A DNA stretch of 64,000 nt from an uncultured Anaerolineales bacterium (GTDB lineage Bacteria; Chloroflexota; Anaerolineae; Anaerolineales; Villigracilaceae): assembly GCA_937960595.1 (NCBI GenBank), contig CALGPL010000031.1, positions 1 to 64,000 on the forward strand, in the 5' to 3' direction. Within the stretch, counting starts at the first letter, position 1; each line of letters starts with the position of its first letter. Below the pieces are notes generated by a model. That model did not search any database, was not told where the DNA came from, and worked only from the letters and a program-made list of their open reading frames with translations. Below, one piece after another: positions 1 to 64,000 of this stretch. Both the position numbers and the translations under genes were made by a program.

Positions 1-975
1 AAAGTTGACCGCCGCCGGCGAGGGGGTCAGGTGATGGATGTCGAAACGGGCGATCATCTCGTCCAGGGTCATGAGATCATCCTCCGGCACGCCCCAGCCC
101 ATCAGGACGATCCAGTTCAGCACCCCTTCGGGGATGTAGCCCAAATCCTTCATGTCGGTGATGAAAATCGAGTGCCCGTCCTTGAGCGCCTCGGCTGCCT
201 CGCGCTTACTCATCTTGCCCTTGCCCGACGGTTTGAGGAAGACCGAGAGATGAACGAAGACCGGCTCCTGCCAGCCGAAGCCGCGCAATACATGGGCGTG
301 CAAAGGCAGAGACGGCAGCCATTCCGAGCCGCGAATCACGTGAGTGATTCCCATCAGGTGGTCGTCCACCATCGCCGCCAGATGATAGGTGGGCATGCCG
401 TCCGACTTGAGCAGGACCGAATCGTCGAGGGCGGCGTTCTCGGTCGTGATCGGCCCCCGCAGCAGGTCGGTGACGGTGATGCTGCCTTCCTTTGGCATCT
501 TGAAACGGATGACATATTTCTCGCCCGCCCGGACGCGCCGGCGGGCCTCGTCCGGGTCGAGGTCGCGGCAGGCGCCGTCGTAGCGCGGATTCTGTTTGTT
601 GGCCATTTGCTGTCGGCGCACCTGCTCCAGCCGTTCGGGGCTGCAAAAACAGGGGAAAGCATGGCCGCGCTCGACCAGTTGCCAGGCGTGTTCGTGGTAG
701 ATTTCACGCCGCTCGCTCTGGCGATAGGGACCGCAGGGGCCGCCGACATCCGGGCCTTCATCGTACTCGATCCCCAGCCAGCGCAGTCCTTCGATCAGTT
801 CTTCCTCGGCGCCGGGGACGAAGCGCTTGCGGTCGGTATCTTCGATGCGCAGGATGAAGGTCCCGCCGGTGCGACGGGCCAGCAGAAAAGGGTAAAGCGC
901 CGAACGGGCCGAGCCGAGATGCATGCGCCCGGTCGGGGAGGGGGCGAAACGGGTACGAACAGGGTTCAGGTCCAA
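1..975 (-). CDS. gltX: Glutamyl-tRNA synthetase, N-terminal part (runs off the left edge)
   Basis: Charges tRNA-Glu with glutamate in the cytoplasm (class I synthetase). Reading the minus strand from a TTG at 975 gives 325 uninterrupted codons to the window edge. The class I HIGH-type motif is H-L-G-S at residues 19-22, after an A-P-S-P-T-G-R stretch. The KMSKS loop reads K-M-S-K-R at 254-258. The TTG start is chosen because a GGAG Shine-Dalgarno lies 5 nt upstream and the conserved N-terminus begins just after it; no ATG lies close by. The C-terminal anticodon-binding part is outside the window. It follows rodA by about 10 nt and is probably co-transcribed with the shape and division genes. 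From this fragment a non-discriminating GluRS cannot be told from a discriminating one. Confidence 0.93.
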   Translation of the reverse strand, partial: MDLNPVRTRFAPSPTGRMHLGSARSALYPFLLARRTGGTFILRIEDTDRKRFVPGAEEELIEGLRWLGIEYDEGPDVGGPCGPYRQSERREIYHEHAWQLVERGHAFPCFCSPERLEQVRRQQMANKQNPRYDGACRDLDPDEARRRVRAGEKYVIRFKMPKEGSITVTDLLRGPITTENAALDDSVLLKSDGMPTYHLAAMVDDHLMGITHVIRGSEWLPSLPLHAHVLRGFGWQEPVFVHLSVFLKPSGKGKMSKREAAEALKDGHSIFITDMKDLGYIPEGVLNWIVLMGWGVPEDDLMTLDEMIARFDIHHLTPSPAAVNF

Positions 976-985
976 GGTTGCTCCG

Positions 986-2089
986 TCAGAAATCCAGGGG
1001 TTTGTGGCGCATGACCACGCTTTCGACCAGCCCCACGCCAATCATCAGCGAAAGCAGCCCGCTGCCGCCGTAACTGATGAACGGCAAAGGCAGGCCGGTG
1101 ACCGGAATCAGATTCAGGTTGACCGCGATGTTCACTGCCCCTTGAAAGAAAATGAGAACGGCTACACCATAAGCCAGAAAAACGCCAAAGGGATCGCGCG
1201 CCAGGCGGGCGGCGCGCAGGCAACGATAAACAATGAAGCCAAGCAGCACGATCACCAGCAAAGCGCCTACAAATCCAAATTCCTCGGCAATGACGGAAAA
1301 AATGAAATCGGTGTGGCGGACTTTCATGAAACGCAACTGCGTCTGCGTTCCATGGCCGTACCCCTTCCCTGCCAGGCCGCCAGAGCCGATGGCAATCAGG
1401 GCCTGCTGGACGTTGTAGGTGGCGCCGTAACTGGCATTCGGGTCGGGGAAAAGGAAATTATAGATGCGCGCCTGCTGGTAAGGCTCCATGAAAAAGAAAA
1501 AGGCCAGCACGAACAAGACAAAACCGAGAATCGCGATCACGATCATTTGCCGGATTTCGAGACCGGCAATCCAGGCCATGGCCGCCCAAATGACCATGAT
1601 GACGATCACGTTGCTCAGGTTGGGCTGAATGTAAATGAAACCGGCGACGACAGCCGCAATCAACAGACTCCCCAGCAGCCAGCGCCAGGAGCGCGGCCGG
1701 TCGATGGTGCGGGCAAAATAATAGGCCAGCGAGACGATGACCACGATCTTGGCCAATTCGGTCGGCTGGATGGACACCAGACCGGTTTCGATCCAGCGGG
1801 CGGCGCCAAAACGCTGGCCACCGACGAAGTACAACAACAGCAGGAAGAGCACCACCGCCAGATACATCCAACGAACCGCGCCCCCCCACAGACGGTAATC
1901 AATGGCCGCCACGACCAAAATCACCAGAAAACCCAAACTGGCCCAGGTAATCTGGCGCGAAGGCAGTTCGGCCAGGGTTTCGTTGCCGGCAATCGCCGAC
2001 CGGATCATGGCAACGCCAAAGATCATGGTCAGAACGACCACGCCCAGCAGCCAAAAATCAAAATGACGCCAGTTCTCGGTGCGAAACAT
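986..2089 (-). CDS. rodA: SEDS peptidoglycan glycosyltransferase RodA
   Basis: Polytopic SEDS-family membrane protein of 367 residues that polymerises lipid II glycan strands with PBP2 during cell elongation. About ten hydrophobic segments are visible. The C-terminal part has the family signature P-V-T-G-L-P-L-P-F-I-S-Y-G-G-S-G, and the catalytic-loop region around W-I-E-T-G-L-V-S-I-Q-P-T-E-L is conserved. The ATG at 2089 is preferred over the GTG at 2095 because GGGAG sits 5 nt before it. It lies 54 nt after minE in a run that also contains mreBCD and PBP2, which supports RodA over the division paralogue FtsW. FtsW remains the main alternative. Confidence 0.9.
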   Translation of the reverse strand: MFRTENWRHFDFWLLGVVVLTMIFGVAMIRSAIAGNETLAELPSRQITWASLGFLVILVVAAIDYRLWGGAVRWMYLAVVLFLLLLYFVGGQRFGAARWIETGLVSIQPTELAKIVVIVSLAYYFARTIDRPRSWRWLLGSLLIAAVVAGFIYIQPNLSNVIVIMVIWAAMAWIAGLEIRQMIVIAILGFVLFVLAFFFFMEPYQQARIYNFLFPDPNASYGATYNVQQALIAIGSGGLAGKGYGHGTQTQLRFMKVRHTDFIFSVIAEEFGFVGALLVIVLLGFIVYRCLRAARLARDPFGVFLAYGVAVLIFFQGAVNIAVNLNLIPVTGLPLPFISYGGSGLLSLMIGVGLVESVVMRHKPLDF

Positions 2090-2143
2090 TCTCACTCCCA
2101 GGACGGCAACCTGCCGCCGGGGAAACCATGCTCAAGGATGGGG

Positions 2144-2398
2144 TTAATAAGCCCGCCGGCGAGCGCTGCTCCGCAGGGGAATGTCGGCCACCAGCCGCTG
2201 GGAACGTCCCTCCTGGGCGACGCGAATGTCCACGGCCGCGGGTTCGATCTCCACATGACGGGAAATCGTGGCAATCAGATCGTCCTTGAGGGCATCCAGT
2301 TCGGCGGGGGTCAGATCGGTCCGGTCATGGATAAGGACCAGTTGCAAGCGTTCTTTGGCGCTGTTGGCGCTCCGACGACGTCCAAAGAGAGGGGCCAT
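2144..2398 (-). CDS. minE: Cell division topological specificity factor MinE
   Basis: An 84-residue MinE. It stimulates the MinD ATPase and drives MinCD away from midcell so that the Z ring forms centrally. The N-terminus has the anti-MinCD region (A-K-E-R-L-Q-L-V-L-I-H-D-R at about 15-27), followed by the topological specificity domain (D-L-I-A-T-I-S-R-H-V-E-I). The minD stop is one base upstream of its ATG, so the two are translationally coupled, sharing a GGGAGGAAATGACATG junction. A MinE implies oscillating or gradient-type Min control rather than the DivIVA-tethered MinCDJ type. Confidence 0.93.
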   Translation of the reverse strand: MAPLFGRRRSANSAKERLQLVLIHDRTDLTPAELDALKDDLIATISRHVEIEPAAVDIRVAQEGRSQRLVADIPLRSSARRRAY

Positions 2399-2399
2399 G

Positions 2400-3188
2400 T
2401 CATTTCCTCCCTGTAAAGAGGCGCTGCAAAAGGTTGGGGGCTTCGAAGTCCAGGAACGGAACCGTTTCTCCCAACAGACGGCGGGCAATGTTTTGAAAGG
2501 CCAGCCCGGCCCGGCTCTTGCCATCCAGGGCCAGCGGCGTGCCGCGGTTGGAAGCGACCAAGACGTTCTCGTCTTCGGGCACGATCCCGATCAACTCAAT
2601 GGCCAGCAGGTCGAGCACATCCTCCACCGAAAGCATGTCGCCGCGTTTGACCATGGCCGGGTTGATGCGGTTGATGATCAAGGAGGCCGGGCCCTTTTCC
2701 TCGGCGTCCAAAAGGCCCACCACCCGGTCGGCATCGCGCACGGCCGAGACCTCGGGATTGGTCATGACCAGGACTTTGTCGGCCGGGGCAATCGCGTTGC
2801 GGAAACCGCGTTCGATGCCGGCGGGCGAGTCGATCACGATCCAGTCACAATCGGGGCGCAACTCGTCGCACAGACGGACCATGTCGCTCGGCGAAACGGC
2901 GCTCTTGTCACGCGTCTGAGCGGCCGGGATCAGATAGAGTTCGGGCAGGCGCTTATCGTGGATCATGGCCTGGCGCAGGCGGCAGCGTCCCTCCACCACA
3001 TCGACCAGGTCATAGACGATACGGTTTTCCAGTCCCATTACCACATCGAGATTGCGCAGGCCGATGTCGCCATCGATGCAGACCACTTTCTGGCCGCGCG
3101 AGGCCAGGGCAACGGCAATATTGGCGACCGCGGTCGTCTTGCCGACGCCGCCCTTGCCTGAGGTAATCGTCACTACTTTTGCTGTCAT
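2400..3188 (-). CDS. minD: Septum site-determining ATPase MinD
   Basis: Membrane-associated ATPase of 262 residues that recruits MinC to the membrane to block FtsZ assembly. The deviant Walker A motif G-K-G-G-V-G-K-T is at residues 11-18 and the switch I region D-G-D-I-G-L-R-N-L-D follows at about 39-48. The last eleven residues (N-L-L-Q-R-L-F-T-G-R-K) form a typical amphipathic membrane-targeting helix. It lies between minC and minE and would be co-transcribed from the promoter upstream of minC. The length is normal for the family. Confidence 0.96.
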   Translation of the reverse strand: MTAKVVTITSGKGGVGKTTAVANIAVALASRGQKVVCIDGDIGLRNLDVVMGLENRIVYDLVDVVEGRCRLRQAMIHDKRLPELYLIPAAQTRDKSAVSPSDMVRLCDELRPDCDWIVIDSPAGIERGFRNAIAPADKVLVMTNPEVSAVRDADRVVGLLDAEEKGPASLIINRINPAMVKRGDMLSVEDVLDLLAIELIGIVPEDENVLVASNRGTPLALDGKSRAGLAFQNIARRLLGETVPFLDFEAPNLLQRLFTGRK

Positions 3189-3209
3189 GCCACCATCCTC
3201 GATGTCATC

Positions 3210-3878
3210 TCACTGCCAGGGTTCGGCCACCAGACGGCCTTCCTTCAAACAGGCGACCTCCGGCCCGGAATCGCTTTTCTTCTGAGGCGAAACGGCAATT
3301 TCGCCTGCAATCCGCAACTGGGTCGGCGCCAGTTCCAGGGCGCAGACGACCGCCTGCTCATCGCCCGCCGCCCCGGCGTGGACGACGCCCCGCAGCCTGC
3401 CCCAGACGATCACCGAACCGCCCGCGATCACCTCGCCGCCGGGATTGACGTCGCCGAACACCACCACCGGGCCGGGAAACTCGATGCGCATTCCAGAGCG
3501 GATCGTCTGCCTGACCCACAGGGCCATGTTCTCGGGCGGGAGTTCGGCGGGAGGAGGCTCGGCCGGCCGCGGCTTCGAGAGGCGGGTGGCCAGGCCGAGG
3601 TTCTGCGCCGTCTGCTCGGTGAGGGGAGATTCGCTCAACACCGCCCACAGAGCGAGGCCGCGCTCCGACAGGAGATCACGCAAAGAGGACAACTCGGCTA
3701 CACGCAAGGCATGTGTCCCCACATCCAACACCAGCCGCGCTCCCTGGAAGAAAGCCGGCTGCTCGTCAATGTGGCGGATGAGCAGGTCTTGCAATTCGGC
3801 CCAGGGCGCATCCCCCAGGGTCACAAGCAGCCCATCTCGCAGGCCTTTGATCTGGATCAGGGCGGAAGTCGCACTCAT
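3210..3878 (-). CDS. minC: Septum site-determining protein MinC
   Basis: FtsZ assembly inhibitor of 222 residues. The N-terminal MinC_N-like domain (about 1-105) is divergent. The C-terminal beta-helix domain (about 110-205) has the family pattern V-V-V-F-G-D-V-N-P-G-G-E-V-I-A-G-G, then V-W-G-R-L-R-G-V-V-H-A-G. It is the first gene of the minC-minD-minE set and has its own extended -10 (TGcTATAAT) ending 9 nt before the ATG. The transcript is therefore probably leaderless, and no Shine-Dalgarno is visible. Confidence 0.92.
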   Translation of the reverse strand: MSATSALIQIKGLRDGLLVTLGDAPWAELQDLLIRHIDEQPAFFQGARLVLDVGTHALRVAELSSLRDLLSERGLALWAVLSESPLTEQTAQNLGLATRLSKPRPAEPPPAELPPENMALWVRQTIRSGMRIEFPGPVVVFGDVNPGGEVIAGGSVIVWGRLRGVVHAGAAGDEQAVVCALELAPTQLRIAGEIAVSPQKKSDSGPEVACLKEGRLVAEPWQ

Positions 3879-3887
3879 GTTGCCGTG

Positions 3888-3896
3888 ATTATAGCA
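3888..3896 (-). promoter_or_regulatory. Extended -10 promoter of the minCDE-rodA unit
   Basis: Minus-strand TGcTATAAT with the -10 hexamer at 3888-3893, 9 nt before the minC ATG. No good -35 is present at 17 bp, consistent with extended -10 recognition. Transcription would begin 2-3 nt before the start codon or at it. Confidence 0.6.
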
Positions 3897-3935
3897 TGAA
3901 GTTCAAGGGGGAATTTGCGCGGCCGGACGGACAGC

Positions 3936-6110
3936 CTAAGGCGCGGCGCCCTCGGCAATGTCGATGGACTTGATCTCGAAATAGGCGTCCATCACCATAC
4001 GGACCACCGGCGCAGCCACCACGCCGCCCTCGCCGCCGTTGTACATGAAAGCGATGATGATGATCTCCGGGGTGTCGTAGGGGGCGTAGGCCAGCGTCCA
4101 CGAATGGGTCGGCCAGTTCCCGAAGGAGCAGCGATTCTGCGAAAGGGCCACATCGTCGCAATACTCGGCCGTGCCGGTCTTGCCTGCGACCGCAATCGGG
4201 TAGTTGCGGAAAGAGTAGTCGCGGTTGAGGGTGCCGAGCGGCTCGGTGACGGCCATCCGCATGCCGCGCTGGACGCTCTCCACAACCCAGGGTTCGACCG
4301 TCTTGAACAAGCCGGTGCTGGTGCAATAGCCGCTTTCGCACTCGAAATCCTCGATGACGGGATCGCGGGTGATATCCCAGCGGACGTTGGGGACGAAGGG
4401 CGAAATCTGATAACTGCCCTCTTCCAGCGGCCGGTCGGTGACGGTGTGGGCAACCGGATTCCAGAACAGGGTCAGGACATTGCCCTGACCGTCGCGGATC
4501 TCGCGGATGACCGTCGGCTGCATGAGGACGCCATCGTTGGCAATGGTGGCCCCAGAAAGCATGACCTGCAAGGGGGTAGCCAGCACATATCCCTGCCCCA
4601 CCGAGGCAATGTAGGTATCGCCGGTGGACCAGTTCTCGCCGCGGTTGATGCGTTTCCAGGTGGGATCGGGGATCAGGCCGCTCGCCTCGCCCGGCAATTC
4701 GATGCCCGAACGCCGGTCATAGCCCAGGCTGCGCGCGTATTGCTGCAGACGCCAGATCTCCAGGCCGTTGTCGATCTCGCCGGGGTAGCCACCGCCCAAT
4801 TTGTAGAAGCAGACGTTGCTCGAATAGGCAATGCAGTGCAGAAAGTCGATCCTGCCAAAGCCGGCCGGGTTTTGGTCGAAGATCCAGTCGCGGAAGGGGC
4901 GCACATTGCCGGGGTCGGTAGGGGAGAAACGCTCGGTCAGGAGGAGTTCACCGGGGGCGTCGATGATTTGGGTCAGAGTCACCACGCCCTCGTTCAGCGC
5001 GCCGGTGGCCGTAGAGAGTTTGAAGGTCGAGCCAGGCGGGTATTCCGCCGAGATGGCGGCGTTGTTCAGCGGGTGGCGGGGATCCTGCTCCAATTGGCGA
5101 TAGTAATATTCCGGAATGATGCGGGCCAGGCGGTTGTTCTCGTAGGTAGGATACTGGGCCATCGCCAGGATTTCGCCCGTCTGGGGATTCATCGCGATGA
5201 CGACGCCGCTCGAAATGCGGATGTACCCATAGTAATTATTCCAGGATTGGATTTCGGTCTCGAGGGCGGCCTGGGCGGCGGCCTGCAAACGGGTGTCGAT
5301 GGTCAAAACGACATTGTTGCCCGGCACCGGCGGGACGGGCGGCTCGAGGTTGCGCAGTTCCTGGCCGGCGACGTCCACCTCCACCACCCGCCGCCCCGGC
5401 GTCCCGATCAGCACTTCATCCATGGCCAGTTCGACGCCCGCATAGCCGACTTTGTCGCGGTCGGGGTCGAAGCCCTGGGCGCGGTAGGCCTCGGCAACGT
5501 TGGCCGGGATCGGCCCGAGGAAACCGATCAGGTTGGCAGTCAGGTAACCGGTCGGATAGTCGCGCACCGGCTCGATTTGAATGCCCACCCCCGGCCAATC
5601 CGCCGAGCGCTCGCGCACGATCATGGCAATTTCCTGACCGACATTGCACTGAATCTGAACCGGGTCATAGGGGGCGTTCGATTCGCCCAGGGCAACCCAC
5701 TGAGCAATCCCCGGTCCGGGCGTGCAGGCGCGCAGCAATTTGGCCTGCTCGATGCTCTCTTCGGTGAGCGGAAAGCCGGTCGGCATGCCGGTCAGCGCCG
5801 AGAGTTCGCGATAGACGCGTTCCACGTCGGCGGGATCGTCGGGCAGATAAGCCGGAGTGATTACGATGTTGTAGGAGGCAATGTTGCGCGCCAAGATGTA
5901 ACCGTTGCGGTCGTAGATGATGCCGCGTTGAGGCGGAACGCTGATCTCCTCGGTGCGGTTGTCCTCTGCCTGGAGAGTCCATTCCTCCCTTTCCACGAAT
6001 TGGAGGCGGGCCAGGCGCGAGGCAAAGACGGCAACGACTATCCCCATCAAGAGGTACACACTCAGGAAACGCCACAGGGGCAGCCCCGAAGCGTTCGCGG
6101 CGATTCTCAT
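3936..6110 (-). CDS. mrdA: Penicillin-binding protein 2 (elongation transpeptidase)
   Basis: Class B PBP of 724 residues that cross-links peptidoglycan in the elongasome with RodA and MreBCD. It has one N-terminal membrane anchor (about 14-30), a dimerisation/pedestal region, and a transpeptidase domain. The catalytic motifs are S361-T-F-K364, S430-S-N432 and K644-T-G. The start at 6110 overlaps the mreD stop by 4 nt (ATGA), which fixes it. A segment of about 60 residues at 540-600, with a Cys pair at 591 and 596, sits between the SxN and KTG motifs and is longer than in common PBP2s. mrdA normally sits next to rodA; here minCDE lies between them. Confidence 0.94.
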   Translation of the reverse strand: MRIAANASGLPLWRFLSVYLLMGIVVAVFASRLARLQFVEREEWTLQAEDNRTEEISVPPQRGIIYDRNGYILARNIASYNIVITPAYLPDDPADVERVYRELSALTGMPTGFPLTEESIEQAKLLRACTPGPGIAQWVALGESNAPYDPVQIQCNVGQEIAMIVRERSADWPGVGIQIEPVRDYPTGYLTANLIGFLGPIPANVAEAYRAQGFDPDRDKVGYAGVELAMDEVLIGTPGRRVVEVDVAGQELRNLEPPVPPVPGNNVVLTIDTRLQAAAQAALETEIQSWNNYYGYIRISSGVVIAMNPQTGEILAMAQYPTYENNRLARIIPEYYYRQLEQDPRHPLNNAAISAEYPPGSTFKLSTATGALNEGVVTLTQIIDAPGELLLTERFSPTDPGNVRPFRDWIFDQNPAGFGRIDFLHCIAYSSNVCFYKLGGGYPGEIDNGLEIWRLQQYARSLGYDRRSGIELPGEASGLIPDPTWKRINRGENWSTGDTYIASVGQGYVLATPLQVMLSGATIANDGVLMQPTVIREIRDGQGNVLTLFWNPVAHTVTDRPLEEGSYQISPFVPNVRWDITRDPVIEDFECESGYCTSTGLFKTVEPWVVESVQRGMRMAVTEPLGTLNRDYSFRNYPIAVAGKTGTAEYCDDVALSQNRCSFGNWPTHSWTLAYAPYDTPEIIIIAFMYNGGEGGVVAAPVVRMVMDAYFEIKSIDIAEGAAP

Positions 6111-6610
6111 GCCTCCACCTCCGGCGGATAGATCCAGACGGACAGATCGCGAAGGAGGGGATAGATCAGCAGCCCGATGAACAGATTGAGGAACATACTC
6201 GGCAGGGTAATCAAGTTGAACGAATCGCCCAACGGCAAGGGATCGCCGGAGAGGCGCAAGGTCACAAAAGAGAGGGCGTGCATCAAAAGCGTGCCTGCCA
6301 GCGTGACCAGGAGCATGACCAGCAGGGGCGCCTGCCAGACCCGGCGGCGCAGCGCCTGCGCCAGGCCAACGACCCCCAGATACCCCAGCAGGGGCACGTA
6401 CCAGGAGAGGCCGGAGACGTATCCAACCAGCAGACCCGCCAGCAGGCCCCAGACCCACGCCCAACGAACGCGTTCCTGCAAACTCCAGGCAATCAAAACG
6501 AGCAGCAGGAGATCGGCGCTGCCATACAACAGGTTGAGGCGGCTGAAAACTGCCAGTTGCAGCATCAACGCCAGGCCGAGCAGAGGGAGTGAAATCACGA
6601 TTTCCCACAT
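6107..6610 (-). CDS. mreD: Rod shape-determining membrane protein MreD
   Basis: Hydrophobic protein of 167 residues with about five membrane-spanning segments, typical of MreD in length and topology. MreD links MreC and the PBP2-RodA synthase. It is identified mainly by position, between mreC (gap of 4 nt) and mrdA (4-nt ATGA overlap), because MreD sequences are poorly conserved. The ATG at 6610 is the only plausible start after the mreC stop. Confidence 0.88.
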   Translation of the reverse strand: MWEIVISLPLLGLALMLQLAVFSRLNLLYGSADLLLLVLIAWSLQERVRWAWVWGLLAGLLVGYVSGLSWYVPLLGYLGVVGLAQALRRRVWQAPLLVMLLVTLAGTLLMHALSFVTLRLSGDPLPLGDSFNLITLPSMFLNLFIGLLIYPLLRDLSVWIYPPEVEA

Positions 6611-6614
6611 AAGA

Positions 6615-7460
6615 TCAGGGCGTCGAGCCCGGCAGGAGCGGAGTAATGTTGACGGGGCGGAAATCGGTAATCACCAGCACATACTGCAAACGGCTGAAAT
6701 CCACCGTCGGTTGGATGACAGCCTGCTGGAACAGTTCGTAGTCCAACTTGCGGACATTCAGCACCTGGCCGACGAGCAGATTCGGCGGGAAGCCTCCGCC
6801 CAGCCCCGAAGTCAGAACCAGATCGCCGATCTCAACATTGGCGTCTTGCGGAATCATCTCCAGAGAAAGTTCGCCGGTGATCGAACCGAGCAAAATGGCC
6901 TCGGTGTTCGACCGCTGCAGACGGACGTTGACCTGCGAGGCCGGATCGGTAATCAGCCGGACGCGAGCCGCCTCGGACGTGACCGCCTCCACCCGCCCCA
7001 CCAGGCCCTGTTCGGTCACCACCGGCATGCCAGGCCGGATGCCGAGGTTCGAGCCGGCGTCGATGATCACATAATGCAGGAACGGACTCGGATCGCGGCC
7101 GATGACATTGGCGCCCAGATACTCGTTTTCGGGGTTGGTGCGGGCAAAATCCACCAGCGCCGCCAGGACCTGGGCCTCGCTCACCTGTTGCTCCAATTGA
7201 ATCACCCGTCCCTGCAGGCGGGCGACTTCCGCCCGCAGTTCGGCATTTTCACGGCGAAGAGAGACCACCTCACGCGGCACCGTCAGAAAGTCAACCAGCG
7301 CCAGGTAGCGCAGCGACAACCAGGCCTGGGCATCGACGAACGCCCCGCTGAGACGCGTCGCGGCGGCATTGAAGTAGCCGCCCAACGCCATCAGCACCAG
7401 GCCAACGGCAATCAGGATGATTATGAACGTTTGCAGAGAACGGGGGGTAAACTTTTTCAT
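6615..7460 (-). CDS. mreC: Rod shape-determining protein MreC
   Basis: Periplasmic scaffold of 281 residues for the elongasome. It has an N-terminal transmembrane helix (about 12-30), a coiled coil (about 62-95, rich in Glu, Leu and Arg) and a beta-rich C-terminal MreC domain. That domain carries the typical stretches N-V-I-G-R-D-P-S-P-F, G-I-R-P-G-M-P-V-V and D-L-V-L-T-S-G-L-G-G. It follows mreB by about 40 nt. Confidence 0.93.
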   Translation of the reverse strand: MKKFTPRSLQTFIIILIAVGLVLMALGGYFNAAATRLSGAFVDAQAWLSLRYLALVDFLTVPREVVSLRRENAELRAEVARLQGRVIQLEQQVSEAQVLAALVDFARTNPENEYLGANVIGRDPSPFLHYVIIDAGSNLGIRPGMPVVTEQGLVGRVEAVTSEAARVRLITDPASQVNVRLQRSNTEAILLGSITGELSLEMIPQDANVEIGDLVLTSGLGGGFPPNLLVGQVLNVRKLDYELFQQAVIQPTVDFSRLQYVLVITDFRPVNITPLLPGSTP

Positions 7461-7499
7461 AGGATGACAGAGAGGCCGTGCCGGCCCCCGGCGGCACGT

Positions 7500-8567
7500 C
7501 TAGTTGTGCCGCGTACTGCCGCGTTCCAGGCCGACCAGATAATTCTTCAGACCCTCGAAGTCTTCTAAGATCATGCCCGTGCCGCGCACCACGCAGGTCA
7601 GCGGATCTTCTGCCACCCAAACTCGCAAATTGAGTTCATCGCTCAGTCGGTCTGCCAGGCCTTGCAAGAGAGCGCCGCCGCCCGCCAGGCAAATCCCGAT
7701 ATCCATCAAGTCGGCGACGATTTCCGGCGGCACCTCGTCCAGGGCGTCTTTGATCGTATCCACAATGACCTGAACCGAACTCGACAGCGCCTCGCGCACT
7801 TCGACCGAAGAAATCTCCACCGATTCGGGCAGGCCGTTGATCAGATTGCGACCGCGCACCTCGATCGTCTTTTCGACCGGCATGGGAAAGGCCGATCCAA
7901 TACTCCATTTGACTTGTTCGGCCACGCGCTCGCCGATCAGCACATTGTACTTTTCGCGCACGTACTTGACGATGTCCTGATCCATCTCGTCGCCCGCGAC
8001 GCGCAGCGAGCGGGAGACCACCACGCCGCCCATGGACATGACCGCCACCTCGGTCGTACCGCCGCCGATGTCCACGATCATGCTGCCGCGCGTCTCGTTG
8101 ATCGGCAGGCCGGCCCCCAGGGCGGCCGCAATCGGCTCCTCGACCAGGTGCGCCTGCCGGGCGCCGGCCGAGATGGCCGCGTCATAGACGGCGCGTTTTT
8201 CCACCTCGGTCACCCCCGAGGGGATGCCGATCACCACCCGCGGCCGGGGAAGAGGCACCACCGTTTGCTCATGAACCTTGCCGATGAAATATTCGAGCAT
8301 GTACTCGGTGATCTCGAACTCCGAAATGACCCCATCCCGCAAAGGGCGGATGACGACAATCGAACCGGAAGTGCGGCCTACCATTTCCCTGGCCTCCAAA
8401 CCCACCTTCAAGGGGTCGCGTGTCCGTTTGTCGATTGCAACCCAGGACGGCTCGTTAATGACAATGCCTCGTCCGCGCACATGGACGAGTGTATTGGCCG
8501 TCCCCAGGTCGATCCCGATATCCAGGGAAAGCAGACCCAGAAGCCAGTTCAAAGGATTGAAAGCCAA
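7500..8567 (-). CDS. mreB: Actin-like cytoskeletal protein MreB
   Basis: Membrane-associated bacterial actin of 355 residues that orients peptidoglycan synthesis. The phosphate-1 motif D-I-G-L-D-L-G-T-A-N-T is at about 16-26, the phosphate-2 motif I-V-D-I-G-G-G-T-T-E-V-A is near 165, and the adenosine motif C-L-A-G-G-G-A-L-L is near 295. The N-terminus carries a short amphipathic hydrophobic stretch. The start is TTG at 8567, with GAGGAG about 10 nt upstream. It is the first gene of the shape operon and has its own extended -10. Confidence 0.95.
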   Translation of the reverse strand: MAFNPLNWLLGLLSLDIGIDLGTANTLVHVRGRGIVINEPSWVAIDKRTRDPLKVGLEAREMVGRTSGSIVVIRPLRDGVISEFEITEYMLEYFIGKVHEQTVVPLPRPRVVIGIPSGVTEVEKRAVYDAAISAGARQAHLVEEPIAAALGAGLPINETRGSMIVDIGGGTTEVAVMSMGGVVVSRSLRVAGDEMDQDIVKYVREKYNVLIGERVAEQVKWSIGSAFPMPVEKTIEVRGRNLINGLPESVEISSVEVREALSSSVQVIVDTIKDALDEVPPEIVADLMDIGICLAGGGALLQGLADRLSDELNLRVWVAEDPLTCVVRGTGMILEDFEGLKNYLVGLERGSTRHN

Positions 8568-8602
8568 GCGACGATGCTCCTCGAGAGAATGTGATGAAAA
8601 TA

Positions 8603-8611
8603 ATTATACCA
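8603..8611 (-). promoter_or_regulatory. Extended -10 promoter of the mre operon
   Basis: Minus-strand TGgTATAAT with the hexamer at 8603-8608, about 35 nt before the mreB TTG. This leaves room for a short leader with the visible GAGGAG ribosome site. The -35 is not obvious. Confidence 0.55.
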
Positions 8612-8651
8612 TGAGGCCCAAAAGGGCATTCGTGAAACGCTTAACGAGAAT

Positions 8652-11600
8652 TCATGCCGAGGGCGTCAGACATTGGAGGGCCAAGAGGGTCATGTCATCT
8701 GCCGCCGGGAGCGATTCCATGAATTCGTCAACGGCCTCTTCCAGCGACTTCAACAGGTCACGCGGCGATTCGCAGGGATGCGTCTGAAAGTGACGGCAGA
8801 GGCGCTCTACCCCAAAGAGATCGCCGGAAGGCGAGAAAGCCTCCGAGAGTCCGTCGGTGTAGAGGAGCAGGCAGTCGCCCGGCTTCATCTCAATCGTCCG
8901 CTCCTGCATGGAAAAATCGGAGAGAATGCCCAACGCCGGGCCGGTGCGTTCCAGACTTTCGAGCGTCGTCCCACTCTGATTGCGCCAGAGCGGCGGATTG
9001 TGACCGGCATTGGCATACGTCAGCCGCCCGCTCTCCAGGTCCAGCACAGCATAGACCGCGGTCACGAACATCTCTTGCTCGTTATCGGGAAGGATGAGGG
9101 CATTGACCCGCCGCAAGGCTTCGGCCGGCGAGAGGATGTCGTAGACCACTGCCCGCACCAGAGTCCGCGTCAGGGCCATGAACAGCGCCGCCGGCACGCC
9201 CTTGTCGGAGACGTCGGCAATGAACAGCCCCAGCCGCCTGCCGGGCAGTTCGAAGACATCGTAGAAGTCGCCTCCCACCTCGCGGGCGGTCCGCCAGGTG
9301 GCTGCCAGGTCCCAGCCTGGAATCTCGGGCAGATGATCGGGCAGGAAAGTCTGCTGGATTTGGCGGGCCACCTGGACTTCCTGCTCGAGGCGTTCGCGCA
9401 GGACCATTTCGCGCTGGAAATGTTCGTTCTGGATGGCCAGCGCCACCTGTTGAGCCACCCCCTGGATGATTTCGACGCGCTTGTTGCGGAAACGCCGCCC
9501 GGCGGCCGTCTCTTCGACCAGCAAGGCGCCATAGACGCCGGAGCGGATGTTCAGGGGCAGGCCGATCAACAGGCGTTCGCCGCCCTGCATGGCATACAGG
9601 ATCTCCTCTTCGGTCAGCGCCAGATCGGGGCCGACGCAGTCCGGGTCCAGGTTCGGGTCGATCAGGCCGACGACCATCTGATTGCGCTCGCGCACCGCGT
9701 CCAAGAGGGGAAAGCGGCCGAAGCCGAACTCCGCTTCCCGGAGCACAAAGCGCAGGTCGGCGGAGAGGCCATAAGACTGGCTCGTCTGATAGCCATCGGG
9801 GGTAAACAGGTAGATGACGCAGCCGCGCACGCCCACCAGGATCGGCACGATGCGGACGATCGCCTCGAGGGCCTCGTCCAGGGTGTTGGCGTTGACGGCC
9901 GTTTGGGCCACCTGCAAGAGAGCGGCCGAGGCGTAGGCCTGCTCCTGGGCAGCGTCGTAGAGACGGGCGTTCTCGATCGCCACGGCAGCGTAACTGGCAA
10001 AGGTCGCCGTGACCGCCTGGGCCTCGTGGCCATAGCGGCCAGCCGTGTGGTGGGAGAGGGTCAACACCCCCAAGGGGCGGTCGCCGACCCGCAAGGAGGC
10101 GGCGATCGAGGAGTAATCGGCGGCGTAACCGAGGGCCGTGCCCGTCGGGCCGAAAGGATCGGTCGGGCGGCGGATGACGGGCGTCTCGGCATGCAGGGCG
10201 CCGGCCAGATAAGCAGAGGTCTCCGGCCAGCGCTGGACGACGGCTTCGACCTCGAGGGGGTCAGCCCCGTGAATGTGGGCCAGATAGAGCGAGTCACCGT
10301 CCAGCAGCCAGACGGCGGCCACGTCGCAGGGCAGGTTGCGCTCCAATTCGCGCAGGATGGCGTCCAACACATCGTCCACGCTGGCATCTGCCGAGACCAG
10401 GCCGGCCACTTCGCGCAGGCTATCGGCCACCTGCCGCCGCCAGCGCTCGGTGCGATAGAGTTCGGCGTTGTGGATGGCCGAGGCAATGGTATCGGCCAGC
10501 GCCTCGAAGAGATAGAGATCCGAGGTGCTGAAGGCGTCGGGCTGGTCGCTTTGCAGATCGAGTACGCCGATCACCTGGTTGTCGTAGATGATAGGCACGG
10601 CCAGTTCGGCGCGCGTATCGGCCGGCGGGACGGGAGAGGGACGGTAGCGCGGCTCCTGAGTCACCTCGTTGGCCAGCACCGTCTCGCCATGACGCGCCAC
10701 CCAGGGGATAATGCCCTCGGCGTGATCCAGGCTCAGCACATAGCCGCGCAGCGCCTGACTACGCGGCCCGCTGCCTGCTTCGAAGATGATCTGCCGCCGG
10801 TTGGGATGGACGGTATAAAGATGAACATACGGGTACCCCAGGCGCTCGGAAATCAGGACTGCCACCCGATGGAGCAATTCATCCAGGTCGAGAATGGAGG
10901 TGATGTCGTCGCCGACCTCGGCCACGACGGCCAGTTGCTCGACGCGCTTTTGCAGATCGCTGTACAGGCGGGCGTGATTGACGGCGATGGCAATGTTGTC
11001 TGCCAGGGCGCGCAGGACGAGCAGGTCATTCGGGTGGAAAGCGTCACGCTGGTCGCTCTGGATATCCAACACGCCCAGAATCTGATCTCCGATCTTGAGC
11101 GGCAGAACCACCTCCGACTGCGTGCCCGGCAGCCCCTTGATGAAGCGGAAGCGCGGCTCGTTGCGCACGTCGTTGACGACGATTTCCTCGCCGCTCTGGG
11201 CGGCCGCGCCGATCAGCCCCTGACCGAGTTCGACCGCCTGGAGCGGCGCCGGCCGCCGCCCGCGGCGGCTTCGTGGGCCGGCGCTAGAACGGAATTGGAG
11301 GACGGTCTTGCCTGGCTCGAGGGTGAAAATGGCCACGAAATAGTAGCGAAAGGTGTGCAGAATCAATTCCGTGACGCGCCGCGACAGTTCGGCCAGATCG
11401 AGCACGTTGGCCACCTGGGCGCCGACCTGCCGCACCAACGTCAACTGCTCCAGGCGCCATTGTTCGACCGCCACCCGGTGACTCGAATATAACGCCAGCG
11501 AGGCGTGGGCGGTCAGACCGTGCAAAAGATCGAGTTCGCTTTGACGCCACGGCCGGCTGACAGGACGGCTGACTTGCAAAACACCCAACACGAGACTCTG

Positions 11601-11903
11601 ATAATGCAGGGGGACCGCAACAATGTGCTCCTCCTCGGTCTGAACGTGGCAGGGCTGGGCAGTCTCGAAGGCCTGCGCCATGATCGAGGAGGGGAAATGG
11701 GGCGGGAAGACCGGCACGGGATGGGTTCCGGGCAAATGGGCCAGACGTTCATCCAGCCACAATTCGGCGCGCCCCTTCAGGAGAGCCTCCGCTGCAGAAC
11801 GGATGCCCTCGCGGCGGGCCTCCCAATCCTCGGCCTGCAAGAGCCGCTCCCCGAGGGCGATCACCTCTTTAAACAGCGAAGGAGAAGTCGAACGGCCTTT
11901 CAT
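8652..11903 (-). CDS. Multi-GAF sensor PP2C (SpoIIE/RsbU-type) serine phosphatase
   Basis: Large cytoplasmic signalling protein of 1083 residues. Five GAF-like units occupy about 20-145, 160-315, 330-490, 505-655 and 665-825. Units 2 and 3 share the repeated pattern G-V-L-D-(I/L)-Q-S-D-Q-x-D-A-F. A helical linker with Q-Q-T-F-L-P follows, then a PP2C phosphatase domain (about 845-1080). Its metal-binding acidic residues are seen in E-V-G-G-D-F-Y-D, I-A-D-V-S-D-K-G and L-Y-T-D-G-L-S-E-A, and A-A-D-D-M-T-L near the end. Such phosphatases dephosphorylate STAS anti-anti-sigma proteins. The start overlaps the kinase gene's stop by 4 nt (ATGA), and a STAS gene lies just upstream, so its substrate is probably that protein. 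The GAF ligands are unknown. Confidence 0.93.
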   Translation of the reverse strand: MKGRSTSPSLFKEVIALGERLLQAEDWEARREGIRSAAEALLKGRAELWLDERLAHLPGTHPVPVFPPHFPSSIMAQAFETAQPCHVQTEEEHIVAVPLHYQSLVLGVLQVSRPVSRPWRQSELDLLHGLTAHASLALYSSHRVAVEQWRLEQLTLVRQVGAQVANVLDLAELSRRVTELILHTFRYYFVAIFTLEPGKTVLQFRSSAGPRSRRGRRPAPLQAVELGQGLIGAAAQSGEEIVVNDVRNEPRFRFIKGLPGTQSEVVLPLKIGDQILGVLDIQSDQRDAFHPNDLLVLRALADNIAIAVNHARLYSDLQKRVEQLAVVAEVGDDITSILDLDELLHRVAVLISERLGYPYVHLYTVHPNRRQIIFEAGSGPRSQALRGYVLSLDHAEGIIPWVARHGETVLANEVTQEPRYRPSPVPPADTRAELAVPIIYDNQVIGVLDLQSDQPDAFSTSDLYLFEALADTIASAIHNAELYRTERWRRQVADSLREVAGLVSADASVDDVLDAILRELERNLPCDVAAVWLLDGDSLYLAHIHGADPLEVEAVVQRWPETSAYLAGALHAETPVIRRPTDPFGPTGTALGYAADYSSIAASLRVGDRPLGVLTLSHHTAGRYGHEAQAVTATFASYAAVAIENARLYDAAQEQAYASAALLQVAQTAVNANTLDEALEAIVRIVPILVGVRGCVIYLFTPDGYQTSQSYGLSADLRFVLREAEFGFGRFPLLDAVRERNQMVVGLIDPNLDPDCVGPDLALTEEEILYAMQGGERLLIGLPLNIRSGVYGALLVEETAAGRRFRNKRVEIIQGVAQQVALAIQNEHFQREMVLRERLEQEVQVARQIQQTFLPDHLPEIPGWDLAATWRTAREVGGDFYDVFELPGRRLGLFIADVSDKGVPAALFMALTRTLVRAVVYDILSPAEALRRVNALILPDNEQEMFVTAVYAVLDLESGRLTYANAGHNPPLWRNQSGTTLESLERTGPALGILSDFSMQERTIEMKPGDCLLLYTDGLSEAFSPSGDLFGVERLCRHFQTHPCESPRDLLKSLEEAVDEFMESLPAADDMTLLALQCLTPSA

Positions 11904-12316
11904 TCCGTCCCCCTGCGCCGTTTGACGAGGAACAAGAGGTTCCCTGCCCCCGGCTGCTGTTCGTACTTCACTTCGTCCATCAACTGACGCATCAAATAGA
12001 CGCCCAACCCGCCCACCCGGCGGTCTTCGAGATCGCAGGTCAGGTCGGGTTCGGGGATGCCGGCGGGGTCGAAAGGATCGCCGTAATCGCGCAAGATGAT
12101 GGTCAGCGTATCGCCGCGAAAGTCGCTGGTGACCTCGATCTCGCCTTCCCGTCCGTGGTAAGCGTGTTCGATGATGTTCGAGCAGGCCTCATCCACGGCC
12201 ATTTGCACGGCGCAAATTTCGGTTTCAGACATGTCGGCATCCCGCGCCGCCTGACCCACAAACTCGCGAATGGGGTCGAGTTGCTCGAAAGAAGCGGGAA
12301 ACACCAGGGTTCGCAT
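11900..12316 (-). CDS. RsbW-like anti-sigma serine kinase (HATPase)
   Basis: GHKL-type ATP-binding protein of about 138 residues, of the RsbW/SpoIIAB class. These sequester a sigma factor or other target and phosphorylate a STAS antagonist. The N box is D-E-A-C-S-N-I-I-E-H-A, the G1 box is D-Y-G-D-P-F-D-P, and a glycine-rich G2 (G-G-L-G-V-Y-L-M) follows. The ATG at 12316 is chosen because the family's conserved sequence starts there; a TTG at 12364 would add 16 low-complexity residues. It is coupled to the downstream phosphatase by an ATGA overlap. No sigma-factor gene is adjacent. Confidence 0.87.
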   Translation of the reverse strand: MRTLVFPASFEQLDPIREFVGQAARDADMSETEICAVQMAVDEACSNIIEHAYHGREGEIEVTSDFRGDTLTIILRDYGDPFDPAGIPEPDLTCDLEDRRVGGLGVYLMRQLMDEVKYEQQPGAGNLLFLVKRRRGTE

Positions 12317-12388
12317 GGGAACAACCGGAGGCCGCCCCGCGGCCTGCGAAGGAGGCGGCCTCAAACCTTCGACAAAAGGCAGCGCGGT

Positions 12389-12724
12389 CTAGAAACTGCC
12401 GACGGCGGCGGTGACGTCGTCGAACATCTTGAAGAGGGGAGTAAAGCCGGTCAGTTCGAAGGCCTCATAGATCTTCTTGGGGACGCGCGCCAGCACGATT
12501 TCGCCGCGGTTGTAGCGCTTGCAGGCGCGCTGACCGACGAGCAGAGCGCGGAAGCCGGCGCTGGACATGTACTCCAGGTCGCCTAAATCGAGGACGATCT
12601 TGAAAACGTCCTTCTTGTTGGAAGCCTCGATCGCTTCGACCAGTTTGGGAGCAGTGTAAGAGTCTACTCGGCCCTTGACCGTCAACAGATCACAATGTTT
12701 GAAATGCTGAGTTGTAATTTCCAT
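12389..12724 (-). CDS. STAS-domain anti-anti-sigma factor
   Basis: Single-domain STAS protein of 111 residues (RsbV/SpoIIAA class). Its phosphorylatable serine lies in L-E-Y-M-S-S-A-G-F-R-A, the usual D-x-x-S-S-x-G context. Unphosphorylated, it would bind and titrate the RsbW-like kinase encoded next. The ATG at 12724 has GGAGG 6 nt upstream. It is the first gene of a three-gene operon (STAS, kinase, phosphatase) forming a complete partner-switching module. Confidence 0.92.
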   Translation of the reverse strand: MEITTQHFKHCDLLTVKGRVDSYTAPKLVEAIEASNKKDVFKIVLDLGDLEYMSSAGFRALLVGQRACKRYNRGEIVLARVPKKIYEAFELTGFTPLFKMFDDVTAAVGSF

Positions 12725-12754
12725 TTGGCCTCCGAGTGAAAAAGCAGTAACAGG

Positions 12755-12763
12755 ATTATATCA
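12755..12763 (-). promoter_or_regulatory. Extended -10 promoter of the partner-switching operon
   Basis: Minus-strand TGaTATAAT with the hexamer at 12755-12760, about 30 nt before the STAS gene ATG. It faces away from the SRP RNA promoter. Confidence 0.55.
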
Positions 12764-12851
12764 TGACAGGTCAAAAGCCCGCCCCAAAGATTCCGCCGCC
12801 GAGGTCGAAACCGGCCCCTTCTAGGTGCGGGCCGAACGGCGAACTGCGCCG

Positions 12852-12880
12852 TTGACAGCCCGGCCCTCTTCGAGTATCCT
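12852..12880 (+). promoter_or_regulatory. Promoter of the SRP RNA gene
   Basis: TTGACA at 12852-12857 and TATCCT at 12875-12880, separated by exactly 17 bp. The predicted start is about 7 nt downstream, at the 5' end of the SRP RNA. It is the closest match to the sigma-70 consensus in the window. Confidence 0.85.
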
Positions 12881-12887
12881 CGCCGTG

Positions 12888-12989
12888 CCCGGGCAGGCCC
12901 GGCGCGGCAGAGCCCTGCGAACCCCGCCAGGGCCGAGAGGCAGCAACGGTAAGGAGGTGTCTCTGGGTGCCGCCGGTGCCCTGCCTGGG
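12888..12989 (+). ncRNA. ffs: Signal recognition particle RNA, small bacterial type (4.5S)
   Basis: About 102 nt that fold into one long hairpin. The 5' segment CCCGGGCAGG pairs with the 3' segment ending CCTGCCTGGG, with GCGGC/GCCGC further in. The apical domain IV has the conserved asymmetric features CCAGG on the 5' side and GGCAGCA on the 3' side, closed by GCC/GGC around a GAGA (GNRA) tetraloop. This is the Ffh (SRP54 homologue) binding site. No Alu domain is present, as in the short bacterial form. The promoter is immediately upstream. The exact 3' end is uncertain, and no U-rich terminator is seen. Confidence 0.9.
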
Positions 12990-13059
12990 TTCTTTCGTTG
13001 AGCGCGGACGAATCCCCCCAACGCTCTACAAAAGCGCGAATCTGTGGCAAAATAACGTT

Positions 13060-13416
13060 ATGGATCGCTGGATCAAATTCCTGCTCGCCATCGCGGCCGG
13101 CCTGGCGCTTGGCCTGATCTACGGCTGGCTGATCAGCCCGGTCGAATACATCGACACCACCCCCGAAACTCTGCGGGCCGATTACCGCAGCGACTATGTG
13201 CTGATGGTCGCCGAGGTCTATCACCGCGAAGGCGACCTCGACCTGGCCGCCCGCCGCCTGGCTCTGCTCGGCAGCCAGCCGCCGGTCCAGATTGCCGCCG
13301 CGGCCCTCGATTACGGTCTGAGCGCCGGTTATGCGCCGCTCGATATCGCCCTGCTCCAGGAACTTGCCACCGACCTGCAAACCTGGGAACCGACCGGCGG
13401 AGGCAGGCAGCCATGA
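13060..13416 (+). CDS. Small membrane-anchored protein, paralogue of the next gene
   Basis: 118 residues of unknown function. One N-terminal membrane segment (about 6-27, L-L-A-I-A-A-G-L-A-L-G-L-I-Y-G-W) is followed by a conserved S-P-V-E-Y-I-D-T-T-P motif. An alpha-helical region (A-E-V-Y-H-R-E-G-D-L-D-L-A-A-R-R-L-A-L-L-G) looks like one tetratricopeptide-type helix pair. The same arrangement recurs at the start of the downstream gene, which overlaps it by 4 nt (ATGA). No Shine-Dalgarno is clear. The protein likely faces the extracytoplasmic side. Confidence 0.8.
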   Translation: MDRWIKFLLAIAAGLALGLIYGWLISPVEYIDTTPETLRADYRSDYVLMVAEVYHREGDLDLAARRLALLGSQPPVQIAAAALDYGLSAGYAPLDIALLQELATDLQTWEPTGGGRQP

Positions 13417-14255
13417 GCGCCGACGAAAAGAAGAGCCAACGCGGCCCCTGGTACCTGCTCTTCGGGCTGGCCATCGGCCTGGGACTCGGACTGCTCATCT
13501 CCTGGGGCATCGCCCCGGTGACGTACACCGACACCGCGCCGGTTTCGCTGCAGACCCAATTCAAAGACCAGTACCGGCTGATGATTGCCCGCGCCTATCA
13601 AGCGAACGGCGATGTGGGCCGCGCTCAAAGCCGCCTGGCCCTGCTCGGCGACCCCGACCCCGGCGCGGCGCTCCTCGCCCAGGCCGACCGTCTGCTCGCT
13701 GCCGGCGACCCCGACCAGGCCGCGGCCGCCTTGCTGGCGCTGGCCGAGGCACTCGGCGAACCGGTCGTCTATCCGACCGCCGTCGCTACGTCCACTCCCA
13801 CGGCGGCCGCCACCGCCCCCCCCGGCGGACGGCCCACCCCTACCCGCCGCCCGACCTCCACGCCGACGGCTGTTTTCTCCCCTACGCCGCGGCCCACCCC
13901 CACTCCGACGCCCACGCTGGGGGCCTATTTCACCGTCATCGTTCAGGAAGAGGTCTGCAACCCGGCTCTGACGCCCGGGCTGCTCCAGATCGAGGTGCAA
14001 GATGCCTCCCGTCAGCCCATCGCCGGCATGGAAATCATCGTCACCTGGCCGGGCGGGCAGGAACGCCTCTTCACCGGCCTGAAACCGGAACTCGGCAACG
14101 GCTACGCCGACTTCCGCATGGCGCCCGGCGTGCCCTACGCCGTGCGCCTGCTGCCCGACAGCGTCCCGGCCGCCTCAGACCTGCGCGCCCCGACCTGCAT
14201 CGCCGATGGCTCGTCTTTTACCGGCGGCCTGCGCCTGCTTCTGCGCCAGCCGTAG
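13413..14255 (+). CDS. Membrane-anchored protein with Thr/Pro linker and C-terminal beta domain
   Basis: 280 residues of unknown function. The membrane segment (about 14-33), the A-P-V-T-Y-T-D-T-A-P motif and the helical stretch A-R-A-Y-Q-A-N-G-D-V-G-R-A-Q-S-R-L-A-L-L-G repeat the plan of the preceding gene. A low-complexity Thr/Pro linker follows (about 125-168). The C-terminal domain of about 110 residues with two Cys (V-C-N-P-A-L-T-P-G, A-P-T-C-I-A-D-G) resembles a carboxypeptidase-regulatory or Ig-like beta fold (I-A-G-M-E-I-I-V-T-W-P-G-G). The likely topology is an anchored extracytoplasmic domain on a flexible stalk. It ends at a strong bidirectional terminator. Confidence 0.82.
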   Translation: MSADEKKSQRGPWYLLFGLAIGLGLGLLISWGIAPVTYTDTAPVSLQTQFKDQYRLMIARAYQANGDVGRAQSRLALLGDPDPGAALLAQADRLLAAGDPDQAAAALLALAEALGEPVVYPTAVATSTPTAAATAPPGGRPTPTRRPTSTPTAVFSPTPRPTPTPTPTLGAYFTVIVQEEVCNPALTPGLLQIEVQDASRQPIAGMEIIVTWPGGQERLFTGLKPELGNGYADFRMAPGVPYAVRLLPDSVPAASDLRAPTCIADGSSFTGGLRLLLRQP

Positions 14256-14261
14256 AACCAA

Positions 14262-14300
14262 AATTTTTCCGCCGCCCGGTAAGGGGCGGCGGAAGTTTTT
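14262..14300. terminator. Bidirectional Rho-independent terminator
   Basis: Perfect 11-bp inverted repeat (TTCCGCCGCCC / GGGCGGCGGAA, 14267-14277 with 14284-14294). It is flanked by an A/T run on the left and GTTTTT on the right, and separates two convergent genes. Confidence 0.85.
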
Positions 14301-15754
14301 CAGCGGGGCAGCGACCAGTCGAAGCCCAGACCGACCAGGATATCGGCCGGGGCATTCGGGTCGAAAGCGATGATCACTTGATTGGGCGTCAGGCCCATCA
14401 CATTCATCAAGTATTGCATCGTGTAGGGTTTGCCGGCATGGACGATCATCACCGTCCGGTTGGGGAACAGCGCGCCGTAGTTCTCCTGATAATCGTACGG
14501 ATTGCCGGTCGCCACCACGTTCATGCCTTGCGAGGCAAAATAAGCGCCGGTATCGCCCGCCAGGCCGGGGGTGTAACTGCCGTTGACGAAGATCACCCGC
14601 GCCGCTTCGGCCTGCATCAGTTGCGTCATGTCGCCTGTGCCGGCGGCCATCGGGCTGAGGGCGCCGCTGCCGAAGATTTCGTCGCGCAGGACGCGGATAT
14701 CATCGGGGATGGGCTGGAAGACGCTGGCCTGCTCCCCGCCCAGATTGACGCTGGTCAGGATAAGCGCATCGTAGCCGATGACGCCGCGCCGAATGTTGTC
14801 GGGCGGAATCTGCTGCGCCAAGACGGCCAACCGCAGGGCGTCATTGAGCGGCAGGTTGGTATGAATGCCATCCGAGAGGATGTTATACATATCGGGAGCG
14901 GCCGCGATCCAGCCCGGGAACTCGGCCGGGTCCATGACCTTGTCGCGGATGGCCATGAGCACCTGTTGCTGGCGGCGGGCGCGGTCCACGTCACCGCCCT
15001 CGGTATGACGCGCCCGAGCATAGGCCAGGGTCAGCGAACCGTCGAGGTGGTGCCAGCCGGGCTCCAGCGTGACCGTATCCTCGGTGCCGCCCATCGGGTC
15101 GATGGTGATCTCGCTCTCTACGTAAACATCCACGCCGCCGAGCATGCCGATCATCCGCTCGAAGGTATGGAAATCAATCTGGGCGTAATATTGGACCGGC
15201 ACACCCAACAGGTTCTCGACCGTTTTCATCGCCAGGCCCGGCCCGCCGCCGGGCAAGTTGTAGGCCTCGCCCAGGGCATAGGCAGTATTGATGCGGCCGT
15301 ACCCAAAGCCGGGGATGTTGACCCACAGGTCGCGCGGGATCGAGAGCATGCCTGCCGTCCGGCTGAGCGGATCGAGGGTCAGGACCATCATCGTATCCGA
15401 GCGAGGCGGCCCATCGCCTTCGATGTCGCGGGCATCCAGGCCGATGAAAAGCAGCGTCACCCGGCTGGCGCCGTCCCAGGGCGGAGGCAATTCAACTTCT
15501 GGGGCACTCAGGGTGGGAGTCAGGGCAGGCCCAATGGGGGTACCCTCTTCATTAACTTCCTGTGTGCCCGCCGGCAAACCGCCGCCCGAAGAGACGCAGA
15601 AAGAAGGCGGCGTGCCGGGGAGCGGCGTCAGCCGCCAGCAGGCGACGAAGTTGCGCAGGAAGAGGAAGAGCGCAACCGCCAAGATCAAGCCGATGCCCCA
15701 GACAATGTACTGACCTAGAGTCGGGGCTTTAAAGCGAAATTTCTTCAATGCCAT
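14300..15754 (-). CDS. LytR-CpsA-Psr (LCP) family glycopolymer ligase
   Basis: 484-residue membrane protein. One N-terminal transmembrane helix (about 14-34) and a Pro-rich stalk lead to an LCP domain. The domain's signatures are F-I-G-L-D-A-R-D (entry), R-S-D-T-M-M-V-L-T-L-D-P, S-I-P-R-D-L-W-V-N-I-P-G, N-T-A-Y, G-G-V-D-V-Y-V and Y-A-R-A-R-H-T-E-G-G-D-x-D-R. A LytR_C domain ends the protein (about 390-484). LCP enzymes transfer glycopolymers from lipid carriers to peptidoglycan. The ATG at 15754 has AAGGATG upstream. The Trm112-like gene precedes it by about 45 nt and a VanW gene lies beyond. Confidence 0.92.
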   Translation of the reverse strand: MALKKFRFKAPTLGQYIVWGIGLILAVALFLFLRNFVACWRLTPLPGTPPSFCVSSGGGLPAGTQEVNEEGTPIGPALTPTLSAPEVELPPPWDGASRVTLLFIGLDARDIEGDGPPRSDTMMVLTLDPLSRTAGMLSIPRDLWVNIPGFGYGRINTAYALGEAYNLPGGGPGLAMKTVENLLGVPVQYYAQIDFHTFERMIGMLGGVDVYVESEITIDPMGGTEDTVTLEPGWHHLDGSLTLAYARARHTEGGDVDRARRQQQVLMAIRDKVMDPAEFPGWIAAAPDMYNILSDGIHTNLPLNDALRLAVLAQQIPPDNIRRGVIGYDALILTSVNLGGEQASVFQPIPDDIRVLRDEIFGSGALSPMAAGTGDMTQLMQAEAARVIFVNGSYTPGLAGDTGAYFASQGMNVVATGNPYDYQENYGALFPNRTVMIVHAGKPYTMQYLMNVMGLTPNQVIIAFDPNAPADILVGLGFDWSLPR

Positions 15755-15798
15755 AGAGAAATCATCCTTCGAGCGAACAGGCCGCCCGTCGCCGCCGG

Positions 15799-16020
15799 CT
15801 ACTTGACCGGCGGAGGCGGCAACGGCAAATCCTGCGGGGCGACGCTGGCCCATTGGTCGCCCTCCGCGATCAACATGACCGGGATGTCGTCCACCACCGG
15901 ATACTTGCGGCCGCAATCTTTACAGATCAGCCAGGCCTGGCGGTAAAAATCGAGCAGGCCATCTTTCTCCCGAACACAGGCCGGGCAGCGCAGAATATCC
16001 AGCAATTCCTTGTCCAGCAT
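15799..16020 (-). CDS. Trm112/UPF0434-like zinc-ribbon protein
   Basis: 73 residues beginning M-L-D-K-E-L-L-D-I-L-R-C-P-A-C, the hallmark of the Trm112/YcaR family, followed by a second C-K-D-C knuckle and Y-P-V-V-D-D-I-P-V-M-L. In eukaryotes Trm112 activates methyltransferases; the bacterial role is not settled. The ATG at 16020 is preferred over an upstream ATG at 16038 because AGGAG lies 6 nt before it. A related zinc-ribbon tail is fused to the methyltransferase near 31.3 kb. Confidence 0.85.
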   Translation of the reverse strand: MLDKELLDILRCPACVREKDGLLDFYRQAWLICKDCGRKYPVVDDIPVMLIAEGDQWASVAPQDLPLPPPPVK

Positions 16021-16047
16021 GGTTGCTCCTATCCACAACAGACGGCT

Positions 16048-16056
16048 ATTTTACCA
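16048..16056 (-). promoter_or_regulatory. Extended -10 upstream of the Trm112-like gene
   Basis: Minus-strand TGgTAAAAT with the hexamer at 16048-16053, 27 nt before the ATG, in the short gap after the vanW-type gene. The match is weaker than others in the window. Confidence 0.4.
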
Positions 16057-16059
16057 CGT

Positions 16060-17955
16060 CTAGGGCTGACAGTAGCCGTGGTCGGCGGCGAAAGTTTCGG
16101 GGGCCTCCATCCCCGGCCCATATTCGCAGACGGCCTGCCAGGCCGTGTAGTGCGTGTCGATCGTGTCGCGATACAAGACGAGTCCATCGCGGCTGACGAT
16201 GCGCCGCACGGTCACATCTGCGCCCTCGGCCGGCCAGTCCACCTGACGCATTTCGGTCGGGCCGAGTTCCGGGTTCATGATGAAAAGCGGCTCCGGCGGC
16301 GGGACGAGGTTGCGCGGCCCGCTGGTCTCCCAGGTCACGATCCGGCCGTCGCTGGTGGAATAGAAATTCCAGGTCATGCTGCGCGCCTGCGGATTGACCC
16401 ACACTTCCATCAGCAGCCAGTAAGGGGTATCGTTGGTGAACTTGAAATCCACCAGCGGGACGTATACGGTGGCGTCCAACCCGGCCAGCGAGGCGTCATA
16501 GCCGTACTGGGTCTGCTCATAATAATAGACCCGATAGGCATGGGCATGCCGCTCGACGATCGGGTAACCGCCAAAGAAAGCCGTGCGGAACAGGGTGGTG
16601 CTAACCTGACAGACGCCGCCGCCGACGCCCTTGATGGTCTGACCGTTATAGATGATGAGCGCCTCGGCGTAGCCGCCCTCCAGACTGATATCGCCCAGCA
16701 CCTCGGCCATCGAGAAGGTTTCGCCAGGCCGGACGAGCAGGCCGTGGAATTGGGCCGAGGCGGTCTGGATGTTGTGAATGCGGGCCTGGCTGGAGCCGCG
16801 GAAAAAAGTCGTATGGGAGGAGACACGCTCGCTGATCCCAAGCGACTCAGCCGTGGCCGTTTCGTTGACCTCGGGCCGGCTGTAGGTCAGCACCAGCGGA
16901 ATGGCGTGCTGGCCCTGAAGGAGACCGGTCTCGATCGCGACTTGGGTCGCCTCCACGTCCAGGGCGCGGCCGACGACTGCCGCTCGAATCGGCTCCAACT
17001 GACGGGTATCGTCGTTGAAAATAAAGCGGGCGTTGGCCGCCTCCCGATCGACCTGGGAGCGAATCTGATCCAGCAGCGGCTGCAGCGCGCTCGTCTCGAT
17101 GCGAATCACGTACTGCATGGCCTCCGTCTCACCCACCGGGACGCGCTCCACCCGCAGCATGGCCGCCAGGGCAGCCGGCTCCACCGTCCAGGGGCCGGGG
17201 TCATCGGCCTGCATCTCGGGGAGGGCCAGGATCAGCGGCTGGCCGAGCAGGGTCTGCAACGCCTCGGCCTGGGCAGAGGCATCCACCACGCGCGGGACCT
17301 GCTCCTCGATCACCAGCGTCACTTCCCCCTCCTGGAAGGAACGCAGACGCGTGGTCAGAAAGATCATCGTCGCGTCCACATCGAAAACCCGCCCCACCTG
17401 ACCGGGCCGATAGACCACCTGCGTCCCCTCGAGATGAAGGTCAGCCTCGATCATCGGCTGATTGATGAGCAGCACGATTTGCTGGAGATACGCATGGGCG
17501 ACGCGTTCATCGACCATGACCACCGGCTCGACCGGGTAACCGGCCTGGGCCGCGTTGAGAATCGTCGCCAGATTGGCGAACATCCCCCGGCCGCGGCCGA
17601 CCGCATACGCCTGCCGGATCGTTGCGCCGAGGTCGAAGACCATCCCCAGTTGCGCCGGCGTGGCCGCCCAGACGCGTTCGCCATCCACAAACAAAACCTG
17701 ACCGGTGTAAGGATAAGAAAGAGTCTGGCTCAGCCGGAGAGCCGCCTCGTCGGGCGTCAGCCCCGAAAGGTCTACCCCCGCCACCGACACGCCGGGGAAG
17801 ATGCGGCCCGCATAGACCAACTGGAAGGTGCCATGGATCAACAAAACGGCCAGCAGGAACAGCAAGACTCCGCCCAGAAGCGCTCCCCCCACCTGGACGG
17901 TCTGTACCTTCTTGTCGGGCTTTCTGGCCCGCACCGGGCGGGTCACGAAACTCAT
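16060..17955 (-). CDS. VanW family protein with peptidoglycan-binding-like repeats
   Basis: 631-residue cell-surface protein. The cytoplasmic basic N-terminus is followed by one membrane helix (about 21-44). Two PG_binding_4-like units (about 50-390) start with G-V-S-V-A-G-V-D-L-S-G-L-T-P-D-E-A. The VanW domain (about 400-545) has R-P-G-E-T-F-S and G-V-G-G-G-V-C-Q-V-S-T-T-L. The C-terminal 80 residues resemble the G5/late region of YoaR-like proteins. VanW proteins are linked to glycopeptide resistance clusters and cell-wall maintenance, but the activity is not defined. The -10 TATAAT ends 7 nt before the ATG, so the mRNA is probably leaderless. Confidence 0.9.
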   Translation of the reverse strand: MSFVTRPVRARKPDKKVQTVQVGGALLGGVLLFLLAVLLIHGTFQLVYAGRIFPGVSVAGVDLSGLTPDEAALRLSQTLSYPYTGQVLFVDGERVWAATPAQLGMVFDLGATIRQAYAVGRGRGMFANLATILNAAQAGYPVEPVVMVDERVAHAYLQQIVLLINQPMIEADLHLEGTQVVYRPGQVGRVFDVDATMIFLTTRLRSFQEGEVTLVIEEQVPRVVDASAQAEALQTLLGQPLILALPEMQADDPGPWTVEPAALAAMLRVERVPVGETEAMQYVIRIETSALQPLLDQIRSQVDREAANARFIFNDDTRQLEPIRAAVVGRALDVEATQVAIETGLLQGQHAIPLVLTYSRPEVNETATAESLGISERVSSHTTFFRGSSQARIHNIQTASAQFHGLLVRPGETFSMAEVLGDISLEGGYAEALIIYNGQTIKGVGGGVCQVSTTLFRTAFFGGYPIVERHAHAYRVYYYEQTQYGYDASLAGLDATVYVPLVDFKFTNDTPYWLLMEVWVNPQARSMTWNFYSTSDGRIVTWETSGPRNLVPPPEPLFIMNPELGPTEMRQVDWPAEGADVTVRRIVSRDGLVLYRDTIDTHYTAWQAVCEYGPGMEAPETFAADHGYCQP

Positions 17956-17962
17956 GCCTGGA

Positions 17963-17968
17963 ATTATA
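17963..17968 (-). promoter_or_regulatory. -10 element of the VanW-type gene
   Basis: TATAAT on the minus strand, 7 nt upstream of the ATG. The predicted start point coincides with the A of the start codon. Confidence 0.6.
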
Positions 17969-17996
17969 CCCTTCGGCGAGGCGGAAATGCAGACGC

Positions 17997-18614
17997 TCAG
18001 GAAGGCGGTTTATTCCTCTTGAAACAGGGAATCAGCATCGGCGTCACTGCCTGATAACGGCGATAGGGTTCGCCAAACTCATGCACCAGTTTGCGCTCCT
18101 CGAAGACGGCGCCGATCACGATATAGAGACTGAGCGCCAGGTTGAGCGCCAGCCGATTAACCGTCATGACCGGCATCAGCCAGATCAAGGTCAGTCCCGC
18201 CGTGTAGAGCGGATGGCGGACGTAGCGGTAGAGGCCCGAGACGATCAATTCCCCGCCCCGCGCTGCCAGCGGATCGTTCCTCTGGCAGCCGCCAGCGATC
18301 TGCCTGAGGCCCAGGAACTCGGCCGGATCGGCCTGCAAAAAGGCAGCCACCAGCGCCGCCACCGCCAGCACCTGACCGGCGACCATCAGCCCGGCCCAGG
18401 GCAGCGGCACCCGGTACAACAACCGGTCGGGAAGCCAGACGGCCAGCGCCAGCACCGGCAGGAAACTCAGGCCGGCAAAGAGATTATAGGCCAGGCGGTA
18501 GAAACACATGAAGCGCTCGCCCAACCGGCGCCGCGCCCAGTCTTTGGCCTGCAAGGAAGCCAGCCAGGAATGAAGCGCCCCCCACAAAATCATCGCTACA
18601 ATCAGCCAGTACAT
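17997..18614 (-). CDS. Isoprenylcysteine carboxyl methyltransferase / NnrU-like membrane protein
   Basis: 205 residues with about five membrane segments. The C-terminal motif G-L-Y-R-Y-V-R-H-P-L-Y-T-A, followed by E-E-R-K-L-V-H-E-F-G-E-P-Y-R-R-Y, is characteristic of the ICMT/PEMT (phospholipid methyltransferase-like) fold and binds S-adenosylmethionine. Bacterial members are mostly uncharacterised. The ATG at 18614 (M-Y-W-L-I) is chosen because the first helix starts there and GAGGGCGA precedes it. It lies 46 nt after the HerA-type ATPase. Confidence 0.82.
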   Translation of the reverse strand: MYWLIVAMILWGALHSWLASLQAKDWARRRLGERFMCFYRLAYNLFAGLSFLPVLALAVWLPDRLLYRVPLPWAGLMVAGQVLAVAALVAAFLQADPAEFLGLRQIAGGCQRNDPLAARGGELIVSGLYRYVRHPLYTAGLTLIWLMPVMTVNRLALNLALSLYIVIGAVFEERKLVHEFGEPYRRYQAVTPMLIPCFKRNKPPS

Positions 18615-18660
18615 TCGCCCTCTTCGCCAAAAGCCCGGAAACCTTCTCGTGTGCCTGCGA

Positions 18661-21198
18661 TCATTCCATCCCAAAGGCCGGCAATTCGAGCGTCTGCCCG
18701 CCGGCCTCGACCAGGTAGTAAGGCATCCAGCCGATGCCGAAACGTTCCAGGAAGATGTCGGTCTTCTTGGGGGCCAGCGCAATCTCGGTGATGTCGTTGA
18801 CCACGTCGCCCCAATTGGCGCTGGCTTCGGCAAGCGCCTGCTGACGCTGCTGTTCGAGCAGGGCAATCTGTTGTTTGTACTGCGCAATCGCCTGAATCGA
18901 CTCCTCGACATCTGCCTTGGCCTGTTCGGTCAGACGCCGCTTGGTGAGCGAGGTGGAGAGTTTGCGGCCCACACTGCGCCGCCCTCCCAGCAGGCTGATG
19001 ACGCTCTCGGCGGCTGTGCCGATCTCCTCGACCTTGCGCTGGCTCAGTTCGGCCTGGTCCATGCTCAGTTCGCGTTCCTCACGTGCCAGGCGATCCTGGA
19101 GCGTCTTGATTTGCTTGTCGATGGCGGCAGTGGCTTTGGCCAAGGCAGCATCGCGTCCCTGGCGGGCCGCCTCGGCGCAGGCCTTCATGAACTCGGCTTG
19201 TGAGACATCCGGCGTGGCGTACAGGCCCAGGGCCTCGTTGGCGCGCACTTTCAGGCGGCTCGAACGATAGACCCAATCGGCGAAATCCTTCTGCAGAGCA
19301 GTGAGCGTGCGCGCCTCGGCCAGCGGGGCTTCGAGCAGGGCGAAGCGGGCCTCCGGCGCCGGCGCCGGATCCATGGCCGAGTCGGCGGGCAGGGGAGTGA
19401 CAAAGTCATCCCAGCGGATGATGCCGCGCCGGTCGGGATCGGTCACCAGCACCGACCTCTCGACCTGGGTATCCACGCCGTACTTGCGCTCGAGGAAACG
19501 CACCTGGGCCGAGGCCAGCAACGCCGGACGGTAAAGAACGCCGCGCATGGAGGCATCCGGCGGGAGGGACCGGGCCGCCGCGGCGCGGGCATAGGAGATA
19601 TTCTGCGGCAGGAAGAATTCGGCAAAGCCGCTAGGCACGGGCGGACGGGTCTGACTGACCGCGGCCGACGCGGACGGACCGACGGTCGGCCCGGCAGCCG
19701 CCTGCGGCTCGGCAGGTGCGGCCGGGATCGGCGCGAACCCCTCGGGGACGGCCCCCGCCGCGGCGGGGACGGCCGGCGGCGGAGTCTGCGCGGCGGCCTG
19801 CCAGGTGGCGCCCACCAGCCGGTTCAGCGCCGGGATCTGGGCGCGGGTCAGCGGGCCGGCCAGGAAGTTCATCGCCCAACGCGTCTGAAACAGGACCGGC
19901 TGTTTCTCATGCACATTCTGCATCAGGAAAACCCGCTTGCCCAAGCCAGAGATCAGGCGGTCGAAAACGGCCCGGTTGAGCGCCCCGGCCGCGGCACCCT
20001 CCAGACCGTCGAGCAGGCGTTGTTTGTCCTGATCGGTCTGCAGTTTGCCGATGAACCAGGTGCCGGCATTCGCCAGGCCTTTGTAGTCCACGTCGACCGG
20101 ATTTTGGGTGGCCAGAACGAGGCCCAAACCGAAGGCGCGCGCCTGCTTGAGCATGCGCAGGAGAGGCTGCTTGGAAGACGGATTGCGGCTGGGCGGCAGA
20201 TAACCGTAGATTTCGTCCATGTACAGGATGGCCCGCAAACCGGTCGCTCCCGTCTGCGTGCGCATCCAGGTCTCGACTGCCGAAAGGAGCAGGGTGACGA
20301 AGAACATGCGCTCGGAATCGGCCAGGTGGGAAATGGTGAAGACCGAATGGCGCGGCCGGCCGTCGGCGGCGCGCAGGAAGGCCGGAATGTCGAGCGGCTG
20401 ACCGATGCGCCACAACTCGAACGAGGGAGCAGCCAGGATATTGTTCAGGCGCAGCGCCAGCGCCGTGCGATCCTTGGCCGGGAAGGCGGTATCGACCGGG
20501 AAAGCGCCGATCTTCTCGAACGGCGGGTTTTGGATTTGCAAGATGAGTTCGGTCAAATCGAGGGAGCGATTCTGACTCCAGGCGGCCTGGAAAATATTGG
20601 AGAGCAGGATGTGTTCGCGCGAACTGAGCGGATCGACATTTTCCATGCCGGCCAGGCCGAGGAGGGCGGTCACCGTGCTGGCAATGCGTTCGGTCAGAAT
20701 CTCGCGGTTGCCGGCCCAGTCCAGGCCGGGCGCTTCCAGCGAGGTGAGCACACTGACGGGGATGCCGGCGTCGGAGCCAGGCGTATAGATTGCAAATTCG
20801 GCGGCGTTCTTGAGCGCCAGCAAACGCTCGCGGCCGAGGCCCCATTCCTGGAGACCGTTGCGCCAGGAGGTGGAGGCGTCCACGGCGGCCTGTTCGACCG
20901 TTTTGCCGGCCCGGCGGGCCAGTTCGGGGTCCAGCCAGGGCTGGAAATCCTGGGGGGCCAGGTCGGGGAAGTGCAGGAGCAGGTTGGTCAGATCCCCCTT
21001 GGGGTCAATCAGGATGGCCGGAATGCCCTGTAAGGCGGCCTCTTCCATCATCGCAATGCACAGACCGGTCTTGCCGGAGCCGGTCATGCCGGTGACCACG
21101 GCGTGGGTGGTCAGATCGTCGGGGTCATAGAGCAGGGGCTGATCGAGGGACTTCCCCTGCATGTCCTGCAGGCGGCCAAGGTAGAATTTGTCGGTCAT
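18661..21198 (-). CDS. HerA-type FtsK/VirB4-superfamily ATPase (DUF853/DUF87-like)
   Basis: 845 residues. Walker A is G-M-T-G-S-G-K-T-G near 38-46 and Walker B is I-L-Y-M-D-E-I-Y-G-Y near 325. A-T-Q-N-P-V-D-V-D-Y-K-G follows, the sensor region of HerA-like pumps. The middle (about 530-580) is an Ala/Pro-rich linker. The C-terminus has two coiled coils (about 680-740 and 775-810) and a conserved cap ending in P-A-F-G-M-E. The family is annotated as a helicase HerA-like or double-stranded DNA-motor ATPase; the substrate here is unknown. The ATG at 21198 has AAGGAG 6 nt upstream. No nurA nuclease gene is adjacent. Confidence 0.85.
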   Translation of the reverse strand: MTDKFYLGRLQDMQGKSLDQPLLYDPDDLTTHAVVTGMTGSGKTGLCIAMMEEAALQGIPAILIDPKGDLTNLLLHFPDLAPQDFQPWLDPELARRAGKTVEQAAVDASTSWRNGLQEWGLGRERLLALKNAAEFAIYTPGSDAGIPVSVLTSLEAPGLDWAGNREILTERIASTVTALLGLAGMENVDPLSSREHILLSNIFQAAWSQNRSLDLTELILQIQNPPFEKIGAFPVDTAFPAKDRTALALRLNNILAAPSFELWRIGQPLDIPAFLRAADGRPRHSVFTISHLADSERMFFVTLLLSAVETWMRTQTGATGLRAILYMDEIYGYLPPSRNPSSKQPLLRMLKQARAFGLGLVLATQNPVDVDYKGLANAGTWFIGKLQTDQDKQRLLDGLEGAAAGALNRAVFDRLISGLGKRVFLMQNVHEKQPVLFQTRWAMNFLAGPLTRAQIPALNRLVGATWQAAAQTPPPAVPAAAGAVPEGFAPIPAAPAEPQAAAGPTVGPSASAAVSQTRPPVPSGFAEFFLPQNISYARAAAARSLPPDASMRGVLYRPALLASAQVRFLERKYGVDTQVERSVLVTDPDRRGIIRWDDFVTPLPADSAMDPAPAPEARFALLEAPLAEARTLTALQKDFADWVYRSSRLKVRANEALGLYATPDVSQAEFMKACAEAARQGRDAALAKATAAIDKQIKTLQDRLAREERELSMDQAELSQRKVEEIGTAAESVISLLGGRRSVGRKLSTSLTKRRLTEQAKADVEESIQAIAQYKQQIALLEQQRQQALAEASANWGDVVNDITEIALAPKKTDIFLERFGIGWMPYYLVEAGGQTLELPAFGME

Positions 21199-21262
21199 GG
21201 CTTTCTCCTTCGGATGATGGCATTGATGTAAATTTACTCTATCTCGACCAAAAAGGCAACCT

Positions 21263-22354
21263 TCACGGCGCGGCCTGGGCGTAGACGCGCCAGAACTCGG
21301 ACAGGAACGCCTCGGCGACGGCCGGATGGTCGATGATGACGAGGTTCTCGTCATTGCGCGTTTCGGCGCTGGCGGTGAAGTTGTACGAACCGAAGATGAC
21401 TATGCGCTGATCCAGGATGATCACTTTGTGGTGCATCAGGCCGGCATTGCCGTCCAGGCGCATATCCAGGCCGGTTGCCAGAAACGGCTCGTATTCACTG
21501 CCGGTGTTCGAGGTCACCTGGCCAGAATCCATCACGCCGTGGAAGGTCACAAAGATCGCTTGCTGACGGATGGCCTCCCCGATTTCGTCCGAGGTGAACG
21601 AAAAAGCCAGGACGTGGATACTGCGCCGGCTTTGCTGGATCAATTGAACCAGGCGCGCCGCCGCGCCGTCATCGGGAGAAAAATAGACTTCGACCGAGGT
21701 GCCGTCGAGGGTCAGGCGCGGGCGCGGCGTGTCGGGCCGCGAATCGGGTCCGAAGCGGTCCTCGATGAACATCTCGTCGAACTCGCGCTGATAATCCTCG
21801 GCCACCGCCGTCGAGCGGATGCAGACCAGATTGTTGTTATCGCGATAGGCGCTGCCGGCGGTGTAATTCATCGAGCCGATCCAGACCTGGCTGCGGTCGA
21901 TGATGACGAATTTGTGATGCATCAAGCCCTGACGGCGGTCGCCCAGCACCGGGATGCCGGCGCGGATCAGGCTCTGGATTTCGGGGCTGTCCATATTGTC
22001 GCTCTCGGTCACCATCCTGACGGCCACCCCGCGGCGGTAGGCGCGCAGCAGGGCATCACGCACACTCCACAAGTTCAGGCTGTAAATCGCGACGTCCACC
22101 GACAGGCGCGCCTCGTCAATGGCGGCGGCCAGGGCTTCGTCCGGTCCGCCGCGATAAGAATCTGCCCCCGGCGCGGTCGGGTCGGTGAAATAGACCTGGA
22201 TCCAGGCCGGCAGGGTCTGAGGAGCCGCCGTCGGCGGGCCGGGCCGGGTCGTCACGAGCGGCGTCTCGTTCGAGGCAGTCGGCGAGGGCGCCGGCTGACA
22301 AGCAACCAGGAGCAAGGTCAGCAAGAATAGATGGCTATGCGCAGTTTTTCGCAT
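21263..22354 (-). CDS. Phospholipase D-like lipoprotein
   Basis: 363-residue predicted lipoprotein. The lipobox is L-L-L-V-A-C at about 15-19, followed by a Thr/Pro-rich spacer. Two PLD catalytic motifs are present: H-H-K-F-V-I-I-D with G-S-M-N-Y-T, and H-H-K-V-I-I-L-D with G-S-Y-N-F-T. The active site is complete, so the protein could be a phosphodiesterase (phospholipid or nucleic acid) outside the membrane. The ATG at 22354 has GGAGG 5 nt upstream; the GTG at 22360 is too close to that site. Confidence 0.9.
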   Translation of the reverse strand: MRKTAHSHLFLLTLLLVACQPAPSPTASNETPLVTTRPGPPTAAPQTLPAWIQVYFTDPTAPGADSYRGGPDEALAAAIDEARLSVDVAIYSLNLWSVRDALLRAYRRGVAVRMVTESDNMDSPEIQSLIRAGIPVLGDRRQGLMHHKFVIIDRSQVWIGSMNYTAGSAYRDNNNLVCIRSTAVAEDYQREFDEMFIEDRFGPDSRPDTPRPRLTLDGTSVEVYFSPDDGAAARLVQLIQQSRRSIHVLAFSFTSDEIGEAIRQQAIFVTFHGVMDSGQVTSNTGSEYEPFLATGLDMRLDGNAGLMHHKVIILDQRIVIFGSYNFTASAETRNDENLVIIDHPAVAEAFLSEFWRVYAQAAP

Positions 22355-22377
22355 CCGCACCTCCGCGTGTCGAAGCG

Positions 22378-22386
22378 ATTATAGCA
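22378..22386 (-). promoter_or_regulatory. Extended -10 promoter of the PLD-like lipoprotein gene
   Basis: Minus-strand TGcTATAAT, hexamer at 22378-22383, about 23 nt before the ATG. The leader contains the GGAGG site. Confidence 0.55.
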
Positions 22387-22447
22387 CACCTGTTCCACCC
22401 CGGCCGCAGACTGCCTGTTGTATGATGGCTTTGTTGGCACTCCTCTT

Positions 22448-22516
22448 TACCGCCAAGCCGCCAAGGGCTTTTCCTGCGAATTGGAAGATTCTTGGCGTTC
22501 TCCGCGTCCTGGCAGA
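22448..22516. repeat. Hairpin-forming intergenic repeat A (CGCCAAG type)
   Basis: Left arm TACCGCCAAGCCGCCAAG and right arm TTCTTGGCGTTCTCCGCG, separated by about 25 nt, give an imperfect inverted repeat built from about 9-nt units. The rest of the 22387-22771 gap holds repeat B and no gene that I can support. Confidence 0.6.
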
Positions 22517-22626
22517 AATGCCAGACAGACCGGGAGGGGAAATCCTGTTTGTGGGCCGGCCTCCCTGATCTGGTTGAGTCTCGGTAACCGTCTAGCCGCT
22601 GCTCGCCGGCGAAAAATGCCCAACTT

Positions 22627-22694
22627 ATCCGCAGATTGCGCAGACGACGCCGATTTTTTCTCTCTTCTCGCGCAATCTGCGACCTCTGCGGAGG
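22627..22694. repeat. Hairpin-forming intergenic repeat B (CGCAGA type)
   Basis: Left arm ATCCGCAGATTGCGCAGA and right arm GCGCAATCTGCGACCTCTGCGG form an inverted repeat around a T-rich loop. It has the same short-unit architecture as repeats A, C and D. Confidence 0.6.
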
Positions 22695-22771
22695 AAGAGA
22701 TAGGTGGTGACAAACTCGTCCCTTCCAGCCAAAGACACTGACAGAGATGAGCCCGGCCCGTCTTTCTGTTG

Positions 22772-22777
22772 TATAAT
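22772..22777 (+). promoter_or_regulatory. -10 element of murJ
   Basis: TATAAT ending 8 nt before the GTG start, so the transcript is probably leaderless. The -35 is poor. Confidence 0.6.
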
Positions 22778-22785
22778 CCTCCCCC

Positions 22786-24360
22786 GTGACCGATTCCCCG
22801 CAAACCTCCAATCACCAAATCCGCCGCGCCGCCGGGACGGTGATGCTGGCCATGATCATCAGCCAGTTGACCAGCCTGGCCTACAGCATCCTGGCGGCCA
22901 ACGTTTTCGACGCCGCCCGCGAACTGGACCCCTTCCTGGCAGCCAACCGTCCCGCCGAGACCTTGTTCGTGCTGATTGCCGGCGGGGCGCTGGGATCGGC
23001 TTTCATCCCTACCTTCACCGCCTTCCTGGTGCGGGGCGACCGGCGCGCCGCCTGGCGGTTGGCCTCGGCCATCGGCAACCTGATCACGCTGACGTTGACC
23101 GGCCTGGCCGCCCTGGCAGCCGTCTTCGCCCCGCAAATCGTGCGCTATGCCCTGGCCCCGGCCTTCGCCGCCGACCCGGCCAAATTCGCCCTGACGGTCG
23201 ATCTGCTGCGCATCCAGATCTTCTCGGCCCTCCTGTTCGGCCTGGGCGGGCTGCTGGTCGGCATTCTCAACTCGAGCCAGATTTTTCTCTACTCGGCGCT
23301 GGCCCCGGCCATGTACCGGCTGGGGCTGATTTTCGGCATCCTGGCCCTGGCCCCCCGCCTGGGAATCTACGGCCTGGCCTGGGGCGTGGTGATCGGCGCA
23401 GCGCTGTACCTGCTCATCCAGGTCCCGCCGCTGTTGAAATTGAAGGGCCGCTACACCCCGACCCTGGGGTGGAAAAACCCCGCCGTGGGCGAGGTCTTCC
23501 GCCTGATGGGACCGCGTCTGGTGGGGGTCGCGGTGGTGCAACTCAACTTCTGGGTCAACACCTGGCTCGGCTCGCGCTGGCAAGGAGCAGTGACCGGCCT
23601 CTCCATCGGCTTCACCATGTTCCTGATGGCACAGGCCGTTATTGCCCAGTCGATTGCTACCGCGGCCATGCCGACCTTCTCCGCCCATTACGCCCTCGGC
23701 AAACTGGACCAGGTGCGCGCCGGACTGGCCTCCGTCTTGCGGGGCGTGCTGTTGCTTTCCCTGCCGGCCAGTTTGGGATTGATCCTCCTGCGCGGCCCCA
23801 TCGTGGCCTTCATCTATCAGCGTGGCGCCTTCACCGCCGAGACGGCCGAATTGGTGTCTTGGGCCTTGCTTTGGTACGCGGCCGGGCTGGTCGGTCACTC
23901 GGTGCTGGAAGTGTTGGCGCGCAGTTTCTACGCCATGCATGATACGAAGACGCCCGTCCTGGTCGGCGTGGGCGCGATGAGCCTGAACGTGGCGCTCAGT
24001 TTCGGGCTTTCGGCCCTCTTCGAACGAATCGGCTGGATGCCGCACGGCGGACTGGCACTGGCCAATTCGCTGGCCACCGCCCTCGAGGCGCTGACTCTGT
24101 TCCTGTTGATGCGCCGCCGCCTGAGCGGCCTCGAAGACCGGAAGGTTCTCCACGGGTTAGGCGCGGCCGCGCTGGCGACCCTGGGCATGTGCGCCGCGCT
24201 ATGGGCCTGGCTGCCGCTGACCGATCGCCTGCCGACCGCCGTCATCGCTTTGGGAGGGGTCGCCTTTGGCGGGATTGTTTACCTTCTCGGTCTGCTCGTG
24301 CTGCGCGTTCCCGAATTGCGTTCCCTGCTTGGCTCCCTGCGACGGCGTCTGCGCCGCTGA
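22786..24360 (+). CDS. murJ: Lipid II flippase MurJ (MviN)
   Basis: Polytopic MOP-superfamily protein of 524 residues with about 14 membrane helices. It flips the peptidoglycan precursor lipid II to the outer leaflet. Family features include the N-terminal R-A-A-G-T-V-M-L-A-M-I-I-S-Q and the repeated motifs N-x-S-x-x and Y-A-L-G-K-L-D-Q-V-R near 300. The tail is short and ends in R-R-R-L-R-R. The GTG at 22786 is used because a TATAAT lies 8 nt upstream and no in-frame ATG is near. It is a monocistronic plus-strand gene. Confidence 0.92.
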   Translation: MTDSPQTSNHQIRRAAGTVMLAMIISQLTSLAYSILAANVFDAARELDPFLAANRPAETLFVLIAGGALGSAFIPTFTAFLVRGDRRAAWRLASAIGNLITLTLTGLAALAAVFAPQIVRYALAPAFAADPAKFALTVDLLRIQIFSALLFGLGGLLVGILNSSQIFLYSALAPAMYRLGLIFGILALAPRLGIYGLAWGVVIGAALYLLIQVPPLLKLKGRYTPTLGWKNPAVGEVFRLMGPRLVGVAVVQLNFWVNTWLGSRWQGAVTGLSIGFTMFLMAQAVIAQSIATAAMPTFSAHYALGKLDQVRAGLASVLRGVLLLSLPASLGLILLRGPIVAFIYQRGAFTAETAELVSWALLWYAAGLVGHSVLEVLARSFYAMHDTKTPVLVGVGAMSLNVALSFGLSALFERIGWMPHGGLALANSLATALEALTLFLLMRRRLSGLEDRKVLHGLGAAALATLGMCAALWAWLPLTDRLPTAVIALGGVAFGGIVYLLGLLVLRVPELRSLLGSLRRRLRR

Positions 24361-24370
24361 GAGAATCCCC

Positions 24371-24823
24371 CTAACGCCACAAAAACCACATCGCCTGAGA
24401 CACCACCAGTCCGAGCAAGATGCCCCCCAGCACTTCCAGGGGAGTGTGGCCGAGCACCTCGCGCAGTTGTTGCTGCGAGATGGGATGCCCTTTGAGCAGT
24501 TCGCTGACGAGGATGTTGATCTTTTCGGCCTGCATCCCTGCCTGGCGGCGCACGCCGGCCGCGTCGTAGACCACGATCATCGCAATCGCCACTGCCAGGG
24601 CGAAGACCGGGGTATCGAAACCGTAATACAGGCCAATCGCATGCGCGGTCGAGACGACCAGCGCGGAATGGGAACTGGGCATCCCGCCCGCGCTGACCGC
24701 CACGGCCCAATTCCATCTGCGATTCAAGAAATAATCGATCGGCACCTTGAACACTTGCGCCAGGAACCAGGCTGTCAGGGCGGTCAGTAAGACTTGATTC
24801 TGGAGAATGGTTTCTACCCTCAT
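24371..24823 (-). CDS. DUF212 (divergent PAP2-like) membrane protein
   Basis: 150 residues with the DUF212/YuiD signature A-G-G-M-P-S-S-H-S-A and V-V-Y-D-A-A-G-V-R-R-Q-A-G, plus three to four membrane segments. The family is related to acid phosphatases of the PAP2 superfamily, but its substrate is unknown. The gene overlaps the xseB stop by 4 nt (ATGA), so it is translated with the exonuclease VII genes. It converges with murJ at a 10-nt gap that contains no clear terminator. Confidence 0.88.
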   Translation of the reverse strand: MRVETILQNQVLLTALTAWFLAQVFKVPIDYFLNRRWNWAVAVSAGGMPSSHSALVVSTAHAIGLYYGFDTPVFALAVAIAMIVVYDAAGVRRQAGMQAEKINILVSELLKGHPISQQQLREVLGHTPLEVLGGILLGLVVSQAMWFLWR

Positions 24824-25059
24824 CCCGACTCTTCAGAAAAGTCTTCGCCGTCCTCGCCGGCGAGGCGGCGAATCTTGAGATCGGCCTGTTCGAGCAGTTC
24901 GGCGCAGCGCTTGACCAGCGCCTGGCCGCGTTCGAAGAGCGCCAGCGCCTCCTCCAGCGGATGGCTTTCGGATTCGAGCGCCCTGACCAGTTCTTCCAGT
25001 TCGGCCGCGGCCTCCTCGTAGGTCATCTTCTCAATGGCTTTTGGAGAAATCTCGTCCAT
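24820..25059 (-). CDS. xseB: Exodeoxyribonuclease VII small subunit
   Basis: 79-residue helical protein with the family pattern M-T-Y-E-E-A-A-A-E-L-E-E-L-V followed by P-L-E-E-A-L-A-L-F-E-R-G-Q-A-L. It assembles in several copies on XseA to form exonuclease VII, which degrades single-stranded DNA. It lies 7 nt after xseA. Confidence 0.94.
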   Translation of the reverse strand: MDEISPKAIEKMTYEEAAAELEELVRALESESHPLEEALALFERGQALVKRCAELLEQADLKIRRLAGEDGEDFSEESG

Positions 25060-25066
25060 AACACAC

Positions 25067-26293
25067 CTATGGTTCTTCGGAAACGCGCGCCGTGAAAGAA
25101 CCTTCGCGAACGCGCACCGCGAGAGCCTCGCCGACCGCCACCTGCTCCGGCGAGGTGACCAGATGGCCGTCGGCCCGGCGGGTCACCAGGGCGTAGCCGC
25201 GCTCCAGGATGCCCAACGGACTGAGCGCCTGCAGCCGATTCTCCAGGCCGCGCAGCCGCTCGACAGCCACTCGCAGACGATGGGTTGGCGCCTGCACCAA
25301 ACGGCGGGCCTGCTCATCCAGGCGCTGACGCTCGGTCTGCAGGCGGCGGACAGGGGAATAAAACCGCAGACGGGTTTGCTGGGCCTCCAGCCGTTCCCGC
25401 CGGCGTCGGAGGAGAGTCTCGACCTGCGCCCGCAAACGGACCGCCGTTTCGTCCAGGCCGGCCTGCAAGTCGAGGAGAGTCACAGGCGTGGCCAGTTCGG
25501 CGGCCGCGGTGGGGGTGGGAGCGCGCACATCGGCAGCAAAATCGACCAAGGTGAAATCAGTCTCATGGCCGACCCCCGTGATGACCGGCGCCGAGGAGGC
25601 GGCAACCGCCCGCACCACCCGCTCATCGTTGAAGGCCCACAGGTCCTCGATCGAGCCGCCGCCGCGCCCCAGCAGAATCACATCCGGCGCGGCCAGGCGG
25701 TTGAGTTGTTCCAGCGCCGCGACCAGGGCGGGCGGAGCGTCCTCGCCCTGCACCGCGGCGGGCGCCAGAATCACCTCGACCAGAGGGTTGCGCCGCCGCA
25801 GCGTATCGAGCATATCGCGCAAGGCGGCCCCGGTCGGCGAGGTGACGATGCCGACGCGAACCGGACGCGCCGGCAACGGCCGTTTGCGCGCCGGGTCGAA
25901 CAAGCCCTCGGCCTCCAGCAAGGCTTTCAGGCGCAGGAACTCCTGATAGAGCGCCCCCTCCCCCAGCGGGCGCAGAACATCAACATACAACTGGTGCTGA
26001 CCGCCCGCCTCGTACAGGCTGATCCGTCCGTGCGCTTCGACGGCCAGGCCATCCTGGACGACAAAACGCAGGCGGGCCGCGTCGCTGCGCCACATGACAC
26101 AGCGCAACTGAGCGCCGGCGTCCTTGAGGGTGAAATAGACATGACCCGACGACGGGCGCGAGAAATTCGAGATTTCCCCCTGCACCCACAACCCTCGCAA
26201 ACGATCATCGGCCTCGAGCAACTGACGCAGGTAACGGGTCAGTTCGGTGACCGTCCAGCGCGGCTCGGCATCGAAGAGAGACAACTGCTCCAC
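25067..26293 (-). CDS. xseA: Exodeoxyribonuclease VII large subunit
   Basis: Catalytic subunit of 408 residues. The N-terminal OB fold (about 10-105, W-V-Q-G-E-I-S-N-F-S-R-P-S-S-G-H-V-Y-F) is followed by the nuclease domain with T-S-P-T-G-A-A-L-R-D and G-R-G-G-G-S-I-E-D-L-W-A-F-N-D-E. A long coiled coil and a C-terminal segment ending in the typical G-Y-A-L-V complete it. The start is a GTG at 26293, placed 6 nt after a TTGACA-17-TATTCT promoter; the transcript appears leaderless. Confidence 0.95.
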   Translation of the reverse strand: MEQLSLFDAEPRWTVTELTRYLRQLLEADDRLRGLWVQGEISNFSRPSSGHVYFTLKDAGAQLRCVMWRSDAARLRFVVQDGLAVEAHGRISLYEAGGQHQLYVDVLRPLGEGALYQEFLRLKALLEAEGLFDPARKRPLPARPVRVGIVTSPTGAALRDMLDTLRRRNPLVEVILAPAAVQGEDAPPALVAALEQLNRLAAPDVILLGRGGGSIEDLWAFNDERVVRAVAASSAPVITGVGHETDFTLVDFAADVRAPTPTAAAELATPVTLLDLQAGLDETAVRLRAQVETLLRRRRERLEAQQTRLRFYSPVRRLQTERQRLDEQARRLVQAPTHRLRVAVERLRGLENRLQALSPLGILERGYALVTRRADGHLVTSPEQVAVGEALAVRVREGSFTARVSEEP

Positions 26294-26299
26294 ACCATG

Positions 26300-26328
26300 A
26301 GAATACTATCGTTCCAGGGAACTGTCAA
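26300..26328 (-). promoter_or_regulatory. Promoter of the xseA-xseB-DUF212 operon
   Basis: Minus-strand TTGACA (26323-26328) and TATTCT (26300-26305) with a 17-bp spacer. The GTG start follows 6 nt after the -10, so initiation would occur at or next to the start codon. Confidence 0.7.
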
Positions 26329-26348
26329 CCAGAAGAAGGTCTCTCAGG

Positions 26349-26354
26349 TATAAT
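26349..26354 (+). promoter_or_regulatory. -10 element of cinA
   Basis: TATAAT ending 9 nt before the ATG. The divergent xseA promoter overlaps the region where a -35 would be. Confidence 0.55.
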
Positions 26355-26363
26355 GACGGCGAA

Positions 26364-26849
26364 ATGGAAACTTCTCTGGAATATCGCCTCGGCGCTCTGC
26401 TGCGCCAACGGAATATAAAACTGGCCACCGCCGAATCTTGCACCGGCGGCCTGATCGCCGACCGGATCACCGACATCCCCGGCTCATCTGACTACTTCGT
26501 GGGCGGGGTGATCGCTTACGCCTACGAAGCCAAAGTGGCCCTCCTGCACGTCTCTTGGGATACGCTGCGCGCCCACGGCGCGGTCAGCCGCGAGACGGTC
26601 ATCGAGATGGCGCGCGGCGTGCGCACCGCCCTGGGCGCCGACCTGGCCGTCAGCGTCAGCGGCATCGCCGGACCCGGCGGCGGCCTGCCCGATAAGCCGG
26701 TCGGCACCACCTGGATCGGTCTCTCCGCCACCGATGGGGATTGGGCGCGCAAATTCACCTGGAACGGCGATCGGCGCGCCAACAAACAGGCCTCCGCCGA
26801 CGCCGCTTTGCAATTCGCTATCGATTACCTGAGCGGGACTCTGCCCTAA
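26364..26849 (+). CDS. Nicotinamide-nucleotide amidohydrolase (CinA C-terminal domain, PncC)
   Basis: 161 residues forming only the CinA C-terminal domain. It has T-A-E-S-C-T-G-G-L-I-A-D, G-G-V-I-A-Y-A-Y-E-A-K and S-V-S-G-I-A-G-P-G-G-G. It deamidates nicotinamide mononucleotide in pyridine nucleotide recycling. The N-terminal molybdopterin-binding domain of full CinA is absent, as in E. coli YgaD/PncC. The ATG at 26364 is 9 nt after a TATAAT, and no ribosome site is seen. Confidence 0.9.
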   Translation: METSLEYRLGALLRQRNIKLATAESCTGGLIADRITDIPGSSDYFVGGVIAYAYEAKVALLHVSWDTLRAHGAVSRETVIEMARGVRTALGADLAVSVSGIAGPGGGLPDKPVGTTWIGLSATDGDWARKFTWNGDRRANKQASADAALQFAIDYLSGTLP

Positions 26850-26866
26850 CACCGAGCGCCGCAGAC

Positions 26867-28159
26867 TCACTCGCCCGGGTCGAGCACCCGCCCGACGAAC
26901 AAAATCTGGCCGCTGGGCACATCGCGGATGGCGAAGAGGAAGGGGCGGTTAATTTCCAGCGGGATTCCCTCCGGCATGACGGCCGAAAGGGCCATGATGA
27001 CGGCGGTCGCCGCGGCGGCCTCGGTGCCCTCTTCGTCCACCGCCACAAAGGCCCGGTGGACCACGTCGCTGATGTAGAGGTCGCGCTCCCCGTCCATGCC
27101 GGAGAAATCGGCCTGGCCGGGGTCGAAGGCAGCCGGCATGCCCATGCCGCTCAGGGTGGCCGAGAGGTCGAACTGGCTGGAGAAGGTGAATTTGGGCAGG
27201 CCGAGCAGGACGCGGGTCGGCTGCATTTGGCCGAGAATCGCATCCAAGACCGACGCATCGAAGGCGGACTCGAAGGCGGCAAACTGGCCGGTCTCCGGCA
27301 CGATGATCGTCATGGCAGCCGTGCCGCCGGCGTAGGGCAACTCCACGGCCTGGAAATTCTCGCCGCGCCCGTAGGGCAGGTCCAGTTCGTTGTGCATCAT
27401 CGCGACCTGCACCTGCGAACCATCGAGGCGGTAGAATGGCGCCTCGTAGGTATCACGGGGGTCGAAGGGGGTCTGCCAGTCGGCCTTGAAATAGATGGCA
27501 TTGACCAGCACCATGCGGGTGGAGGCGTCCAGCGCGCCGGGAGCGAGCAGGTCCTCGATCCGACCGTTCGTCCGGTCGCTGACCCAGCGGTTGATCTCCC
27601 GACGGACCGGTTCGGGGCGGGTGGTGAAATCGGCCGGGAAGACCGCCGCGCCGTAGTTGAGGGCCAGCAGGTCCAGGTATTCGCGGCGGAACGGATGATC
27701 CTGCTGTGCCCAGACGGCGTTGGCAATGTTCAACTGCAGAGGGTCGGCTTCGGACGAGGCGGCTTGGGAGCGGGAGGCCAGTTCGAGGTCGAGAGCGTTG
27801 AAGGCCGGGTGCAGGCGTTCGGGCGGCAGATCGAAGTGTAGGACGGTGTCCATCTGGCGGGCTGTCTCGCTGGCCGCGCCGGCGCGGGTCATGGCCAGGG
27901 CCAGCGAGATGCTGTAAGGCGAGGCAATCAGATTGCCGTCCTCGCCGCGCAGGGCGGCGTACAGGTCGAGGGCAAAGGCGTTGTTGCTGCCCACCAGGGC
28001 CTGCAAGTCGGTGGGCGGGACGGCCGGCGCCAGGTCGCGGGCCAGGTCGGATTGGACCGGCTCAGATTGAATCGGCGCAGGAAGGGGGACGCAGGCGGCC
28101 AACAGCACGGCGGCTGCCGTCAGGGCAAGGGAAAGACGGGTCAGGACAGGGATGTTCAT
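26867..28159 (-). CDS. Serpin-family protease inhibitor, predicted lipoprotein
   Basis: 430 residues with a lipobox (L-L-A-A-C at about 18-22) followed by a full serpin fold. The signature N-A-I-Y-F-K-A-D-W-Q-T-P-F-D is present, as is the C-terminal R-P-F-L-F-A-I-R-D. The reactive-loop hinge E-E-G-T-E-A-A-A-A-T-A-V (about 376-387) is canonical: small residues allow loop insertion, so it is likely inhibitory. By spacing from the hinge, P1 falls at or next to the Leu-Ser-Ala region, which suggests an elastase- or subtilisin-like target. The ATG at 28159 has GGAGG 5-6 nt upstream. It converges with cinA at a 17-nt gap. Confidence 0.93.
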   Translation of the reverse strand: MNIPVLTRLSLALTAAAVLLAACVPLPAPIQSEPVQSDLARDLAPAVPPTDLQALVGSNNAFALDLYAALRGEDGNLIASPYSISLALAMTRAGAASETARQMDTVLHFDLPPERLHPAFNALDLELASRSQAASSEADPLQLNIANAVWAQQDHPFRREYLDLLALNYGAAVFPADFTTRPEPVRREINRWVSDRTNGRIEDLLAPGALDASTRMVLVNAIYFKADWQTPFDPRDTYEAPFYRLDGSQVQVAMMHNELDLPYGRGENFQAVELPYAGGTAAMTIIVPETGQFAAFESAFDASVLDAILGQMQPTRVLLGLPKFTFSSQFDLSATLSGMGMPAAFDPGQADFSGMDGERDLYISDVVHRAFVAVDEEGTEAAAATAVIMALSAVMPEGIPLEINRPFLFAIRDVPSGQILFVGRVLDPGE

Positions 28160-28247
28160 GGTTTCCTCCTCGAAACAAAGACGACCGGCGAGGGGTTTGG
28201 TTCCCGAAAAGGATGAAACCATCGGGAGCCGATCTTGTGTCTTCATC

Positions 28248-28335
28248 ACCGCCGCCAAGATGCGGAGAACGCCAAGACTCTTCCCGAGGTCGCCAAGAAA
28301 AGCCCCGGGCGACTTCTCCAGCGGCTTGGCGGTAA
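28248..28335. repeat. Hairpin-forming intergenic repeat C (CGCCAAG type)
   Basis: Left arm ACCGCCGCCAAGATGCGGAG and right arm CTTCTCCAGCGGCTTGGCGG, with further CGCCAAGA units between them. It shares the ACCGC...GCGGTAA outer ends with repeat D. The 28160-28405 gap contains this repeat and a terminator, and no gene is supported. Confidence 0.6.
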
Positions 28336-28356
28336 AGACGATGCCAGCCAAGTCGA

Positions 28357-28385
28357 ATAAAAAACGCCGGGGGACGATCCCGGCG
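28357..28385 (-). terminator. Rho-independent terminator of the response-regulator gene
   Basis: Minus-strand hairpin CGCCGGG / CCCGGCG (28365-28371 with 28379-28385), followed by a T-rich run at 28364-28356. Confidence 0.8.
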
Positions 28386-28405
28386 CCGGCAACGGCAAGC
28401 CTGCC

Positions 28406-29110
28406 TCAAGTCACCTCGCCGCCCAACCAGCCGAAGCGGTAGCCGACGCGGTGGACGGTCTGGATATAGACAGGCTGGCGGGGATCGGCCTCGATTTTAT
28501 GGCGCAGGTTGCGAATGTGGGTGTCGAGAGTGCGGCCGGCGCTTTCACTGGCCTGTCCCAGCGCCGCCTGGAGGAGTTCCTGACGGGTGAAGATGTGGCC
28601 GGGCCTTTCCATGAAGACCGATAAGAGGGAGAATTCCGCCGGAGTCAGTTCGACCGGATCCTCGCGGACCAGCAGACGGCGGCCACACAGGTCGAGGGTC
28701 AGGTCGCCGCGGGCGATGCGGGTGGGAGCGGGTTTGCCGTTCTTCGAGAGGCGCAAAAGGGCTTTGACGCGCTGGACCAGTTCGCGCGGGTTGAACGGCC
28801 GGGTGACGTAATAATCGATGCCCAGTTCCAGGCTGTCGTTGCGGAGGTGGTCGCTCGCCTGCGGGGCAAGCATCAGGATGGGCAGGGAGGCCAGTTCCTG
28901 GTCGAGGCGGATGGCGCGGGCCAGTTCCAGGCCGCTTTGTTGGGGCAGGCCGGCGTCGAGGACGACCAGATCGGGGGATTCGCGGCGCAGCATCCGCAGC
29001 CCGGTCTCGGCATCCGAAGCCGTCAGGACGCGGTAATCCGCCCGTTCGAGATGATCTCGTACCAGGCGTTGGGTGGGGAACTCGTGATCAATGACGAGGA
29101 TCAGTTCCAT
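28406..29110 (-). CDS. OmpR-family response regulator with degenerate receiver
   Basis: 234 residues: a receiver (1-115) and a winged-helix DNA-binding domain (about 135-230, G-R-T-L-D-T-H-I-R-N-L-R-H-K-I and H-R-V-G-Y-R-F). The phosphorylatable Asp is present (D52 in V-V-L-D-A-G-L-P). The conserved switch Thr/Ser is Ala (A82), the invariant Lys is Arg (R104 in T-R-P-F), and the acidic pair is D-H-E. Phosphorylation-independent or altered signalling is therefore possible. No histidine kinase is adjacent. The ATG at 29110 and a GTG at 29116 are both possible starts, and no clear Shine-Dalgarno helps to decide. Confidence 0.9.
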   Translation of the reverse strand: MELILVIDHEFPTQRLVRDHLERADYRVLTASDAETGLRMLRRESPDLVVLDAGLPQQSGLELARAIRLDQELASLPILMLAPQASDHLRNDSLELGIDYYVTRPFNPRELVQRVKALLRLSKNGKPAPTRIARGDLTLDLCGRRLLVREDPVELTPAEFSLLSVFMERPGHIFTRQELLQAALGQASESAGRTLDTHIRNLRHKIEADPRQPVYIQTVHRVGYRFGWLGGEVT

Positions 29111-29216
29111 GGTCACCCAGACATGTTATCCGGTTACCGTTTCTATCATACCGATTTGGAGGCCCGAATACACCCTACTGGAGAAGGGTTTTCGAGCATT
29201 TTTACGGCATACGGGC

Positions 29217-31016
29217 TCAATTTGCCTGCGGCTCTTTTCCCAGCCGCGCCCGTTCCTCGGTGATGAGGCTTTCGTCCAATTTTTTGTAGAGCGGGGCAGG
29301 CGGATTCAACTTTGCGCCGGGCGGCAGTTCGCTCGGTCGCCATTGCACGGCCTCCACGCCGCGGTAGCGCAAGACGGTGTGTTCGCCCAAGGCGTCGCGG
29401 ACCGTCTCGGTGTATTGCTCGCCGAAGAGCGGCTGCTCGTAGCCGAAGAATTCGTGCAGACGCTGACAGGTAAACGGCAGGAAAGGCGCCAGCATGACCT
29501 TGAGAGAATCGATGGCGCGCAGGGCGGTGTAGATGCTCCTGGCGGCTTCGTCTTTGTCGGTCTTGATCTGGAACCAGGGGGCCGCGGCGTCCAGGTATTT
29601 GTTGACCTCGCTCGCCAGGCGCATCGCTTCCTGGAGAGCCGCCCGCAGGTGAACGGCCTCCAGTTCGCGGCCGACCGAGTCGAAGCCGGCCTCGATGACG
29701 GCCAGCAGGTCGCGGTCGGCGGGGCGGAGGGCCTCCGGATCGACCGCCGGGACCTGTCCTTCCCAATGTTTGTAACAGAAAGAGAGGACGCGGTTGGCCA
29801 GATTGCCCCAGGTGGCGACCAGTTCGTTGTTGTTGCGGGCGACGAAGTCGGCCCAGTCCCAGTCGGTATCGCGCAGTTCGGGCATGTTGACCGTCAGGTA
29901 GTAGCGCAGGGCGTCGGGGTCGTAGCGGCGCAGGGCGTCGCGCCCCCAGACGGCCCAGTTGCGCGAGCCGGAGATTTTCTGGCCCTCGAGGTTCATGAAC
30001 TGGTTGGCCGGCACATCGTAGGGGACGGTCAGACGGCCGGTTTCGCCGGCAAAGATTTTCATGAACTGTTCCCCGGCGCCCATCAGTTCGGCCGGCCAGA
30101 GCGAGGTGTGGAAGAAGATGTTGTCCTTGCCGATGAAGTAAAACTGGCGGGCAGCCGGGTTGACCCACCACGCATGCCAGGCCTTTTCCTGACCATTCAG
30201 GCGGCTCCACTCGATGGGCGCGGAGAGGTAGCCGATGACCGCCTCGAACCAGACGTACAGGCACTTGCCCTCCCAGCCTTCGACCGGGACGGGAATGCCC
30301 CAGTCTAGGTCGCGCGTGATGGGGCGCGGTTTGAGGCCTTCGGCTTCGATCTTGCCGAGCGATTCGCCCAGGACGGTCTCGCGCATCCGGCCGGCACGCT
30401 GGCGCAGGAACTCTTTGACCTCCGGCTCCAGTTTGGAGAGGTCGAGGTAGTAATGCTCGGTCTCGCGCAATTCGAGGGCGCCGTCGCCGGTGCGGGCGCG
30501 CGGGTTGATCAACTTCTCCGGTTCGAGCACGTTGCCGCAGGCGTCGCACTGATCGGAGCGGGCGCCGTCCGCGCCGCAGATGTAGCAGGTCCCTTCCACG
30601 TAGCGGTCGGGCAGGAAACGCTTGGCCGCCGGCGAGTACCACTGCATGGACTTCTGCGTGAAGAGGAAGCCGTTCTCCTTGAGGGCCAGGAAGACCGATT
30701 GGGCCACCTTGAAATGATTTTCGGTGTGAGTCGTGGTGAACAGATCGTAGGTGATGCCGAGTTGCCGGAACAATTCGAGGAAGCCGGCATGATATTCTTT
30801 GTAAACCGCCTCGACCGGCTTGCCCAGGGCATCGGCCTTGAGCGTGACCGGCGTGCCGTGCGAATCGGTGCCGGAGACCATCAGGACGCGGTTGCCCTTC
30901 AGGCGGTGGTAGCGGGCGACGATGTCGCCGGGCAGATGCGAACCGGTGATGTTGCCGACGTGAATCTCGGCATTGGCGTAGGGCCAGGCAATCGCAACGA
31001 GGATGTCTTCAGGCAT
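29217..31016 (-). CDS. metG: Methionyl-tRNA synthetase
   Basis: 599-residue class I synthetase that charges initiator and elongator tRNA-Met. The N-terminus has W-P-Y-A-N-A-E-I-H-V-G-N-I, where the HIGH-type motif is H-V-G-N. A four-Cys zinc knuckle (C-Y-I-C ... C-D-A-C) follows at about 135-155. The KMSKS loop reads K-I-S-G-S. The anticodon domain contains N-L-A-N-R-V, and no C-terminal tRNA-binding extension is present. The ATG at 31016 has AAGGGAG 6 nt upstream. It is preceded by a leader with its own promoter, a Met-rich peptide and a terminator. Confidence 0.95.
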   Translation of the reverse strand: MPEDILVAIAWPYANAEIHVGNITGSHLPGDIVARYHRLKGNRVLMVSGTDSHGTPVTLKADALGKPVEAVYKEYHAGFLELFRQLGITYDLFTTTHTENHFKVAQSVFLALKENGFLFTQKSMQWYSPAAKRFLPDRYVEGTCYICGADGARSDQCDACGNVLEPEKLINPRARTGDGALELRETEHYYLDLSKLEPEVKEFLRQRAGRMRETVLGESLGKIEAEGLKPRPITRDLDWGIPVPVEGWEGKCLYVWFEAVIGYLSAPIEWSRLNGQEKAWHAWWVNPAARQFYFIGKDNIFFHTSLWPAELMGAGEQFMKIFAGETGRLTVPYDVPANQFMNLEGQKISGSRNWAVWGRDALRRYDPDALRYYLTVNMPELRDTDWDWADFVARNNNELVATWGNLANRVLSFCYKHWEGQVPAVDPEALRPADRDLLAVIEAGFDSVGRELEAVHLRAALQEAMRLASEVNKYLDAAAPWFQIKTDKDEAARSIYTALRAIDSLKVMLAPFLPFTCQRLHEFFGYEQPLFGEQYTETVRDALGEHTVLRYRGVEAVQWRPSELPPGAKLNPPAPLYKKLDESLITEERARLGKEPQAN

Positions 31017-31069
31017 AGGAAACTCCCTTTCCAGAGAATGGCAGACGGGAGACACAACCCAACCGTCCA

Positions 31070-31104
31070 CAACAAAACGGGCCGCCCGCAGCCGGACAGC
31101 CCGT
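31070..31104 (-). terminator. Attenuator terminator in the metG leader
   Basis: A 12-bp minus-strand stem (ACGGGCUGUCCG with CGGGCGGCCCGU, two G-U pairs) closed by a GCUG loop, at 31104-31077. UUUUGUUG follows. It lies 20 nt after the leader peptide stop and 61 nt before the metG ATG. The 5' arm 31100-31092 can instead pair with 31151-31143 inside the leader peptide gene. Confidence 0.8.
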
Positions 31105-31123
31105 CAGGAAGTGCGTCAACCTG

Positions 31124-31225
31124 CTAACGTTTCCCCGCCGCCGCTGCCCGGACGCGGCTGCACATCGCCATGCGCATGGCCATGGTCATTGCCACCATCA
31201 GGAGGAGCGGAGAAATCGCGTTCAC
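31124..31225 (-). CDS. Met-rich leader peptide of metG (attenuation peptide)
   Basis: 33 codons starting with GTG at 31225, exactly 7 nt after a -10 box, so it is probably leaderless. Six ATG codons occur at positions 10-21 (M-V-A-M-T-M-A-M-R-M-A-M), then C-S-R-V-R-A-A-A-A-G-K-R and TAG. The rest of the peptide has no other repeated residue apart from a Leu triplet and an Ala run. An internal ATG at 31198 is an alternative start and would keep all six Met codons. The following RNA can form either a terminator or a competing pairing, so translation speed across the Met codons could set metG read-through. It is recognised as an attenuator by architecture, not by homology. Confidence 0.75.
   Translation of the reverse strand: MNAISPLLLMVAMTMAMRMAMCSRVRAAAAGKR
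31143..31151 (-). promoter_or_regulatory. Putative antiterminator strand in the metG leader
   Basis: RNA CCGGGCAGC can form 9 pairs (one G-U) with GCUGUCCGG in the 5' arm of the terminator (31100-31092). It starts 11 nt after the last Met codon, so a ribosome stalled on the Met codons leaves much or all of it free. A ribosome that reaches the stop codon would cover or disrupt it. Confidence 0.55.
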
Positions 31226-31232
31226 GGCCTAA

Positions 31233-31261
31233 AGTTTACTATGTCCTGCGCCGCCTGGCAA
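31233..31261 (-). promoter_or_regulatory. metG: Promoter of the metG leader
   Basis: Minus-strand TTGCCA (31256-31261) and TAAACT (31233-31238) with a 17-bp spacer. The predicted start point is the G of the leader peptide GTG at 31225. Confidence 0.75.
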
Positions 31262-31289
31262 GTGTTTCCGTCCGCAACGGACGAAAGAA

Positions 31290-32120
31290 TCAAAGCAAGA
31301 TGATGCCCTCCGGCGTGATCGGCAACGTCCGGCTGCATTGCCGGCAGTGGAGGGAGTCGGGCGTCTCGGTCAGCGCCTGCCGCCCACAGGCCGGGCAGAG
31401 CAGGACTTCGTCCAGCCGGCGCGGGCCGGCAGGCGGCAAAGTCCCCGGTTTGCAGGCCAGGACGCGGTCGAACAGTTTCCACCAGGGCGTGATTTCGATT
31501 CGGGTGAACCCCTGCCTCTCCAGAAGACGAACGAAATCCGGCGCGCTGACCACCTTTGCCCGCCGCCCGGAGGCCTCGGTGCCGCGCGAGGTCAGCAGCA
31601 TTCCGCCTGGGCGCAAGAGACGGAACAGTTCGGCCAGAGGCGTTTCCATTTCGGGCATCACCTCCAGCGCCTCCAGGCAGCAGACCAGATCGAAAGATTC
31701 ATCGGGAAAAGGCAACGGCCAGCCGGTCTGACGGAGAAGCGTCACGCCGGTCTTGTAATCGGCCAATTTTGCCGCCGCCTGTTCGAGCATGCCGAGCGAG
31801 ATGTCGAGAGCCAGGATGTGACCGTTGAAATCGGGGGCGCGCAGGAGGGCAAGCGGCAGGCGGCCGGTGCCGGTTGCGAGGTCGAGGACGAAGGGTTGCG
31901 GCACGTCCTGCAAAGCCTGCAACAGCGGCTGAGCCAGCATTTCGGCATCGTGCGCCTGGCTGGCTTGTTTGCCCTGGTCGTATTTCTTCGCCCAGCGGTC
32001 GTACAGCCAGCCCTGCAGGCGCGGTCCCAGGTGGGTGCCTTCATAAAAGTAGATTTCGCGGTCAACGAAAATATAGAGGACGATCAGGAAAACAACGGCA
32101 CCAACGATCCAATACATCAT
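31290..32120 (-). CDS. Membrane-anchored class I methyltransferase with Trm112-like zinc tail
   Basis: 276 residues. A transmembrane helix (about 4-19) and a charged connector are followed by a SAM-dependent methyltransferase domain, with motif I V-L-D-L-A-T-G-T-G-R-L-P near 80, D-I-S-L-G-M-L-E-Q-A and L-L-R-P-G-G-M-L-L. The C-terminal 45 residues carry C-P-A-C and C-R-Q-C knuckles, then I-T-P-E-G-I-I-L-L, like a fused Trm112/YcaR module. The ATG at 32120 overlaps the MFS gene stop by 4 nt. The substrate is unknown; a lipid or quinone-like membrane substrate is an inference from the anchor. Confidence 0.86.
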   Translation of the reverse strand: MMYWIVGAVVFLIVLYIFVDREIYFYEGTHLGPRLQGWLYDRWAKKYDQGKQASQAHDAEMLAQPLLQALQDVPQPFVLDLATGTGRLPLALLRAPDFNGHILALDISLGMLEQAAAKLADYKTGVTLLRQTGWPLPFPDESFDLVCCLEALEVMPEMETPLAELFRLLRPGGMLLTSRGTEASGRRAKVVSAPDFVRLLERQGFTRIEITPWWKLFDRVLACKPGTLPPAGPRRLDEVLLCPACGRQALTETPDSLHCRQCSRTLPITPEGIILL

Positions 32121-33403
32121 ATTTTCTCCTCGGCGCGGCGCACAGCAGAGGAGGCCGCCCCGCCCCCAAAGGCGACCAACCCGCCCACCGCCGCCAGGAT
32201 CACCGCCAGGCGGAGGCCGGCCATCCCGCCGGCGAACGTGCCGAGGCCGTATTCGGCCAGCGGCCCCGAAGTCAGCACGCCCAGCAGGTAGGGAATCTGC
32301 ACCAGCAGGTGACGGGCCGAAAAGACGCGTCCCTGGACATCGGCCTCGACGCGCGCCTGCCAGAGGGCCATGTTGCCGCCTTCCACGAACGGTTCGAAGA
32401 ACGAGAAGAAGAAACTGCCGAAAGCCCAGACCGGGACCGAGCGGCCCAAACCGAGGGTCAGCACGCCGAGCAAACAGGCACCGATCCCGCCCCAAAGAAC
32501 ATTGCGGACCCGCCGCCGGAATCCGCCCCACAGGCTGAGCAGCGCGCCTCCCGTCAGGCCGCCCGCCGCGCCCACCGATTGTACCGCTGCCAGAGCGGCG
32601 CGGCTTTGTCCTGATCCGCTCAGCACCAGCGGCGCCATCAGAGTCGCGGCAATTGCCAGGAAGAAATTGGCAAAGATGAACAACAAGGTGAGAGCGCGCA
32701 GAGGGGAATGCCGGCGGATGTAGCGAAAGCCGAACAGAATCTCGCCGACCAGGCTGCCGCGGCCCTCCCGCCCCGCCGCGCTGACCGCCGGCTGGGGAAT
32801 GAAAACCGCCAACAAAGTCGCAAGCGCAACGCCGAACGTTGCCAGGTCAATGAGCATGATGCCGGCCATATCCATCCTGCCGAGCAGGGTCGCCGCCAGC
32901 ACGGGCGCAAGGATGCCGGAAAGCGCGGCTGCCAGGCCGAGCATTCCCTGGGCGCGGCCGTAGTCCCGTTCGGGCAGCATGGTCGTCACTGCGGCTTGGT
33001 AGGCCGGGTACTGAAAAGCGGTAAAAAAACCCGCCAGAACGCCGATCAGGTAAAGATGCCAGATTTGTAGCCCGCCCCTCAAATAAAGAAGCAATACGGC
33101 CAGGGTGCCCAAAGCCGCCGCGGAATCCGAGAGGATCATCACCCGTTTGCGATTCCAGCGGTCAACCAACGCCCCGGCAAGCGGGGTAAATAGAACGGTG
33201 GGAAGAAACGTGAAGAAACTGAGGGTCGAGAGGGCCGTCGGCTGGCCGGTCTTTTGCCAGGCCCACAGGGTCAGGGCGAACCAGGTCATGGCCGAGCCCA
33301 CCAGCGAGACGACCTGGCCGAACCAGACAAGAGTGAAGGCGCGCATGCCCGTGGAAGAGTCAGGGTTCATGGGGAAAATAGGCCGGCGCAACAACCTCTT
33401 CAT
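32117..33403 (-). CDS. MFS transporter (multidrug-type, MFS_3/enterobactin exporter-like)
   Basis: 428 residues with 12 membrane helices. The loop 2-3 motif G-A-L-V-D-R-W-N-R-K-R-V is the MFS motif A. It resembles the permease group often annotated as macrolide or enterobactin exporters; the substrate cannot be told. The start is uncertain: 33403 (M-K-R-L-L-R) or 33370 (M-N-P-D-S-S). Neither has a strong ribosome site. It is coupled to the downstream methyltransferase by an ATGATG junction. Confidence 0.87.
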   Translation of the reverse strand: MKRLLRRPIFPMNPDSSTGMRAFTLVWFGQVVSLVGSAMTWFALTLWAWQKTGQPTALSTLSFFTFLPTVLFTPLAGALVDRWNRKRVMILSDSAAALGTLAVLLLYLRGGLQIWHLYLIGVLAGFFTAFQYPAYQAAVTTMLPERDYGRAQGMLGLAAALSGILAPVLAATLLGRMDMAGIMLIDLATFGVALATLLAVFIPQPAVSAAGREGRGSLVGEILFGFRYIRRHSPLRALTLLFIFANFFLAIAATLMAPLVLSGSGQSRAALAAVQSVGAAGGLTGGALLSLWGGFRRRVRNVLWGGIGACLLGVLTLGLGRSVPVWAFGSFFFSFFEPFVEGGNMALWQARVEADVQGRVFSARHLLVQIPYLLGVLTSGPLAEYGLGTFAGGMAGLRLAVILAAVGGLVAFGGGAASSAVRRAEEKI

Positions 33404-33482
33404 CCAGGGCGGTACTTCCCGTTACACGGCAAACACAGGAGAACCAGACGAATGACCTTCGCCAAAACGGAAAGGGCCTGCC

Positions 33483-34661
33483 CTATAAATACTCTTTGAG
33501 TTGCCGCGCCCGGCGAGGATGGCGCAGACGGCGCAGGGCCTTGCCCTCGATCTGGCGAATGCGTTCACGCGTCAGGCCGAATTTCTCGCCTACCTCCTCG
33601 AGCGTGTATGCCGTGCCGTCATCCAGACCAAAGCGCAAACGCAGGACACGCGCCTCGCGCGGCGAGAGCGTGCCCAGGATCTCATCGATCTTCTCCTTCA
33701 GCATCGTCTGATAGGCGCTCTGCATGGGCGTGGGACTGAATTCGTCCTCGATGAACTGACCGAGTTCGGAATCCTCGTCCTCCCCCACCGGACTTTCGAG
33801 TGAAAGCGGCAGCCAGGAAACTTTGGTGATCCATTGCACCTTCTTCAAATCCAGGCCCATCTCCCCTGCCAGTTCTTCAGCCGTCGGGACGCGTCCCAGA
33901 CGCTGCTCCAGATCGTGGGTGGCGCGGTAAATCTGACGAATGCGGTCCGACATGTGGACGGGGATGCGGATCGTGCGCGCCTGATCGGCGATCGCGCGCG
34001 TGATCGTCTGACGAATCCACCACGTGGCATAGGTGGAAAAACGGAAGCCGCGGTGCACATCGTATTTCTCGACCGCCTTCATCAGGCCCAAATTGCCTTC
34101 CTGAATCAAATCGAGAAAGGGAACACCGCGCCCGATATAGCGTTTGGCTACACTGACCACCAGGCGGGTATTGGCCTTGATGAGATGATCGCGGGCCAGC
34201 AAACCGTCTTGCACCAGCGCCTCCAGGCGAGCGCGCTCGAGGGAACGCCGCCGGTCGGGCAGGCGCATCAGCATGGACTTGGCCTTGCGGCCCTCCTCGA
34301 TGCGCACCGCCAGTTCATACTCCTCTTCGACCTTGAGAAGCGGGACACGCGACATTTCCCGCAGATAGAGGCCGACAGCGTCGTCGCTGGCCAGCGACGC
34401 CCCGGTCGGCTCTAGCCAGGCCTCGTCCTCGGCCTCGACCAGACCGTCCATCATGGCCAGGTCATAGCGGTCCGAATCGAGAATGTCCACGCCGCGGCTG
34501 CGCAGCGCCAGCATGATGACCGTCAGCCGTTCAACGTCATCGCCGACCTCTGGATAAACATCCAGCAAATCATCGGTGGTCAGATACCCTTGGATGGAGG
34601 CTTTTTCCAGGAGCATGTGCATGATCTCTTTGTGTTTCCGGCGGCGGTCAGACAGTGTCAT
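33483..34661 (-). CDS. rpoD: Primary-type RNA polymerase sigma factor (sigma-70 family)
   Basis: 392 residues. A region 1.1-like N-terminus (about 10-60) is followed by region 1.2 (D-D-A-V-G-L-Y-L-R-E-M-S-R-V-P-L-L). Regions 2.1-2.4 contain L-I-Q-E-G-N-L-G-L-M-K-A-V-E-K-Y-D and F-S-T-Y-A-T-W-W-I-R-Q-T-I-T-R-A-I. Regions 3 and 4.2 follow (Y-T-L-E-E-V-G-E-K-F-G-L-T-R-E-R-I-R-Q-I-E). The -10-recognising region is of the housekeeping type, consistent with the TATAAT boxes in the window. The large non-conserved insertion of proteobacterial RpoD is missing. The ATG at 34661 has GGAGG upstream. A second sigma-70 paralogue elsewhere cannot be excluded. Confidence 0.93.
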   Translation of the reverse strand: MTLSDRRRKHKEIMHMLLEKASIQGYLTTDDLLDVYPEVGDDVERLTVIMLALRSRGVDILDSDRYDLAMMDGLVEAEDEAWLEPTGASLASDDAVGLYLREMSRVPLLKVEEEYELAVRIEEGRKAKSMLMRLPDRRRSLERARLEALVQDGLLARDHLIKANTRLVVSVAKRYIGRGVPFLDLIQEGNLGLMKAVEKYDVHRGFRFSTYATWWIRQTITRAIADQARTIRIPVHMSDRIRQIYRATHDLEQRLGRVPTAEELAGEMGLDLKKVQWITKVSWLPLSLESPVGEDEDSELGQFIEDEFSPTPMQSAYQTMLKEKIDEILGTLSPREARVLRLRFGLDDGTAYTLEEVGEKFGLTRERIRQIEGKALRRLRHPRRARQLKEYL

Positions 34662-34685
34662 GGTGATCCTCCTGGATGCAGCGGC

Positions 34686-35195
34686 TCAGTCGAACAATTC
34701 TTTGAAGGCCGCAAAAGGCGAGTCGGGGGCCGAACGCGCATGACCGCAATCGCCCTCGTTGAGGTTCGCGCCACAGACGGGACACAATCCCTTGCAATCA
34801 GGGCGACAGATTGGACTGATAGGGAATTCCAGGAAAGCGTATTCGCGCAGAAGCGGGGCCAGGTCGATCTGACCGGTTTCAGGCACGAGCAGGTTGGACT
34901 CGGTGATGGAACGCCGGTCGAAGGCGTACAAATCGGTGAATTCCCAGGCGAGGGCTTGCTCGTAAGGGGTCAGGCAGCGCACACATTCAAGCACCACCCG
35001 GCCGCGAAAATCAGCCTGTAACAAGAGCCCCTGCGGCGTACGGCTGAAACGCGCCGTCCCGACAAAATCGGACAGAATCAAATCATCCCCTAACTGCATG
35101 CGCTCATAATCGAACGTGAAATCGCGGTTGGTGCCGATGGCCGCGCTGATCAGGAAACCCACGTTGAGCCGCAGGGGATGATGGGGGTTGCTCAC
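34686..35195 (-). CDS. DUF177 (YceD-like) 23S rRNA accumulation protein
   Basis: 169 residues with the DUF177 pattern V-L-E-C-V-R-C-L-T-P-Y (a CxxC pair) and a second pair C-R-P-D-C-K-G-L-C-P-V-C-G-x-N-L-N, ending in F-A-A-F-K-E-L-F-D. The family supports large ribosomal subunit rRNA processing and usually precedes rpmF. Here rpmF is absent and rpoD follows after 24 nt. The start is GTG at 35195, downstream of a TTGACT-17-TAGAAT promoter. Confidence 0.88.
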   Translation of the reverse strand: MSNPHHPLRLNVGFLISAAIGTNRDFTFDYERMQLGDDLILSDFVGTARFSRTPQGLLLQADFRGRVVLECVRCLTPYEQALAWEFTDLYAFDRRSITESNLLVPETGQIDLAPLLREYAFLEFPISPICRPDCKGLCPVCGANLNEGDCGHARSAPDSPFAAFKELFD

Positions 35196-35228
35196 GGTTT
35201 ACTTCTACACGCAAGATTTGGATAACTC

Positions 35229-35257
35229 ATTCTAGCACATTGGAATCGCGAAGTCAA
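35229..35257 (-). promoter_or_regulatory. Promoter of the DUF177-rpoD operon
   Basis: Minus-strand TTGACT (35252-35257) and TAGAAT (35229-35234) with a 17-bp spacer, about 33 nt before the GTG. This consensus-like promoter drives the sigma-factor gene, so the housekeeping sigma probably serves its own operon. Confidence 0.75.
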
Positions 35258-35423
35258 GAACTTTTTTTAAGATTTGGAAGCCTTTCCTGCAAGAAAAGCC
35301 CTTGACGACTTCTACGTTGATCGGCGTCTTGGTGTAAGCATAGAAAACCGCGAATTGCCTTTTGGACAAATTCGCGATATAGTGTGACCACCCTGAAATT
35401 GACCCACCTGTAAAAGGAGAACG

Positions 35424-36050
35424 ATGAAACCCAAATTGTGGCTGTTCCTTCTGCTTCTTCTCCTGCCCGGCTGCCAGTCGCGGCCGGTCACCCTTGCCAC
35501 CCCGCCCGTGGACGTGGTGGGCACCTCGGTCGCCGCCGCGCTGACCGCCATTCCTCCCCGGCCGACCTACACCCCCTATCCGACGCAAACCCCTTACCCC
35601 ACCCCTGATCTCAGCGGTTTGTTCTGCGAATACGAATTTTGTATCGGCCACCCCCCCAATCTGCCTTTCTTCGACCTGGAAGTGGTCAACGATTACACCA
35701 CCAACCGCAGCCGCTACGACCAGGGCATCCTGATCGGCTTCTCAGACGACATGTATATCTTCACCGCCTGGAGCCGCCTGTACGGCAATTATGACCCCAC
35801 CGTCATGCTGACCGTCGTCCTGCAAGCCGATTTGCCGCAGGAAACCCGGCTGACGACCGACATTGGCGGACGGCCGATCACCTATGTGGGCCTTCTATCT
35901 ACCCCCTCGACCGTGCTGCCGCACGGACTGGCAGCCGCCTGGCAGTGCGGCGACCGTCAATTCGGCTGGAAAGCCTACACCGGCCAGGAATCCCAAGCCC
36001 TCGACCTGCTGCGTCAGGCCCTCGAGCGCTTCCGCTGCAATGCCCCCTGA
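35424..36050 (+). CDS. Predicted lipoprotein of unknown function
   Basis: 208 residues. A signal peptide with lipobox (L-L-L-P-G-C, Cys at about 17) is followed by a Pro/Thr-rich stalk (about 42-62, P-T-Y-T-P-Y-P-T-Q-T-P-Y-P-T-P). A soluble domain of about 145 residues contains a Cys pair (F-C-E-Y-E-F-C). Mature domain features such as A-A-A-W-Q-C-G-D-R-Q-F-G-W-K-A-Y-T-G look like a small sensor or stress lipoprotein, but I recognise no family. AAGGAGA lies 6 nt before the ATG. It ends just before a hairpin shared with the convergent gene. Confidence 0.82.
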   Translation: MKPKLWLFLLLLLLPGCQSRPVTLATPPVDVVGTSVAAALTAIPPRPTYTPYPTQTPYPTPDLSGLFCEYEFCIGHPPNLPFFDLEVVNDYTTNRSRYDQGILIGFSDDMYIFTAWSRLYGNYDPTVMLTVVLQADLPQETRLTTDIGGRPITYVGLLSTPSTVLPHGLAAAWQCGDRQFGWKAYTGQESQALDLLRQALERFRCNAP

Positions 36051-36070
36051 GAGAGGAACGATGAAAACAG

Positions 36071-36103
36071 ACCTGCGACGCACCCGGAAAGTGCGTCGCA
36101 GGT
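36071..36103. terminator. Inverted repeat between convergent genes, probable bidirectional terminator
   Basis: Perfect 13-bp stem (ACCTGCGACGCAC / GTGCGTCGCAGGT) with a 7-nt loop. A U-run is lacking on both sides, so termination efficiency is uncertain. Confidence 0.6.
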
Positions 36104-36111
36104 CACGCATT

Positions 36112-36531
36112 TCAATACTGAGAAGAAGCCGGGAATAAAGCACCCAGGCTTAAGATTCCCAGCGCAGATAAGATAATGGCCAGGATAACCCCCAAGACAG
36201 TCAACCCCAAGCCGAGATATCCCATGACCAAGCCGGCTGTGGCCATCCCCTCGCCGCCTTCTCCGCGCTGATGGATCTGGCCTTTGGCCATGTGGCCGGT
36301 AATCACTCCCACCAGCCAGAGTAAAGGCGAGAGACAGGCCAGGGGCACCAGACACAACAGGCCCAGCCCATACGTGCCCAGCACCATCGCCCAACCAATA
36401 AAAAAATTGAAACACCACATACCGATATAGAATACCCAGCCGGCAATTCCCATAACGAGGCTGGTGATCGCGTTGCCATTCGTCTTGGGAGGCGGAAGGT
36501 AAGGGGATGGCTGTGCATACATGTCGTTCAT
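36112..36531 (-). CDS. DUF4190-like small membrane protein
   Basis: 139 residues. A Pro-rich cytoplasmic N-terminus (S-P-Y-L-P-P-P) is followed by three to four membrane segments. G-H-M-A-K-G-Q-I and G-M-A-T-A-G-L-V-M-G-Y-L-G-L-G match the DUF4190 pattern, a family without known function. It lies 34 nt after another membrane protein gene, in a run with a nucleoside kinase. The ATG at 36531 has GGAG upstream. Confidence 0.8.
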   Translation of the reverse strand: MNDMYAQPSPYLPPPKTNGNAITSLVMGIAGWVFYIGMWCFNFFIGWAMVLGTYGLGLLCLVPLACLSPLLWLVGVITGHMAKGQIHQRGEGGEGMATAGLVMGYLGLGLTVLGVILAIILSALGILSLGALFPASSQY

Positions 36532-36565
36532 GATGTGCTCCTCTCAAAAGGATATGTTCGATGGC

Positions 36566-37177
36566 TCATTCCATCTGCCACCAGACCGGACGGAGGAAAT
36601 ACCACAAGAGGATGACCAGGCTGAAGCCAAACAGAGCATTCAGCCAGGGCATTCCCCCCAGCAGGTTGAAGACCGAGACCAGCCCCATGGACAGGGCTAA
36701 TCCATACAGCCCCCACTTGCGGCCATTCCAAATCGCCAACGAAAACAGGCATCCTCCCAGCCCAAAGACGGCCATGCTAATCAGAAACCACCAGGGCGCC
36801 GAGTTTTCCAAAACGGGCGAAGGCGCTAACAGCAGATTGCTGAGAACGGTGACGATGTTGGTGATCAGCGCCAGAATCAAGAGCGTCTTGGTCATGGGCG
36901 AATGCCGGACCGCGCCGCGCGGCAGGCCATACAGCCCGTAAGCAATGCCGAGGAGAATGCCGGGCAGGAAGAGGAGCAGGAAGGCCCCATACTGAACGGC
37001 CAGCGGACGGTCGAGGCCAAAGCGTTCGACCGCCTGGCGCTTCATCGCGTCGTTGTAAGAGGGCCAGTCGCGGGCCAGGACCGTCATCTGGGCGGCCCGC
37101 AGGCCGTAAGCAACAAATGCCATCCCCAGCAGCAACACGGACACCAGCAGCAGAATCTTTCGCCAGTTTATGTTCAT
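36566..37177 (-). CDS. Integral membrane protein of unknown function
   Basis: 203 residues with five to six predicted membrane helices and no recognised motif. A loop between helices 1 and 2 (about 28-60) is soluble. Its start overlaps the stop of the deoxynucleoside kinase gene by 4 nt (ATGA), so the two are co-translated; whether they are functionally linked is unknown. Confidence 0.75.
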   Translation of the reverse strand: MNINWRKILLLVSVLLLGMAFVAYGLRAAQMTVLARDWPSYNDAMKRQAVERFGLDRPLAVQYGAFLLLFLPGILLGIAYGLYGLPRGAVRHSPMTKTLLILALITNIVTVLSNLLLAPSPVLENSAPWWFLISMAVFGLGGCLFSLAIWNGRKWGLYGLALSMGLVSVFNLLGGMPWLNALFGFSLVILLWYFLRPVWWQME

Positions 37178-37818
37178 TCGTTTCCGAAGACGATTTCTTC
37201 CTTGCCGCCCAGTTTCGCCTGGATGCGTTCGACGACGGTGTCCAGCGCCTCGGACTGGTGAACGTAGTCCAGGTCATCGGTGCGGATGGTCAGGACCGGG
37301 CAAAGGTCGAAGGAATGCAGCCACTCGTCGTAGAAGGTGTCGAGCAGGGTCAGGTAATCGGGCGAGATGCCGGTCTCGATGTTGCGCGCCCGGCGGCGGA
37401 TGCGTTCCATCAGGACCTCGACCGGGCAGCGCAGGTAAACCAGCAGGTTGGGGGGCGGCAGGTTGCCCACCACCAGGTCGAACAATTTGCGATAAGCCAG
37501 GTAATCGCGTTCGGCCAGATTGCCCATGTGATGGAGAGCGCGGGCGAAGATGTAGGCATCCTCGTAGATGCTGCGGTCGAGGATGGCCGAACGCGGATCG
37601 GCAGCCGCCCGCAAATACTGTTCGGCGCGGTGACCGAGGAAGTAAATCTGCAAATGAAACGACCAACTGCGCATGTCGGCGTAGAAGTCCGGCAGATAGG
37701 GATTATCGGCCACCGACTCGTAATCGGTGCGCCAGCCCAGCCGCGCCCCGATGCGCTCGGTCAGCGAGGTCTTGCCGGCTCCGATGTTGCCGGCCACGAC
37801 GACCAGTCTCTTGGACAT
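37174..37818 (-). CDS. Deoxynucleoside kinase (dNK/dCK-dGK family)
   Basis: 214-residue salvage kinase that phosphorylates deoxyribonucleosides with ATP. The P-loop is G-N-I-G-A-G-K-T-S at about 10-18, the substrate motif is D-R-S-I-Y-E-D-A (about 82-89), and the lid is R-I-R-R-R-A-R-N-I-E. The specific base preference is unclear. The ATG at 37818 has AAGGAGG upstream. The leader contains two inverted repeats. Confidence 0.9.
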   Translation of the reverse strand: MSKRLVVVAGNIGAGKTSLTERIGARLGWRTDYESVADNPYLPDFYADMRSWSFHLQIYFLGHRAEQYLRAAADPRSAILDRSIYEDAYIFARALHHMGNLAERDYLAYRKLFDLVVGNLPPPNLLVYLRCPVEVLMERIRRRARNIETGISPDYLTLLDTFYDEWLHSFDLCPVLTIRTDDLDYVHQSEALDTVVERIQAKLGGKEEIVFGNE

Positions 37819-37832
37819 GCGCGCCTCCTTCC

Positions 37833-37851
37833 TGTACAGGACAATTGTACA
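37833..37851. repeat. TGTACA inverted repeat in the dNK leader
   Basis: TGTACA-GGACAAT-TGTACA at 37833-37851, directly before the ribosome site of the kinase gene. On the minus strand it overlaps a TACAAT -10-like hexamer, so an operator is possible. Confidence 0.35.
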
Positions 37852-37886
37852 CGAACTTGCCTCTTCGGCGATGTGACCCCGGTCAC

Positions 37887-37919
37887 GAAAACAGGCGGGG
37901 AGCCGAACCTGCTCCCCGC
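37887..37919 (-). terminator. Rho-independent terminator after the mannosyltransferase gene
   Basis: Perfect 9-bp stem GCGGGGAGC / GCTCCCCGC (37895-37903 with 37911-37919) followed on the minus strand by CTGTTTTCG. Confidence 0.75.
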
Positions 37920-37954
37920 GCCCGTCTCGCGCCCCCCACCCTTGCGATGCCTGT

Positions 37955-39367
37955 CTATGCCACCCAGAAGTCAACGGCGAACAAATAAGCCAGAAAGCCC
38001 ATCCACAGCGCGCTGAAAATCGTCCAGGCCTTATCGAAGACCGGATTTTTACCCCAGCGGGCCAGCATGAAAAAGACGGCCGGCGCGCCCAGGATGTAGC
38101 GCTGGATGCCCTGCACGGGTCCGCTGCCCCACGAGATGACGAAAACGGCCAGGCTGAACCAGGCAAGTTCAGGATACCGCTTGATGGAGGCCAGGATGGT
38201 GACCAGGCCAACGATGAGGCCGATCACTTCGGTCAAGAAGTAGGCCGCCCGCGGCGGGATGGGGGAGGAAAGGTACTCGAAGGCCAGCGACCAATTATAG
38301 AAAGCGCCGCCGAAGTCCAACACGCCGCGCCCAAAATAAACCATCTCGATAAAATCGAAGGAAAGGCCCAGCCGCGAAGTCTTCCAGATCAAGAAAGCGA
38401 TCAGCGGCGCAAAGGCCAGCAACATCTTGCCAAAGGAAACCAAGACCGTCCGAAGGGGGGCGATCTCCTGGTCCCAAGACGGGTCGGCGGCTGCCGAGGG
38501 CAGGCGAAACAGGTCACGGAAAACCTTACGGACGGCCATCCAGATGCCGCTCAGCGCATGCTTCCAGAGATAGTAAATCTGCCGCCACTCGAGGTCAACA
38601 TCCAGCCAGTCGCCGGTGCGAAACCAGGTGAGGGCCATGGGGATGATGAGCGCCACGCCGACGGCGCGCGTCAGGGTGGCCGCCGCGCCCAGCAGGGCGG
38701 CCGGCAGCCATTTGCCGCGGCGCAGCAACGCCAGGCAGCCAAAGGCCAGGCCAACGAACAGTCCCTCGGTATATACCTGGAGCAGGAAGAAACCGGTCGG
38801 GAAGATGAGCAGATAGAAGACCGCCCGCAGAGCGCCTTCATGTTCGAGTTTCTCGCGGCAAAGATCATAGAGGGCGAACATCCCTCCCAGGGTGCCGAGG
38901 GCCGAGACGATCACGCCGGCCAGGGCGGCGGTGGCAATCTCGCCCAGGCCGAGCCATTTCAACGGCCAGGAAACCAGCCACATCATCCACGGATAGAAAG
39001 GGAAGAAGGCATAGGCCAGAGAGATGGCCTCGCCGCTGTACTGCTGGCCGCCGACCAACATGTGATCCATGTAATAAGTGGTCGTTCCAAACGGAGTCAG
39101 GTGAGGGATGCGCGGGTCGTCGTAACCGCCGATGGCGATGCCGATGTAGTATTCCGAGTCCCAGCAAACCTGGTGATTTAGGAAAGGATCGAGCAACAGC
39201 GGACGATTGACCTGATAGCCCTCGTCCGTGTAGGTCGTTGTCCACTCTTGCGAGCGGTCGGGAAATTCGGGCTGCACGCGGGCCGAGGCCCAGGCCTGAA
39301 AACCGATCAAGATCAGAGCCCAGGCCAGCCAGAGGAAGAAAATGTTACGGAAGGCGAGTCTGTTCAT
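37955..39367 (-). CDS. PIG-V-like membrane mannosyltransferase
   Basis: 470-residue GT-C type membrane protein with about nine helices. The first extracytoplasmic loop has W-D-S-E-Y-Y (near 68-73), the acidic catalytic-type motif of PIG-V and related mannosyltransferases. A-F-F-P-F-Y-P and L-T-R-A-V-G-V-A-L-I-I-P are further family marks. It would use a polyprenyl-phosphate sugar and act on a lipid or protein acceptor. It is 8 nt downstream of the MalG-like permease gene and ends at a terminator. Confidence 0.82.
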   Translation of the reverse strand: MNRLAFRNIFFLWLAWALILIGFQAWASARVQPEFPDRSQEWTTTYTDEGYQVNRPLLLDPFLNHQVCWDSEYYIGIAIGGYDDPRIPHLTPFGTTTYYMDHMLVGGQQYSGEAISLAYAFFPFYPWMMWLVSWPLKWLGLGEIATAALAGVIVSALGTLGGMFALYDLCREKLEHEGALRAVFYLLIFPTGFFLLQVYTEGLFVGLAFGCLALLRRGKWLPAALLGAAATLTRAVGVALIIPMALTWFRTGDWLDVDLEWRQIYYLWKHALSGIWMAVRKVFRDLFRLPSAAADPSWDQEIAPLRTVLVSFGKMLLAFAPLIAFLIWKTSRLGLSFDFIEMVYFGRGVLDFGGAFYNWSLAFEYLSSPIPPRAAYFLTEVIGLIVGLVTILASIKRYPELAWFSLAVFVISWGSGPVQGIQRYILGAPAVFFMLARWGKNPVFDKAWTIFSALWMGFLAYLFAVDFWVA

Positions 39368-39374
39368 CGGTGGC

Positions 39375-40469
39375 TCACTTTTCCATGCCGGTCACGACCA
39401 TGTCCTGCATGAAGAAACGTTGGGCCAGGAAGAGGACGATGACCGGGATGACCATCAGCATCAGGGCGCTGGCCTGCAGGAACTCCGGCGTGAAGCCGTA
39501 ACTCTGAAACGCCTGGGCGCTGAAGCCGATCGTCCGTTCCTGGCTGACGCCCAGGAACAAACTGGCCATGCGCATCTCGTTCCAGGCGTTGAAGAAATGC
39601 AGCAGGCCGACGGTGACCACGGTGGGAACCGCCTGCGGCAAGATAATCGAAATCAGGATGCGCAAGGGGCTGGCGCCGTCAATCATGGCCGCCTCATCGA
39701 GGTCGCGCGGGATGGCCTTGAAATTCTGCCGCAAGAGGAAAATATAGATGGCGCTGCCAAAGAAATGCGGCAACAGGAGAGGAATATAGTAAATGGCACT
39801 CGTGCTGGTAAAGGAACGCAGCCAGTCGAGCAGATTGGCGTAGAGGAAGAATGTCGGCACGAGCGTGATGCTGTCTGGGATCATGATCGTAGCGATCAGC
39901 AAAAGGAATAGCGACTTGCCGCCGGGAATGCGGAAACGAGAAAAGCCATACGCCACGGCAATCGAAGAGGCCAGGACGCCGATCTCGCCCAGGAAGACCA
40001 GGAGGAGGGTGTTGCGTAACAGGCGCGGGTATTCGATCTGCTGCCAGAGGGTGACGAAATTGCCGAACTCCCAGTGCGGCGTGTAGACCCGCCGCAGGGT
40101 CCGCCACGAACCCTCCCAGCGGATCAGGCCCGCTTCGGGGTTCTGCGGGTCGACGAAGAACGCGCCGCCGCGATCCGTATCGACGAGCGCCAACTCACGC
40201 GTCCCCTCCTCGGTTGGCACAGCATATACATAACGCAGGCGGCCCTCATACTCATACCTGACCGGGCGAGCCGGCAAAATCGGCGCGCTTGGGTCACTCA
40301 ACTGCTCGCCAGACTTGACCGAGGTGATGAACATGTAGGTCAGCGGCGAAAGGTAAATCAGCGCCGCCAGCCAGACGAACAAGTTGAGCAAAGCCATGCC
40401 GGTGAAATCCCACAGGCGCACCGTCAGGGTCGAGACCTCGCGCCGGCGGGCGCGCTTAGATTTCCACAT
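39375..40469 (-). CDS. Carbohydrate ABC transporter permease (MalG type) with inserted domain
   Basis: 364 residues, longer than the usual 270-300. The transmembrane core and the EAA loop (E-A-A-M-I-D-G-A-S-P, near 263) are normal. An extracytoplasmic insertion of about 85 residues lies between the first and second helices (about 55-140). The ATG at 40469 (M-W-K-S-K-R) is chosen because GAGGAGG lies 6 nt upstream; an ATG 6 nt earlier abuts that site. It overlaps the MalF-like gene by 14 nt. No ATPase or binding-protein gene is adjacent. Confidence 0.92.
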   Translation of the reverse strand: MWKSKRARRREVSTLTVRLWDFTGMALLNLFVWLAALIYLSPLTYMFITSVKSGEQLSDPSAPILPARPVRYEYEGRLRYVYAVPTEEGTRELALVDTDRGGAFFVDPQNPEAGLIRWEGSWRTLRRVYTPHWEFGNFVTLWQQIEYPRLLRNTLLLVFLGEIGVLASSIAVAYGFSRFRIPGGKSLFLLLIATIMIPDSITLVPTFFLYANLLDWLRSFTSTSAIYYIPLLLPHFFGSAIYIFLLRQNFKAIPRDLDEAAMIDGASPLRILISIILPQAVPTVVTVGLLHFFNAWNEMRMASLFLGVSQERTIGFSAQAFQSYGFTPEFLQASALMLMVIPVIVLFLAQRFFMQDMVVTGMEK

Positions 40470-41403
40470 TCTCATCCTCCTCGGGGAAGTGAACCCAGTA
40501 ACGCGCCGAGCGGAAGATCGCCACGGTGATGCCCATCACGACCAGAAACATAACCCAGGCCAGGGCGCTGGCGTACCCCAGGTTGAGAAAAGAGAACATC
40601 TGGTAAGCGATGTAGGATTCCATCGGCGAAAGGCTCTGGCTGTACGGCAGGCCGCGGTCGAGCAAAGCCACACCGCCAAAGGCGCTGATCATGTTGATGA
40701 CCAGGCTGAAAAAGATCGCCGGCGAGATCATCGGAATCGTGATCGAGAAGAAACGCATGAGCGGCCCCGCCCCGTCGACGCGCGCCGCCTCGTAGATTTC
40801 TCGCGGAATCGCCTGCATCGCGCCCAGCATGATGAGGAAGCCGGGGCCAATCGTCCACAGCGCGAAGATGACCGGGAAGAGCATGTACAGGCCGGCCGGC
40901 GGCGGCAGGTCGAGCGGCTCGAGGATCAGGCGGTAGATCCAGCCGCTGCCAGGGCTGACCAGGCCAGAGATAATGAAATAAATGGCAATGGCCGGGATGA
41001 TGCTGGGCATGAAAAAAAGCGTCCGCAGCAGGCGCTTGCCGCGTAGCCAGTCGCTGCTGAAGAGGGCCGCCAGGCCCAGCGCCGCAACCATCTCGATCGG
41101 CACCGCCAGGACAAAATAGCCGATCGAACCGAACAGACTGCTGCCGGCATCTCGGTCGTGCAAGATGGCCAGGTAATTTTGCAGCCCCACGAAACGGATA
41201 TTCTCCGGATGGAGCATGTTGAAACTGGTGAACGAAAAGACCAGCGCCGCCAGAATCGGGATCGCCTTGAGCAGGACGAAACCGATCAGCCAGGGCAGAA
41301 TGAACAGGAAACCCACCCGGGCCGAGTGGCGGCTCAACGACAGACGCCCGGCCTGTTTCCCAGACCCCCTCGCGGAAGCCCGGCGGACAACATTGAATCT
41401 CAT
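40456..41403 (-). CDS. Carbohydrate ABC transporter permease (MalF type)
   Basis: 315 residues with six membrane helices and the EAA motif E-A-A-R-V-D-G-A-G-P near 220. It pairs with the MalG-like protein to form the membrane channel of a CUT1 sugar importer. The ATG at 41403 has GGGAGG 6 nt upstream. The substrate cannot be told; it would depend on a solute-binding protein outside the window. Confidence 0.92.
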   Translation of the reverse strand: MRFNVVRRASARGSGKQAGRLSLSRHSARVGFLFILPWLIGFVLLKAIPILAALVFSFTSFNMLHPENIRFVGLQNYLAILHDRDAGSSLFGSIGYFVLAVPIEMVAALGLAALFSSDWLRGKRLLRTLFFMPSIIPAIAIYFIISGLVSPGSGWIYRLILEPLDLPPPAGLYMLFPVIFALWTIGPGFLIMLGAMQAIPREIYEAARVDGAGPLMRFFSITIPMISPAIFFSLVINMISAFGGVALLDRGLPYSQSLSPMESYIAYQMFSFLNLGYASALAWVMFLVVMGITVAIFRSARYWVHFPEEDENVEI

Positions 41404-41555
41404 CGAAAACCTCCCGAGGGACTTCGTCCGTCTCCCTGCATCGTCTTCTTTCTGGTGACAGCCCAAACCCCAAAATCATACCCGAAAAAGGAAGCGGAGA
41501 GAAGTGTAACGCACATCAAGTTCCCCCGACCGGCCACGATCGAAAAACCCTGCGC

Positions 41556-41561
41556 TATAAT
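41556..41561 (+). promoter_or_regulatory. -10 element of the cyclophilin gene
   Basis: TATAAT 62 nt before the ATG at 41624, leaving a leader of about 55 nt with a good GGAGGAG site. The -35 is poor. The 41404-41623 gap holds this promoter and the divergent permease promoter region, and nothing else I can support. Confidence 0.45.
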
Positions 41562-41623
41562 TATTGAAGAAAAGTCTTGCGATAACCCGACAACAAAAGC
41601 CTGCGACCCCGGAGGAGAATCGT

Positions 41624-42328
41624 ATGCCTGTCACCAATCAGACCATCCGCGCCCGGCGACGAGCCGCCCGCGCCCGCCGCGCGGCGCGCAACCGGCTCAT
41701 CCTCGGTTCGATCCTGCTCGTTTTTGTAGCCTTTCTTACCTGGCTGATCTTTTCCTTGCAGGCCGAAAGAACGGCTGTTTTGAATCGGACCGCGACCGCT
41801 CTCGGTCCAACCGCCCATACCCTGCAATGGTCCTCGCCGCCCGAAATGACGATCGACATGAACAAGCACTACACGGCCACCATCGTCCTGGCCAAAGGCG
41901 GCAAGATCGTCCTCGAACTCTATCCCGATCAGGCGCCGCTGACCGTCAACAACTTCGTCTTCCTGGCCCGCCAGGGATTTTACAACGGCACCACCTTTCA
42001 TCGCGTCATCCCCGGCTTTGTAGCCCAGGGCGGCGACCCGACCGGCACCGGCGCCGGTACGCCCGGCTACTTCATCCCCAACGAGGACAACGAACTGACC
42101 TTTGCCGAGCCGGGCATGCTGGCCATGGCCAACTCGGGCCGCGACCGCAACGGTTGCCAGTTCTTCATCACCTACACGCCGCAAGAACGTTTGAACGGTT
42201 CTTTCACCATCTTCGGCAAAGTCCTCGAAGGCATGGACGTGCTGATGGGCCTGACGCCGCGCGATCCCGACGCGGCTCCCACCCAGGCCGGGGATCGGAT
42301 CGAGACCATCCTCATCGGCGAGGAATGA
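41624..42328 (+). CDS. Membrane-anchored cyclophilin-type peptidyl-prolyl isomerase
   Basis: 234 residues. A very basic N-terminus (R-A-R-R-R-A-A-R) is followed by a membrane helix (about 27-46) and an extracytoplasmic cyclophilin domain (about 80-232). The active-site segment is F-H-R-V-I-P-G-F-V-A-Q-G-G-D-P-T-G-T-G. A second block is A-M-A-N-S-G-x-D-x-N-G-C-Q-F-F-I-T, where a Cys replaces the usual Ser of the G-S-Q-F-F motif. It catalyses proline isomerisation in exported proteins. The ATG at 41624 has GGAGGAG 6 nt upstream and is preferred over an ATG at 41564. Confidence 0.93.
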   Translation: MPVTNQTIRARRRAARARRAARNRLILGSILLVFVAFLTWLIFSLQAERTAVLNRTATALGPTAHTLQWSSPPEMTIDMNKHYTATIVLAKGGKIVLELYPDQAPLTVNNFVFLARQGFYNGTTFHRVIPGFVAQGGDPTGTGAGTPGYFIPNEDNELTFAEPGMLAMANSGRDRNGCQFFITYTPQERLNGSFTIFGKVLEGMDVLMGLTPRDPDAAPTQAGDRIETILIGEE

Positions 42329-42340
42329 GTCCCGGCCGGC

Positions 42341-42381
42341 AAAAAAACTGTGTGGCCGTTCTGCCCTCAAGACGGCCACAC
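42341..42381 (-). terminator. Rho-independent terminator of nrdJ
   Basis: 10-bp stem GTGTGGCCGT / ACGGCCACAC (42350-42359 with 42372-42381), followed on the minus strand by a seven-T run at 42347-42341. It also separates nrdJ from the convergent cyclophilin gene. Confidence 0.85.
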
Positions 42382-42421
42382 CTTCGACTTTATCTGTAAT
42401 CACCACCAAGAACATCCAGAA

Positions 42422-45073
42422 TCAGCACTCACTATATCCGCACGTATAACATTTGCGGCAACCCTCTTCATTGACCATCGTCGCCTCGCCGCACTCCGGG
42501 CAGAGATCGCCCATGCGCAGCGCCGACTGGCGCGCCGAGTCCGAGCCGAGGTCGGCGACAGGTTCGGGCCGGTGACCGTTGCCGCCATCCTCCTTCGCCT
42601 CGACGCGCTCGTTGACCGCGTGCGAGGTGCCCCCCGTCAGATATTCGTCCAACACCTGGCCCACGCCGTCGGGCAGCGAGCGGACGCGGTTGCGGCCAAA
42701 GCCCAACGACCGGCCCCCGCCGATGCCCGATAACTGGCGCACCACTTCGGCCAGGCGGTCACGCGGTGGGATGGGCGAGGTCAGGCGAAGAATGTACGAA
42801 ATCAACCGCCCAATCGCCTCCGAGACAGCCGCCGTCTCTGACCCTGCCTTGGCCGTGTTGATGAACACCTCGAAGGGCTGCCCCCCGCCGTTCTCGTTGA
42901 CGGTCACAAAAGCCTTGCCGAGCGGCGTCTCCACTTGGAAAGTGTGTCCGTGCAAGACGCGCGAGCGCGGTTTCTTCGATTCATGCCAGGCGGCAATTTG
43001 CGAGTCGATCTCCGCCGCCGAGACCGGTTTGGCGCTCCCCGTCGCCGGGTTGCCAAAGGGCAAGACCACCGGGGCCGCCGGGGCCTCGGTTGGCTGCTTC
43101 TTCTCAGCAGTGGCGCGCGTCTCGAGAACCACCTTCTCGCGCGAACCGGTCACGTAGACGGTGGTGCCTTTGCAGCCCAGTTCCCAGGCCAGCCTGTAGG
43201 CCTCGGCCACGTCTTCCACCGTGGCCCCTTCGGGGAAGTTGATCGTCTTCGAGAGCGAATTGTCCACGAAAGCCTGCAGGGCGGCCTGCATGCGGACGTG
43301 TTCCTCGGCGCTGATGTCGCCGGCCACCACAAAGACCTCTCGCAGCGCCTCGGGCACCTCCGCCACCCCCTGACAGGTGCCGCGCTCCATCACCTGTTGG
43401 ATGATCGTCTGGCGGGCTTTTTCATCGAGACCCGCCTGCTCCAAAGCCGCCTCGAAGCGCGGGCTGGCATAGGTCAGTTGCAAGTCCTTGCCCTTATCGT
43501 TGACATGGCGGATATAGGCCAGGGCAAAGACCGGCTCACAGCCGTATCCCTCGCAGCCGGCCACGGTGGCAATCGTCCCGGTCGGCGCGACGGTGGTCTG
43601 AGCCGCGTTGCGGATGCCGAACTTGACGATCCCCTCCACCACCGACTCCCAATCAACCGGCGGACGACCCCAATCGCGGCTATACGGGACGATCGAGCGC
43701 GGCGGCTCCCAGCGCAAGTCCTCAGGATCATAGATGCTGCCCTTGATGGCCGGGAACGGGCCGCGCTCGCGGGCCAGTCGAATGCTGGTCTGCATGGCAT
43801 GATAGCGCACGAACTCCATCACCTGGGCGCCAAATTCCTGTCCGGCCGGCGAACCGTAACGCACGCCCACATGGTACATCAGGTCAGCCAGACCCATGAT
43901 GCCCAGGCCGATCCGCCGCGCCCGGTGGGCAGCCTCTTTCAACTGCGGCACAGCCGGCACATAAGCATTGACCTCCACCACATTATCGAGGAAGCGGGTG
44001 GCCGTTTCGACGCTCTGGCGGAGAGTCTCCCAATCCACCGTCCCGGCGGGGCCGCAGTGCTCGTTCAGGTTGATCGAAGCCAGGCAACAGTTCTCGTAAG
44101 GGCCCAGCCATTGTTCCCCGCACGGGTTGGTCGACTCGAGCGGATACAGATGCGGGACGGGATTGGCGCGGTTGGCAGCGTCTAGGAAGAGCACGCCCGG
44201 CTCACCGTTGTGATGCGCCTGGCGGACGATCTTCTCGAACAGATCACGCGCCCGCACCGTTTTGTACACCTTGATGGGAATGCCCGCCTGGCGCGCCTGC
44301 TCGAGGGTGCCATGGAAGCCGCGGTAGCGCGGCGAGGCAATATCGGGGAAAACCAAATCCCAATCGGCGTCGTCTTTGACCGCTTGCATGAAAGCATCGG
44401 TGATGCCGACCGAGATGTTGAAATTGGTGATGGCGTTCTCGTCCGTCTTGCAGGTGATGAACTCCTCGATATCCGGATGGTCGACGCGCAGGACGCCCAT
44501 GTTGGCGCCGCGCCGCGTCCCTCCCTGGGCGATCTCGCCAAAGGCGTGATCATACACCCGCAGGAATCCCACCGGACCCGTCGCCTGTCCGGCGGACGAT
44601 TTGACGAGCGCCCCCTTTGGGCGCAGCCGCGAGAACGAGAAGCCGTTTCCCCCGCCGGTCTGCTGGATCAGCGCCGCGTTGCGCAGCGTCTGGAAAATGC
44701 CGGACGGATCACGGCCCATGTCATCGGCAATCGGCAGCACAAAGCATGCCGCCAGTTGCCCAAGCGGCGTGCCCGCCCCGGTGAAAGTCGGCGAATTGGG
44801 GAAGAATTTCTTGGAAGTCAGAAGAAGGTAAAATTCGCGCGCCCTGGTAATCACATCGCCGCCCCATATCTCCTCGGCTTTGGCCACATGATAGGCAACC
44901 CGCCAGAACATCTCCTCGACCGTTTCCACCAGTTCGCCGTCGTCGCCGCGCCGGACGTACCGCCGCAACAGCACCTGACGGGCATTCTCGGTCAATTGCA
45001 CACCAGGCAGATCCTCCGGCCTCGGCGGCGTGGGCAAGAGTCCATGCTGAGAAATAATGCTGGTCGTTGCCAT
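42422..45073 (-). CDS. nrdJ: Adenosylcobalamin-dependent ribonucleoside reductase (class II)
   Basis: 883-residue enzyme that reduces ribonucleotides to deoxyribonucleotides using B12. Features include the N-terminal [21 protein letters not shown], then N-P-C-G-E-Q with Cys and Glu of the radical site. Phosphate binding is by A-P-T-G-T-I-A, and the C-terminal redox/zinc tail has C-P-E-C-G ... C-R-K-C-Y-T-C-G. No intein is present. The ATG at 45073 has GAGGAGG upstream. It lies 130 nt after nrdR, the regulator of its family. The 45074-45201 gap contains a partial CGCCAAG unit and no cobalamin riboswitch. Confidence 0.96.
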
Positions 45074-45201
45074 GATGACAGCCTCCTCTACAAACAGGGG
45101 AATGGGTAAAAAAGAGTCTGGGTCGAAAGGTATGCCCAGAGAATGAGAACGCCATGCATTTTCGCCTCGCGTCACCGACAGAGACGCCAAGGCATGCTCT
45201 C

Positions 45202-45654
45202 TTACTTGCCTTCCAATAATCGGTTGATTTCGTCGCGCAGGGCATGCAAATCGTCCAGCCGCAAATAGACGATCGCATAGCGGATGTAGGCAATCTGGTC
45301 CAGTTCCTTGAGGCCGGCGATGACCAGGTCGCCGACGGCGCGCGAGGAGACTTCGGCCCGGCCCATTTTCTGCAATTCAGCCTCGACCATGCCCGTCAGC
45401 CGTTCGATATCGGCAGCCGAGACCGGACGCTTGGCGCAGGCAATCCGGATGCCGCGCATCAACTTCTCGCGATCGAACTCCTCGCGGGTTCCATCTTGTT
45501 TGACAATCAGGGGCGTAGCCAGGATCGGACGCTCGTAACTGCTGAAGCGCTGCTTGCACTTAAGACATTCCCGCCGGCGACGAATGCCGCCGTGGCTGTC
45601 ATGAGCGGTATCAATGACTTTGGAATCTTCGTGATGACAGTAAGGACAACGCAT
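45202..45654 (-). CDS. nrdR: Transcriptional repressor NrdR
   Basis: 150 residues. An N-terminal zinc ribbon (M-R-C-P-Y-C ... C-L-K-C) is followed by an ATP cone (about 48-135). It represses ribonucleotide reductase genes when the dATP/ATP signal is high. The ATG at 45654 is chosen because the canonical M-R-C-P-Y-C begins there. It precedes nrdJ in the same direction. Two NrdR-box-like sites lie in its own upstream region, implying autoregulation of nrdR-nrdJ. Confidence 0.96.
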
Positions 45655-45689
45655 AAGCCGAGGGTCCGGGATTCTTAGAACAAATGTAG

Positions 45690-45705
45690 CCGCCATATAT
45701 AGAGT
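45690..45705. promoter_or_regulatory. NrdR-box-like site 1
   Basis: Core CCATATATAG at 45693-45702 fits the NrdR box core C-w-A-t-A-T-a-T-w-G with one mismatch. It is 30 nt from site 2, about three helical turns, as in known tandem NrdR boxes. Confidence 0.55.
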
Positions 45706-45719
45706 TCCCGAAAATGGAA

Positions 45720-45735
45720 CCCCAAGATATGGGGC
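45720..45735. promoter_or_regulatory. NrdR-box-like site 2
   Basis: Core CAAGATATGG at 45723-45732 matches the NrdR box core at eight of ten positions. It is paired with site 1 upstream of nrdR. Confidence 0.5.
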
Positions 45736-45750
45736 TATTGTAGTCAGATT

Positions 45751-45766
45751 CTAACATATTTGTTAG
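45751..45766. promoter_or_regulatory. Perfect 16-bp palindrome upstream of the NrdR boxes
   Basis: CTAACA-TATT-TGTTAG, with perfect 6-bp arms, in the region where the -35 of nrdR would lie. The 45655-45837 gap holds this site and the NrdR-like boxes. Which regulator binds is unknown. Confidence 0.45.
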
Positions 45767-45837
45767 GCGCGAACAAGAGGACAGACGGGGGATTGACCTT
45801 AAATTTTTCTTACCGGAGACCGAACCGAGGAAGCCCT

Positions 45838-47286
45838 TCAGTGTTTCTTGGCCTCCTGCCATAATGCTTCCATCTCTTCCAGGCTCAGGTCCGATACCCT
45901 CCGGCCTTGCCGGCGGGCAGCGGCCTCGATATAGGCAAAGCGCTTCTTGAAGCGCAGATTCGTGGCGCGCAAAGCCGACTCGGCATCCACGTTCTTCCAA
46001 CGGGCCAGGTTGACCAGGGCAAAGAACAGATCGCCCAATTCGTCCGCCAGCATGGCGGGATCCGAAGCCTGCCGGACTTCTTCGATCTCCTCGGCGATCT
46101 TGTCGAGAACGCCCTCGATCACCGGCCAGTCGAACCCGACCCGCGCGGCGCGATCCTGATACTCGAGCGCCTGACTGAGCGCCGGCAGGGCCAGCGGTAC
46201 GCCATCCAGCAAGCCCTTCTCCTCGTCGCCATTTTCCTGTCGTTCTGCGGCCTTGATCTTTTCCCAGTTCTGCAAAACGTCCCCCACCCCCTCCACTTGC
46301 ACCTCGCCAAAGACATGCGGATGGCGGCGGATGATCTTCTCGCGAATGCCCTTGAGCACCTCCGCCATACCGAATTCGCCCTCCTCGTTGGCAATTTGGG
46401 CATGCAACACAATTTGCAGCAAAAGGTCACCGAATTCCTCGGCCATCTCTTGCGGATTACCAGAATCGATCGCGTCCAGCGCTTCGTAGGCTTCCTCGAG
46501 CAGGTGCGGGCGCAAAGTGGCATGAGTCTGTTCGCGATCCCAGGGGCAACCATCGGGAGCGCGCAGGGCCGCTATGACCTCCTGAAAGGCCTCGAAGGAG
46601 GTGCCCTCCCCAAGCGGCGGCAGGTAGAGGGCCGTCAGCAGACCAAGATGCGGGCTGCGGTCGATGGCATAGAGCGGCAGATCCTCGACCTGTTCCTGCG
46701 ACGTGCCGGCGGCATGCACCAGCCGCACCGGATGTTCATCGGGATAGACCGCCGTGAGAGTCATCTTCACCTCGGCCGCCACCATCTGCGAATAGATTTG
46801 GGCGATCAGGGCCGGGGCATCCGGCGGAAAGAGCGGAATATGGTTGAGGCTCAATTCGAGGGCATCCACGAGGGCCAGACGCGGGAACGGGTCGAGGCCG
46901 AGGGCGGCAAAGACCGGCTCGAGGAAGGAAACGCCGTCCACGACGCGGACCGGCAGGCCGTCTGCCCGCGCCCGGCGCAGGATCTCAGGGCCGGTTGCTT
47001 CGGCCACGAACGGGTGACCGGGGACGGCGTAGATCACACCCTGGGGACGGCGGCCCAGGGCCAGCACCTGCTCCACGATGGCGGCGTACACGGCCTCGAA
47101 GTCTTCGCCCGTCTCGTAGAGCGAATCGAAGGAATGCAATTCGAGCGCAGCCGGCAAACCGGCAACGGCCGGGTGCTGCCGCGTGCGCAGCCAGACCTCG
47201 GCCGCGGCGGTCAACACCTCCCAGGCCTGGCGCGTCAGGTGGGTCGGGTCGCCGGGACCCAGTCCGAGCAGGGTAATTCCGGGCAT
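45838..47286 (-). CDS. mazG: Tetrapyrrole-methylase-like / MazG pyrophosphohydrolase fusion (YabN type)
   Basis: 482 residues. The N-terminal domain (about 1-220) has the methylase SAM-site pattern L-L-G-L-G-P-G-D-P and G-H-P-F-V. The C-terminal MazG part (about 225-480) has L-L-E-E-A-Y-E-A-L-D-A-I then E-E-F-G-D-L-L-L-Q-I-V-L-H-A, the metal-binding ExxE and ExxD helices of one dNTP-hydrolysing unit, and a second, more divergent unit. It removes non-canonical or excess NTPs. The ATG at 47286 has GGAG 6 nt upstream. The role of the methylase-like half in such fusions is unknown. Confidence 0.93.
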   Translation of the reverse strand: MPGITLLGLGPGDPTHLTRQAWEVLTAAAEVWLRTRQHPAVAGLPAALELHSFDSLYETGEDFEAVYAAIVEQVLALGRRPQGVIYAVPGHPFVAEATGPEILRRARADGLPVRVVDGVSFLEPVFAALGLDPFPRLALVDALELSLNHIPLFPPDAPALIAQIYSQMVAAEVKMTLTAVYPDEHPVRLVHAAGTSQEQVEDLPLYAIDRSPHLGLLTALYLPPLGEGTSFEAFQEVIAALRAPDGCPWDREQTHATLRPHLLEEAYEALDAIDSGNPQEMAEEFGDLLLQIVLHAQIANEEGEFGMAEVLKGIREKIIRRHPHVFGEVQVEGVGDVLQNWEKIKAAERQENGDEEKGLLDGVPLALPALSQALEYQDRAARVGFDWPVIEGVLDKIAEEIEEVRQASDPAMLADELGDLFFALVNLARWKNVDAESALRATNLRFKKRFAYIEAAARRQGRRVSDLSLEEMEALWQEAKKH

Positions 47287-47316
47287 TGGATTCTCCATAA
47301 ATACAGGTTAAAAACC

Positions 47317-47397
47317 TACCGCCGAGTGCACGGAGAGCGCAGCGCCTTTCTTCGAAAATCTTGCGCGCTCTCCGCGTCTCCGCGGTAAGGACTGTCT
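47317..47397. repeat. Hairpin-forming intergenic repeat D (CGCGGAG type)
   Basis: Left arm TACCGCCGAGTGCACGGAGA and right arm CTCTCCGCGTCTCCGCGGTA. On the minus strand it follows rpsI by about 40 nt and ends in GGTAGGTTTTTAACC, so the repeat can double as the Rho-independent terminator of the ribosomal super-operon. Confidence 0.65.
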
Positions 47398-47434
47398 CTG
47401 CGCAGTGCAGGGGGTGCGCCGCGCCTGACAGAGA

Positions 47435-47830
47435 CTAACGCTTGGTGTAGGTCGGGGCCTTGCGAGCGCCTTTGAGGCCGGGTTTCTTGCGTTCCTTGAC
47501 GCGCGCATCGCGCGTCAGGAGGCCGTGCTTGCGCATGGCGGAGGTCAGGTTCGGATCCATCTTGACCAGGGCGCGCGCCAAGCCGAGTGCCACCGCGTCG
47601 GTCTGGCCGCTGACGCCGCCGCCCTTGACCAGGACGGTGACGTCGAACGATTTGGCATCCTGGCCGGCAGCCATAAACGGTCGCAGAATGGCGTCCAGGT
47701 CGCCCAGGCGGGTGAAATAGGCCTGCAGATCTTTCTCGTTGACGATGAATTTGCCCGACCCGCTCATCACGCGCACGCGGGCGACACTCTCCTTGCGGCG
47801 GCCAATCCCTTCATAATATTGCACTGACAT
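47435..47830 (-). CDS. rpsI: 30S ribosomal protein S9
   Basis: 131 residues, ending T-Y-T-K-R, the P-site-contacting S9 tail. The motif G-I-G-R-R-K-E-S-V-A-R-V-R is at about 9-21. It is the last gene of the rplM-rpsI pair, 12 nt after rplM. Confidence 0.97.
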   Translation of the reverse strand: MSVQYYEGIGRRKESVARVRVMSGSGKFIVNEKDLQAYFTRLGDLDAILRPFMAAGQDAKSFDVTVLVKGGGVSGQTDAVALGLARALVKMDPNLTSAMRKHGLLTRDARVKERKKPGLKGARKAPTYTKR

Positions 47831-47842
47831 ATCCTTGCTCCT

Positions 47843-48283
47843 TTATGCTACCGTTTGCGGATTCTGAGCCGTGTGGGGGTGTTCCGCGCCGCCGTAGACT
47901 TTGAGCCGCTTCATCAGTTGGCGGCCAAATTTGTTGTGCGGGAGCATGCCCCACACCGCAGCGCGGATGACGCGGTCCGGATATTTCTCCAGCAGATCGC
48001 GCAAATTGACCGCCTTGAGACCGCCGGGGTAGCCGGAGTGATGGTAGTACATCTTCTCGGTCAACTTGGTGCTGGTGCGCGTGCCGGTGACGGTGATGTG
48101 ACGGGCATTGATGACCACGACGTAATCGCCGACGCCGACGCCCGGCGTGAAGGTCGGCTTGTGCTTGCCCAGCAAGAGCGAGGCGATCCGGGTAGCCAGG
48201 CGGCCCAAATTCTGACCGGCGGCATCCACCAGCAACCACTGGGGTTGGATCTCAGCAGCCTTGGGATAGTAAGATTTGTACAC
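47843..48283 (-). CDS. rplM: 50S ribosomal protein L13
   Basis: 146 residues with the L13 pattern W-L-L-V-D-A-A-G-Q-N-L-G-R-L-A-T-R-I-A-S and H-H-S-G-Y-P-G-G-L-K. It lies between truA and rpsI, the usual order after the alpha operon. Confidence 0.97.
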   Translation of the reverse strand: MYKSYYPKAAEIQPQWLLVDAAGQNLGRLATRIASLLLGKHKPTFTPGVGVGDYVVVINARHITVTGTRTSTKLTEKMYYHHSGYPGGLKAVNLRDLLEKYPDRVIRAAVWGMLPHNKFGRQLMKRLKVYGGAEHPHTAQNPQTVA

Positions 48284-48311
48284 TTTCGTCTCTCCAAACG
48301 TTCAGACTAAT

Positions 48312-49052
48312 TCATGCCAGATTATCATAACGGACTGCGAGCAGCGTCAGCCCGCAGGCTGGCGCCAGGCCGGCCAACGGGACCCGTTCGCCGGTCTCCA
48401 CCGCCCGACGCAGCGCCTCGGGCGTCAGTCGGCCCTGTCCGACCGCCACTTGCAGAAAGACCAGCCGCCGCACCATCCGATACAGGAAGGCGTCGGCTTC
48501 GATCTCGAAGGACCACTCGTCTTCATTTTGACGCCACGCCGCGGCGTGGACGGTGCGCACGGTGCTGCCTCCGGCCCGGGGCGGGGTGCCGAAGGCGGAA
48601 AAATCGTGGCAGCCCGGCCACAAATCGGCCAAAGGCGTCAGGTCGGTCACTGCCGGCCAGACTCGCCAGGCATAGCGTTCTCGCAGCGGATCACGGACGG
48701 GATCACAGAACAAGCGATAACGGTAACGCCGGCTGACGGCGTCGAAGCGCGGGTGGAAATCCTCTGCCGCCATTTGCACAGAGCGGACAGCCAGATCGGC
48801 CGGCAGATGGGTATTCAGTGCCTGGAGGAGGGCCTGCGGGCCATGAGTCCAGTCGAAGTCGAAGGCGGCCACCTGACCGCTGGCGTGCGTCCCGGTGTCG
48901 GTGCGGCCGGCGAGCAAAATGGACGTCCCTTTCCAGCCGATGCGGCGCAGCGCCTCTTCAAGTTCAGCCTGGACGGTGCGGCCCACTCCCTGGCGCTGAC
49001 TGCCGACAAAGCGGGTGCCGTCGTAGGCGACGATAATCTGGTAACGTGCCAT
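48312..49052 (-). CDS. truA: tRNA pseudouridine synthase A (positions 38-40)
   Basis: 246 residues. The catalytic Asp is in A-G-R-T-D-T-G-T-H-A-S-G-Q (about 55), and V-A-Y-D-G-T-R-F-V-G-S-Q-R-Q starts the fold. It isomerises uridines in the tRNA anticodon arm. It is positioned between rplQ and rplM, as in many bacteria. Confidence 0.95.
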   Translation of the reverse strand: MARYQIIVAYDGTRFVGSQRQGVGRTVQAELEEALRRIGWKGTSILLAGRTDTGTHASGQVAAFDFDWTHGPQALLQALNTHLPADLAVRSVQMAAEDFHPRFDAVSRRYRYRLFCDPVRDPLRERYAWRVWPAVTDLTPLADLWPGCHDFSAFGTPPRAGGSTVRTVHAAAWRQNEDEWSFEIEADAFLYRMVRRLVFLQVAVGQGRLTPEALRRAVETGERVPLAGLAPACGLTLLAVRYDNLA

Positions 49053-49092
49053 TGTCAGCGATCAGGACCGACAAACTCGACCGACGACCTGA

Positions 49093-49476
49093 TCACTCTT
49101 CGACCAACTCGAGCAAGACCATCTCGGCTTTGTCGCCGAAGCGTGGTCCCAGTTTGAGCACACGGGTATAGCCACCGTTGCGTCCCGCGAAGCGGGGGGC
49201 AATTTCATCGAACAATTTCTTGATGACGGCGTTGCTGTTATTGCCCAGACGGGCCGCCACCAGACGGCGAGCCGCCACCTTCTTCGCCTCGTCGGCGTCC
49301 TGGATGCTGCGCGCCAGGGTGATCATCCGCTCGGCCTCGCTGCGGATGGCCGCCGCTTTGGCCTGTGTGGTGCGAATGCGCTCATGGGTAAAGAATTGCT
49401 TGATCAGGTTGCGGCGCAGAGCAAGACGGGCGCCCTTGCTACGATTGAGTTTATAACCAGCCACTTGGTGTCGCAT
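49093..49476 (-). CDS. rplQ: 50S ribosomal protein L17
   Basis: 127 residues beginning M-R-H-Q-V-A-G-Y-K-L-N-R, with F-T-H-E-R-I-R-T-T and a C-terminal R-F-G-D-K-A-E-M-V-L-L-E-L. It directly follows rpoA (7 nt), the conserved alpha-operon order. Confidence 0.97.
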   Translation of the reverse strand: MRHQVAGYKLNRSKGARLALRRNLIKQFFTHERIRTTQAKAAAIRSEAERMITLARSIQDADEAKKVAARRLVAARLGNNSNAVIKKLFDEIAPRFAGRNGGYTRVLKLGPRFGDKAEMVLLELVEE

Positions 49477-49483
49477 TGCTACA

Positions 49484-50449
49484 TTACTCCAACTCTTTCT
49501 TGGGTTCTTCCTTCAAATAGCCCTTCTCGAGCATCTTGGCGCGGAGTTCGTCGAGGCTCTTCTCGCCGAAGTTGCGAATCGACATGACCGCCTGCTCGCC
49601 CTTCTCGAGCAGTTCCAGAACGTCACCGACCGTGGTGATGCCGGTCCGCTTAAGTGAATTGAAGACCCGCACCGAGAGATCGAGCGACTCGACGGGCGTC
49701 TCGGCCACCTCGCTGGTCAGGCGCGAGCCGGCCACTTCCTTCTCCATCGTGATGCTCAACGTCTCTTCGCTGACGCCGGCCACATAGCGCAGATGCTCGA
49801 TGAGAATCTTGGCCGACATGCTCAGCGCGTCTTCGGGAGAGAGGGTGCCGTCCGTCCAAATTTCGAGCACCAGACGGTCGTAGTTCGTGCTCTGGCCGAC
49901 GCGCGCCGCCTGGACCTCCCAGTTGACGCGCTTGACCGGGCTATAGATGGCGTCCACCGGCAATTCGCCGATGGGCATGCGCCCGCGTTCATTGGCCGGC
50001 GAGTAGCCACGGCCGCGCTCGACGGTAAATTCGATGTCCAGGCGCGTCTTGGGGCTGTCGGCTGTGAACAGGTACAAGTCTGGGTTGATGATGGTGATCT
50101 CCGGCGGGGCAATGATGTCCGCCGCAGTGACCACGCCCTCGCCGCGCACTTCCAGGTGCATGCGGCTGGTGTCCACATCTGCCAGGGTCAGGCGCAGTTG
50201 TTTGATTTGCAGCATCACCTGCATCACATCCTCGCGGACGCCGGGGATGTCGCTGAACTCGTGCAACACGTCGGCAATGCGGATGGAGGTCACCGCCACG
50301 CCTTCCAGCGAGGAAAGCAGGACCCGCCGCAAGGCATTGCCCAGCGTGACGCCATAGCCGCGCTCGAGCGGGCTGATGATAAATTTGCCATAGTTACGCG
50401 CTTCGGCTTCGCGCTCGATCTTCGGCATGACCATGTTTGTAACCGCCAC
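49484..50449 (-). CDS. rpoA: DNA-directed RNA polymerase subunit alpha
   Basis: 321 residues. The N-terminal assembly domain has F-I-I-S-P-L-E-R-G-Y-G-V-T-L-G-N-A-L-R-R-V-L-L. The C-terminal domain (about 240-310) has L-D-L-S-V-R-V-F-N-S-L-K-R and M-S-I-R-N-F-G-E-K-S-L-D-E-L, which bind UP elements and activators. The gene follows rpsD with a hairpin in between. Confidence 0.97.
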   Translation of the reverse strand: MAVTNMVMPKIEREAEARNYGKFIISPLERGYGVTLGNALRRVLLSSLEGVAVTSIRIADVLHEFSDIPGVREDVMQVMLQIKQLRLTLADVDTSRMHLEVRGEGVVTAADIIAPPEITIINPDLYLFTADSPKTRLDIEFTVERGRGYSPANERGRMPIGELPVDAIYSPVKRVNWEVQAARVGQSTNYDRLVLEIWTDGTLSPEDALSMSAKILIEHLRYVAGVSEETLSITMEKEVAGSRLTSEVAETPVESLDLSVRVFNSLKRTGITTVGDVLELLEKGEQAVMSIRNFGEKSLDELRAKMLEKGYLKEEPKKELE

Positions 50450-50462
50450 GGTTCACCTCTTT

Positions 50463-50483
50463 CGGCGTACGAACGGTACGCCG
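50463..50483 (-). repeat. Hairpin between rpsD and rpoA
   Basis: Perfect 8-bp stem CGGCGTAC / GTACGCCG with a 5-nt loop, lacking a U-run, a few nt before the rpoA ribosome site. It may regulate translation or protect mRNA rather than terminate. Confidence 0.6.
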
Positions 50484-50510
50484 CGTCTAGGAGAGCAATC
50501 CACTCAGAGA

Positions 50511-51158
50511 TTAGCGCGAGTAATACTCGACGATGAGCTGCTCGTTCAGATTGCCGTCGATCTCGGCGCGCTCCGGCATACGCAAGACACTGCCGGAGAG
50601 TTTCTTGAGATCGCGCTCCAGCCAGGCTGGGGCCGTGCGCGCCTCGGCCACAGAAGCCAAGTCTTTGAAATAAGTGGTCTTCAGTGAACCTTCTCGGACA
50701 GCAACCACATCGCCTACGCCGAGGGTCATCGAGGGAACATCGGTGCGGCGACCATTGACGGTGAAATGACCGTGTGTGACCAGGAGACGGGCCTGGGCGC
50801 GGCTGGCGGCGAAGCCCAGCCGATAGACGACGTTGTCCAGGCGCGATTCGAGAATTTGCAGCAGCATCAAACCGGTGATGCCGCGCGCCTTGAGCGCCTT
50901 GCCGTAATAGCGGCGGAACTGGCGCTCATAGACGCCGTAAACGCGGCGGGTGCGCTGCTTGGCGCGCAACTGCTTGGCGTAGTCCGATTCGCGGCCTGTG
51001 GCGCTACCGCCGCGGCTGCGCGAGCGGCCATGCTGGCCCGGGACGTAACTGCGCCGTTCGAAAGCACACTTGGGAGAAAAACAGCGCTCTCCCTTGAGGA
51101 ACAATTTTTCGCCTTCACGCCGGCACAATTTGCAGGCCGGCCCCGTATTCTTTGCCAT
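50511..51158 (-). CDS. rpsD: 30S ribosomal protein S4
   Basis: 215 residues. An N-terminal zinc site is suggested (C-K-L-C-R ... C-F-S-P-K-C), then Y-V-P-G-Q-H-G and the S4 RNA-binding domain ([12 protein letters not shown]). The C+ S4 form (four Cys) is used. S4 is an autoregulator in several bacteria. It follows rpsK in the alpha operon. Confidence 0.97.
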
Positions 51159-51182
51159 ACTTGCTAACCTCTCTCGACTGAA

Positions 51183-51584
51183 CTACACGCGGCGTCTCTT
51201 CGGAGGCCGGCAGCCGTTGTGCGGAACCGGCGTGACATCCGAGATCGATTTGACCTTCAATCCCATCGCCTGGACCGCCCGGATGGCATTCTCGCGGCCC
51301 GGCCCCGGACCTTTGACGATCACATCTACTTCCTGGATGCCCATCGCCTGGGCCGCTTTGATGGCCTGCTCGGCGGCCAGACGAGCCGCAAAGGGCGTGC
51401 TCTTGCGCGAGCCTTTGAAGCCCGCCGAACCCGAACTGCCCCAGCACAGGGTGTTGCCATCATTGTCGGTGACGGTCACAATCGTGTTATTGAAAGAAGC
51501 AAAGATGTGCACCTGTCCGGCAGACAGGGTACGCTTGACCTTCTTCGTCGCGCCGCGGCGCGTGGAACGTACAGTTTGTGGCAT
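51183..51584 (-). CDS. rpsK: 30S ribosomal protein S11
   Basis: 133 residues with the S11 motif [12 protein letters not shown] and [12 protein letters not shown], ending P-P-K-R-R-R-V. It sits between rpsM and rpsD. Confidence 0.97.
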
Positions 51585-51613
51585 AAGACCTCTCTAACTC
51601 CAGAGAATGCGGA

Positions 51614-52000
51614 TTACTTCTTCCCGCCTTTGCGGCGGCCGCGACCGGCAACGGTCTTCTTGGGGCCCTTGCGGGTGCGGGCATTGGTGCGCGTCCGCTG
51701 ACCGCGAACCGGCAGGCTGCGGCGATGGCGCAGGCCGCGATAGCAGCCGATTTCGACCAGGCGCTTGATGTTCATCTGCTCTTGGCGGCGCAAATCGCCT
51801 TCCACTTTCCAGTTCTTAGAGATGTACTCGCGGATAGCCGAGACTTCCGCCTCGGTCAAATCCTTGACGCGCGTATCCGGATTCACCTTGGTGGCGCTCA
51901 GGATTTCGCGGGCGCGGGTCGGCCCAATGCCGAAGATGTAGGTCAGGCCTACTTCGACGCGCTTGTTGCGCGGCAGATCAATACCTTCGATACGTGCCAT
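51614..52000 (-). CDS. rpsM: 30S ribosomal protein S13
   Basis: 128 residues. [15 protein letters not shown] at the start and [16 protein letters not shown] are S13 signatures, followed by a basic tail. It follows rpmJ by 6 nt. Confidence 0.97.
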
Positions 52001-52006
52001 GGTTTC

Positions 52007-52120
52007 CTATCCTTGTCGCTGTTTGTGCTTCGGATTCTCACAAATGACATACAGAATGCCTTTGCGTTTCACGATCCGGCATTTCGCACAGCGTTTGCGA
52101 ATGGAGGGACTGACTTTCAT
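52007..52120 (-). CDS. rpmJ: 50S ribosomal protein L36
   Basis: 37 residues, [14 protein letters not shown], then C-E-N-P-K-H-K-Q. The four zinc ligands of the C+ form are present. AGGAG lies 6 nt before the ATG. infA, which usually precedes rpmJ, is missing; a separate promoter lies in the gap with map. Confidence 0.96.
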
Positions 52121-52160
52121 TGCGTTTCTCCTAACAACCGGCTTTTCGGCCAAAATGCGA

Positions 52161-52189
52161 ATTATACTTGCTCTAGCCTCTTCCGTCCA
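52161..52189 (-). promoter_or_regulatory. Internal promoter between map and rpmJ
   Basis: Minus-strand TGGACG (52184-52189) and TATAAT (52161-52166), 17-bp spacer, about 40 nt before rpmJ. It would start the alpha-operon part independently of the upstream spc operon. Confidence 0.6.
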
Positions 52190-52208
52190 GTGAAAGGCCC
52201 GTTCCCGG

Positions 52209-52976
52209 TCAAGGGACAGTCAGGATGAGAGGATCTCCTTCGGTGACGGCCACCGAGTGCTCGAAGTGGGCCGTCAACGACCGGTCGGCAGAGATCACCG
52301 TCCACTGGTCGGACAGGACACGGGTGCGGTGCGTCCCGACGAGCACCATCGGCTCGAGGGCGATCGTCATGCCGGTCTGCAGGGGGATGCCGGTGCCGGG
52401 CGTCCCATAATTCGGCACCTGCGGCCCCTCGTGCATGCTCCGGCCGACGCCGTGTCCGGTATATTGGCGGGTGACGTGAAATCCGTTGGCCTCCACGAAC
52501 TGTTGGATGGCCGCCGAAATGTCACCCGTCCTGTTCCCGACGCGCATCATCGCGATGCCCACGTATAGCGCTTGCTCGGTGACCTCCAGCAATTTGCGGG
52601 CGAGCGGAGCGATCTCGCCCACCCCAGCCGTGAAGGCCGAGTCGCCCACGTAGCCATCCAGCACCGTGCCGCAATCGACCGAGACGATGTCGCCTTCCTT
52701 CAACTTGCGCTTGCCGGGAATGCCGTGCACCAGTTCCTCGTTGACGCTAACGCAAATCGAAGCCGGATAAGGCGGGTGGCCGTAATTCTTGAAGGGCGAA
52801 TAAGCGCCGTGTTTCCGCAGGACTTCCTCAGCAGCCGCGTTGAGGTCTGCGGTGGTGACGCCGGGTTGTAAAAGTTCTCGAACGGCCGCCAGGGCCATGG
52901 CATTGAGGCGACCAGCGGCGCGCATCCGGGCAATCTCTTCGGGGGTTTTGATGCGGATGTCGCGTTGCCAGTCCAT
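52209..52976 (-). CDS. map: Type I methionine aminopeptidase
   Basis: 255 residues. Metal ligands are seen in [25 protein letters not shown] and E-P-M-V-L, with a last Glu near the end. It removes the initiator Met from nascent proteins. The ATG at 52976 is one base after the adk stop. Confidence 0.96.
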
Positions 52977-52977
52977 C

Positions 52978-53628
52978 TCAGCGTCCAAGTGCGGCCAGCA
53001 AATCGGCGGTGACTTTCTCGATCGGTTGGGCGCCGTCGATCTCCCGTAGCCGGCCGCGCTGGCGGTAGTAAGCAATCAGCGGCGCGGTCTGTTCGAAATA
53101 GACCTGGATGCGCCGTACGACCGTCTCGGCGCGGTCATCGTCGCGCTGGTAGAGTGGCGAGCCATCGAAGTCGCACACCCCGGGCTGACGCGGCGGGTTA
53201 TGCTTCTCGTGGAAAACATGCCCCTGCGCCCGGCACGTCCAGCGCCCGCTCAGGCGCTCGACGAGGGTCGCTTCGCCGGCCGTGATGTAGGGGACGTAAT
53301 CGACACGACCGCCAAATTCGGCCAGAAGACCGTCCAGCGCTTCGGCCTGAACCGTCGTGCGAGGGAAGCCGTCGAGCAAGGCGCCGCCGGCGCAGTCGGG
53401 GCGGGAGAGGCGCTCGCGAATCATGCCGATGGTCACATCGTCGGGGACCAGTTCACCCTTGTTGATGAAGGACTGGGCCAATTTTCCGAGATCGGTTTCG
53501 TTTTTAATGTTCTCGCGGAACAGGTCACCGGAGGAGATGTGCGGCAGGCCCATGCGCTCGGCAATGATTTTGGCCTGCGTCCCTTTGCCCACGCCGGGCG
53601 GACCGAGGAGAACGATGTAAACAGGCAT
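52978..53628 (-). CDS. adk: Adenylate kinase
   Basis: 216 residues. The P-loop is G-P-P-G-V-G-K-G-T, then D-G-F-P-R-T near 84 and a long LID domain (about 125-165). The LID has a single Cys (W-T-C) plus a V-C-D motif rather than the full zinc four-Cys set. It interconverts AMP, ATP and ADP. It lies between secY and map in the standard order. Confidence 0.96.
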   Translation of the reverse strand: MPVYIVLLGPPGVGKGTQAKIIAERMGLPHISSGDLFRENIKNETDLGKLAQSFINKGELVPDDVTIGMIRERLSRPDCAGGALLDGFPRTTVQAEALDGLLAEFGGRVDYVPYITAGEATLVERLSGRWTCRAQGHVFHEKHNPPRQPGVCDFDGSPLYQRDDDRAETVVRRIQVYFEQTAPLIAYYRQRGRLREIDGAQPIEKVTADLLAALGR

Positions 53629-53634
53629 GACAAC

Positions 53635-55011
53635 CTACTTGACCAGGTGGGCGTCGTCGTAGCCGTGCAGTTTTAGTTCGGCGTCGATGTTCAGGAAAGT
53701 GTCCCGCACCACGCCGACGACGATCAGCAGGCCCGCCGAGGAGACCAGGAAGATGGTCGAGGAAGAGGTCTGAGAAGCAATGCCGGCAGCGTTCAGACCC
53801 AGTTTGATCAGGTAGGGCAGTACGGCCACCACGCCCAGGAAGAACGCGCCCGGCAGGGTAATCCGGCGTTGGACCTTGCTCAAATACTTCTGGGTCGGGG
53901 CGCCGCGGTTCACGCCTGCAATCTGAGCGCCGACCTTCTTGAGGTTTTCACCATAGTTTTGCTGGGTGAAGAGAACATCGGTGTAGAAGAAGGTGAAGAC
54001 CACTACAAAGATGAAATAGATGAGCCAGTACACCCAGTCGTAAGGCCCGCTGGCGTTGAAGAGGTTGTTGACCTTGGTGGCAAAGTTCACCACGCCTTCC
54101 GAATACCGGGCGGGATTCAGGAAATAACTGGACACCACCGAGGGCAGTTGCAGCAAGGCGCCGGCGAAGATGAGCGGAATCATGCCCGCCATGTTGACCA
54201 TCAGCGGCAGCGTGCCCTTGACCGGCATGGACATCCGGTTGCCGACCCGCCGCCCCGGGTACATCACCGGCACGTTGCGGCGTCCCTGCTGGACGTACAC
54301 AATCACGAAAATGGTCGCCACGATGATGATCAGCATGGTAATCAACATCGGCCAGCGGGTGGCCTGATCGGCCCAGATCACCGCAACGTTGTTGGGCATG
54401 CGCGCCACGATTCCGGCGAAGATGATCAGCGAGAGACCCTGGCCGCGAATGCCGTATTCCGAAATCAACTCGCCCAGCCAGATGGCAAACATCGTCCCGC
54501 CGACCATCGTCAGCAGGATGGCCAGGGAGGAGACCCACAATTCCGAGGTGAAACCAAACGTGACGATCTGACCGGCCCGCGAATAGGAATTGAAGATGTT
54601 GATCTGACCGATCGCCGAAAGAGCCGCCATCGGGATCGCCAGGTAGTAGGTCCATTTCTCCTGCAACTTGCGGCCTTCGCGCGGATCTTCCTGGAACTTG
54701 CGCTGCAGGGAAGGGAAGATCGGCAGAAGCAGTTGGATGATGATCTGGGCAGTGATGTACGGATAAACGCCCATCGCCAGGACCGAGAAATTCGAGATCG
54801 TGCCGCCCGAAAGCAGGTCGAGGAAAGCCAGGAAGAAACCCGAACTGTTGGAACTCTGGATCAACTGGCTCAACGCTTCGCGGTTGATGCCCGGAACGGG
54901 AACGTTCGCCGCCAGGCGGTAGATCACCAGAATCAGCAAGGTGACCAGCAACTTGCGGCGGATGTCCTGGGATTTCCAGAGATAGCGCCATCCCGAAAAT
55001 GCGGTTTTCAT
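53635..55011 (-). CDS. secY: Preprotein translocase subunit SecY
   Basis: 458 residues with ten membrane helices, forming the export channel with SecE and SecG. F-L-D-L-L-S-G-G-T-I-S-N-F-S-V-L-A-M-G-V-Y-P-Y-I is the conserved plug and helix-2 region. It follows rplO by 18 nt, standard spc-operon order. Confidence 0.97.
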   Translation of the reverse strand: MKTAFSGWRYLWKSQDIRRKLLVTLLILVIYRLAANVPVPGINREALSQLIQSSNSSGFFLAFLDLLSGGTISNFSVLAMGVYPYITAQIIIQLLLPIFPSLQRKFQEDPREGRKLQEKWTYYLAIPMAALSAIGQINIFNSYSRAGQIVTFGFTSELWVSSLAILLTMVGGTMFAIWLGELISEYGIRGQGLSLIIFAGIVARMPNNVAVIWADQATRWPMLITMLIIIVATIFVIVYVQQGRRNVPVMYPGRRVGNRMSMPVKGTLPLMVNMAGMIPLIFAGALLQLPSVVSSYFLNPARYSEGVVNFATKVNNLFNASGPYDWVYWLIYFIFVVVFTFFYTDVLFTQQNYGENLKKVGAQIAGVNRGAPTQKYLSKVQRRITLPGAFFLGVVAVLPYLIKLGLNAAGIASQTSSSTIFLVSSAGLLIVVGVVRDTFLNIDAELKLHGYDDAHLVK

Positions 55012-55029
55012 AGAGGTCTCCTCGTGAGA

Positions 55030-55482
55030 CTACGAAATCAACTCGACGCTGCCGCCGGCGGCTTCGATCTTGGCGCGGGCGTTCTTGCTGACCCGATGGG
55101 CGCGCACCTTGAGCGCCGCCTTGATCTCGCCGCGGCCGAGGATGGCCACCGGGTTCTCAGGATTGCGCAACAGGCGGGCCTGGGTCATCGTCTGGGGGGT
55201 GACTTCCGCCCCGGCTGTGAAGACCGACAACTGGTCCAGGTTGACCTCGTTGTACTCGACAGAGTGGAGCGGGGTGAAACCGTAACCGCGTACGAACGGC
55301 AGGCGGCGGTAGAACGGCAGATTGCCGCCCTGACGGTACAGACGTCCGCCCTCGCCGGAGCGCGCTCCCTGGCCTTTGGTGCCCCGGCCGCAGGTCTTGC
55401 CCTGCCCGGCCGAGATGCCGCGGCCCACGCGTTTGCGGTCTTTCTTCGACCCCGGATTGGGTTTGAGATCGTTCAGTTTCAT
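55030..55482 (-). CDS. rplO: 50S ribosomal protein L15
   Basis: 150 residues; the N-terminus M-K-L-N-D-L-K-P-N-P-G-S is followed by G-R-G-I-S-A-G-Q-G-K-T-C-G-R-G-T-K-G-Q, the rRNA-binding L15 signature. It directly follows rpmD. Confidence 0.97.
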   Translation of the reverse strand: MKLNDLKPNPGSKKDRKRVGRGISAGQGKTCGRGTKGQGARSGEGGRLYRQGGNLPFYRRLPFVRGYGFTPLHSVEYNEVNLDQLSVFTAGAEVTPQTMTQARLLRNPENPVAILGRGEIKAALKVRAHRVSKNARAKIEAAGGSVELIS

Positions 55483-55490
55483 GTTCGTCC

Positions 55491-55685
55491 CTATTCTTCC
55501 ACGCGAATCAGGTGAACCACTTTCGCCAGCATGCCGCGCAGGGCAGGCGTGTCGGCGTGTTCGACAGTTTGATGGAGGCGGCGCAGGCCGAGGGCCTTGA
55601 CGGTCGCCTTTTGCGGCTTGGGGTAGCCGATCGGGCTGCGCACCAGCGTCACCTTGATGGTTTTGCCGCTTGCAGATTTAGCCAT
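55491..55685 (-). CDS. rpmD: 50S ribosomal protein L30
   Basis: 64 residues with [19 protein letters not shown], typical L30. Its ATG overlaps the rpsE stop by 8 nt. Confidence 0.95.
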
Positions 55686-56217
55686 TCTTCTTTCTCCTTT
55701 CCCAGAACGGCATCAGTTCTTCGACCGGCTTGCCGCGCCGGGCAGCCTCTTCCTGCGGCGACTTGAGGACATCCAGCGCCTGCATGGTCGCCTGGACGCT
55801 GTTCAAGACGTTGGACGAGCCCAACGATTTGGTCAGAATGTCGTGCACGCCGGCCGCTTCGAGGACGGCGCGCACGCCGCCGGCGGCGATCACGCCGGTG
55901 CCGGGCGAGGCCGGCTTGAGGAGAATGACCGACCCGCCCACCTTGCCGACCGACTGATGCGGGATCGTCGTCCCCGAGAGGTGAACCGGATGCATATTCT
56001 TGCGGGCGCGGTCGGTAGCCTTGCGCATCGCTTCCGGCACGGCATTGGCTTTGCCGACGCCCATGCCGACCTGGCCATGATTGTCGCCCATGACGACGGT
56101 GACGCGGAACTGGAAACGGCGGCCGCCTTTGACCACTTTGGCCACGCGGGCGATCTCGATGACGCGCTCATCCAGTTGTTCGGTTTGTTGTTCGAGTTCC
56201 GTTACCTGGTAATCCAT
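55678..56217 (-). CDS. rpsE: 30S ribosomal protein S5
   Basis: 179 residues: [18 protein letters not shown] and [10 protein letters not shown] are the S5 RNA-binding and C-terminal fold signatures. The ATG at 56217 has GGAGAG 7 nt upstream and is preferred over an ATG at 56232. Confidence 0.96.
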
Positions 56218-56239
56218 AGTGATGCTCTCCAATCAGGGC

Positions 56240-56605
56240 CTAGAATTCCAGGCCGCCTTCGCGGGCGCCATCGGCCAACGCCTTGACGCGGCCGCTGTAC
56301 TTGAAACCGCCGCGGTCGAAGACCACCGCTTTGATGCCTTTGCGGGTGGCGCGCTCGGCCAGCGCCTGGCCGACCAGTTTGGCCTGCTCGGTTTTCTTCA
56401 GCCCTTTCATCTTGTCGCGCAGTTCGTGATCGATCGAGGAAGCCGCCGCCAGCGTATTGCCGGCCGAATCGTCGATGATCTGAGCGTAGATTTGCGACAG
56501 GCTGCGGAAGACGCTCAGACGAGGCCGCTGCGGGGTGCCGCTCAAATGTTTGCGCACGCGCGCATGCCGCTTGATGCGGGCATGAGAACGATTATGTTCA
56601 GCCAT
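56240..56605 (-). CDS. rplR: 50S ribosomal protein L18
   Basis: 121 residues, [12 protein letters not shown] near the start and [14 protein letters not shown] at the end. It binds 5S rRNA. It follows rplF within 4 nt. Confidence 0.96.
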
Positions 56606-56608
56606 ACC

Positions 56609-57154
56609 TTACTTCGCCTTTCCAGACTTGCCCGCCTTACGGCGGATCTTTTCGCCAAGATAATGCAGCCCTTTGCCATGATACGGTTCCGGCGGGCGGA
56701 TTTTGCGGATGTTGGCTGCCACCTGGCCCACGGCTTCCTTGTCGAAGCCGCGCACGAAAACCTGACGGGCTTTGGCATCCACGTCGAAAGAAATTCCTGC
56801 CGGAGGTTCGACTCTCACCGGGTGAGAGAAACCCAAATACAGAACCAGAGTCGTGCCATCCATCTCGGCGCGGTAACCGACGCCTTCCCACTCCAGCACC
56901 CGCTCGAAGCCGCTGCTGACGCCGTGGATCATGTTGGCCAGCACCGCCCGGGTCGTGCCGTGCAAAGCGCGCTCGGCCGGGCGCTCGGACTTGCGGCTGA
57001 TGATCAACTGGCCGTTTTCCATGCTGATTCCGATCAACGGCGAGAAGGTGCGCTGCATTTCGCCCTTCGGGCCTTTGACCCGCACATGGGGGCCATTCAA
57101 CTCCACCTGCACGCCAGACGGAATGACGACAGGCATGCGTCCAATACGAGACAC
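56609..57154 (-). CDS. rplF: 50S ribosomal protein L6
   Basis: 181 residues; M-S-R-I-G-R-M-P-V-V-I-P-S-G-V at the start and the second-domain motif P-P-E-P-Y-H-G-K-G-L-H-Y at about 155-166 are L6 signatures. Confidence 0.97.
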   Translation of the reverse strand: MSRIGRMPVVIPSGVQVELNGPHVRVKGPKGEMQRTFSPLIGISMENGQLIISRKSERPAERALHGTTRAVLANMIHGVSSGFERVLEWEGVGYRAEMDGTTLVLYLGFSHPVRVEPPAGISFDVDAKARQVFVRGFDKEAVGQVAANIRKIRPPEPYHGKGLHYLGEKIRRKAGKSGKAK

Positions 57155-57168
57155 AGTATTCCTCCTCT

Positions 57169-57582
57169 CTACCAGACCTTGCAGAGGATTTCGCCGCCGA
57201 CGCCCAACTGACGGGCGCGCTGGCCGGTCATGATGCCTTTGGGCGTCGAAAGGATGGCGATCCCCATCCCCGACAGCACCCAGGGGATATCTTGTTTCTT
57301 GGTGTAGACGCGCCGCCCAGGCCGGCTGACGCGCTCCAGGCCCGTGATCACGGGCCGCCGCTGACGGCGCTCGCCAACATACTTGATCTTCAGGCGCAGA
57401 ACCTTTTGGGATGGCCGTTCGCCCTCGGCGACCTCATATCCCTCGAGGTAGCCCTCTGCTTTCAAAATCTTGGCGATCTCCAACTTGACCTTCGAATGAG
57501 GCATCGCCGTCATGGTCTGACCGGTCATCACGGCATTGCGGATGCGGGTCAGCATATCTGCAATCGGATCAGAAACGCTCAT
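57169..57582 (-). CDS. rpsH: 30S ribosomal protein S8
   Basis: 137 residues. [13 protein letters not shown] starts the fold and [13 protein letters not shown] ends it. S8 regulates the spc operon in E. coli; no matching hairpin is clear here. Confidence 0.97.
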
Positions 57583-57599
57583 ATCCTACCTCCACCCGG

Positions 57600-57782
57600 C
57601 TACCAGGACGACTTCGTGACGCCGGGGATTTTTCCTTCCAGAGCCAGTTCCCGGAAGCAAATCCGGCACAAGCCAAAGCGGCGGATGTAACCGCGCGGGC
57701 GGCCGCAGCGCATGCAGCGGTTGCGGACGCGCGTCGGGTACTTGCGGCGGGCTTCACGGTATTTCATGCAAGTGCTTGCCAT
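57600..57782 (-). CDS. rpsN: 30S ribosomal protein S14, zinc (type Z) form
   Basis: 60 residues. C-M-R-C and C-R-I-C form the zinc knuckle, then R-G-Y-I-R-R-F-G-L. This short, zinc-binding form is typical of many Gram-positive, Thermus and Chloroflexota lineages. Confidence 0.96.
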
Positions 57783-57785
57783 AGG

Positions 57786-58331
57786 TTACGCTTCCTTCCT
57801 GAACGGCATTCCCAGCAGTTGCAGCAGCAACCGGGCGTGATCGTCCGAGCGGGCAGTCGTCACGATGGTGACTTCCATGCCCCTCAGTTTGTCGATTTTG
57901 TCGTAGTCGATCTCCGGAAAGATCAACTGGTCGCGCAGGCCGAGGGTATAGTTGCCCCGTCCGTCGAACGCCTCCGGCGAAACGCCGCGGAAATCGCGCA
58001 CGCGCGGCAGGGCAATGTTCATCAGGCGGTCGAGGAAATGCCACATCTTCTCGCCGCGCAGGGTCACTTTGGTGCCGATGACGCGGCCCTCGCGCAATTT
58101 GAAGTTGGCAATGCTCTTGCGGGCCTTGGTCATGACCGGTTTCTGACCGGTAATCTGAGCCAGGTCGCTCATGGCCGCCTCGAGTGCTTTGGGATTGTCC
58201 ATCGCCTCGCCCAGGCCGATGTTCACGACGACCTTCTCGATGCGCGGCACTTCCATGATGTTGCGATAGCCAAAGGCCTTGCGCAGCGCCGGAACCACTT
58301 CTTTCTGATATCGTTCTTGCATTCTATTCAT
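57786..58331 (-). CDS. rplE: 50S ribosomal protein L5
   Basis: 181 residues; [16 protein letters not shown] and [18 protein letters not shown] are L5 signatures. It contacts 5S rRNA. The ATG at 58331 fits the GGAG site 9 nt upstream. Confidence 0.96.
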
Positions 58332-58353
58332 ACGTCAACGCTCCAACCGGCGG

Positions 58354-58683
58354 CTAATCGATCCACGCGTCGCATTTCTTGCAGACACGGTGCGAGCCGC
58401 TGGCATCACGCTGGACGCCCACCCGCGTGGGTTCATTGCACTTCGGGCAGACCAGCATGACATTCGAAATGTGCAGCGGACCCTCGAACTTGATGCGGCC
58501 GGGGTTGATCGTCCGCCCTTGAGTCTGGACTTGGCGCTGGTGCTTGGTGCGCAGATTGACACCCTGCACTACCACCCGGCCTTCCTCTGGCAAGACCTTG
58601 ATCACTTCGCCGCGCTTGCCCTGATCTTCGAGTTTGCCGCTGATGACTTCAACGGTATCGCCTTTACGAATCTTGACCTTCAT
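58354..58683 (-). CDS. rplX: 50S ribosomal protein L24
   Basis: 109 residues. It has a KOW motif (R-K-G-D-T-V-E-V-I-S-G-K at 5-16), then a C-terminal C-P-K-C ... C-K-K-C zinc-like knuckle. GAGGAG precedes the ATG. Confidence 0.96.
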   Translation of the reverse strand: MKVKIRKGDTVEVISGKLEDQGKRGEVIKVLPEEGRVVVQGVNLRTKHQRQVQTQGRTINPGRIKFEGPLHISNVMLVCPKCNEPTRVGVQRDASGSHRVCKKCDAWID

Positions 58684-58705
58684 CTCGTCTTGCTCCTCAA
58701 CCGGC

Positions 58706-59077
58706 CTAGAGAACTTCCGGGGCCAGCGACACGATCTTCATGAAGCCCTTCTCGCGCAATTCGCGCGCCACAGGCCCGAAGATGCGGCTGCCCTTGGGAT
58801 TCTGGCCGTCCGTATCCAGGATGACGGCCGCGTTATCGTCAAAACGGATATACGAACCGTCCTCACGCCGCCATTCTTTGGCGCAGCGCACGATGACCGC
58901 TTTGACGATCTCGGATTTCTTGACCGCGCCCTGCGGCGCCGCCGATTTGACCGTCCCGACGACAATATCGCCAACGTAGCCGTATCGGCGGGTCGAGCCG
59001 CCCAGGATGTGGATGACCAACAACTCACGCGCTCCGGTGTTGTCGGCCACCTTCAGAATCGATTCCTTCTGGATCAT
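58706..59077 (-). CDS. rplN: 50S ribosomal protein L14
   Basis: 123 residues; [18 protein letters not shown] and [13 protein letters not shown] are L14 signatures. It overlaps the rpsQ stop by 4 nt (ATGA). Confidence 0.97.
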
Positions 59078-59409
59078 GGCTGGCCCTCCGTCGGCGGTTC
59101 TGTTGTCGCCTCCTCGGCCAGAGCCGGCTCGGCGGCAAGGTCGGCCACGCCGATGTCTGCCGTGCGGATTTCACGCTTCAGGATGGTCTCGACCACCCAG
59201 CGCTTATCGCGCGAAATCGGACGACTCTCCACGATCTGCACCTGATCGCCGATCTGGCAGCCCAATTCATCATGGGCCTTGACGCGCTTGCTCAGGTGGA
59301 CCACCTTGCGATACAAGGGGTGGCGGAACGTCCGTTGGATCTCGACCACCACCGTCTTGGTCATCTTATTGCTGGTAACGACACCCATCATGCGACGACG
59401 ATTGTTCAT
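59074..59409 (-). CDS. rpsQ: 30S ribosomal protein S17 with C-terminal extension
   Basis: 111 residues; the normal S17 core (about 5-85) has [14 protein letters not shown] and is followed by an acidic Glu/Ala-rich tail of about 25 residues (A-E-P-A-L-A-E-E-A). It is linked to rpmC and rplN by ATGA overlaps. Confidence 0.95.
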
Positions 59410-59729
59410 GCTTCACCTTCTTCTGCCGCGACGGCCTTCGGCTTTCTGGCCCGGGCCTTCGGCTTGGCTTCCTGAGACGCCTCTTGGGCTTTTTTCCCTT
59501 TGCGCTTCGGCTCTTCTTGCTCGGCCTGCGGCGCGGCCCCGCCCGTCAGCATTTCCTGCCAGATGGTCTGCAAGCGGGCAATCTCGCGCCGCACCAGGCG
59601 CAGGCGGCTGGTATCGGTCAACTGACCGGTTACCTGCTGGAAGCGGAGTTTCATCAACTCTTCGCGGCTGTCCGCCAGTTTGGCCTCGATTTCATCCAAA
59701 GAGAGTTTGCGAATCTCTGCGGGTTTCAT
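59406..59729 (-). CDS. rpmC: 50S ribosomal protein L29 with long basic/acidic tail
   Basis: 107 residues. The L29 coiled-coil core (about 1-65, [14 protein letters not shown]) carries a tail of about 42 residues rich in Lys, Ala, Glu and Pro ([10 protein letters not shown]). L29 usually ends near residue 65. It has ATGA overlaps at both ends. Confidence 0.95.
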
Positions 59730-60157
59730 GCTTGCTCTCCTGCCGCCAGGTCATGGCGGGCGATGATCTTGGTCCGAATCGAGAACTTATAGCGGGCCAG
59801 ATTGAGGGCTTCCATAGCCACATCCTCGGGCAGGCCGCCGATCTCGAACATGATGCGGCCCGGCTTGACCACCGCCACCCAGTATTCCACGCCGCCTTTG
59901 CCCTTTCCCATGCGGGTTTCGGGCGGTTTCTGCGTGTAGGGCTTGTCTGGGAAGATGCGAATCCAGACCTTGCCGCGGCGTTTCATGGCGCGCACGATGG
60001 CACGGCGGGCCGCCTCGATCTGGCGGGCAGTCACCCAGCCCGGCTCGAGGGCCTGCAGGGCGTAATCGCCGAACGAAATCTCGACGCCGCGCGATTCCTT
60101 GCCCTTCATGCGGCCGCGCATTTGCTTGCGATACTTCACGCGTTTTGGCATTAACAT
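59726..60157 (-). CDS. rplP: 50S ribosomal protein L16
   Basis: 143 residues beginning [11 protein letters not shown], with [21 protein letters not shown] near 78-98. The ATG at 60157 has GAGGAA 6 nt upstream, better than the TTG at 60163. Confidence 0.96.
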
Positions 60158-60184
60158 AGTCAATTCCTCACTTCGACGACCGAC

Positions 60185-60862
60185 TCATTCGCTGACGTAC
60201 ACGCCCTCGGTCGCCTCAACCTTCTCTTCGACTTCCGTCTTCATTTCGCCGTGATAGATCCACACTTTGACGCCGATCTGGCCATAGGTGGTGGTGGCTT
60301 CGGCGCGGGCAAAATCGATGTCGGCGCGCAGGGTTTGCAGCGGGACGCGGCCATCGCGCAGCCAGACGTTGCGGGCCATTTCGGCGCCCGCCAGGCGTCC
60401 GCCCACCTCGATCTTGATGCCCTTGGCGCCCTGCCGCATGGCCTGCTGAATGGCGCGCTTCATCGCCCGCCGGTAACTGATGCGGCGTTCGAGTTGATCG
60501 GCAATGTTGTGCGCCACCAGATAGGCGTCGCAGTCCGGCGCCTGAATCTCCTTGATGTCCAGGTCGATCTTCTTGCCGGTCAACTGTTCGAGGGCCACGC
60601 GCACTTTCTTGATGCCCTCGCCCTTGCGGCCAATCAGAATGCCCGGCTTGGCCGTGTGGACCGATACCTTCACTTTGCCAGGATAACGCTCCACATCAAT
60701 CCGGGAGACGCCCGCCCGGCCGGCCTCTTTGTGGATCATTTCGCGGATGGCCATGTCTTGCGCCAGTTGCTCGCGGTACTGGCTGCCTTCGGCGAACCAG
60801 CGCCCCTGCCAGCCGCGAGTGACGTTCAGGCGAAAACCAACGGGATGAACTTTACGACCCAT
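60185..60862 (-). CDS. rpsC: 30S ribosomal protein S3
   Basis: 225 residues. The N-terminal G-R-K-V-H-P-V-G-F-R-L-N leads to a KH domain (I-L-I-G-R-K-G-E-G-I-K-K) and an S3 C-terminal domain. The ATG at 60862 is chosen because the conserved N-terminus begins there. Confidence 0.96.
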   Translation of the reverse strand: MGRKVHPVGFRLNVTRGWQGRWFAEGSQYREQLAQDMAIREMIHKEAGRAGVSRIDVERYPGKVKVSVHTAKPGILIGRKGEGIKKVRVALEQLTGKKIDLDIKEIQAPDCDAYLVAHNIADQLERRISYRRAMKRAIQQAMRQGAKGIKIEVGGRLAGAEMARNVWLRDGRVPLQTLRADIDFARAEATTTYGQIGVKVWIYHGEMKTEVEEKVEATEGVYVSE

Positions 60863-60888
60863 AAGATCTCCTCTTTCCTTATCTTTGC

Positions 60889-61236
60889 CTAGGCGGCCTC
60901 GCGCTCGCGCAGGATAACGGTGACATGAGACGAGCGGCGCAAAATCGGCTTGAAGCGGCCGCGCGCCCCAAAGCGGCGCCACTTGCGGGTGGGGGCTTCG
61001 TCTGCAAAAATCTTGGCAACCACCAGGTCGTCGCGGCTGACGCCGAAGTTTTCCTCGGCGTTGGCCACGGCAGAGGCCAGCAACTTCGACACCGGCACGG
61101 CTGCCCCTTGGGGCATGAAACGCAGGGTCTCCATCGCCTGGACGACATCCATGCCGCGTAGCACATCGATCACCAGGCGCACCTTCTGAGCCGAGACAGG
61201 CAGAAAACGCAACTGAGCACGAATATCCTGAGCCAT
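60889..61236 (-). CDS. rplV: 50S ribosomal protein L22
   Basis: 115 residues; R-F-L-P-V-S-A-Q-K-V-R-L-V-I-D and the beta-hairpin tip region with R-R-F-G-A-R-G-R are L22 features lining the exit tunnel. It follows rpsS by 10 nt. Confidence 0.96.
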   Translation of the reverse strand: MAQDIRAQLRFLPVSAQKVRLVIDVLRGMDVVQAMETLRFMPQGAAVPVSKLLASAVANAEENFGVSRDDLVVAKIFADEAPTRKWRRFGARGRFKPILRRSSHVTVILREREAA

Positions 61237-61246
61237 GGTTGCTCTC

Positions 61247-61528
61247 CTACTTTGCCTTGCTCGACTTCTCGGAGGCCACGTGGCCGCGGAAAGTGCGCGT
61301 CGGCGCAAATTCGCCCAGGCGATGACCGACCATGTTCTCGGTGATGTAAATCGGCACATGGCGGCGGCCATCGTGGACCGCGATCGTGTGACCCACCATC
61401 TGCGGGAAGATGACGCTGGCGCGGCTCCAGGTGCGGATGACTCTCTTCTCACCCTTCTGGTTCATCGCCTCGATCTTCTTCAGCAGTTTCGGCTCGATAT
61501 AAGGACCTTTTTTCAACGAACGAGACAT
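61247..61528 (-). CDS. rpsS: 30S ribosomal protein S19
   Basis: 93 residues, [12 protein letters not shown], with [12 protein letters not shown] and R-T-F-R-G-H at the end. Normal length and operon position. Confidence 0.97.
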
Positions 61529-61554
61529 ATCTGCTACCTCACTGACTCACACGC

Positions 61555-62391
61555 CTAACGCTTCGACTTGCTGCGGCGGCGCACAATGTACTTGTCGGTC
61601 TGCTTGTTGTTGCGGGTCTTGTAGCCACGCGCCGGGCGGCCCCACGGAGTCTTCGGGCCCGGCATGCCCGCCGGCTGACGGCCTTCACCACCACCGTGCG
61701 GGTGGTCACGCGGACTCATGGCCGTACCGCGCACGGTTGGACGGATGCCCATGTGAATCTTGCGGCCGGCCTTGCCCAGTTTGATATTGCCGTGATCGAC
61801 ATTGCCGATCTGACCGATGGTGGCATAGCAGACCTGCCGGATCAGACGCACCTCGCCGGAGGGCATCCGGATCTGGGCGTATTCGCCCTCCTTGGCCAGC
61901 AACTGGGCCGAACCGCCTGCGGCGCGCACCAGTTGTCCGCCCTTGCCCTCTTTCACCTCGATGTTATGCACCATCGTGCCCACCGGGATGCTGGCCAGGG
62001 GCAGGCTGTTGCCGGGCCGAATCTCGGCCTGAGGTCCGGAAAGGACCGTATCGCCGACCTTCAGGCCGAGGGGCGCCAAGATATAGCGCTTCTCGCCATC
62101 AGCGTAGTGCAGGAGCGCCAGGCGGGCCGTCCGGTTGGGATCGTACTCGATGGCCGCCACCTGGGCGGGGATGCCGCGCTTGTCGCGCTTGAAATCAACG
62201 ATGCGAATGAACCCGCGGGCGCCGCCGCCGCGATGACGAACGGTCACGCGGCCATAGACATTGCGGCCGCCTTTCCGCCGCCGCGGCACGATCAGGCTGC
62301 GCTCAGGTTCCGTCTTGGTAATTTCTTCGAAGGTGTAGCCGGTCATCCCACGCTGACCGGGGGTCACCGGTTTGTATTTTTTGACAGCCAT
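61555..62391 (-). CDS. rplB: 50S ribosomal protein L2
   Basis: 278 residues; [17 protein letters not shown] is the peptidyl-transferase-proximal signature and K-R-K-S-R-R-R-V-I-Y at the end is read as the L2 tail. It overlaps the rplW stop by 1 nt (TAATG). Confidence 0.97.
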
Positions 62392-62690
62392 TACTTCACC
62401 CCTTCAAAGATCTCGAGGGTCGATCCCTCGGCCAGGGTCACAATTGCTTTCTTGAAGCCGGGCTCGCGCACCAGAAGACGGCGGTTGCGCCGGCGGCTGC
62501 GCTTGGCAGCCGTGTTGATGATATTGACGCGCGTCACTTTCACGTCGAACAGCGTCTCGATCGCATCCTTGACCTGCGTGCGGGTGGCTTTTCCATCCAC
62601 CTCGAACGTGTACTGGCGCAGTTTGCCCGACTGGTAGTTCGACTTTTCGGTGACCAGGGGGCGGCGAATCACATCATAGATCGTCGTCAT
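62391..62690 (-). CDS. rplW: 50S ribosomal protein L23
   Basis: 99 residues; [12 protein letters not shown] and the arginine-rich R-R-R-N-R-R-L-L-V are L23 features at the exit tunnel (SRP and trigger factor docking). It follows rplD by 9 nt. Confidence 0.97.
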
Positions 62691-62699
62691 GCTAGCCTC

Positions 62700-63329
62700 C
62701 TACACCAGGGTCGACTTCAACACGTCCAGTGCCTTGAGCGGCATGACGAGTTTGTCGTATTGGAGAATGTCCCGGATGTTGAGATAATTCGCCAGGAGCA
62801 GTTTTGCATCCGGGAGATTGCGGGTCGAACGGGCGACCACTTCGTAGGCGGCGTCTTTCTCCGCCGCCAACACCAGGGCAGAGGCGTTCCCGACCAGCAG
62901 TTCGAGCGCCTGCGCCATCAGGCGGGTCTTGGGCTCCTCCAGGGCCAATTCATCGACGATCACCACGCCCGCCTCGGCCGCCTTGGCCGAGAGCGCCGAA
63001 CGCAGCGCCGCCTGTCGCATCTTGTGCGGCATGCGCTGGGTGTATTTGCGCGGCCGGGGCGTAAAGATCTTCCCGCCGCCGACCCACTGGGCAGCGCGCG
63101 TCGACCCCTGGCGGGCGCGGCCGGTGCCCTTCTGCTTCCAGGGTTTCTTCCCGCCGCCGGCGACCTCGCCGCGGGTCTTGGTCTTGTGCGTGCCCAGGCG
63201 CGCGTTCGCCATCTGCTGCACGAAAGCCTGGTGCATCAAATCGACATTCACGGCGGCTTCGAAGATCTCGGCCGGCAATTCGACCGTCTTGACCTTCTCG
63301 CCCTTCATATTGAAAACGTCAACCTTCAT
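62700..63329 (-). CDS. rplD: 50S ribosomal protein L4
   Basis: 209 residues. The tunnel loop has K-T-R-G-E-V-A-G-G-G-K-K-P-W-K-Q-K-G-T-G. The ATG at 63329 has GGGAG 7 nt upstream and is preferred over the ATG at 63335, which lies too near that site. Confidence 0.97.
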   Translation of the reverse strand: MKVDVFNMKGEKVKTVELPAEIFEAAVNVDLMHQAFVQQMANARLGTHKTKTRGEVAGGGKKPWKQKGTGRARQGSTRAAQWVGGGKIFTPRPRKYTQRMPHKMRQAALRSALSAKAAEAGVVIVDELALEEPKTRLMAQALELLVGNASALVLAAEKDAAYEVVARSTRNLPDAKLLLANYLNIRDILQYDKLVMPLKALDVLKSTLV

Positions 63330-63352
63330 AACCATGCTCCCATCCAGCGCGC

Positions 63353-63982
63353 CTATTGCTTGCGCGCATCCTTGATCAATACCAGGCCGCCTTTCGGGCC
63401 GGGAACGGCGCCATGCACCCCAAGCAGATTGCGCTCCGGATCCACCAGCACGACCTTCAAACCCTGAGCGGTGACGCGTTCGTGGCCCATGTGACCGGCG
63501 CGGCGCGTCCCCTTGTAGACGCGGCCCGGGGTGGTGGTCGAAGAACTCGCTCCGGGGGCGCGCACCCGGTCGGAGGCGCCATGCGTTTTGATGCCGCCGG
63601 CAAAATGATAGCGCTTGACGACCCCCGCAAAGCCCTTGCCTTTGCTCGTGCCGACCACATCGACGCGCTCGCCGACGCCAAAGATGTCCACCGTCACCTT
63701 ATCGCCGACTTTGTACTCGGCGCTCTTCAGGCGGAACTCGCGCAAAAAACGCAGCGGGGGCAAATCGTGCTTTTTGAGGTGGCCTAATTCGCCCGAGGTC
63801 AGGCGCTTAGGAGTCACCTCGCCAAAACCGAACTGCACCGCTGCGTAGCCTTCCTTCTCCGGAAGGCGTACCTGCGTAACGTAGCATGGCCCAGCCTCGA
63901 TCAGAGTCACCGGGATAGCCACACCGGCCTCGTCGAAGATCTGGGTCATGCCGATCTTCTTTCCAATCAGCCCTTTCAACAT
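63353..63982 (-). CDS. rplC: 50S ribosomal protein L3
   Basis: 209 residues; [20 protein letters not shown] and G-T-R-R-A-G-H-M-G are L3 signatures near the peptidyl-transferase centre. AAAGGAG precedes the ATG at 63982. In the usual order rpsJ would follow beyond the right edge. Confidence 0.97.
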
Positions 63983-64000
63983 ACTCGGTTTTCTCCTTTG

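Follow-up and report, generated by a model that had tools for sequence, protein, structure and literature searches.

A conserved Met-codon leader upstream of metG in Anaerolineales with the features of a ribosome-mediated transcription attenuator

In Escherichia coli, the synthetase gene pheST is preceded by a leader-peptide attenuator. In attenuation of the trp, his and pheST kind, the position of the ribosome decides between an antiterminator, formed by regions 2 and 3 of the leader RNA, and a terminator, formed by regions 3 and 4, a logic described in PMC1183508. Classical leader-peptide attenuators have additionally been predicted for trpS and leuS of Streptomyces, in few species, and no conserved RNA structure was reported for the methionine operons of Actinobacteria (PMC1262725). 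Leaderless polycysteine ORFs of mycobacteria are Cys-responsive attenuators, according to Canestrari 2020 as cited in PMC9031893 and PMC13236596, and T-boxes have been documented in members of Chloroflexi (PMC2494555, PMC3766115). The open literature searched and Rfam contain no Met-codon attenuator for metG, which agrees with an earlier sequence-only reading of the locus that knew of none; the comparative study of Lopatovskaya et al. (2010), which deals with attenuation in operons for amino acids and aminoacyl-tRNAs, lies outside the coverage of this search, and a prior mention there is possible.

Here, we describe a leader upstream of metG that very probably acts, like those of trp and pheST, as a ribosome-mediated transcription attenuator and senses charged elongator Met-tRNA. 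The proposal is based on sequence, i.e., on the parts of the leader, their order, their conservation, the specificity for Met, the spacing, the covariation and the modelled switching; from these, we infer the transcription start, the translation of the leader and its response to Met-tRNA.

The locus lies within a stretch of 64,000 nt (the window), and all of the leader features described previously were confirmed on its minus strand, to which the following coordinates refer. A sigma70-type promoter (31233–31261), which is kept in homologues, consists of the −35 element TTGCCA (31261–31256), a 17-nt spacer and the −10 element TAAACT (31238–31233). The GTG start codon at 31225, located 7 nt downstream of the −10 end, opens a leader peptide ORF (31124–31225) of 33 codons with the translation MNAISPLLLMVAMTMAMRMAMCSRVRAAAAGKR, which ends at the stop codon TAG (31126–31124) and has orthologous leaders in relatives. 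Codons 10, 13, 15, 17, 19 and 21 are the regulatory Met codons (31163–31198; starts at 31198, 31189, 31183, 31177, 31171 and 31165). Region 2, the antiterminator strand CCGGGCAGC (31143–31151), follows within the ORF, and its core GGGCAGC begins 16 nt past the first nucleotide of the final Met codon. An intrinsic terminator hairpin (31076–31105) of 12–13 bp with a 4-nt loop, followed by TTGTTGTG, begins 18 nt after the TAG and is thereby placed between the leader ORF and the structural gene, as in an attenuator. Region 3, GCTGTCCGG (31092–31100), comprises sequence of the terminator 5′ arm and loop, and its partner is either region 2, with which it forms nine pairs including one G-U, or the terminator 3′ arm. 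The controlled gene, metG (29217–31016), encodes a methionyl-tRNA synthetase of 599 aa, starts at 31016, 59 nt past the hairpin, and is present in 60 of 61 relatives' genomes. Direct reading upheld the order of promoter, GTG-initiated 33-codon frame with six ATG codons, terminator and metG, and this arrangement is rare in shuffled sequences: six in-frame ATG codons before the terminator occurred in none of 200 dinucleotide-preserving shuffles (mean 0.22), and the leader promoter is the only promoter-like site in 4.5 kb, where shuffles lead one to expect 0.5. Elsewhere in the window, the bacterial small SRP RNA at 12891–12989 on the plus strand is the only Rfam match.

To assess how far this arrangement is conserved, we drew the regions preceding metG from 61 relatives, from 120 genomes each of the class and of the phylum, and from named records; together, these yielded 250 usable loci, 231 of them non-redundant. 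The nearest named records are MAGs assigned to Anaerolineales or Chloroflexi, and the MetG of the closest of them is 95% identical to that of the window. The alignment of related upstream regions that the sequence-only reading had recommended gave a positive outcome: Met codons and terminator are kept together in 33 of 35 family members, 31 of which were recognized by the automatic criterion and two (L007 and L053) by hand. The two remaining loci have a degenerate leader (L008, genome G005) and no leader at all (L011, genome G036), metG in the latter case following closely behind another gene. Because the leader is absent from G036 and degenerate in G005, so that no recognizable Met run is found in either, leader control is apparently dispensable. 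The design is common in other families of the order Anaerolineales and patchy elsewhere in Anaerolineae (e.g., L110, L152, L153, L162, L165 and L193); no such leader was found at metG outside Anaerolineae among the class- and phylum-wide upstream regions. An RNA model of the segment from region 2 to the terminator yields one strong match per genome, at metG, in most genomes of the family, while its weak matches at other loci are mostly ordinary terminators behind genes. Two of these weak matches (L283, G041:C327, and L289, G041:C70) are apparent attenuators for other amino-acid genes, with two tandem leader ORFs rich in Ile, Leu and Val that are each followed by a separate terminator, plus another leader containing Phe, Thr and Ala codons.

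The start of the leader was defined by fixing the frame by its stop codon and choosing the start codon by its promoter match. A −10-like hexamer precedes the start codon in 58 of 59 leaders, at a gap of 6–7 nt in 50 of these 58; the promoter matches at least 9 of 12 positions in 41 leaders, and a promoter score of at least 10 is reached by 41% of the leaders as against 0.4% of controls with shuffled upstream sequence. Since the gap is 6–7 nt in most leaders, transcription probably starts at or beside the GTG or ATG, and the leader RNA is probably leaderless. A start downstream of 31198, named beforehand as contrary evidence, is not indicated, the conserved predicted promoter placing it at the GTG or ATG.

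The specificity for Met is a property of the reading frame. Among 59 leader ORFs, 289 ATG triplets are in frame, compared with 4 and 11 in the other two frames. The 64 terminator-bearing upstream regions with a MetG identity of at least 70% carry a mean of 4.5 internal Met codons vs 0.38 in shuffles, with p≤0.05 for the excess in 92% of them (shuffle test); the sequences share kinship, and p-values here and below, being uncorrected for phylogeny, overstate independence. When leaders were chosen blind to Met, by promoter, ORF and terminator only, Met was still the commonest residue (14%), and at least two Met were present in 72 of 80. Neighboring residues, leader length and the exact positions of Met all vary, but the Met count never vanishes. 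The short leader ORF rich in cognate codons that characterizes an attenuator is accordingly found at metG.

The terminator is the only structure that can be aligned among metG leaders, and it is conserved as GGGCTGTCC..GGrCrGCC followed by a T-tract. The core of its 5′ arm, GGCTGTCC, is invariant in 33 aligned homologues, whereas the 3′ arm alternates between A-U and G-U partners; an invariant 5′ arm facing a variable 3′ arm is the pattern to be expected if the 5′ arm can pair with either of two strands. The competing nine-pair interaction of 31151–31143 with 31100–31092 claimed for the window is indeed present, and its site is conserved in position and covaries in homologues. Where an additional Met codon comes late in the leader (L005, L021, L022 and L131), the last Met codon alone does not serve to locate region 2, and an anchored site was used instead. 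Among the 51 leaders of the main terminator class, 43 have a region-2 core in the tail of the ORF that forms at least six of seven pairs with GCUGUCC, in many leaders with one mismatch (GGAAAGC vs GCUGUCC). In 35 of these 43, the core lies 16 or 19 nt past the first nucleotide of the final Met codon, about as far as the leading edge of a ribosome would reach while holding that codon in its A site; in 42 of them, the core starts 11–29 nt before the stop codon ends. With this spacing, region 2 would be free while a ribosome stands at the control codons and covered once it stands at the stop codon. Furthermore, three flanking positions of region 2 covary with the terminator loop: the bases before the complement, compared with the loop bases after GTCC over 39 distinct combinations, form 1.62 pairs against 1.19 expected, a value reached in none of 5000 permutations, and these loop bases are hardly constrained by the terminator itself. 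Five leaders (L004, L009, L026, L036 and L069) belong to an alternative terminator class (CTGCTGG..) with a different ORF tail, GCAGTTCAGCGCCAG; region-2 duplexes are better within than between the two classes, and for the alternative class itself the own duplex shows only a slight gain over shuffled ones (−12.5 vs −11.2). The second, 7-bp alternative that had been proposed (31161–31155 with 31094–31088) exists in the sequence of the window but does not appear to be conserved, and it is probably incidental, because even the closest relative (L002), read by eye, lacks it.

In a folding model of 53 leaders, the RNA was treated as it would be before the terminator 3′ arm is made, with a ribosome placed on it. 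For a ribosome on the last Met codon, the model gives a probability of 0.71 that the terminator 5′ arm pairs with upstream sequence; this drops to 0.21 for a ribosome on the stop codon and, with region 2 shuffled, from 0.71 to 0.56 (own vs shuffled region 2, p=1.7e-6, n=53); the corresponding values for the window are 0.82, 0.08 and 0.60. The pairing, the flank covariation and the folding model together point to an antiterminator that uses the terminator 5′ arm and excludes the terminator. In the proposed mechanism, RNA polymerase would start at or beside the GTG, and a ribosome would follow closely on the leaderless RNA, reading the leader peptide. With ample Met-tRNA, the ribosome would reach the stop codon and cover region 2, in which case the terminator 5′ arm would pair with the 3′ arm and transcription would end near 31070. 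With scarce Met-tRNA, the ribosome would stall among the Met codons, the last of which is 16 nt before the region-2 core, and the free region 2 would pair with the terminator 5′ arm ahead of the synthesis of the 3′ arm, allowing polymerase to continue into metG.

The upstream regions of other synthetase genes of the group were also compared. The comparison with tyrS, which arose unplanned as a control for metG, revealed the same architecture with Tyr runs (e.g., SYYYYSHP) in 16 of 30 relatives, the window's own genome among them (L347/L356, MSVISKAREYYDLHR); in the tyrS upstream regions examined (L347, L348, L349, L350 and L356–L384), leaders start in a leaderless-like manner. Of the 224 residues of the 16 tyrS leaders, 43 are Tyr and 1 is Met, compared with 261 Met and 20 Tyr among 1618 residues of the metG leaders, and codon sensing is directly argued for because the tyrS leaders swap Met for the cognate Tyr. 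Their antiterminator is conserved, lies downstream of the leader stop codon and pairs with the terminator arm, at −15.6 kcal/mol for the own sequence vs −9.7 kcal/mol for shuffled ones (p=1.5e-5), and also better than with foreign sequence. Compensatory differences are seen between L372 (GCGGTGGTG/CACCATCGC) and L373 (GCGGTAGTG/CACTATCG). At five tyrS loci (L359, L363, L364, L365 and L371), a Tyr run is found at the C-terminal end of an upstream-gene frame of about 175–220 aa, with the tails VVYYSRR*, RYYTRP*, RYYGR*, YSYYARK* and GYYYSRL*, and the hairpin-terminator region follows directly; it is possible that such a tyrS attenuator is read by ribosomes finishing another protein. Four relatives carry Pro-containing leaders of the leaderless type with a terminator at proS (L332–L335; MQMNPVPSPANQPTRSG, MLMNPNPSPRMCNSSRSG etc.), with another gene between leader and proS in L332 and L333. 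The pheS and cysS loci of six genomes show no leader of the metG/tyrS type. By eye, ileS, valS, leuS and thrS carry T-box motifs, GGTGGTACCGCG or GGTGGAACCGCG, together with a terminator (L293–L305 and L321–L324), which Rfam does not report at its gathering threshold. Between the T-box terminator and leuS, a short ORF looks conserved by eye (MNIKRNFWKQGPLLAGLLF in L304, MKSVKMFWKQGPLLTSLLF in L303).

Four other explanations of the metG leader were weighed. The attenuator might report general starvation or a failure of initiation, through fMet-tRNAi and leaderless 70S initiation, rather than elongator Met-tRNA: a leaderless start codon needs fMet-tRNAi, which is also charged by MetRS, and in the folding model the 5′ arm is partly paired upstream when no ribosome is present (0.57). 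However, six internal Met codons would then be unneeded, and the tyrS leaders combine the same leaderless start with runs of Tyr; we therefore consider this explanation very improbable, although initiation sensing could supplement the sensing of elongator Met-tRNA rather than replace it. Still less probable is that the ORF encodes a functional small protein or arrest peptide whose sequence matters, with a fortuitous or ordinary terminator behind it. Bacteria commonly have leader ORFs that are not tied to attenuation (PMC4833913), and the leaders of the family do share the C-terminal pattern CRxxWxAR, but this pattern is explained by region 2 and by the pairing of CGUUAG with the terminator arm, and it is lost in lineages with another terminator. 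The rest of the peptide varies freely over about 18–50 codons, with Met alone kept, and the tyrS leaders share the Tyr run and no sequence otherwise.

A riboswitch or T-box binding SAM, methionine or uncharged tRNA, next to which the short ORF would be incidental, is suggested by the T-box motifs at ileS, valS, leuS and thrS in the same group and by the T-boxes recorded for its phylum (PMC2494555, PMC3766115). Yet no T-box sequence is seen at the metG leader, and Rfam identifies no family there at its gathering threshold or at a permissive E-value, neither the T-box RF00230 nor any SAM family; the leader is only about 150 nt long and mostly ORF, its sole alignable structure is the terminator, and its ATG triplets are confined almost entirely to one frame, all of which renders this explanation less likely again. 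The lowest probability of all is assigned to the ATG-rich palindromic stretch being an operator in the DNA at which a regulator of methionine metabolism binds. Palindromes such as GCCATGCGCATGGC are present in the window's leader, but diverged leaders (L009, ATGATGATG; L026, ATGTCCATGCCCATG; L028) keep the in-frame Met codons and lose the palindrome; moreover, the site would lie inside the transcript, past its start, and the tyrS analogue carries TAT/TAC runs instead. Attenuation by a ribosome reading Met codons, i.e., the trp/his-type plan originally proposed for this leader, is supported by the conserved Met codons, the terminator, the competing pairing and the Tyr version at tyrS.

For the group as a whole, it seems likely that Anaerolineales control their synthetase genes by two systems, T-boxes (Ile, Val, Leu and Thr) and leaderless leader-peptide attenuators (Met at metG, Tyr at tyrS, and perhaps Pro at proS and Ile/Leu/Val elsewhere), with the Tyr sensor codons of some genomes placed in the C-terminal tail of an upstream gene, where ribosomes finishing one protein would control the next gene. 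The sequence-only reading had set the leader against the T-boxes of Firmicutes; the phylum is Chloroflexota, and the synthetase genes of this group have both T-boxes, by sequence motif at ileS, valS, leuS and thrS, and leader peptides, at metG and tyrS. For one class of genes, a single clade thus has T-boxes alongside leaders read by ribosomes, which makes it testable what decides the kind of sensor that a synthetase gene acquires. As MetRS charges both the elongator and the initiator tRNA, the proposed switch also lets one ask if cells monitor the two pools separately, and the metG leader is conserved widely enough for trust and testing.

Compared with known systems, the metG leader shares with T-box leaders, including those of Chloroflexi, the control of synthetase genes by tRNA charging; in T-box leaders, however, uncharged tRNA binds the RNA directly and no ORF is involved, while metG is devoid of a T-box. 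With the mycobacterial polycysteine ORFs, it has in common a short leaderless ORF, a run of a single residue and an amino-acid-responsive attenuator; those ORFs differ in sensing Cys, in preceding biosynthesis operons, and in being described as acting on translation, with no conserved terminator of the metG type. The predicted Streptomyces systems are likewise classical leader-peptide attenuators ahead of synthetase genes, although trpS and leuS sense Trp and Leu. The logic is also that of E. coli pheST, trp and his, in which a leader peptide with cognate codons is combined with 2:3 vs 3:4 pairing, and of which pheST controls a synthetase. Unlike these, the metG leader carries Met codons, appears to be leaderless and belongs to a host of the Chloroflexota, and it would thus add a residue (Met), a phylum and leaderless initiation to textbook attenuation.
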